This document shows, piece by piece, positions 1 to 23,952 of a DNA stretch of 23,952 nucleotides. Both the position numbers and the translations under genes were made by a program. The first letter of the stretch is position 1; each line of letters begins with the position of its first letter. Below the pieces are notes generated by a model. It saw nothing but the letters and a program-made list of their open reading frames with translations, did no database searches and had not been told where the DNA came from. Source of the DNA: a virus; the IMG/VR virus record IMGVR_UViG_3300025630_000055, positions 1 through 23,952 of that record; one strand, written 5' to 3'.

Positions 1-16
1 CCCCGCCAGTAACACC

Positions 17-997
17 TTGGAAAATCACGGGTCGACGGTCGTAAACCTTCACGAGGCCCGGCACACTTTCCGGCTTCCCATGCTCCGGCCCGGCCTCGCC
101 GCTTTGCAATCCTACCTGGCCGAGATCGACCGCCCGCCGTCGGTTGCGGGCGATGCGCTACACGTCACGGCCCGGCGCGCCGCGACGGTCATGTTCGATA
201 TTGCCGCGAACCACGCGGCGAGCTCGGCCGACGACCTGGCCGACCTCGGCGACGACGTGGTCGAGCTCGCGCTCGAGACCCTCCGGCTCGCGAACGCTAT
301 CGACGGCCTCGACCTCGAGGCCGCGCTCGAGCGCCGGGTCTATCTCGAGGCCGAAGTCGCCCGCGCCGAAGGACGGCGGCCGCCGGCGCCCGATTGGCTC
401 GCCGAGGAGGCCGAGCCCGAGGCGCCCGAGCCGAAGCCGGAGGAGCCGCCGGCGGTCGAGCGGCGCGCGTATCTGGTCGAGGGTCTGGCGCTCGAGCTCC
501 TCCGCTCGCTCGCGCCGGCGCCGCATGGCAAAGCGCGCGCGCCCATGACCGAGGCCGAGCTCGCGGTCCTCGACCAGCTCGAGGCGCTCGGCCTGGTGGC
601 GAGGTTCCGCGAGGACCGCGACGACCGCGAGCTCTCCGGGCGGACGCATTACGGGGAGGCGTTTCTCGAGACCCTCGACGCTATCGCCCGGATCGACCCG
701 GCGCCGGTATCGCCCCGCCGGGTCGGCGGTCTCGCCGTCCACATGCTGCGCCAGGTCGCCGGGTTTGGCGCGGACGGATATCCGCGCCGGCTCCTCGAGG
801 GAAACCGCTTAGAGGCGGTCGTCGCTCTATTCGAGCTCGGCCTCGTCGCGACGCACGAGGAGCGCCGCACGGCCGGCGACGCGGTCGACCCGCGCCGGTT
901 CCGCGTCACCGGCGCCGGGCGGGAGTTTCTGGCGCTCTTGCATCACATGGAAACCCACGGCCGCACGCCGGCCGCAACCGAGGAGGCCCCGCAATGA
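17..997 (+). CDS. Unrecognised protein with two winged-helix-like repeats, 5' end uncertain
   Basis: I do not recognise this protein. The frame is open to the left edge of the window. The first possible start is TTG at 17, with no Shine-Dalgarno before it, so the true start may lie outside; an ATG at 80 is the next candidate. Residues 40-115 look alpha-helical and Ala/Asp/Leu-rich. Residues 130-150 are a Glu/Pro-rich linker. The second half holds two similar blocks (about 155-225 and 235-315), each running from a helix with LALELLRSL or LAVHMLRQV, through a helix with LEALGLVARF or LFELGLVATH, to a final helix (AFLETL or EFLALL). That pattern suggests duplicated winged helices, so DNA binding is a guess. 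The end overlaps the next gene by ATGA, so the two are probably translated together. Confidence 0.72.
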   Translation: MENHGSTVVNLHEARHTFRLPMLRPGLAALQSYLAEIDRPPSVAGDALHVTARRAATVMFDIAANHAASSADDLADLGDDVVELALETLRLANAIDGLDLEAALERRVYLEAEVARAEGRRPPAPDWLAEEAEPEAPEPKPEEPPAVERRAYLVEGLALELLRSLAPAPHGKARAPMTEAELAVLDQLEALGLVARFREDRDDRELSGRTHYGEAFLETLDAIARIDPAPVSPRRVGGLAVHMLRQVAGFGADGYPRRLLEGNRLEAVVALFELGLVATHEERRTAGDAVDPRRFRVTGAGREFLALLHHMETHGRTPAATEEAPQ

Positions 998-1248
998 ACG
1001 TCCTTCACTTCCCGTATACGATCCGGACCGCCGTCGCCGGCGCGCCGGTCGCCCTCGCCCGGCTCGCGATCACCCGCCGCGCGGCCGAGCTCCTGGTCCG
1101 CCAGGAGGTCGCACGGGTCGGCGACGAGCCGGTCGAGGTCACGCTCGAGGAGCGCGGTCCGGACGGCCGCCTCGTCGCCGTGACGCGCCGGCGCCTGAAT
1201 TGCACCGGCCCGGAAGATCACCAGGCGCTCGCCTCTTGTGTCTTATGA
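994..1248 (+). CDS. Hypothetical 84-residue protein
   Basis: A small protein of no family I recognise. The start is well supported: ATG at 994 follows an AGGAGG seven bases upstream and overlaps the previous stop in an ATGA junction. Residues 1-45 contain a helix rich in Ala, Leu and Arg (LARLAITRRAAELLVRQEV). Residues 46-70 read as alternating strands (PVEVTLEERGPDGRLVAVTRR), so a small helix plus beta-hairpin fold is plausible. It has two cysteines near the end (C70, C82) and no obvious metal site. It is co-transcribed with the gene before it and followed by a 62-bp gap holding a large dyad. Function unknown. Confidence 0.7.
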   Translation: MNVLHFPYTIRTAVAGAPVALARLAITRRAAELLVRQEVARVGDEPVEVTLEERGPDGRLVAVTRRRLNCTGPEDHQALASCVL

Positions 1249-1257
1249 GGTAAGTCA

Positions 1258-1287
1258 CTAGATGTTCGTTGTACAACGATCTTCTAG
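1258..1287. promoter_or_regulatory. 30-bp near-perfect dyad, candidate operator
   Basis: The 30 bases are symmetric about 1272/1273, with 13 of 15 base pairs matching. The core CGTTGTACAACG (1267-1278) is a perfect palindrome extended by T/A, and the ends are CTAGA and TCTAG. The only mismatched pairs are 1263/1282 and 1265/1280. The site is AT-rich compared with its surroundings and sits in the gap between two rightward genes, 23 bases before the ATG at 1311. A binding site for a dimeric or tetrameric regulator is the simplest reading. A recombination or attachment core is possible but nothing else supports it. Confidence 0.55.
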
Positions 1288-1310
1288 AACGGCCTCGGAG
1301 ACCGAACCCC

Positions 1311-1814
1311 ATGCAAACCGCTACCACCGCCCCCGCGAACCATCCGGCCCAAGCCCCGAAGATCCTGCGGGTCTGCCAGGAATGCGGCGCCGACTTCCGG
1401 ACCTTCCGGGTCGACGCCGTGTTCTGCTCGCGGACGTGCTCGACGAATTGGACGAACCGGGAGAAGCGCCGGGCGGTCGAACTCTATCGCCTGGCGATGG
1501 AGCACCGGCGGTCACGCGGGCGCGGTCACGTTCAATTCGGCGATATCACCGGCCTCCTCGACCGTTTCATCGCCGAGGACCGGGAGCGCGAGCGCGGGAA
1601 CGGAGGGCTTTGGGAGCCGAAGGCTCGCAAGGTGCGCGAGGTCATGTACAAGGGGAAGGTCGTCGGCACCGTCGAGGACGTCGGCGGCGAATGGTACTGG
1701 CGCGCGCAGGCGCCCGGCGCGAAGCGGGACACCAGCCGCCGGCACCGGCATTCTCCGGCCTCGGCCGTCCCGGTCCGCTACCTTGTGAACCGCAAGCCGG
1801 TTTTCGCGGACTAG
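1311..1814 (+). CDS. Zinc-ribbon protein, phage/alphaproteobacterial type
   Basis: The 167-residue protein has a four-cysteine zinc-binding motif near its N-terminus: C22, C25, C39 and C43 (C-x2-C-x13-C-x3-C, with the second pair in FCSRTC). A basic helix follows (NREKRRAVELYRLAMEHRR, 49-67), a combination I associate with small zinc-ribbon proteins of alphaproteobacteria and their phages. The C-terminal third (about 114-160) is beta-rich and basic. I chose ATG 1311, which has GGAG about ten bases upstream; the frame is open upstream to a TTG at 1269, but that lies inside the dyad. It probably binds nucleic acid or a protein partner; the target is unknown. It ends just before the terminator hairpin shared with the opposing late operon. 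Confidence 0.78.
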   Translation: MQTATTAPANHPAQAPKILRVCQECGADFRTFRVDAVFCSRTCSTNWTNREKRRAVELYRLAMEHRRSRGRGHVQFGDITGLLDRFIAEDRERERGNGGLWEPKARKVREVMYKGKVVGTVEDVGGEWYWRAQAPGAKRDTSRRHRHSPASAVPVRYLVNRKPVFAD

Positions 1815-1840
1815 AACGTCTGGCGTCAGAACGCATAAGA

Positions 1841-1874
1841 CAATGGCCGCCGAGGAGCTTCCCGGCGGCCGTTG
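1841..1874. terminator. Hairpin between convergent operons
   Basis: GGCCGCCG (1845-1852) pairs perfectly with CGGCGGCC (1863-1870) around a ten-base loop, and the stem extends through a T-G pair and CAA/TTG. It lies between the zinc-ribbon stop (1814) and the DUF1353 stop (1893), so transcripts meet here. The plus-strand side is followed by CCGTTTGG and the minus-strand side by a weak T-containing run. A bidirectional terminator is the likely role; the T tracts are poor, as is common in GC-rich genomes. Confidence 0.65.
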
Positions 1875-1892
1875 CCGTTTGGAGCTCCCCCG

Positions 1893-2285
1893 TTAGAGCT
1901 CCCGCCAGGCCCGCCACCCGCCGAGACGGACGCCGGCGTAGAACAGCCAGCGCCGGGCGCGCGGGACGCCGAGCTCGCGCATCGCCTCGAGGAACACCCG
2001 GTCGGCCGCGCGCCGCGTGAGGCCGGGATACGCCTCGGCCGAGGCCCGGACGTAGAGGTAATCATGAACGACGGCCGCCGGCAGTTGGCCGCCGTCGACC
2101 CGGTAGGCGAGCCGGGCGAGACCAGGGAGCGAGGTTAGATCGGTCGTGAAGCCGGCCGGGACCGAGATCCAGCCGAGGGCGGCCGAGTGAAACCCGAACG
2201 GCTCGAGGAGCGACCAGGTCCTCGAGCCCGACCACTCGAGCCGGAGGCGGCCGGAGAACCGCCTCCGGTCCGGGCGGGAGCCCAT
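1893..2285 (-). CDS. DUF1353 family phage protein
   Basis: A 130-residue protein with the hallmarks of DUF1353: GFTTDLTSLP at 45-54, VVHDYLY at 72-78, and a helix with ADRVFLEAM at 94-102. The family is common at the end of phage structural or lysis operons, and its biochemical role is not established as far as I know. The conserved His-Asp pair could suggest an enzyme, but this is speculation. I chose ATG 2285, one base after the previous gene's TGA, because the upstream in-frame sequence belongs to the preceding genes in another frame. It is the last gene of the late operon and ends just before the shared terminator hairpin. Confidence 0.85.
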   Translation of the reverse strand: MGSRPDRRRFSGRLRLEWSGSRTWSLLEPFGFHSAALGWISVPAGFTTDLTSLPGLARLAYRVDGGQLPAAVVHDYLYVRASAEAYPGLTRRAADRVFLEAMRELGVPRARRWLFYAGVRLGGWRAWREL

Positions 2286-2286
2286 G

Positions 2287-2439
2287 TCAGCCGCCGGCGA
2301 ACGCCGAGGCCGCGACCCGCCAGAGTGCCGCAAGCCAGTCCGGGAACACCACACCGAAGGCGCCGGCGATCGACACCAGGCCGGCGCCGACGCCCGACCA
2401 CACCGCCGGCCGGCGATACCAGGCGCGCGGCGCGGTCAC
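2287..2439 (-). CDS. 50-residue membrane protein, holin candidate
   Basis: A very short gene starting at GTG 2439, whose codon overlaps the lipoprotein stop in a GTGA junction. After a basic N-terminus (residues 2-10, with three Arg) comes a hydrophobic stretch from about 13 to 31 (VWSGVGAGLVSIAGAFGVV), then an amphipathic or second membrane-touching segment (33-48, PDWLAALWRVAASAFA). The size, charge pattern and position next to a lysozyme-like gene and a lipoprotein fit a small holin, but no family motif proves it. The long upstream extension of this frame overlaps the lipoprotein and lysozyme genes and is not credible as coding. Confidence 0.62.
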   Translation of the reverse strand: MTAPRAWYRRPAVWSGVGAGLVSIAGAFGVVFPDWLAALWRVAASAFAGG

Positions 2440-2660
2440 TTCGCGCCGCCGCAGTTGAGGAGCGGCAGGCCGTCCGACACGTCGTCGCGGATCTTCTGTT
2501 TCGCCTCCTCGGCGACGCCGTCGCAGTAGAGGGCGCGGCCGGTCAGGACGACACCGGAGGCGAGCGCCAGGGTCGCCGGGTCGCACGCCGCGACCGAGCT
2601 CGCCACCAGGCCGAGCGCGATCGCCGCGCCGAGCCGGGAGGCCCGTCGGTTCCGCTTCAT
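2436..2660 (-). CDS. Small lipoprotein of the lysis block
   Basis: A 74-residue protein with a lipoprotein signal: basic start (MKRNRR), hydrophobic stretch 10-24 and lipobox VAAC with the lipidated cysteine at 26. The mature part is about 49 residues with two further cysteines (Cys51 and Cys70) that could form a disulfide, and ends LLNCGGAK. ATG 2660 is preceded by GGGAG about nine bases upstream; an in-frame ATG five codons earlier lacks a good ribosome site. Its place among lysis genes suggests an outer-membrane spanin (Rz1 type), although Rz1 proteins are usually proline-rich and this one is not. It would be exported and anchored in a membrane of a Gram-negative host. Confidence 0.75.
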   Translation of the reverse strand: MKRNRRASRLGAAIALGLVASSVAACDPATLALASGVVLTGRALYCDGVAEEAKQKIRDDVSDGLPLLNCGGAK

Positions 2661-2788
2661 GTTGAATTCTCCCATCCGAGGACCGGCGCCAGGCGCGCGC
2701 CGGAGCGCCCCGGCGCCACGCCGGCGCCGAGCTCGAGGACGGCCAGGCCGAGGACCTGGCCGTCGATCCGGTAGAGGCGGAAAGCGGT
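2657..2788 (-). other. Start-less 43-codon coding frame after the lysozyme-like gene
   Basis: Directly after the TAG that ends the lysozyme-like gene, the same frame stays open for 43 codons and ends at TGA 2657, which overlaps the lipoprotein ATG in an ATGA junction. Nearly every codon ends in G or C, as in the real genes, and the translation is protein-like (TAFRLYRIDGQVLGLAVLEL, then a Gly/Arg-rich part and PVLGWENST). There is no ATG, GTG or TTG in its first 23 codons. It could be a gene that lost its start, the C-terminus of the lysozyme-like protein made by reading through TAG, or a gene with a non-standard start. A choice cannot be made from this sequence alone. Confidence 0.5.
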
Positions 2789-3304
2789 CTAGGCCGCCTC
2801 GCGGTAGAAAGGCGCCACCAGGCGCCGCCAGTCCGCGAGCCATTTCTCGACGGTCCCGGCGCCGGCGGCCGTGTTCCAATGGTCCTTCCAATAGCGCGCC
2901 AGGCCGACCAGGTCGTCGGCCGCCGGGAGCGGCGCCGGGACGCGGTAGTACAGCAGCCGGGCAAGCGCCGTCTGATAGACCAGGTCGCCGGCGAGACGGA
3001 CCTCGAGAGCGGCCGGCGCCGGCGCCAGGTAGGCGCCCAAGCGATCGCGCCAGGCCGGCCGGTAGGCGAGCCAGGAGCGCGCGAAATCGTCGACTACCCA
3101 CGGCTCGATCTGATAGATCCCGCGCGCCACGCCAGGCCGGCCGCCGGCCGCGTTCTGCCGGAGCTCGCCGAGTAGGCTCTCATGCGCGGCCGTGCCGACG
3201 AGGAGGCGCTCGGCCGCCGGCGAGGCGAGGCCGAGGTCGGCCAGGACGGGACGGAGCACGTCGCGGACCAGGTCGTCGGTCGCGATCCCGACATGCCGGC
3301 TCAT
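2789..3304 (-). CDS. Lysozyme-like glycosidase, endolysin candidate
   Basis: A 171-residue protein resembling the lysozyme/transglycosylase superfamily. The N-terminal half has TAAHESLLGELRQ (38-50) with Glu42 placed like a catalytic glutamate, followed by GIYQIEP (62-68), the Gly-x-x-Gln motif typical of these enzymes. A C-terminal helical part includes LPAADDLVGLARYWKDHWNT (about 125-144). It probably cuts peptidoglycan glycan strands during lysis, or locally during entry. There is no signal peptide, so release to the periplasm would need a holin. Its ATG overlaps the stop of the coiled-coil gene (ATGA). An unusual feature is the coding-like frame that continues after its TAG stop. Confidence 0.72.
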   Translation of the reverse strand: MSRHVGIATDDLVRDVLRPVLADLGLASPAAERLLVGTAAHESLLGELRQNAAGGRPGVARGIYQIEPWVVDDFARSWLAYRPAWRDRLGAYLAPAPAALEVRLAGDLVYQTALARLLYYRVPAPLPAADDLVGLARYWKDHWNTAAGAGTVEKWLADWRRLVAPFYREAA

Positions 3305-3660
3305 GACGGCCGCCCCCGGACGCCCTCGAGGACGCGGTCGAGGCGCTCGGTTAGCCGGCCGATCTCGGTCGCGATCCGGTCGACGGCCGCTTGCACCGCG
3401 CCGGCGGTCGCAAACCGCTCGGCCGAGGACACCCGCCAGGCGTCGAGGGCGGCGTCGACCTCCCGGATCTCGTTCCGGAGCTCCCGGCGGACCGCGTCGA
3501 GCTCGGCGTGACGCGCCGCGCGCTCGGCCTCCTGGCGCTCATGGAGCATCCGGACCGCGTTGCGGCGCCTGTTGTCGAGCTCCCGGAGCCACCACGCCAC
3601 CGCGCCGATTGCCGGCAACGCGAGCCAGCGAAGAACCTCCCACCAGGCGTCAAAGGTCAA
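3301..3660 (-). CDS. Membrane-anchored coiled-coil protein (holin or inner-membrane spanin candidate)
   Basis: A 119-residue protein with one membrane segment at residues 7-25 (WEVLRWLALPAIGAVAWWL) and then a charged, almost continuous helix (26-115) with heptad-like spacing of Leu, Val and Ile. This design resembles inner-membrane spanins (Rz type) and DUF2730/Mu gp25-like proteins; I cannot separate them. The start is a TTG at 3660, supported by GGGAGG five bases upstream, with no better in-frame start nearby. The gene follows a hairpin and is coupled by ATGA to the lysozyme-like gene. Together with the lipoprotein downstream it could form a two-part spanin complex linking the inner and outer membranes. 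Confidence 0.72.
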   Translation of the reverse strand: MTFDAWWEVLRWLALPAIGAVAWWLRELDNRRRNAVRMLHERQEAERAARHAELDAVRRELRNEIREVDAALDAWRVSSAERFATAGAVQAAVDRIATEIGRLTERLDRVLEGVRGRPS

Positions 3661-3669
3661 AGCACCCTC

Positions 3670-3700
3670 CCAAACGACAACGGCCGCCCGGAGGCGGCCG
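3670..3700 (-). terminator. Hairpin between tail and lysis genes
   Basis: CGGCCGCC (3681-3688) and GGCGGCCG (3693-3700) form a perfect eight-pair stem with a four-base loop. On the minus strand the stem is followed by TTGTCGTTTGG. It lies between the fibre-assembly-like stop and the TTG start of the coiled-coil gene. It may partly stop tail transcription before the lysis genes. The sequence 3670-3688 matches the reverse complement of 1864-1882 at 18 of 19 bases. Confidence 0.55.
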
Positions 3701-3729
3701 ACAATGGCGAATGCGCGCGAGCTGGAGGA

Positions 3730-4365
3730 CTAGGCCGGCGCCGGCCAGGTGACGACGGCGGCCGCGCGCATGGCCGCCAGGTAGCCGGAGAGATCGGCGC
3801 CGGCGTCCCCGGCATAGGCGGCCATCGCCGCGTCATGCTCGAGCGCGATCGCCGCCTCGACCTGGTCCGAATGCGCGCGCACCGGGACGACCTGGTCGCG
3901 CCAAACCGCCTCTATCGCGTCGGCCTCGGCGATCTCGGCCGGCGAAGCGGTCGCCTGGACGATCTTACGGAGAAGCTCGACGCCGCGAGCCGTCAAGTTG
4001 CGTTGCTTCCACTCCGGCAGGCGCGCCAGGATCTCGGCACCGGCCGCCGCCTTGACCGCCGCCACCAGGCGGTCGCGCTCGACCGACCAGGCGGCGACCA
4101 GGCCGGCGCCGACGAGCGGCGACCTGGTGGTCTCGTAGACCTCGCCGGCCACCCGGTCCAACCACGGTCCGACCTCGACGACCACGGAGCCGAACTCGTC
4201 GGCGTGGCGGCCGATCGCATAGACCCCGAAGCGGTCCCGAGCATCGCCGGCGGACATCCCGCCGGCGAGCGGCGATGTCGGCGCGATCAGAGCGGCGAAG
4301 CGGCCCGTCTCGACAACCTCGCCGGCGACCACCCTCGCGCATTTGGTTCCAGAAAACACGGTCAT
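3730..4365 (-). CDS. Tail fibre assembly-like protein
   Basis: A 211-residue protein at the end of the tail genes, just after the fibre and LamG genes. Residues 117-135 (LPEWKQRNLTARGVELLRK) carry the W-K-Q-R-N signature seen in many phage tail fibre assembly and chaperone-like proteins. The N-terminal 80 residues look beta-rich, and the C-terminal part is Ala-rich helix. It may help fold or attach the fibre, or be a minor tail part. ATG 4365 follows AGGAGG nine bases upstream. The family is weakly defined, so the specific role is an inference from motif and position. Confidence 0.65.
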   Translation of the reverse strand: MTVFSGTKCARVVAGEVVETGRFAALIAPTSPLAGGMSAGDARDRFGVYAIGRHADEFGSVVVEVGPWLDRVAGEVYETTRSPLVGAGLVAAWSVERDRLVAAVKAAAGAEILARLPEWKQRNLTARGVELLRKIVQATASPAEIAEADAIEAVWRDQVVPVRAHSDQVEAAIALEHDAAMAAYAGDAGADLSGYLAAMRAAAVVTWPAPA

Positions 4366-4381
4366 ATCTCGCCGCCTCCTA

Positions 4382-5104
4382 TCATTCGGCCAGGATGCTG
4401 TCAGGCACGTTCAAGGTCGCGCCGGTCGAAACCGCCACGCCCTTGTAGATGCGGATATCCGCCACATAAGCGTTGATCTTTGAGCCGCCCTGAATGTGAC
4501 CGATCGAGACCCGGTTAGCGTTCTGGTAGACGGTCCCGGAAAAGGCCACGGTGGCGACAAGCGAGCCGTCACGATACGAGCGAATATTCGAGCCATCGTA
4601 GGTCAGCGCGAAATGGTGAAACGCCGTATTGTCAGATGCCCCGATGCTTCCATTCGCCGCCCAGCCGCTCCCCGTCGTCGAGACGTAGAACAGCAGATTG
4701 CCGCCGTCCGCATAGCCGACGAGCATTGAATACGAGTCCGTGCCGGCGCCGAATTGCAGAACACTCGAACTTCCCGCCGCCGTGATCCGGCGATGAAAAA
4801 ACATGACCGACCAAGAACCGGAGCCAAGCTGGAAATCGGTCGTGACCGGCGCCAATATCTGTTGGTTGCCGGAGCCAGGGAACGACGCGGCGCCTCCGTA
4901 GAACTTCTGGACGCTGGTTTGCCACGATGCCGCGCCACCATCGGTCAAGGTTTTCGGGTTAGGCGAGTAGTCGGTCACGTCGAGCGCCCCGCCGCCGCCG
5001 TCCGTCAACGGCAACAGCAGAACCGCGTTGTCGCGGTTTGGGTCAGGATTGAGGCGCACGCCGCCCGCGACGAACATTCCGAATGACACCGCGCCGATCG
5101 GCAT
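4382..5104 (-). CDS. LamG/concanavalin-like lectin domain protein, receptor-binding candidate
   Basis: A 240-residue protein made mostly of a laminin-G/concanavalin-like jelly roll (about 25-225). The sign-posts are AASFPGSGNQQI (72-83), a strand with WSVMFFHRR (98-106), HHFALTYDGSNIRSYRDG (163-180) and VADIRIYKGV (214-223). Such domains in phage tails usually bind host surface glycans or are virion decorations. I chose ATG 5104 because it has GGGAGG seven bases upstream; the frame is open further up only inside the fibre gene. Base composition is lower in GC than in neighbouring tail genes, which suggests a separately acquired domain. A structural decoration role is the alternative. Confidence 0.82.
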   Translation of the reverse strand: MPIGAVSFGMFVAGGVRLNPDPNRDNAVLLLPLTDGGGGALDVTDYSPNPKTLTDGGAASWQTSVQKFYGGAASFPGSGNQQILAPVTTDFQLGSGSWSVMFFHRRITAAGSSSVLQFGAGTDSYSMLVGYADGGNLLFYVSTTGSGWAANGSIGASDNTAFHHFALTYDGSNIRSYRDGSLVATVAFSGTVYQNANRVSIGHIQGGSKINAYVADIRIYKGVAVSTGATLNVPDSILAE

Positions 5105-5118
5105 TCCACGCCCTCCCG

Positions 5119-5988
5119 TTAAGCGAAATCTTGCCCGACCACACGGCCGAGCCACGTCGCCCCCTGGTCGAGCGTGAGAAAGACCAGCACATCGGAGGCC
5201 CCCGCCGTCGACGTGATCGTCGGCGGCGTGCCGCCCTCCCATGCGACCGACGCCGGCCATGTCACGGTTCGGCTGCCGGTGCCGTCCTGGGTCAACGACA
5301 GGAAGAACGAACTCGCCCGGAACGCCGTCGCCGAGTGACCGGAAAAGGTCAGGGTCGCGTTTGCCGTCAGCGTCAGATCGAACACCGAGCCGTTGTCCAG
5401 GTTGATCTCGTATGCCGAGCCCGTGTCCGCCGTCACAACGATTTCGGAATAGTCGACGAGCGCGGCGCCGGAGAGCGAGCCGCCGGCGAACGCCGCGCCG
5501 CCGGACAGGGTCGCCAGACCGCCGACCGTCAACGCGCCGGTCATGGCCAAGTTGAGAAGAGCGGAAATCGACTTTCCATTCGCGTCGAGATTGGCCGACA
5601 GTTGCGGCGCGGCATCGAGCGCGAGCCTGGCGGAATACGCCGCCTCGTAGCCGATCACCCAATCCGTGACCGCCCCCGCACCGTCCGCGAACGTCGCCTC
5701 GATCGCGAGCGCGGTCCCGGAAAAGGACGCGACCGTGCCGACGAAGAACTTAGACGGATCGGCGGCCGAGGAGCCCCGGACCGTCGCGCCGACCGTCAAC
5801 GGCCGCTCGGTCGCGGTCTGGTCCGTCGTGAAGGCGAGCGCCCCGGTCGCCGGCGCGACCGAGCTCGAGGACGTGACGGCCATGCCCTCGAGCGCGCTCG
5901 TGGTCGCCGTCAACTGCGCCATAACGCTATTCCATAGCTCGTACCAATCGTCGCCCTTTGCGACCGTGAAACCGGAGAAATTCGTCAT
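5119..5988 (-). CDS. Tail fibre or stalk protein
   Basis: A 289-residue protein of repetitive Ser, Thr, Ala and Gly composition. Residues 1-40 (FTVAKGDDWYELWNSVMAQL within it) may be the virion attachment part. Residues 125-175 include ANLDANGKSISAL and short repeated strands typical of trimeric stalks. The C-terminal domain (about 180-289) has the recurrent fibre pattern: SLTQDGTGSRTVTWPASVAW, then GGTPPTITSTAG and VLVFLTLDQGATWLG. ATG 5986-5988 follows GAGGAGG eight bases upstream. It is probably a fibre or fibre stalk; the LamG protein next door may be the true host-binding part. Confidence 0.8.
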   Translation of the reverse strand: MTNFSGFTVAKGDDWYELWNSVMAQLTATTSALEGMAVTSSSSVAPATGALAFTTDQTATERPLTVGATVRGSSAADPSKFFVGTVASFSGTALAIEATFADGAGAVTDWVIGYEAAYSARLALDAAPQLSANLDANGKSISALLNLAMTGALTVGGLATLSGGAAFAGGSLSGAALVDYSEIVVTADTGSAYEINLDNGSVFDLTLTANATLTFSGHSATAFRASSFFLSLTQDGTGSRTVTWPASVAWEGGTPPTITSTAGASDVLVFLTLDQGATWLGRVVGQDFA

Positions 5989-6001
5989 TGCGGAGACCTC
6001 C

Positions 6002-6871
6002 TCAAACGAGCCCGTCGATCGTCATCGAAACCTCGGCCCGGTCGGGCGCGCGGAACCTGGTCGGCGTGTAGCTCGATACGAGCCCGTAGATCGTCGAGCG
6101 GTAGAAGGTCGAGGCCGAGCCGGCCGGGTCGACCGAGACCAGGATCGGCCGTTGCCGGCCGACCTGGCGCTTAAGGGTCGGGATGACCGTCAACGCCTCC
6201 GAGCGCGAGAGCGCCGGGAACGTGACGCGCATCCGAGGCGTGATAGCCCGTGCCGTGACGATCATGCCGCCGCCATCGGTCCGCCGCTGGTCGGACGGGT
6301 CGACCTCGTCGAGCTCGTAGCCGAACGCGACGTCGCGCTCGAGCACCGTCGCGCCGCCCGCCATCAGGACGCCGGCCTCGAAAGCGCCGATCGCCGAGCT
6401 CGGGTCGTTGAAGGTCAACCGGAGATATCTCCCGGAGTAGACCGCGCCGAGGCGCTCGACCGCGAGCGCGACGAAGACGCCGAGCTCCTCCGGGTCGACA
6501 TAGCCGCCGAAATACTTTCCGAACCCGCCCTCGCCGAGCCCGTAGACCGGCGGCCAGAGCTCGACCGCCGCCGGCGACGTGTAGACCGGCGCCGCGAACG
6601 CCGCGTCGCCGTCCTCGGCGATCTCGGCCTCGACCGTCGCGTCGAGCGAGCCGTTGTGTCCGACGACCGCGAAAGTGTCGATGTCGACGGTCTCGCCGAA
6701 ATCGACCGTGATCGTCTCGGCGGTCGCGGTCGCCGCGCGCCAGCGCACACCCGGCCGGAAGTCGAGGATGTTCGCGGCCGGCATCCCGGCGACCGCCGAG
6801 CTCGCCGTGACGGTCACGCCGGAGCGGTGCACGAAATCCCGATCGCCGAGAATCAAATGGTTCGCGGTCAT
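6002..6871 (-). CDS. Tail protein with discoidin-like (galactose-binding) domain
   Basis: A 289-residue protein. Residues 18-100 show a discoidin/F5-8 type C-like jelly-roll pattern: a loop with GMPAANILDFRPGVRWRA, then ETITVDFGETVDIDTFAVVG and HNGSLDATVEAEIAEDGD. The second half includes the conserved-looking GYLRL-type strand (GRYLRLTFN) and a C-terminal beta domain ending VSMTIDGLV. This architecture is common in baseplate or tail-tip proteins of alphaproteobacterial siphophages. The start is ATG 6871, which overlaps the previous stop (ATGA); the much longer upstream opening of this frame runs inside the hub gene and is rejected. Carbohydrate binding is an inference from the fold. Confidence 0.78.
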   Translation of the reverse strand: MTANHLILGDRDFVHRSGVTVTASSAVAGMPAANILDFRPGVRWRAATATAETITVDFGETVDIDTFAVVGHNGSLDATVEAEIAEDGDAAFAAPVYTSPAAVELWPPVYGLGEGGFGKYFGGYVDPEELGVFVALAVERLGAVYSGRYLRLTFNDPSSAIGAFEAGVLMAGGATVLERDVAFGYELDEVDPSDQRRTDGGGMIVTARAITPRMRVTFPALSRSEALTVIPTLKRQVGRQRPILVSVDPAGSASTFYRSTIYGLVSSYTPTRFRAPDRAEVSMTIDGLV

Positions 6872-8412
6872 GCCGTGAGGACCTCCAATTGCGTGACGCC
6901 GGCCTGGCGCTCGGCGTAGCCGGCGACCCGCGCGGCGACGCCGGCGGAAATGCCGTAGTCCGGATGCGCGAGCCATACCTCGTCGCCGATCGCGAGGACG
7001 CCGAACCCGACGTCGGTCTCGCAGGACCAGGCCGCCAGGTCGGCCAGGAGCGGGAGGAGGTCGTCTGCGATCGCCTCGGCATCGGCCTCCTCGTAACACC
7101 AGGTCGCGACCTCGAGCGGTTGCGCGCGCAAGTGAGCGGCCGCGATCGCGGACATGAGCGCGGCATCGGTCGGGAGCGCGACCAGGTTCGGCGTCGACCA
7201 GGTCAAGCGATCCGCCGCCGTGACACTGTCGGCGAGCTCGTCGGCGGCCTGGACCTGGCCGAGTATCCGGTATTGCGCGCGGATCTCGCTCGGCGGGATA
7301 CCGAGGCGGCGACGACCGAGCGAGCCCTCGGCGATCCGGTAATCGGTTATCACCGCCCGGACGACCGCGTCGGTCGAGGCGGTCGCGGTCGGCGCCTTGA
7401 ACACGCCGAGAGAGAACAGGCCGGCGCGCGTAAACACCCAATAGCCGCCGGCGCCGGCGATCAGCGCGTCGAGGATCTGGGCGATCGTCACGCTCGAGGT
7501 CCCGGTCGCGTAGCCGACCACGCCGGCGCGATCGGCCGCGAGCGCGGTAAAGGCCGCCGTGTCGAGCTCGGCAGGGTCCGCCAGCCCGGCATAGTCGGTA
7601 ACGATCAACCGAACCACGTCCGCCAGGTCGTCAGCCCAGGCGCCGCCCGGCGCCGCCCCCTTGACGTCGACCGTCACCGCGCCGACCGGCGAGTCGCCGA
7701 GGACGATCCGGCCGACCGAAAGGTCCGCGAAGTAGGACCCGGAGGGCGGCGGATTGGAGCCGCTCGAGGAGAGTGCTACGCCATTGTCCCGGACCGCGAG
7801 GATCGCCTCGATCGGCCCGTCGTGGATATCCAGGACCAGGTTCGCCGGGTCGACCATGATCGCCGGCGCGTTGTCGACCCGGCCGAAGACAAGCGGCCGA
7901 GGCCGGTTCTTGAGCTCGGCCGTCCCGTCCGTCCCGCCGGCCCCGCCATAGGTCGAGGTCTGGATCGGCCGGCGGAAGTCCTCGGCGCGGTCGTGAAACC
8001 GCAGGACCAGGCTCGACGGCCCGGCCTGGTCGAGATCGGCGACCGTCCCGGAGGCGACGACCTCGCGATCGGCGAACGCCGCCCCGGCCGCCAGGCGCTC
8101 GAGCGTGAAGGCGCGCCCGTCCCATGCGTAGCCGAGGAGGGCCGCCAAGGTCCCGTTATCGCGCCATTGCTGCGGGATACCGATCGAGACCGACCCGCTC
8201 CCCGGAAGCGACGGCCCGCCGAACGCCCCCGGCGCGAACGCTTGGCGCTCGCAGGCGTAGCCCTCGACAACCCCCTCGAAAGTCACGCTCGCCGGCGTGT
8301 CGGTCGGACCGGTCCGGTAATCCGAGGTCGCGAGATAGACCGGGACCGTATCGGCCTCGCCGAGATCGTATGGCTCGACCGTGAGGAGGAGGACGTCGAT
8401 CGCAGAGATCAT
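6868..8412 (-). CDS. Tail tip/hub-like structural protein
   Basis: A 514-residue protein directly after the tape measure, the usual place for distal tail and hub proteins. It starts with a beta-rich block (residues 18-75, including YLATSDYRTGPTDTPASVTF) typical of tail proteins that ring the tube end. The middle (about 160-330) is mixed; GGYWVFTRAGLFSLGVF (324-340) and LTWSTPNLVAL are further recognisable strand regions. The C-terminus has a hub-like WLAHPDYGI and repeats of short strands. I see no peptidase motif. Start ATG 8412 overlaps the tape measure stop (ATGA). Assignment to hub, distal tail or fused role is by position and is not certain. Confidence 0.75.
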   Translation of the reverse strand: MISAIDVLLLTVEPYDLGEADTVPVYLATSDYRTGPTDTPASVTFEGVVEGYACERQAFAPGAFGGPSLPGSGSVSIGIPQQWRDNGTLAALLGYAWDGRAFTLERLAAGAAFADREVVASGTVADLDQAGPSSLVLRFHDRAEDFRRPIQTSTYGGAGGTDGTAELKNRPRPLVFGRVDNAPAIMVDPANLVLDIHDGPIEAILAVRDNGVALSSSGSNPPPSGSYFADLSVGRIVLGDSPVGAVTVDVKGAAPGGAWADDLADVVRLIVTDYAGLADPAELDTAAFTALAADRAGVVGYATGTSSVTIAQILDALIAGAGGYWVFTRAGLFSLGVFKAPTATASTDAVVRAVITDYRIAEGSLGRRRLGIPPSEIRAQYRILGQVQAADELADSVTAADRLTWSTPNLVALPTDAALMSAIAAAHLRAQPLEVATWCYEEADAEAIADDLLPLLADLAAWSCETDVGFGVLAIGDEVWLAHPDYGISAGVAARVAGYAERQAGVTQLEVLTA

Positions 8413-11400
8413 GGCGTCACCGCCCGGAACGCGAACCCGGAGCCCTGGCGGCCGACCACCAGGCCCCGCAGGAAGCCGAGGAGGTCACGGGTCGCCGAGG
8501 TCGCGGCGCGTTGCCCGGCGACGAGCTCGGCCAGGAGCTCGGCCACGCCGGCGCCCCCGGCGGCCGCCTCCCGGAGAATGCTCGCGGTCTGGCTCGCGTT
8601 GTACACGCGCGACCGGCCCGTCGCCTCGAGCTCCGGCCCGCGCTCACCGACGATCCGCAGGCCGCCCGTATGATCGCCGCCCTCGGCATAGCCGGTTATC
8701 GAGCGGATCACCGCGTCGACGATCGGATCGGCCTGGCGCCTGGCCGCCGCCTGGCCTTCGCCGAAACCGGAGATCGGCTCGAGGCCGAGCGAGATAAGGC
8801 GCTCATTAATCGCCGCGTTGACCGCCGGGTCCCGGCCGAGATCGAACCCGGCCGCGTTCGTGTATTGCCCGTCGCCGAGGCGCCGGAGCCCGGCGACCGA
8901 GCTCGCGGCAGAGACCGCGCTCGAGGATCTCGGCGCGACCGCCTCGAGCGCGGTCGCGAGATCCTCGCGAATGCCCCGGAGCTCGTCGAGCGACGCCCGC
9001 GCGATCGCCAGGTCGTCGGCGAACGCATCCTCGAGACCGGCGAGCCCGGCGTCTACCTGGTTGTACAACGATTGATATTGCGGCCCGCTCGCGTAGACGT
9101 CGCGGCCGAGCTCGAGAACGGTACGCGCCAGGTCTCGGGCGCGGCCTGCGGCCTCCTCGTCGCCGCCGAGCCCGGCGGCCGACGCCTCGGAGAACAACCG
9201 GAGCGCCTCGTCGAGACTTGCGGTCGGCGAGAGCGGCGAGAGCGAGCGGTCGATCCGGAGGCCCTGGCGGGTCTGGCGGATCGAGGCGACCAACTGGTCG
9301 AGCGAGCGGGTCGAGCCCTCGAGGGCGGCGATCTCGTCGTCGCGGGCGGCGATCGCCTCGTTGATCCGAGCGGCCTCCTCCTGGCGCGCGGCGGCCGCGA
9401 CCTGGATCTCGAACAGCGTGTCGACGAGACCGAGATCGCCGCCGACCGCGACCGCCTGGTCGCGCAAACTTTCATAGTTGGTGACGAGCGCCTCGACGAC
9501 CTGCGAGGCCGGCGAGAGGAGAGACCGGATCTGCCCGGCCAGGTCCTCGTTAAAGCCCGTCCGCATGGTCTCGCGGAACGTGTCGCGCGCCTTGTCGAGC
9601 TTGTCGTCGACCTGGTCGGCCTCGAGACCGAGAGCCTCGACCGCGCCCCGGAGGTTGTCGATCGACGCGAGGCCGCTCTCGAGCTTGAGCTCGTAGCCCT
9701 CGAGCGGCGTGCTATCGACCGACGCCAGGCCGAGGAGCTCGTCGACATAGCGAGAGATCGCGTCCATTCCCTCGCTCATCAATGCCGGGTCGCCGAAGTC
9801 GCGGACGACCGGGCGATTGGCCGACGCCTGGACCTGGTCGGCGTACCGCTCGATTGCCTCGGCGGCGTCCCGCACGCCGGAGACGACCGCGCCGGTCGCC
9901 GCGTTGAAGAACTCGATAGTCTGCAACCCCTCGTCGCCGACCACTCGCCGGCGGAACGTCTGGCCGTCAATCGTGAAACCGCTCTCGCCGCCGTCGCGGC
10001 TGTCGTACTGGATACGCGCCGACGACGTGTCGATCCGAGCCGCCTCGCCCTCGCGGTCGACCGCCCCGAAATATCGCTCGAGGTTCGCGACGAAGTCTTC
10101 GACCGTCTTCTCCTGAGCGGCCCCGGCGTCCTCGGCCGAGCGGCCGAGCTCGTAAAGCTGCAACGCCGCCGCATCGCCGGCGCGAGACATCCGGGCGGTT
10201 GCGTCCTCGAAAGCGACCGCGAAGTCGAGCGCCTCGCCGACCGCCTCGGCGTCCGCCCCGCCATCACGCTCGAGGCGGCCGAGCACGGCCCGGAGGACCC
10301 CCTCGGTCGCCGTCGAGATCCCGTCGACGAGGCCGCGCTCGAGCGCGTCGAGGATCGAGCGATAGACGAAGTCGCCGACCGCCTCCTCGGCCGTGGCAAA
10401 GCGACGGAGATCCGGCGACCGCCCGCTCCGGCGATCGCCCTCGGTCAAGCCCGGCGAGGAGATCGCGCTCGCATACTCGCCGCTCTCATAGCCGACCTCG
10501 CCCCCGAAGGCCCCCGGCCGCAGGGTCGCCCCCAGGCTCTCGAGGAACTGATTGACGAAATCCGAGACGCCATCGGCGAGCTTCTGAGCGTCCTCGACCG
10601 CCGCGTTGTTATCGGCCCCGACCGCCCGCACGCCGAGCCGATCGTCGTCGACGTTGAAGGTCGCGCCGAGCGCCGGCCCGCTCGTCTTCCCCGGACCGAA
10701 TATCTGCGTTGCCAGGAGCGCCAGGCCGGCGACCGCGATCGCGATCGGCCCGGCCGCAGCCGCAAACCCGGCTTGCGCCAAGGCCCCGCTTGCGACCTGG
10801 CTCGCGACCGCGCCGCCGGCCCCGCCCGGACCCAGGCCGCCCGTGAGGAGCCCGGCGGGACCGAGGCCGGCCTGTACACCGAAGAACGACCCGAGAGCGT
10901 TCCCGAGGGAGGGCGCGATCTGAGCGAGCGAGCTCGTCAGCGTGTTCCCGAGGCCGGTAATCGAGGAGACCAGGTTCGACGCACCGCTCGACAAGAGCGA
11001 GCCGAGCGGGTTGCCGGAGAACAAGCCGTCGAGAAGGAAGTTGCTCCCTTGCGATATGCCGAGGTTCAACAGACCCCGGCCGAGGTCGCCGAACCCGCCG
11101 CCGACCCCGCCAGTCCCCGACGCGATCAGGTCGACCCCGGACCGCAGCAGGCCGGCGGCGTCGAACTGCGGGACCCGGACATTCGCCGCCGTGCGCGAGG
11201 CGTTGGCGACGGAGAGCTCGTAGGCGCGGACCGTCGAGATCGCGTCGGAATACACGCGCTCGGCCTGGCGGACCTTCTCGGCGTGCTGGTCCTGGCTCAG
11301 GACGCCGAGCTCGAGCGCCAGGTCGAGGTCGAGGAGCGTCTCGTTATAGGCGCGGGTCGCCGCCGACGTGCGGTCGGTCGCGTCCTCGAGGCGGACCAGG

Positions 11401-12902
11401 CGCTCGCGGAGGGTCCGTTTCTGGTCGGCCAGGCGCTCGACCGCCTCCGCCGCCGCCTCGTCGGCCTCTGTCGCCTTTTTGGTCGCCTTGGTCGACGCCT
11501 CGAGCTTCTCGATCTTCTCGTCATAGTGCCGATTGATCTCGGCCAGGGTCTCGACCCGAAGCTCCTCGCTCGCCTGCATGGTGTCGAGGAGGCGGGTCGC
11601 CTCGGCGATCTTCTCGGCGCGCTCGGCCTCGATCTTCGCCGCCTGGTCGAGCTCGCCCCGGAGCTCGGCCAAGGCCGCCCGCGCCCGATCGAAGCCGGCC
11701 GCGCCCGTGTCGCCAGCGAGCGCCAGGTCCCAATCGAACGCCGCCTCGGCCGCCTGGCGCGCCGCCTCGCCGAGCGCCTTGATCTCCTCGGCCAAGGCTC
11801 GCGCGGTCGAGGTCATGCGCGCGCGGATCGCCCCCGCGACCGCGTCGCCGGCGCGCGCGGCAGCACCCTCGGCGCTCTTGTCGAACGCCTCGAGGTCGGC
11901 CTCGACCCGCTCGAGCTCGGCGAGGAGCTCCTCGCGGCTCCGCCCCGCCGTCTCGGTCGCCTCGCCGAAATAGCGGGCGATCGCCTGGCCGAGCTCGGAA
12001 TGCTCCGAACCAATAAACCGGACCTTGGCGAAGAAATCGGCCAGCGCCTCCGACGCCTCGGCGGCGATCGGCGCCAGGCGCAACAGAACGCGGTTGACAT
12101 TCATTTCGACAACCCGCCCGAACGTGTCGAGCGCGTCGCGCGCCCGCTCGGCGTCGCGGACCACTTGCTCGTCAAGCACCAGGCCGAGCTCGGCGGCACG
12201 GTCGCGGAGGTCCTGGACAGCCTCGGCCCCCTTGCCGAACAGATTGACCAAGCCCGCGCCCTCCTGGTCGAACGCCTTGACGGCGATCCGAAGGCGCTCG
12301 GCCTCGTCGGTCGTCGACGCCATGACGTCGGCCAGGTCCGCCAAGACGTCGAGGTTGTCGCGCGTCGAGCCGTCGGCGTTGCGGAGCGAGATCCCGTATT
12401 GCTCGAGCGTGCCCTTGAGCTCGCCGGTCCCCTGGACCGCCTCGGCCATCCGCCGCGTAAACCGCTGAATGCCGGTATCGAGGTTGTTCGCGGCGACGCC
12501 GGACCGCTCGGCCGCGAAACGGAGCTCTTGAAGCGCCGAGGTCGAGACACCGATCCGGTCGGCGAACTTGCCAAGCTGGTCGGCTTGCGTAACCGCCTGG
12601 TTGAACTGGCGGAAGGCGACGACGGCGCCGCCGATACCGGCCGCCGCCGCCAGGCCGGCCGGACCGAGCGCCGAGAGCACCGGCGCCAGCGCCCCGGCGC
12701 GGCTCGCGAAACCGTCGATCCGGCCGCGGACCTGGCCGACCGCCGCCGAGAGCGTCAACAGCCCCCGGCTTGCCGGCCTGGTGGCGTTCTCGATCGACTG
12801 GACAGCGGTCCGGCCGCGCGACCCGAAACGCTCGAGCGCCTGTACCGCGACGTCGGCGTCCTTGACCGAGAGCCGGATCAATAGGGAGCGTTCACCCGCC
12901 AC
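8409..12902 (-). CDS. Tail tape measure protein
   Basis: At 1497 residues this is the longest gene. It follows the frameshifting chaperone gene and has tape-measure architecture: an N-terminal helical region with GRTAVQSIENA, long Ala/Glu-rich coiled coils (about 300-540), a Gly/Leu-rich hydrophobic centre, one membrane-like segment near 718-737 (GPIAIAVAGLALLATQIFG), and the conserved C-terminal motif GYAEGGDHTGG followed by GERGPELEA. It sets tail length and is thought to help DNA cross the inner membrane. By the usual rule of about 0.15 nm per residue, the tail would be near 220 nm. The start is GTG 12902, overlapping the chaperone stop by 11 bases; a GGGAG lies about ten bases upstream. 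No peptidoglycan hydrolase motif is visible. Confidence 0.95.
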   Translation of the reverse strand: MAGERSLLIRLSVKDADVAVQALERFGSRGRTAVQSIENATRPASRGLLTLSAAVGQVRGRIDGFASRAGALAPVLSALGPAGLAAAAGIGGAVVAFRQFNQAVTQADQLGKFADRIGVSTSALQELRFAAERSGVAANNLDTGIQRFTRRMAEAVQGTGELKGTLEQYGISLRNADGSTRDNLDVLADLADVMASTTDEAERLRIAVKAFDQEGAGLVNLFGKGAEAVQDLRDRAAELGLVLDEQVVRDAERARDALDTFGRVVEMNVNRVLLRLAPIAAEASEALADFFAKVRFIGSEHSELGQAIARYFGEATETAGRSREELLAELERVEADLEAFDKSAEGAAARAGDAVAGAIRARMTSTARALAEEIKALGEAARQAAEAAFDWDLALAGDTGAAGFDRARAALAELRGELDQAAKIEAERAEKIAEATRLLDTMQASEELRVETLAEINRHYDEKIEKLEASTKATKKATEADEAAAEAVERLADQKRTLRERLVRLEDATDRTSAATRAYNETLLDLDLALELGVLSQDQHAEKVRQAERVYSDAISTVRAYELSVANASRTAANVRVPQFDAAGLLRSGVDLIASGTGGVGGGFGDLGRGLLNLGISQGSNFLLDGLFSGNPLGSLLSSGASNLVSSITGLGNTLTSSLAQIAPSLGNALGSFFGVQAGLGPAGLLTGGLGPGGAGGAVASQVASGALAQAGFAAAAGPIAIAVAGLALLATQIFGPGKTSGPALGATFNVDDDRLGVRAVGADNNAAVEDAQKLADGVSDFVNQFLESLGATLRPGAFGGEVGYESGEYASAISSPGLTEGDRRSGRSPDLRRFATAEEAVGDFVYRSILDALERGLVDGISTATEGVLRAVLGRLERDGGADAEAVGEALDFAVAFEDATARMSRAGDAAALQLYELGRSAEDAGAAQEKTVEDFVANLERYFGAVDREGEAARIDTSSARIQYDSRDGGESGFTIDGQTFRRRVVGDEGLQTIEFFNAATGAVVSGVRDAAEAIERYADQVQASANRPVVRDFGDPALMSEGMDAISRYVDELLGLASVDSTPLEGYELKLESGLASIDNLRGAVEALGLEADQVDDKLDKARDTFRETMRTGFNEDLAGQIRSLLSPASQVVEALVTNYESLRDQAVAVGGDLGLVDTLFEIQVAAAARQEEAARINEAIAARDDEIAALEGSTRSLDQLVASIRQTRQGLRIDRSLSPLSPTASLDEALRLFSEASAAGLGGDEEAAGRARDLARTVLELGRDVYASGPQYQSLYNQVDAGLAGLEDAFADDLAIARASLDELRGIREDLATALEAVAPRSSSAVSAASSVAGLRRLGDGQYTNAAGFDLGRDPAVNAAINERLISLGLEPISGFGEGQAAARRQADPIVDAVIRSITGYAEGGDHTGGLRIVGERGPELEATGRSRVYNASQTASILREAAAGGAGVAELLAELVAGQRAATSATRDLLGFLRGLVVGRQGSGFAFRAVTP

Positions 12903-13868
12903 GTCTCGCCCTCTCCCTTTCCCGGCGCGCCTCGTCGAGGCGCGCCCATGTCACGTCAGCCAGGCCGAACCAGTTGACCAGGTAGGCCGGTTGATCCAGG
13001 AGGCCGCCGGCAAGCGGCATCACAACGCCGCCGCCGCCGTGCCCCCGTTGTCGTTGCCAGAGCCGGAGGATCAGCCGGGTCTGGTCGTCGACCAGGTAAC
13101 GCGGATGGACCCGGAGCCTCAGCGGCTCGCCGGGTCGGTCGCAGTCCGGGACGTCCGGGAACTCCCACCCTTGCCCTTCCGGCGCCGGTCGGTTTGGCGT
13201 CCACTCTTCGCCGACGCCGTCGAAGGCGGCCGGGTCGAAGGACCAGACGACGGCGACGTCGAGTTTTTTTTGGCGACCCCGCGCGGCCGGTCGAGGTCGG
13301 CGATCCGCCGCGCCAGGAACACCAGGTCGCCGAACGGGATGCACTCGACCGAGGCGCGCGAGAGCACGACGGCGCCGTCCTCGAGCGTCTCGGTCTCGGC
13401 GACCAGGTCCTCGCCGGTCTCGGCGTCGACCAGGTTCCGCCAGCCCTTCACGAAGGCCCGCACCCGGTCGAGCGTCATCAATTCATCGGCGCGCACGCTT
13501 TGCGCTTCCATTTCCCGAAACGGCGGCCAGGACTTGCGCGCCGCGAGCTTGAGGGTCGCGAGCCGCCCCCGGTCCTCGACCGAGAGCCGGCCGCCGCCCT
13601 GGGTTTCGACCACGGCCCGCGCCAGGATCATTCGCGCGGCGGCGCGATCCTCGTCGCCGGCGACAATCGCCTCGAGGCCGTTGGCGAGCTCGCCGAGGAG
13701 CTCGAACGGACCATAAGCGAGGCCGTGCTCGCGGTTGAAGCGATCGCGGAAGGCGACCGAGGAGTAATAGGTCGGCCGCTCGACCTGGTAGGCGACTTGC
13801 GCCGCCGGGTCGACGCCCTGTTGACCCGGCGCCGGTATCCAAACCGACGCATCCTTGAGCACGTCCAT
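12892..13868 (-). CDS. Tail assembly chaperone, long form made by -1 frameshift
   Basis: Tail genes of this type make two overlapping chaperones (lambda gpG and gpGT) that hold the tape measure before tube assembly. Here the first 202 residues come from the upstream frame and the next 123 from the -1 frame, giving 325 residues. The added part includes DPAAFDGVGEEWTPNRPAPE and a helix ending RERERARRGG. The slip site A-AAA-AAC (13263-13269) sits between the two frames. The -1 frame ends at TGA 12892, inside the tape measure start. Neither frame alone explains all the protein-like sequence, which is why a programmed shift is preferred over two genes. Confidence 0.85.
13119..13868 (-). CDS. Tail assembly chaperone, short form
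   Basis: The unshifted product has 249 residues. It begins MDVLKDASVWIPAPG and continues with a helical domain (about 45-190: FRDRFNREHGLAYGPFELLG, later AFVKGWRNLVDAETGEDLV). The last 47 residues after the slip site (from S203) are Ser, Pro, Arg and Lys-rich and look like out-of-frame sequence kept only because most ribosomes stop there. ATG 13868 follows GGAGG eight bases upstream. It is the lambda gpG-like partner, expected in excess over the long form. It would bind tape measure and tail tube subunits during assembly and not stay in the virion. Confidence 0.85.
   Translation of the reverse strand: MDVLKDASVWIPAPGQQGVDPAAQVAYQVERPTYYSSVAFRDRFNREHGLAYGPFELLGELANGLEAIVAGDEDRAAARMILARAVVETQGGGRLSVEDRGRLATLKLAARKSWPPFREMEAQSVRADELMTLDRVRAFVKGWRNLVDAETGEDLVAETETLEDGAVVLSRASVECIPFGDLVFLARRIADLDRPRGVAKKNSTSPSSGPSTRPPSTASAKSGRQTDRRRKGKGGSSRTSRTATDPASR
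13215..13269 (-). promoter_or_regulatory. Programmed -1 frameshift signal
   Basis: Eight A residues in the mRNA include the heptamer A-AAA-AAC in the zero frame (13263-13269). Seven bases further on, CGCCGTCG (13248-13255) can pair with CGACGGCG (13215-13222), and the loop contains an inner GGTC-CTTC-GACC hairpin. The heptamer, the 7-base spacer and the stem match known -1 frameshift stimulators. Confidence 0.85.
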
Positions 13869-13884
13869 TGCTGCAACCTCCGAG

Positions 13885-13928
13885 GACTGGACAAACGAAA
13901 CCCGCCCCCGGCCAGGCCGGAGGCGGGT
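13885..13928 (-). terminator. Hairpin after the tail tube gene
   Basis: On the minus strand, ACCCGCC (read at 13928-13922) and its partner GGCGGGT (13906-13900), with an inner CCGGCC/GGCCGG pair of arms, form a 13-pair stem with one mismatch. TTTCGTTTG follows the stem. It lies between the tail tube stop and the chaperone start. It looks like a partial intrinsic terminator or a 3'-end stabiliser that would favour tail tube mRNA over tape measure mRNA. Confidence 0.6.
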
Positions 13929-13951
13929 CGAGGACCTGGCGCCAAGCGGCG

Positions 13952-15112
13952 TCAGGAGTAGGAGATATAAGCGCCGGTATCCTGGCCCGCCGCGTCGAAG
14001 TCGAGGCCCTCATGCAGAAAGCCCCGGTTGTCGACCTCGCTCGAGCCGACGAACCGCGCCGCCGGGACATAGAGCGAGATCACCCCGCCGTCGCCGGTCC
14101 CGAAGCGGACCCAGAGCTCTTTGGTCGTCCCGGCCGACACGTCCGCAAAAGCGTTGCGGGTCGCGACGAGCGCCATACGCGGGTTGATCCGCCCGGAGAT
14201 CCGCCGCCGGATGATCGAGGCGACGTCGTACCCGTAGGCGGTCGAGGGCGCGTCGGCGAGCTCGAGCTCGTTCCCGAAGTCGAGCGAGAGCTCCGAAAAC
14301 TCGATCTGGTTCCCGTCGAGATAGGCGTCCGTCAGGACCAGGACCGGCGGCGAGATCCCGTCATAGGTCGCCGCCCCCGGATCGGCGACGTCGGTCGGCG
14401 CGACCATCTGGCCACGGAGCCCGAAGGTAAACCGGCCCGGCCGGCGGACCGGGAGAGCGAGTTGCAGGGTCGACGCACCGCCGAGCACCTTGCGGAGCCG
14501 ATGGTTTGCGCCGCTCGCGGAGTTGTGCGCGTAGGCGTAGGCGGTCAGGGTCTCGAGGCCGCTCGAGGCCGGGACATAGGTCGCGGCCGCGTGAATGGTG
14601 TATGCGACCCCGGTCCCGGCCGCCCCGGAGAGAGCCGGATAGACCTCGACCGAGTCACCCGCCGCGTTGCTCGCGGTAATCACCCGGTCCTCGCCGTCCA
14701 CCGTAATCAGGTGGCCGACATAGTCGTTATTGGCCGCGACCTGCCCGGCCGCCAGGTTGACCGAGGTTGCGGTCGAGCCCGCGAGCGTGACGTCGGTCTC
14801 GTCGGCCGCGAGCAGGGTTTGCGCCAGGCCGGAGCCCCGCAGGAGCGGACCGACCTCCGGCGCCTGGCCGCCGGTCCCGGAGCCCTTGAGGAGCACCGTC
14901 GCGGACAGGCTCGCCGAGCCGCCGCCGGTAACCCGCGTCGAGCGATCGAGGCCGCCGGTCTTTTCGTTGGTATCCTCGAGCTCCCAATCGTCGGAGACCG
15001 TGACCTCCTCGGCGGCGATCGCGTCGGTCCCGACCACCGGGACCGCGTCGGTCCCGGCCGTGGTCTCGACCTTGGCAAGCAAGGTCATATTCTGTGTGCG
15101 GAAAGTGGACAT
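13952..15112 (-). CDS. Major tail tube protein
   Basis: The tail tube is the polymer through which DNA leaves the phage. This 386-residue protein starts MSTFRTQNMTLLAKVETTAG, a typical tube start, and is beta-rich: repeated pairs such as ETDVTLAGSTATSVNLAAGQ and LEDTNEKTGGLDRSTRVTG, and a long C-terminal domain with ELSLDFGNELELADAP and GRINPRMALVATR. The length is greater than for minimal tube proteins, so an extra domain is likely in the middle (about 90-190). ATG 15112 follows AGGAGG seven bases upstream. It sits between the tail terminator side and the chaperone pair, as expected for siphophages, and is followed by a hairpin that may raise its yield. Confidence 0.88.
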   Translation of the reverse strand: MSTFRTQNMTLLAKVETTAGTDAVPVVGTDAIAAEEVTVSDDWELEDTNEKTGGLDRSTRVTGGGSASLSATVLLKGSGTGGQAPEVGPLLRGSGLAQTLLAADETDVTLAGSTATSVNLAAGQVAANNDYVGHLITVDGEDRVITASNAAGDSVEVYPALSGAAGTGVAYTIHAAATYVPASSGLETLTAYAYAHNSASGANHRLRKVLGGASTLQLALPVRRPGRFTFGLRGQMVAPTDVADPGAATYDGISPPVLVLTDAYLDGNQIEFSELSLDFGNELELADAPSTAYGYDVASIIRRRISGRINPRMALVATRNAFADVSAGTTKELWVRFGTGDGGVISLYVPAARFVGSSEVDNRGFLHEGLDFDAAGQDTGAYISYS

Positions 15113-15130
15113 CCTCGATCCTCCTGTCGA

Positions 15131-15349
15131 TTAACCGGCGAGCGCCGGAGCTTTGCCCGCGCGGCCGCGCGGACGCCTGGCCGACGCGCCCGCGTCGGAT
15201 TTCGTCGGCGCCTCGTCGATCGAGCGACCCTCGACCTCGCCGGCCCTGGTCGAGCGCCGGGCGCTCTCCCGCGCCTCGGCGCGCGAGGCGATGACCGAGC
15301 CGCCGCCCTTGCGGACGATCGGCGTCGGCCGACCCGCTGTGTCTCTCAT
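15131..15349 (-). CDS. Small basic disordered protein between tail terminator and tail tube
   Basis: I do not recognise this gene. The product has 72 residues, rich in Ala, Arg, Ser, Gly and Glu, with no hydrophobic core: MRDTAGRPTPIVRKGGGSVI, then RAEARESARRSTRAGEVEGR. It reads as a disordered, mostly basic chain. ATG 15349 has a perfect AGGAGG six bases upstream, so I prefer it to ATG 15364, although the latter overlaps the previous stop (ATGA). A strong ribosome site argues that it is really made. It may be a minor tail or assembly factor, or a peptide that couples translation between its neighbours. Confidence 0.62.
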   Translation of the reverse strand: MRDTAGRPTPIVRKGGGSVIASRAEARESARRSTRAGEVEGRSIDEAPTKSDAGASARRPRGRAGKAPALAG

Positions 15350-15360
15350 TGCCGCCCTCC

Positions 15361-15822
15361 TCATGACGTTGCGTAAGGATCGAACTCCGCCGTCTGGTAG
15401 ACGACGACATATTCGAGCGTGAAAGCCGCAAACGCCCTTGCCTTGGCATGGCGGCCGATCTCCGGCGTCGTCATGGCGAGCTCTTTGACGTCCCAGGCGA
15501 ACCCGTCGACCGTGAGGCCGGCCGCATCCGGGCGCATGGCGAGGCGTATCCGCGCCGCGACCTCGGCGACCGCCGCACCCAGGAGAGCGCCGGTTGCCGC
15601 CGTCACGAACGCCTCGACCTCGAGGCCGAGCTCGCGGCTCAATCCGCCGCTGTCGCCGTCGACGACCTCCTCGCCGCCATCGAAGAGGACCAGCGCCGGG
15701 ACCTCGCCCTCCTCGATCGGCACGAACCGATTGCGCTCGAAGGCGTAGCCGAGGCCGGTCGCGACCGCCTCGATCCGGGTCGCGATCCTCGAGACGATCT
15801 CCTCACGGACAGGCGTCGGCAT
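15361..15822 (-). CDS. Tail terminator (gpU-like) protein
   Basis: A 153-residue protein, in the place where siphophages carry the tail terminator that caps the tube end next to the head. It begins with a helix (MPTPVREEIVSRIATRIEAV), then strands around VPALVLFDGGEEVV (about 40-54), the helix AAVAEVAARIRLAM (83-96) and C-terminal strands ending FAAFTLEYVVVYQT. Length and helix-strand order fit the gpU/minor tail protein family. Start ATG 15822 lies three bases after the previous stop. The other option is a tail completion protein; both roles are linked to the head-tail junction. Confidence 0.75.
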   Translation of the reverse strand: MPTPVREEIVSRIATRIEAVATGLGYAFERNRFVPIEEGEVPALVLFDGGEEVVDGDSGGLSRELGLEVEAFVTAATGALLGAAVAEVAARIRLAMRPDAAGLTVDGFAWDVKELAMTTPEIGRHAKARAFAAFTLEYVVVYQTAEFDPYATS

Positions 15823-15825
15823 GGT

Positions 15826-16443
15826 CTAGGCCCTTTCCAGCGTCTCGAGCTCGTCGATAAAGCGGCGATAGAACTCCTGGTCGGCCGAGCGGACGACCGC
15901 GTCGAATGAAAGCGAGCGCGCAATCCGGATACGCTTCACCAGGACCGCGACCAGGATCGAGCGGGTCCGGGTCTGGCGGACGATGTAGATCCGTTTTCCG
16001 TCCGAGCTCTTGACGAGCCGAACTCCCTTGTCCTCGGCCGTCACCCGGTAGCCGCGCGCTCGAGGCCCGCGCTTGCCGCGCTTCTCGATCGGCACATAGA
16101 GCCAGCCGCCGCGCGTCGGTTGCAGCGTCGCGCCCTCGACATACGGGAGGAGGTAGTCGACGAAGCCCGCGCCCCGCCCCCTCCCGAATTTCGAGAACAC
16201 CAGGCCCGCGCCCTTGAACGAGCCGTCGTCGTAGACCTTGGAACGGATCGCGTTCCCGATCCGGCGGCCGCCGCCGGAGACCTTGCCCGAGCCCGCGAAA
16301 CGCCGGTTGACCGCGTCGCGGGCGGCCAACTGGACCGACCGCGTCGTTTTGCCGATCGCGTTCCGGCGCGCCTTGGCGATCCGCTCGGCATCGGCCCGGA
16401 GGGTCGCCTCGAGGTTGCCGGAGAGTGCCGCCTCGAGCCTCAC
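15826..16443 (-). CDS. DUF6441-like phage tail or neck protein
   Basis: A 205-residue protein resembling DUF6441 phage proteins that lie between the head-tail joining gene and the tail terminator, where lambda-like phages carry gpZ/gp10-type neck proteins. It starts with RLEAALSGNLEATLRADAER, continues with a basic middle (AIGKTTRSVQLAARDAVNRR) and has GYRVTAEDKGVRLVKSSDG followed by a C-terminal helix ending RRFIDELETLERA. I chose GTG 16443, which overlaps the previous stop in a GTGA junction and matches the usual family start; an upstream ATG at 16470 would put 27 more bases into the preceding gene. Confidence 0.75.
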   Translation of the reverse strand: MRLEAALSGNLEATLRADAERIAKARRNAIGKTTRSVQLAARDAVNRRFAGSGKVSGGGRRIGNAIRSKVYDDGSFKGAGLVFSKFGRGRGAGFVDYLLPYVEGATLQPTRGGWLYVPIEKRGKRGPRARGYRVTAEDKGVRLVKSSDGKRIYIVRQTRTRSILVAVLVKRIRIARSLSFDAVVRSADQEFYRRFIDELETLERA

Positions 16444-16757
16444 GCCGAAACGCTCGCCTCGACCGTCCACACCGAGCGCGAGACGTCGAGGGTCGCCGAC
16501 TGGACGACCAGGACCTCGCCCTCGGCCGTGACCAGGTCGCCCCGGACCGGCTCGGCGACCTCGCTCCGGCGGACCACGAACACCCGCGTATCAGCGTTAA
16601 TCCCCAGGCTCCCGAGCTCGAGGGTCTCGACCGGGCGGTCGAGGATGATCGAGACGGTCGAGCCGCCGCCGCCGGCCGCCGGCGCGTAGGACGCCGAGAC
16701 CGCGAAGTCGTCGGCGGCGAACATGCCGGCCAGGTCGTCGGCGTTCTCGACCGCCAC
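16440..16757 (-). CDS. Head-tail joining protein (lambda gpFII-like)
   Basis: A 105-residue protein matching the phage attachment/FII pattern: an N-terminal helix (ENADDLAGMFAADDFAVSA), a Gly/Ala loop, and a beta core with VSIILDRPVETLELGSLG and NADTRVFVVRRSEV, ending WTVEASVSA. In lambda, gpFII closes the head and gives the tail its docking site. The start is GTG 16757, three bases after the stop of the small capsid-associated gene; the ribosome site (GAGGG) is weak, so coupling probably matters. It overlaps the next gene by GTGA. Confidence 0.8.
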   Translation of the reverse strand: MAVENADDLAGMFAADDFAVSASYAPAAGGGGSTVSIILDRPVETLELGSLGINADTRVFVVRRSEVAEPVRGDLVTAEGEVLVVQSATLDVSRSVWTVEASVSA

Positions 16758-16760
16758 CGA

Positions 16761-16967
16761 TCAGCCCTCGGAATTGTCGCCGGCCGGGCGCTCGCCCTTA
16801 CCGGCGGTCGGACGCTTGACCTTCTCGACATTGGCCCGCCCGCAGGCGACGAGCTCGGCCCCGAGGCCCTCCGGGACGCGGAAGGCGTCACCGACCGACA
16901 TGCTCTTACCGGCCACGCGGATACCGCGAGCCGCGTAGAGCTCGACCATCTTTGGCGCTTTCGCCAT
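16761..16967 (-). CDS. Small capsid-associated protein
   Basis: A 68-residue protein between the capsid and the gpFII-like gene. It starts MAKAPKMVELYAARGIRVAG and has GDAFRVPEGLGAELVACGRA, a small beta-then-helix pattern seen in short phage proteins near capsid genes. The last 20 residues are Lys, Gly and Glu-rich and probably flexible. ATG 16967 follows GGAGGAG about nine bases upstream. Its role is unknown; a head decoration or connector helper is plausible from position only. Confidence 0.7.
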   Translation of the reverse strand: MAKAPKMVELYAARGIRVAGKSMSVGDAFRVPEGLGAELVACGRANVEKVKRPTAGKGERPAGDNSEG

Positions 16968-17042
16968 CTGTCTGCACTCCTCCGATTAGGATTGTCTCTT
17001 GCCTGGGAACCGCCCGGCCGGGATGCACGTCCGAGGGATAGG

Positions 17043-17070
17043 CGGCCGGAGCGGTCGCCCGCTCCGGCCG
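17043..17070 (-). terminator. Hairpin after the capsid gene
   Basis: CGGCCGGAGCG (17043-17053) pairs exactly with CGCTCCGGCCG (17060-17070), an 11-pair stem with a six-base loop, eight bases after the capsid stop. No T tract follows on the minus strand, so a complete intrinsic terminator is unlikely. An attenuator or a structure that protects the 3' end of capsid mRNA is more likely. The rest of 16968-17077 has a second palindrome CCCGGCCGGG (17013-17022) and the ribosome site of the next gene. Confidence 0.5.
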
Positions 17071-17077
17071 GAGATCG

Positions 17078-19057
17078 TCAGGTCGTAAGCATGTCCTGCA
17101 TCGCCGAGAACGAGGCGACATGACGGGCGCCGACGTCGACGTCCTGGAAGGCGCGGACGACCAGGCCGCCGCGATCGCCGAGCGTGAACGGGTCCGTGGT
17201 CATGTCGACGACCCCCCACTCGCCAATTACCAGATCGGACCAGTTGCCGAAGATCGCCGCCGAGCACACCGCACCCGACGTGCCCTTGACGAGATTCGAC
17301 GGGACCTGGCTCGAGGCGTAGGCCGAATACCCGTTGACCTCGCCGACGCCCGGCATACCGGCCATGTTGCCCCACACCATGCGTTGATCGGTCCCGACAA
17401 CGGTCGTCTTAAGCTTGCCGCGCGCCGCCGGCGTCGTCAGGTACGCGAGCGTACCCTCGTCGGCATTGGCGACCGCGACGTCGGTCTCGAGCTCGACCAT
17501 ATGCGCATAGGTCGGCGCCGAGCCATTCGTACCGCCGGCAACGTCGCCGATGCCGGTCATGTTTAACAGGCCCTCCGGCTCGCCGCCGGAGCCCGCCCCG
17601 TTGATCGCCGCCGCGTCGATCGCCCGCGCGATGACCTCGACGAGATCGTTGCGGACCATCGCCTCGGCGTCCGGCGAGGACTGGATCAGCAGCCGCCGCG
17701 AGAGGTCGACCCGGCCGGCGACCGTGTTCGGCGAGAGCGTCAACTGTGCCGTCGTCGGCGTGCTCTCGGTCACGTCGGTTGCCTCGGTAGCGAGCCAGTA
17801 GGCGGTTGCACCGGCGGCGAGCTTGGGAATATCGACGTCGCCCACCAGGCCGGAGAGCACGCGGGCGCCGAGCCGGCGGACCATCATGCGCGACCGAAGC
17901 GCGTCGATGAACGAGCCGGCCAGGTGATCGGTCCCGACCATTTCGGCGCCGGTCCCGGCACCGCCGGCGGTCAGGTCACGCGAGGCGCCCGCCCCCGGCA
18001 GGACCCGGAAACCGGCCGACCGCATGACGTCGTATGGCAGGAAGAACCCGCGCGCCTCGCGGCCGGTCGAGCGGCGGATCTGGTCGGCGACCGCCTCGAT
18101 CGCGTCGCGCTCGAGCTCGGCCCCCCGCCAGTCCCGCGCGGCGTGCGCCCGGAGCGCCCGGAACAGCGAGAACGAAGCGACCTCACGGTCCGTCATGCCG
18201 ATCTGGCTCGCCGGGACCTCGATCTCGGCACCGTCGCCGAGCGCCTCGAGGAGCACGCCCCGGAAAGCCGCCAGGGTCTCGCCGCGCGCGATCGCCGCGT
18301 CGGCCAGGTCGCGGCGGTTGAGCCGCACGCCGAGGGCGAGGATCTCGCCGACCTCGGCATTGCGGGCGGCGATCGCGTCCGCGACCGAACGATCGCCGGC
18401 CGCCGCCGTGGTGGTGGTGGTAGTCGTGGTCTGCCCGGCCATCGCCGCGCCCTCCTCTCGGTTGCTGTCGTCGTCAGTCTCGGCGCCGGCGTCACCGGAG
18501 CCGCTAGTCTCGTCGGCCGGAAGCCCCAGGACGGGGACCTCCGGGACGCCCTGGTCGCCCGACCGCCCGATCCCGACCGTGACATCGGCCGGGACGGAGA
18601 CGATCGAGACCTCGATCGGCGACCACCGGGTCGCGCGATAGATCACCACCTCGTCGGCCTCGCTCTCGAGGCGGATTTCGTGGAAGCGGAAATTCAGCGA
18701 GACGCCGGTCCGGATACCGTCGACGACGTCGCGAAAGACCTCCTCGCCGAGCGGCGAGCGGGAGAACCTGGCGACCGCCCGGCCGACCCCGCCGGCGATC
18801 CTCACGCTCTCGATCCGGCCGATCTGGCGGGTCCGGTCATGGTCGAGGAGGAGCGGCAGGACCCCGCGCTCGAACCGCTCGAGATCGATTTCGCCGTCGC
18901 CGTGGCCGAGGATCACGAACTCGCCCGGCCAGTCCTCGACCGGCGTCTCGCTCGAGAACGCGAGCTCGACCGTCCGCGCCTCCTCCTCGATCGTCTCGCG
19001 CGTGAAACTCGCCGCGCGAGACCCGACTCCCGGAAGGGTCTGCCTAATGGTGCTCAT
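17078..19057 (-). CDS. Prohead protease-major capsid fusion (HK97 type)
   Basis: One 659-residue frame covers two virion proteins. Residues 1-165 are an HK97-like prohead protease: LLLDHDRTRQIGRI carries His73, TGVSLNF carries Ser120, and RWSPIEVSIVSVPAD carries Glu149, a plausible His-Ser-Glu set. Residues 165-222 are a low-complexity linker with eight consecutive Thr. About 225-300 resemble the helical delta/scaffold region (SVADAIAARNAEVGEILALG). The capsid body follows (about 330-659), with FLPYDVMRSAGFRVLPGAG, RMMVRRLGARV and GEPEGLLNM. The protease would cut the scaffold after assembly. The start ATG overlaps the portal stop (ATGA). An internal start at 18442 could make capsid alone. 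Protease and capsid are separate genes in HK97 itself; fusion occurs in some relatives. Confidence 0.9.
   Translation of the reverse strand: MSTIRQTLPGVGSRAASFTRETIEEEARTVELAFSSETPVEDWPGEFVILGHGDGEIDLERFERGVLPLLLDHDRTRQIGRIESVRIAGGVGRAVARFSRSPLGEEVFRDVVDGIRTGVSLNFRFHEIRLESEADEVVIYRATRWSPIEVSIVSVPADVTVGIGRSGDQGVPEVPVLGLPADETSGSGDAGAETDDDSNREEGAAMAGQTTTTTTTTAAAGDRSVADAIAARNAEVGEILALGVRLNRRDLADAAIARGETLAAFRGVLLEALGDGAEIEVPASQIGMTDREVASFSLFRALRAHAARDWRGAELERDAIEAVADQIRRSTGREARGFFLPYDVMRSAGFRVLPGAGASRDLTAGGAGTGAEMVGTDHLAGSFIDALRSRMMVRRLGARVLSGLVGDVDIPKLAAGATAYWLATEATDVTESTPTTAQLTLSPNTVAGRVDLSRRLLIQSSPDAEAMVRNDLVEVIARAIDAAAINGAGSGGEPEGLLNMTGIGDVAGGTNGSAPTYAHMVELETDVAVANADEGTLAYLTTPAARGKLKTTVVGTDQRMVWGNMAGMPGVGEVNGYSAYASSQVPSNLVKGTSGAVCSAAIFGNWSDLVIGEWGVVDMTTDPFTLGDRGGLVVRAFQDVDVGARHVASFSAMQDMLTT
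18442..18456 (-). promoter_or_regulatory. Internal ribosome site and ATG for capsid part
   Basis: Inside the fusion, AGGAGG (18451-18456 on the minus strand) stands eight bases before an in-frame ATG (18440-18442, Met206). This would give a 454-residue product that starts MAGQTTTTTT and lacks the protease. Position at the linker between domains argues that it is used. Many more capsid than protease copies are needed per head, which the second start would supply. Confidence 0.65.
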
Positions 19058-20604
19058 TGCCCTTTGTCCTCCTCAGTTGCGGCCGCGACCGCGACCAGGT
19101 CGACGGAGGCCGGCTGATATCGGCGCGGCCCGCCCTCCTCCTCGGCGAGCTCGGCGGCGATCTCGGCAAAGTCGGCGCCGCGCTCCTCGGCGACCCGTTG
19201 CCGCGAAGTGAGGCCGAGCTCGATCTCTTTCTCCTTAGCGGCGATCTCCTTGAGCGGGTCCACCCACGCCCAGCCTCGCGGCATGAACACCCGCGAGACG
19301 CGGGCGAGGTCCGCCGTCTTAAGCGGCAGGCGCCCCGCCAGGCTCGCGGCCTCGAGCCAGGCGCCGACCAGGTCGTCGAGGCCCTCGATAACGAGCGCCT
19401 GGAAATCCGCCCATTGGTCGCGGTCGCCGAGGACGCCTTGACGGATCGACGAGTAGTTGACGCCCTCGAGGTCGCCGGCAAACTCGGCATAGGAGACGCC
19501 GAGGCCGGCGGCCGCGCCGCGCAACATGGTTTTCGTGAACGCCGGATATTGCGACGTCGGGTGTTGCGGATCGAACGGAGTGAATTGCGCGCCATCCGGC
19601 AGGATGCCGAACTCGCCCGGCTGCACGCTGAAAACGAGGTCGCCGTCGCGGTTGCGAGCACCGGCCGCCGGCCCGCCCTCGCCCTCGAGATCGGCCTCCT
19701 CGCCGCCCCACTCCTCCGGCACGCCGCCGGTAAAGAAACCCATTTTCGACGCCGCCGTCCGGGCGGCCACGAGCTCGGCTTGTTCATACTCGCCGAACTG
19801 CCGCAGCCGCTTGCCGGTCGGATTAAACCAGGGAACCCCCCGGACCTGGCCCGGCTCCTCCTGGTCGAAGATATGGACGATCCCGGAGGCCGGGACCCGG
19901 ACCCGGCGGCGAACGCTCGCGGGCGCGACCGGCGCATCCGGATGCGCGACCAGCAGGTAATAAGCGACCGGCCGAGACCGACCGTCGATCTCCACCCCCA
20001 TAATCACCCGGTTCCCGTCCTCGAGCCGGCGCGTGTATTCAGCGTCAAGAAGGACCGGGTCGATCGGTTGTACAGCGAACCCCCACGGCCCGGCCTCGCG
20101 CCCGAAAACCTTGCGCGCGAGGAACTCACCGTCGCGGACCAGGCCGACGACGATCGCGCGTTGCAGCCCGCGCCAGGAGAGCAGGCCGTCGAGCGTGACG
20201 CCGCCGCCGGCGAGGCCGCGTTTCGACCAGGCCGCGAACTCGGCCGCCAGGACCGCGAGGACCTGGTCGTCGAGCCCGACGAACCGGGTCCGGATGCCGG
20301 CGCGGCCGAGCACGCCGGCGCGAACCCGTTTCAGGAAGCCGCGCGCATAGTCCTCGTTCCGCGCCAGGTCGCGCGAGCGCGCCTGCATCACCCGCAGGCC
20401 GTCTCGCAGGACCGCGTTCGGATCGCGGTTGACGGTCGTCCAATTAGCCCAGGCGTTCGAAGCACCCGCCATCTGGTAGGACCGCAGGCCGAGGCCGCGA
20501 CCGACCGCGACCGCCGGCGAGGTATTCAGGACCGCCGAGATCACCCGCGCGAGCACGCCGGGCCCCGACGCCTCCGGCCGGCGGCCGTTGCCCGCCCGCG
20601 CCAT
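19054..20604 (-). CDS. Portal protein, lambda family
   Basis: The 516-residue length and sequence fit the lambda gpB portal family. The portal is the twelve-fold ring at one capsid vertex through which DNA is packed and ejected. Recognisable parts are the start region SYQMAGASNAWANWTTVNRD, the helix ARNEDYARGFLKRVRAGVLG, GIVHIFDQEEPGQVRGVPWF (about 242-261), and LGVSYAEFAGDLEGVNYSSI, a highly typical portal motif near 370. The C-terminal 60 residues are Ala/Glu-rich. ATG 20604 forms a TAATG junction with the previous stop and the end overlaps the protease-capsid ATG (ATGA). I am confident of the family. Confidence 0.95.
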   Translation of the reverse strand: MARAGNGRRPEASGPGVLARVISAVLNTSPAVAVGRGLGLRSYQMAGASNAWANWTTVNRDPNAVLRDGLRVMQARSRDLARNEDYARGFLKRVRAGVLGRAGIRTRFVGLDDQVLAVLAAEFAAWSKRGLAGGGVTLDGLLSWRGLQRAIVVGLVRDGEFLARKVFGREAGPWGFAVQPIDPVLLDAEYTRRLEDGNRVIMGVEIDGRSRPVAYYLLVAHPDAPVAPASVRRRVRVPASGIVHIFDQEEPGQVRGVPWFNPTGKRLRQFGEYEQAELVAARTAASKMGFFTGGVPEEWGGEEADLEGEGGPAAGARNRDGDLVFSVQPGEFGILPDGAQFTPFDPQHPTSQYPAFTKTMLRGAAAGLGVSYAEFAGDLEGVNYSSIRQGVLGDRDQWADFQALVIEGLDDLVGAWLEAASLAGRLPLKTADLARVSRVFMPRGWAWVDPLKEIAAKEKEIELGLTSRQRVAEERGADFAEIAAELAEEEGGPRRYQPASVDLVAVAAATEEDKGQ

Positions 20605-21146
20605 TAGCCGAGCCTCGCCAGGATGCGGCGGCGACCGCCGAGACCGCGCCGCATCCGAGCGGCCGTTTCTTCGCCGTCGACCCGATCGCGATAGTAGTCG
20701 CGGAGTTTCAGGAGGTCGGCGATCGGCGTCCGAACCAGCTTGCGGCCGGCAAGCTCATAACTCTCCTGGTCCTTTGTCGCGCGGCCCTCGATCACCGCCT
20801 CGACCGCCTCGAGCGTGCGGCGCGCGTGCGAGCGGAGATCGGCCGCCGCCGCGACGTTCGGGTCGAGCCGGATATGACCGCGCGAAACCTCGTATCGCTC
20901 GGCCCCGCTCGCGACGGTCGCGACCCACTCGTAACCGCCGGCGACCCAGGACGCCGTCGTCGCGGCGGCCACCGTGACCAGGTGATCCGAGCCCGACGCG
21001 GCGGCGTCGAAGGTGTAGCGGTTGGCCGCGCTCAACAGGTTGTAAGTGAGGACCCAGGTCGGCGCCGGATAGTCGGCGAACGACCGCGAGAACGCGAGAG
21101 TATCGCCGGCGCGATGCCGGAGCGGCTCGATCGTCGGAACGGTCAT
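20604..21146 (-). CDS. gpW-like head-tail protein with extra N-terminal domain
   Basis: A 180-residue protein between terminase and portal, the lambda gpW position. Residues 100-180 resemble gpW-like adaptors: LRSHARRTLEAVEAVIEGRA, ATKDQESYELAGRKLVRTP, and IADLLKLRDYYRDRV. The N-terminal half (1-95) is beta-rich (LAFSRSFADYPAPTWVLTYN and similar), so the protein is longer than plain gpW. The combination is common in alphaproteobacterial and pseudomonad phages, usually annotated as hypothetical. It may connect the portal to later head-tail parts. ATG 21146 overlaps the terminase stop (ATGA). Confidence 0.78.
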   Translation of the reverse strand: MTVPTIEPLRHRAGDTLAFSRSFADYPAPTWVLTYNLLSAANRYTFDAAASGSDHLVTVAAATTASWVAGGYEWVATVASGAERYEVSRGHIRLDPNVAAAADLRSHARRTLEAVEAVIEGRATKDQESYELAGRKLVRTPIADLLKLRDYYRDRVDGEETAARMRRGLGGRRRILARLG

Positions 21147-23311
21147 AGGCTCCCCACTTTCCAGGACCCGGAGGAACGACCCGGCCGGCGGCCAGGCCGG
21201 CGGACACGCGGCGCGGCCGCGACCGGCCGATCGGCGGCGACTGGCGCGGCGACGGCCTGGTCGTCCGCCTGGTCGTCGGCCTGGTCGTCGGCCTGGTCGC
21301 GCGCCTGGTCGTCGGCCTGGTCGGCGGCCGGAGCCGCCTCGGCGATCGAGACCGGCCGGCAGAACCACGGGAGCGAGCGCCAGGTATGCGCCCGGAGCTT
21401 GTGCGCCACGGCGGCCGCGTAGGCGGCGAGGTCGAGGGTCTCGTTTGCGCCCGACCGCTCCCACTTGCCGGCGACCTTGCGCTCGGCCGTGAGCTCGGCG
21501 AACACCGCCGCCGGCACGTCGAGCGGGAACCGGATCGAGGTCGGACCGTCGTCGGCACGGGCGAGCCGGCGATGGACGATCGCCTTGAGCTCAGAGACGT
21601 TGAGAATATGAAGGTCGACGACCTGGCGGACGCCGCGCTCGACCCGGTCGATCGGCGACACCCGGACGAGCGGACCGCTCGACGTGTTCGCGCCTTTCAC
21701 CAGAACCAGGCGCCGGCGGTCGATCGGCGGCCGGCCGTCCCGCTTGGAACCGGCGACGCCCCGCAGGAACCAGGAATATGCGGACGCCGTGACCCCGTCG
21801 AGGCCGCCGCTATCGACCGCGACGACCGCGATCGGAAGCGCCCGCGACGGATCGCCGGCGAGCGGATAGCGCGCGCCGAGGACCCGGCGAAACAGAACAT
21901 CCCATTGCTCCGGGCGCTCGGCCGGGCGGATATCGGTCCGCCCGTCCTCCTCCTGGCGGATCGCGAAGCGGTCGACGATCGCCGAGGACTGGCGGCGATC
22001 GAACCCGGAGACCAGGACCTCGAAACGGTCGGCCTGGACGTCGACGGTCGCGACCAGGTAGTCGACCCCGGCCGGCACCGTACCGAGCCGGTAGGCCGAC
22101 GCCTCGGCGCGCTCCTCGAGATCCTCGGCGGCGATCGGCCGGTCGCCGGCCGTGATATCGACATACGGGAACCCGTAGTCGGTATTGACGACGGTCCGGA
22201 GCGCCTGGTCGTCGGCGCGCTCGGCGAACCGGATCTCAGCTTTCCGGTAGGCGAACGCGAGCTCGCCCCAGGAGGCGAAGTTGCTCGCGATCCCACAAAA
22301 CCACCAGGACCGCACCCGACCCGGCCGGCGCTCGCCCGCAAGCTCGCCGGCGGCCGAGATCGACACGCCCTCCGGGAGCCAGACGCCGGCGTCATTCATC
22401 GCCGCTTTCGCGCGCTCCTCGAGCGCCGCGCCGCAATGCGGGCATATGAGGACGACCGCCCCGCGCGCCTCCTCCGGCGAGCACCCGGCCGGCCAATGCA
22501 GCCCCGCAAACCCGCCCGACGCGCGCGGCGGGACGTTGAGCGGCCGGCGGTCGAGATCGAACCCGGCGGCGAAGAACTCGCCACACTCGCCGCACGGCCA
22601 ATGCCAGAGCCGGCGATCGCCCTCGAGATAGAGCGGCATGATGCCGGAGAGCGTAAGGCGCTTGGGCGAGGAGGTTACGAACACCCGGCCATTCGACCCG
22701 AACGTCTTTGTCCGTTGCCGGGCGAGCTCGACGATATCGCCCTCGGTCCCGATCGCGTCGGCCATGCTGTCGCGCTCGTCGATCAGCACGACCGGGACCG
22801 GCCGGCTCGAGACCTGGCTCGAGGTCGGCCAGGCGAGCGTGACAATCGAGCCGTTCCGAAAGACTTTTTGATAGGCCGTGTCGTCGGAGCGCGCGGCGCC
22901 GAGCTCGTCCGCGAGCACCGGCGACGGCCGGAGGAGCTTTTCGTCGATCCGGCGGTCGGCGAAATCGCGGGCGAGATCCTTCGTCGGCTCAAACACCAGG
23001 AGGTCGGCCGGGCGGACCTTCGCGGCGTGACCGATCGCGTTGAGGATGACCTCGGTCTTACCGAATTGTGACGGCCCGACCAGGACCGCCAGGTCGACCG
23101 CCCGGTCCGCGACCGCGTCCATTGGCTCGACCAGGTAGGGCGCGAGCTCGTTGCGCCACGGCCCGACGTAGCTCCCTCGGTTGTTAAGCCGGCGATAGCG
23201 CGCGGCCGCCTCAGAGACGGTCATCCTCGCGCGCCGCAGGCCGGCGACCGCCGCCTCGACCACGCGCTCCGGACGCGCGAACCCGCCGAGCTTTTCGACC
23301 GCCAGGCTCAT
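21143..23311 (-). CDS. Terminase large subunit, GpA family
   Basis: The motor that packs DNA into the head and cuts it. The 722-residue protein has an N-terminal ATPase: Walker A-like GPSQFGKTE (79-87), Walker B VVLIDERD (174-181), and a coupling TSSP (213-216). A zinc-binding insert has CGEC (240-243) and CPHC (290-293). The RNase H-like nuclease shows VDVQADRFEV (Asp424), VVAVDSGG (Asp500) and NETLDLAAY (Asp627). The C-terminus beyond 660 is unusual: six 12-bp units encode a DQAD-type acidic repeat (663-686), followed by a Pro/Arg-rich tail. ATG 23311 overlaps the small subunit stop by four bases. It acts with the small subunit at the packaging site. Confidence 0.95.
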   Translation of the reverse strand: MSLAVEKLGGFARPERVVEAAVAGLRRARMTVSEAAARYRRLNNRGSYVGPWRNELAPYLVEPMDAVADRAVDLAVLVGPSQFGKTEVILNAIGHAAKVRPADLLVFEPTKDLARDFADRRIDEKLLRPSPVLADELGAARSDDTAYQKVFRNGSIVTLAWPTSSQVSSRPVPVVLIDERDSMADAIGTEGDIVELARQRTKTFGSNGRVFVTSSPKRLTLSGIMPLYLEGDRRLWHWPCGECGEFFAAGFDLDRRPLNVPPRASGGFAGLHWPAGCSPEEARGAVVLICPHCGAALEERAKAAMNDAGVWLPEGVSISAAGELAGERRPGRVRSWWFCGIASNFASWGELAFAYRKAEIRFAERADDQALRTVVNTDYGFPYVDITAGDRPIAAEDLEERAEASAYRLGTVPAGVDYLVATVDVQADRFEVLVSGFDRRQSSAIVDRFAIRQEEDGRTDIRPAERPEQWDVLFRRVLGARYPLAGDPSRALPIAVVAVDSGGLDGVTASAYSWFLRGVAGSKRDGRPPIDRRRLVLVKGANTSSGPLVRVSPIDRVERGVRQVVDLHILNVSELKAIVHRRLARADDGPTSIRFPLDVPAAVFAELTAERKVAGKWERSGANETLDLAAYAAAVAHKLRAHTWRSLPWFCRPVSIAEAAPAADQADDQARDQADDQADDQADDQAVAAPVAADRPVAAAPRVRRPGRRPGRSSGSWKVGSL
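21255..21326 (-). repeat. Six 12-bp tandem units in the terminase C-terminus
   Basis: Six units of GCCTGGTCGTCG (plus-strand reading; units 2, 3 and 5 identical, units 1, 4 and 6 slightly changed) lie end to end. On the coding strand each adds Asp-Asp-Gln-Ala, or Arg-Asp-Gln-Ala in one unit. Being a multiple of three, changes in copy number keep the frame. The repeat falls beyond the catalytic domains. Confidence 0.9.
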
Positions 23312-23901
23312 TCGCCGCCCCCGGTCGCCTCGACGACCTGGTCGGCCAGGTCGTTAAGCGCCTCGTCGAGATCGTCCGCCAGGACGCCGACGAGCTCCGG
23401 CGCCAGGCCGTGACGCCGGGCGAGCTCGTCCGGGATAGCGCGGACCTGGTCGGCGAACGTCCGCATGGCGACCGTGAGCACCGCCGCCAGGTCGTCGACC
23501 CGGACCAGGCGCCCGCGCGCGAGCTCGACCGCGACGAGCTCGCGTTGTGCCGCCGCGTGCTCGCGGATTTGCTTCGCGGACAGGACGCCGCCGCCCTCGC
23601 CCTCCGGCCGGATCATGTCCTCGCCGAAAATCTCGAGCGCAAGTTGATCGTCGCTTACACGCTTGCGCCGGCGCTCGTCCTCGGCCCGCTCGAGCTCGGC
23701 CTCGCGCCAGGCCGCCACCGCCCGAAGGGAGAACTTGTAAGGAACCCCGTTCGAACCGCCCTCGAGGACCGGGCATTCGCGGACGATCCACTCCCGCACG
23801 GTCGGAACCGACACGCTGAAAAAGCGCGCGGTCTCGGTCAGGTTCCGGACGTCTTCGACGTCCGCACCCGCCGGCGCGTCATTTTCTTGCGTGAGAGCCA
23901 T
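23308..23901 (-). CDS. Terminase small subunit, Nu1-like
   Basis: The 197-residue product begins with a winged-helix DNA-binding domain of the Nu1 type: LTETARFFSVSVPTVREWIV (21-40) is a helix-turn-helix with the SVPTVREW turn, followed by GSNGVPYKFSLRAVAAWRE. The middle (70-160) is charged helices that should form the oligomer, and the C-terminus includes a coil ending LADQVVEATGGGE. It recognises the packaging site and hands DNA to the large subunit. ATG 23901 has only a weak ribosome site. It is first of the genes seen in the operon and overlaps the large subunit start. Confidence 0.9.
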   Translation of the reverse strand: MALTQENDAPAGADVEDVRNLTETARFFSVSVPTVREWIVRECPVLEGGSNGVPYKFSLRAVAAWREAELERAEDERRRKRVSDDQLALEIFGEDMIRPEGEGGGVLSAKQIREHAAAQRELVAVELARGRLVRVDDLAAVLTVAMRTFADQVRAIPDELARRHGLAPELVGVLADDLDEALNDLADQVVEATGGGE

Positions 23902-23931
23902 AAGCCAGCCGACCGCCCATCATAAACAAGA

Positions 23932-23952
23932 GCAAAAACCGAGGGTTTCTGC
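23932..23952 (-). other. AT-rich inverted repeat before the terminase genes
   Basis: A nine-pair stem (one G-T pair) with a three-base loop, read on the minus strand as GCAGAAACC, CTC, GGTTTTTGC. It is the least GC-rich spot near the right edge and lies 31 bases upstream of the small terminase start. It may be a terminator for a gene beyond the edge. A TATGAT follows on the minus strand but I see no matching -35 element. Confidence 0.3.

Follow-up and report, generated by a model that had tools for sequence, protein, structure and literature searches.

We propose that the protease-capsid fusion gene of a viral DNA stretch is a dual-start gene, from which both a protease-scaffold-capsid fusion and a shorter scaffold-capsid precursor would be made; we hold this reading with high confidence. 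The stretch, hereafter the window, is 23,952 nucleotides long and covers positions 1 to 23,952 of IMG/VR virus record IMGVR_UViG_3300025630_000055. The fusion genes of relatives, likewise, very probably make two proteins and not one long precursor only. What the analysis shows directly are the sequence signals, their conservation, a codon and mRNA signature, the place where the domains meet, and how long the processed protein is in one relative of solved structure.

The fusion gene lies on the minus strand (17078..19057) and consists of one open frame of 659 codons without a stop, which encodes a prohead protease (S78), a delta-like scaffold and an HK97-fold major capsid protein. Peptidase_S78 (PF04586, 27.0 bits for a cut-off of 21) and Phage_capsid (PF05065, 118.4 bits for a cut-off of 24.2) matched in the same frame, placing the gene in the class that joins S78 and an HK97-type capsid in one frame. 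It also belongs to the phrog_617 fusions by a full-length match to the phrog_617 "major head protein" profile (E 8.1e-141, residues 14-655 on profile positions 11-623 of 626). Upstream lie a terminase gene and, directly before the fusion, a lambda-type portal gene (19054..20604, minus strand; PF05136 E 8e-88; TIGR01539). The fusion's own start is composed of an AGGAGG, a 10-base spacer and an ATG sharing bases with the stop of the portal gene in an ATGA (19055..19073, minus strand; duplex -12.1 kcal/mol). The fusion gene of a twin contig, L001, shows no difference from that of the window. Incidentally, the minus strand of the window also carries a likely tape measure gene of 1497 codons (8409-12902), opposite which the plus strand has a 1457-codon open frame (8511-12884), probably a GC-rich mirror frame.

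An AlphaFold model of the window fusion (mean pLDDT 80.5) delimited the domains, all on the minus strand. The protease domain spans residues 10-153 (18599..19030), and its H73 and S120 were invariant in an alignment of 61 relatives. It is followed by a disordered linker at residues 158-221 (18395..18586; pLDDT <50 at 158-175 and 178-221), then by a helical, delta-like scaffold domain at residues 222-347 (18017..18394; helices from 222-245 to 342-347). A second disordered stretch at 349-380 precedes the HK97 fold, which extends to residue 659. In a structure search, the capsid part of the model matched the solved capsid of Dinoroseobacter phage R4C (8gta); the capsid domain outweighed the rest of the protein in such searches, which were thus uninformative on the protease fold.

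Within the linker, the minus strand reads ...CCGAGAGGAGGGCGCGGCGATGGCCGGGCAG... and contains a Shine-Dalgarno (SD) sequence, AGGAGG (18451..18456), separated by 8 bases from an in-frame ATG at codon 206 of 659 (18440..18442), whose place is kept in relatives. The predicted duplex of this SD with the 16S tail amounts to -12.5 kcal/mol. The frame opened by this ATG takes in the scaffold and capsid parts and ends with the stop at 17078, giving a nested frame (17078..18442, minus strand) for a 454-residue scaffold and capsid precursor of 47.0 kDa. Met206 sits inside the disordered linker of the model, 16 residues N-terminal of the scaffold helices. The original prediction had called an AGGAGG eight bases before an in-frame ATG, a 659-residue fusion and a 454-residue nested product, and had placed the site in a low-complexity linker; the coordinates were confirmed, and the linker corresponds to the segment modelled as disordered. 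It had also taken the nested product to be the capsid protein: the length of 454 residues stands, but the product would be a scaffold-capsid precursor and not the mature capsid.

The arrangement AGGAGG-N5-10-ATG was found 7 times in the window, as compared with 0.35 expected in shuffles. Six of the seven sites are on the minus strand; five open ORFs, as judged by position (ATG 4365, 5988, 15112, 15349 and 19057), and the sixth is the internal start of the fusion. The residues preceding Met206 are R-E-E-G-A-A, and GAG accounts for 44 of the 47 Glu codons of the gene. When these codons were recoded synonymously with the gene's own codon use, 48% of the draws scored at least as well as the native SD. 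Hence, the Glu-Glu pair and the GAG bias nearly force the SD, which taken alone in the window is no independent sign of selection. A judgement from the window alone was rejected for this reason and, the evidence there being only moderate, we took the question to relatives.

Scanning viral contigs with the single protein returned only the identical twin L001, and we therefore used alignments. A first set of 184 fusion ORFs comprised the window, L001, 22 phage genomes and 160 viral or bacterial contig loci. The contig loci were collected by a protease motif, the linker playing no part in the selection, while the phage loci represent 22 of 101 matching records. L002, which repeats the window gene, contributed no ORF to the set. 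Relatives were assigned to phrog_617 by tblastn, and the profile itself was scanned for the window, L007, L019, L230, L245 and L317. At <70% identity, the first set yielded 117 representatives. We scored as linker a span of 60 codons, beginning where the conserved protease residues end, and counted an SD when its duplex reached -5 kcal/mol or lower.

An in-frame linker ATG was present in 183 of the 184 ORFs (116/117 representatives), including all 22 phage relatives, and was accompanied by an SD in 155 (98/117 representatives). In the control frames of the 117 representatives, ATG plus SD occurred 9 times in frame +1 and never in frame +2; eight further 60-codon stretches read in frame elsewhere in these ORFs gave 9-23 out of 117. 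The sole representative lacking a linker ATG, L180, has a GTG after AAGGAG. The best linker ATG was taken for each representative, which introduces a slight bias towards signal; it was the first ATG in 107 of 116 cases. A second set of 38 fused ORFs, selected by a capsid motif after excluding 30 ORFs of the first set, behaved similarly, with a linker ATG in 37 (L216 being without), ATG plus SD in 29, and 7 and 0 in the other frames. At the threshold used, linker ATG plus SD was absent from 19/117 representatives and 9/38 ORFs of the second set; Synechococcus phages L015 and L019 are among those without. The fusions are mostly 34-49% identical to the window protein, and residues around the linker ATG vary freely. 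Loss of the site in relatives had been proposed as a check of the original prediction; once run, this check showed a site kept almost universally. It is this conservation, read from the sequences of relatives and not from the window, that decides in favour of a nested start.

As a further control, we recoded the six codons upstream of the linker ATG synonymously with each gene's own codon use, in 100 shuffles. The mean SD duplex was -6.80 kcal/mol as observed and -4.41 under the recoded null, and 98 of 116 sites reached -5 kcal/mol or lower, as compared with a mean of 52.8 and a maximum of 62 in the shuffles. The Wilcoxon test gave p ~1e-15, a value that overstates independence because the representatives are still kin. 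At 1492 control ATGs of the same genes, there was no SD gain over recoding. Folding pointed the same way: the 60 bases around the linker start fold at a mean of -7.2 kcal/mol as against -15.9 at other ATGs, and more weakly than at other ATGs in 114 of 116 cases. Stretches shifted by 60-90 bases to either side fold at -14.8 to -17.8 kcal/mol, the linker start being weaker in 106-111 of 116. Linker GC is 46%, as compared with 57-59%, and this lower GC explains the weak folding in part. Collectively, the synonymous-codon and mRNA-folding controls point to a start.

We then considered another family of fusions, NF045541, with 23 ORFs read from Pseudomonadota genomes (L317-L336, L339, L303 and L307). 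An ATG stood at one linker column in 23/23, no other ATG column of the alignment being kept as well, and had an SD in 21; the exceptions were L339, which has an SD-bearing ATG nearby, and L334, whose SD is weak. The window protein scored 153.5 bits against NF045541 (scaf_prot_MCP2), for a cut-off of 525, and matched over residues 24-286 alone; from this partial match, it is a relative of the family by its protease part and not a member.

These data bear on the view that the gene yields nothing but the full fusion, a single propeptide processed by the protease it contains, and that the ATG and the purines are incidental to a Glu/Lys-rich linker. The accessible parts of two papers do describe such genes in this way (PMC8508860, PMC10892653), and the window SD, as seen above, follows from Glu-Glu and its GAG codons. 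However, the enrichment of ATG plus SD is specific to one frame, the synonymous-codon signal is absent from control ATGs, L180 keeps its SD with GTG replacing ATG, and the second family maintains the ATG in a single linker column. We consider this view very improbable, if marginally less so than the two other readings that dispense with a second start.

Unfused relatives were also found. Among 78 loci collected by capsid motif (L209-L286), 72 have an S78 protease in frame, 1 (L230) a ClpP-like protease, 2 (L236 and L245) are unfused and 3 are cut by a contig end. In L236 and L245, the capsid gene follows directly after the protease gene and carries its own SD and ATG at the matching place. This speaks for a nested start in the fusions, and is also what one would expect if the nested site were a fossil, that is, an old capsid start left unused after loss of the stop codon between protease and capsid genes. 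An unused start would decay, yet the site survives among widely diverged fusions whose linker residues change freely, and we regard a fossil as very unlikely. Another candidate unfused relative, L191 (examined in detail among L185-L208), has its protease gene downstream and was discarded as offering no support. Equally hard to credit is an SD-like stretch acting as a translational pause, allowing the protease to fold before the scaffold is made, with the ATG unused: the site does fall exactly at the modelled domain boundary, but a pause does not need an ATG, the ATG is better kept than the SD (116 vs 98 of 117), and the poorly structured region is as expected of a start.

A used nested start thus remained our preferred reading, and we asked how far it extends to fusions with a ClpP-type protease (NF045540, phrog_133). 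We read 14 of these, the NF045540 loci being L287-L293 and L230. In 11 of the 14, including Gifsy-2, Fels-1, F10 and MD8, a Met with an upstream SD-like sequence was found at the protease-scaffold joint. This Met sits in a conserved peptide, F..MP, in all 11, so its conservation may serve the protein, which makes for weaker support; moreover, the 14 include several sequences that hardly differ (F10 and MD8, L287 and mEp043). We accordingly downgraded the ClpP-type families, at first entertained as equal support. L230, L292 and L293 are without the joint Met and have another linker ATG with SD, in keeping with a nested start, but these are few cases. Homology of S78-type to ClpP-type fusions begins at about the joint, L317 matching the ClpP-type model from residue 225, which is its nested Met. 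L230 combines a ClpP-like protease with a phrog_617-type capsid (L230:1598-3736) and has AAGGAGG before its linker ATG. Incidentally, we noticed that the predicted nested product of L230 begins with a zinc-ribbon-like CxxC pair (MNKCKHCGAVLDEAGACPVC).

We then considered what becomes of the capsid part. The solved R4C chain (8gta) starts at residue 362 of a 629-residue fusion, a position that may be either the cleavage point or the first deposited residue. By alignment to R4C, the mature capsid protein of the window should start near residue 370 and extend to residue 659 (17081..17950, minus strand), with a mass of about 29.9 kDa. According to the accessible part of the R4C paper, the shell has T=7 geometry and contains 415 copies of the capsid protein; a protease is not mentioned there (PMC10276861). 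Relative SD strength was compared in 17 of 23 ORFs (without L007, L013, L018, L019, L020 and L024, which the alignment covers): the internal SD exceeded that of the upstream start in 10 ORFs, matched it in 1 and fell short of it in 6. SD strength was therefore rejected as proof that the short form dominates. An excess of the short form is likely from the need for 415 shell copies, SD strength giving no basis for it, and an abundant capsid product together with few proteases appears plausible.

Taken together, the dual-start reading can be laid out as follows. Coupled to the portal stop, initiation at ATG 19057 would give the 659-residue protease-scaffold-capsid fusion, and initiation at ATG 18442, from its own SD, would give the 454-residue scaffold-capsid precursor. 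Having scaffold and capsid parts in common, the two products could co-assemble, the fusion bringing protease into the prohead and the short form, presumably in excess, providing most shell subunits. The protease would then cut off linker and scaffold to leave a capsid protein of about 290 residues. In a broader version, which we favour with appreciably more reserve, the protease-scaffold-capsid "propeptide" genes of tailed phages would in general be dual-start genes. The joint start would be under selection in two or more lineages of capsid (phrog_617 and NF045541/NF045540), and would serve two unrelated protease folds (S78 and ClpP-like). It would mark the point where one protease module can replace another before an unchanged scaffold-capsid gene, the fusion setting protease dosage and carrying protease into the prohead.

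The window gene has the domain order and family of the phrog_617 fusions of Vibrio phage VP882, Halomonas phage phiHAP-1, E. coli phage vB_EcoM-ep3, Rhodobacter phage RcCronus and Dinoroseobacter phage R4C. The phrog_617 phage records give one product per gene, two adjacent capsid frames in the case of Roseobacter phage CRP-823, and a nested capsid start is annotated in none of them. In CRP-823 (L024:1935-4863), the fusion region is annotated as a pair of neighbouring "major capsid protein" frames; its relative CRP-821 differs in this, and the cause is perhaps a frameshift upstream of the protease. We also noticed that L007:2302-4749 and L019:2278-4785 have some 200 extra residues before the protease, similar to phrog_2859, of unknown function, and that the annotated CDSs of L013, L017 and L020 are likewise longer than usual. 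The ClpP-type tripartite genes (Gifsy-2, Fels-1, F10 and MD8) hold protease, scaffold and capsid in one frame, as in the window, with a protease fold unrelated to its S78.

Single-gene protease-scaffold-capsid fusions are already known, as the accessible parts of several papers attest (PMC8508860, PMC10892653, PMC9855967, PMC8601537), the first three of which refer there to one gene or one propeptide. The accessible text of PMC8508860 nowhere uses the word "internal". In the open literature searched, subscription journals being mostly outside the search, we found no paper that deals with internal initiation in a protease-capsid fusion. A structural study of 2010 reportedly described the Gifsy-2 gene as a tripartite capsid gene, and may already describe a nested start. 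The logic would be that of lambda C/Nu3, extended in that the nested product includes the capsid.

In HK97, an S78-type protease (gp4) is followed by a scaffold-bearing capsid protein (gp5), encoded by two separate genes; the window has the same succession, but in one frame with two putative starts. In lambda, the protease gene C contains an in-frame nested start for the scaffold Nu3, a shorter product with a common C-terminus. The window likewise has, behind the protease, a putative further start that lies in the same frame and carries an SD of its own, and a common C-terminus. The lambda protease, however, is of another family, and Nu3 consists of scaffold alone, the capsid protein E being encoded elsewhere, whereas the nested product of the window would be scaffold plus capsid. 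The comparison with C/Nu3 drawn in the original prediction is therefore apt as logic and not as homology. Should the nested start be in use, a large group of phages would have the N-terminus of its capsid protein wrongly annotated, and there would be a simple explanation for how these phages escape making a protease with every capsid subunit. It would also be a third use of the trick of nesting an in-frame start behind a protease, beside lambda, with its scaffold-only nesting, and the herpesviruses, whose protease-scaffold gene relies on it as well.
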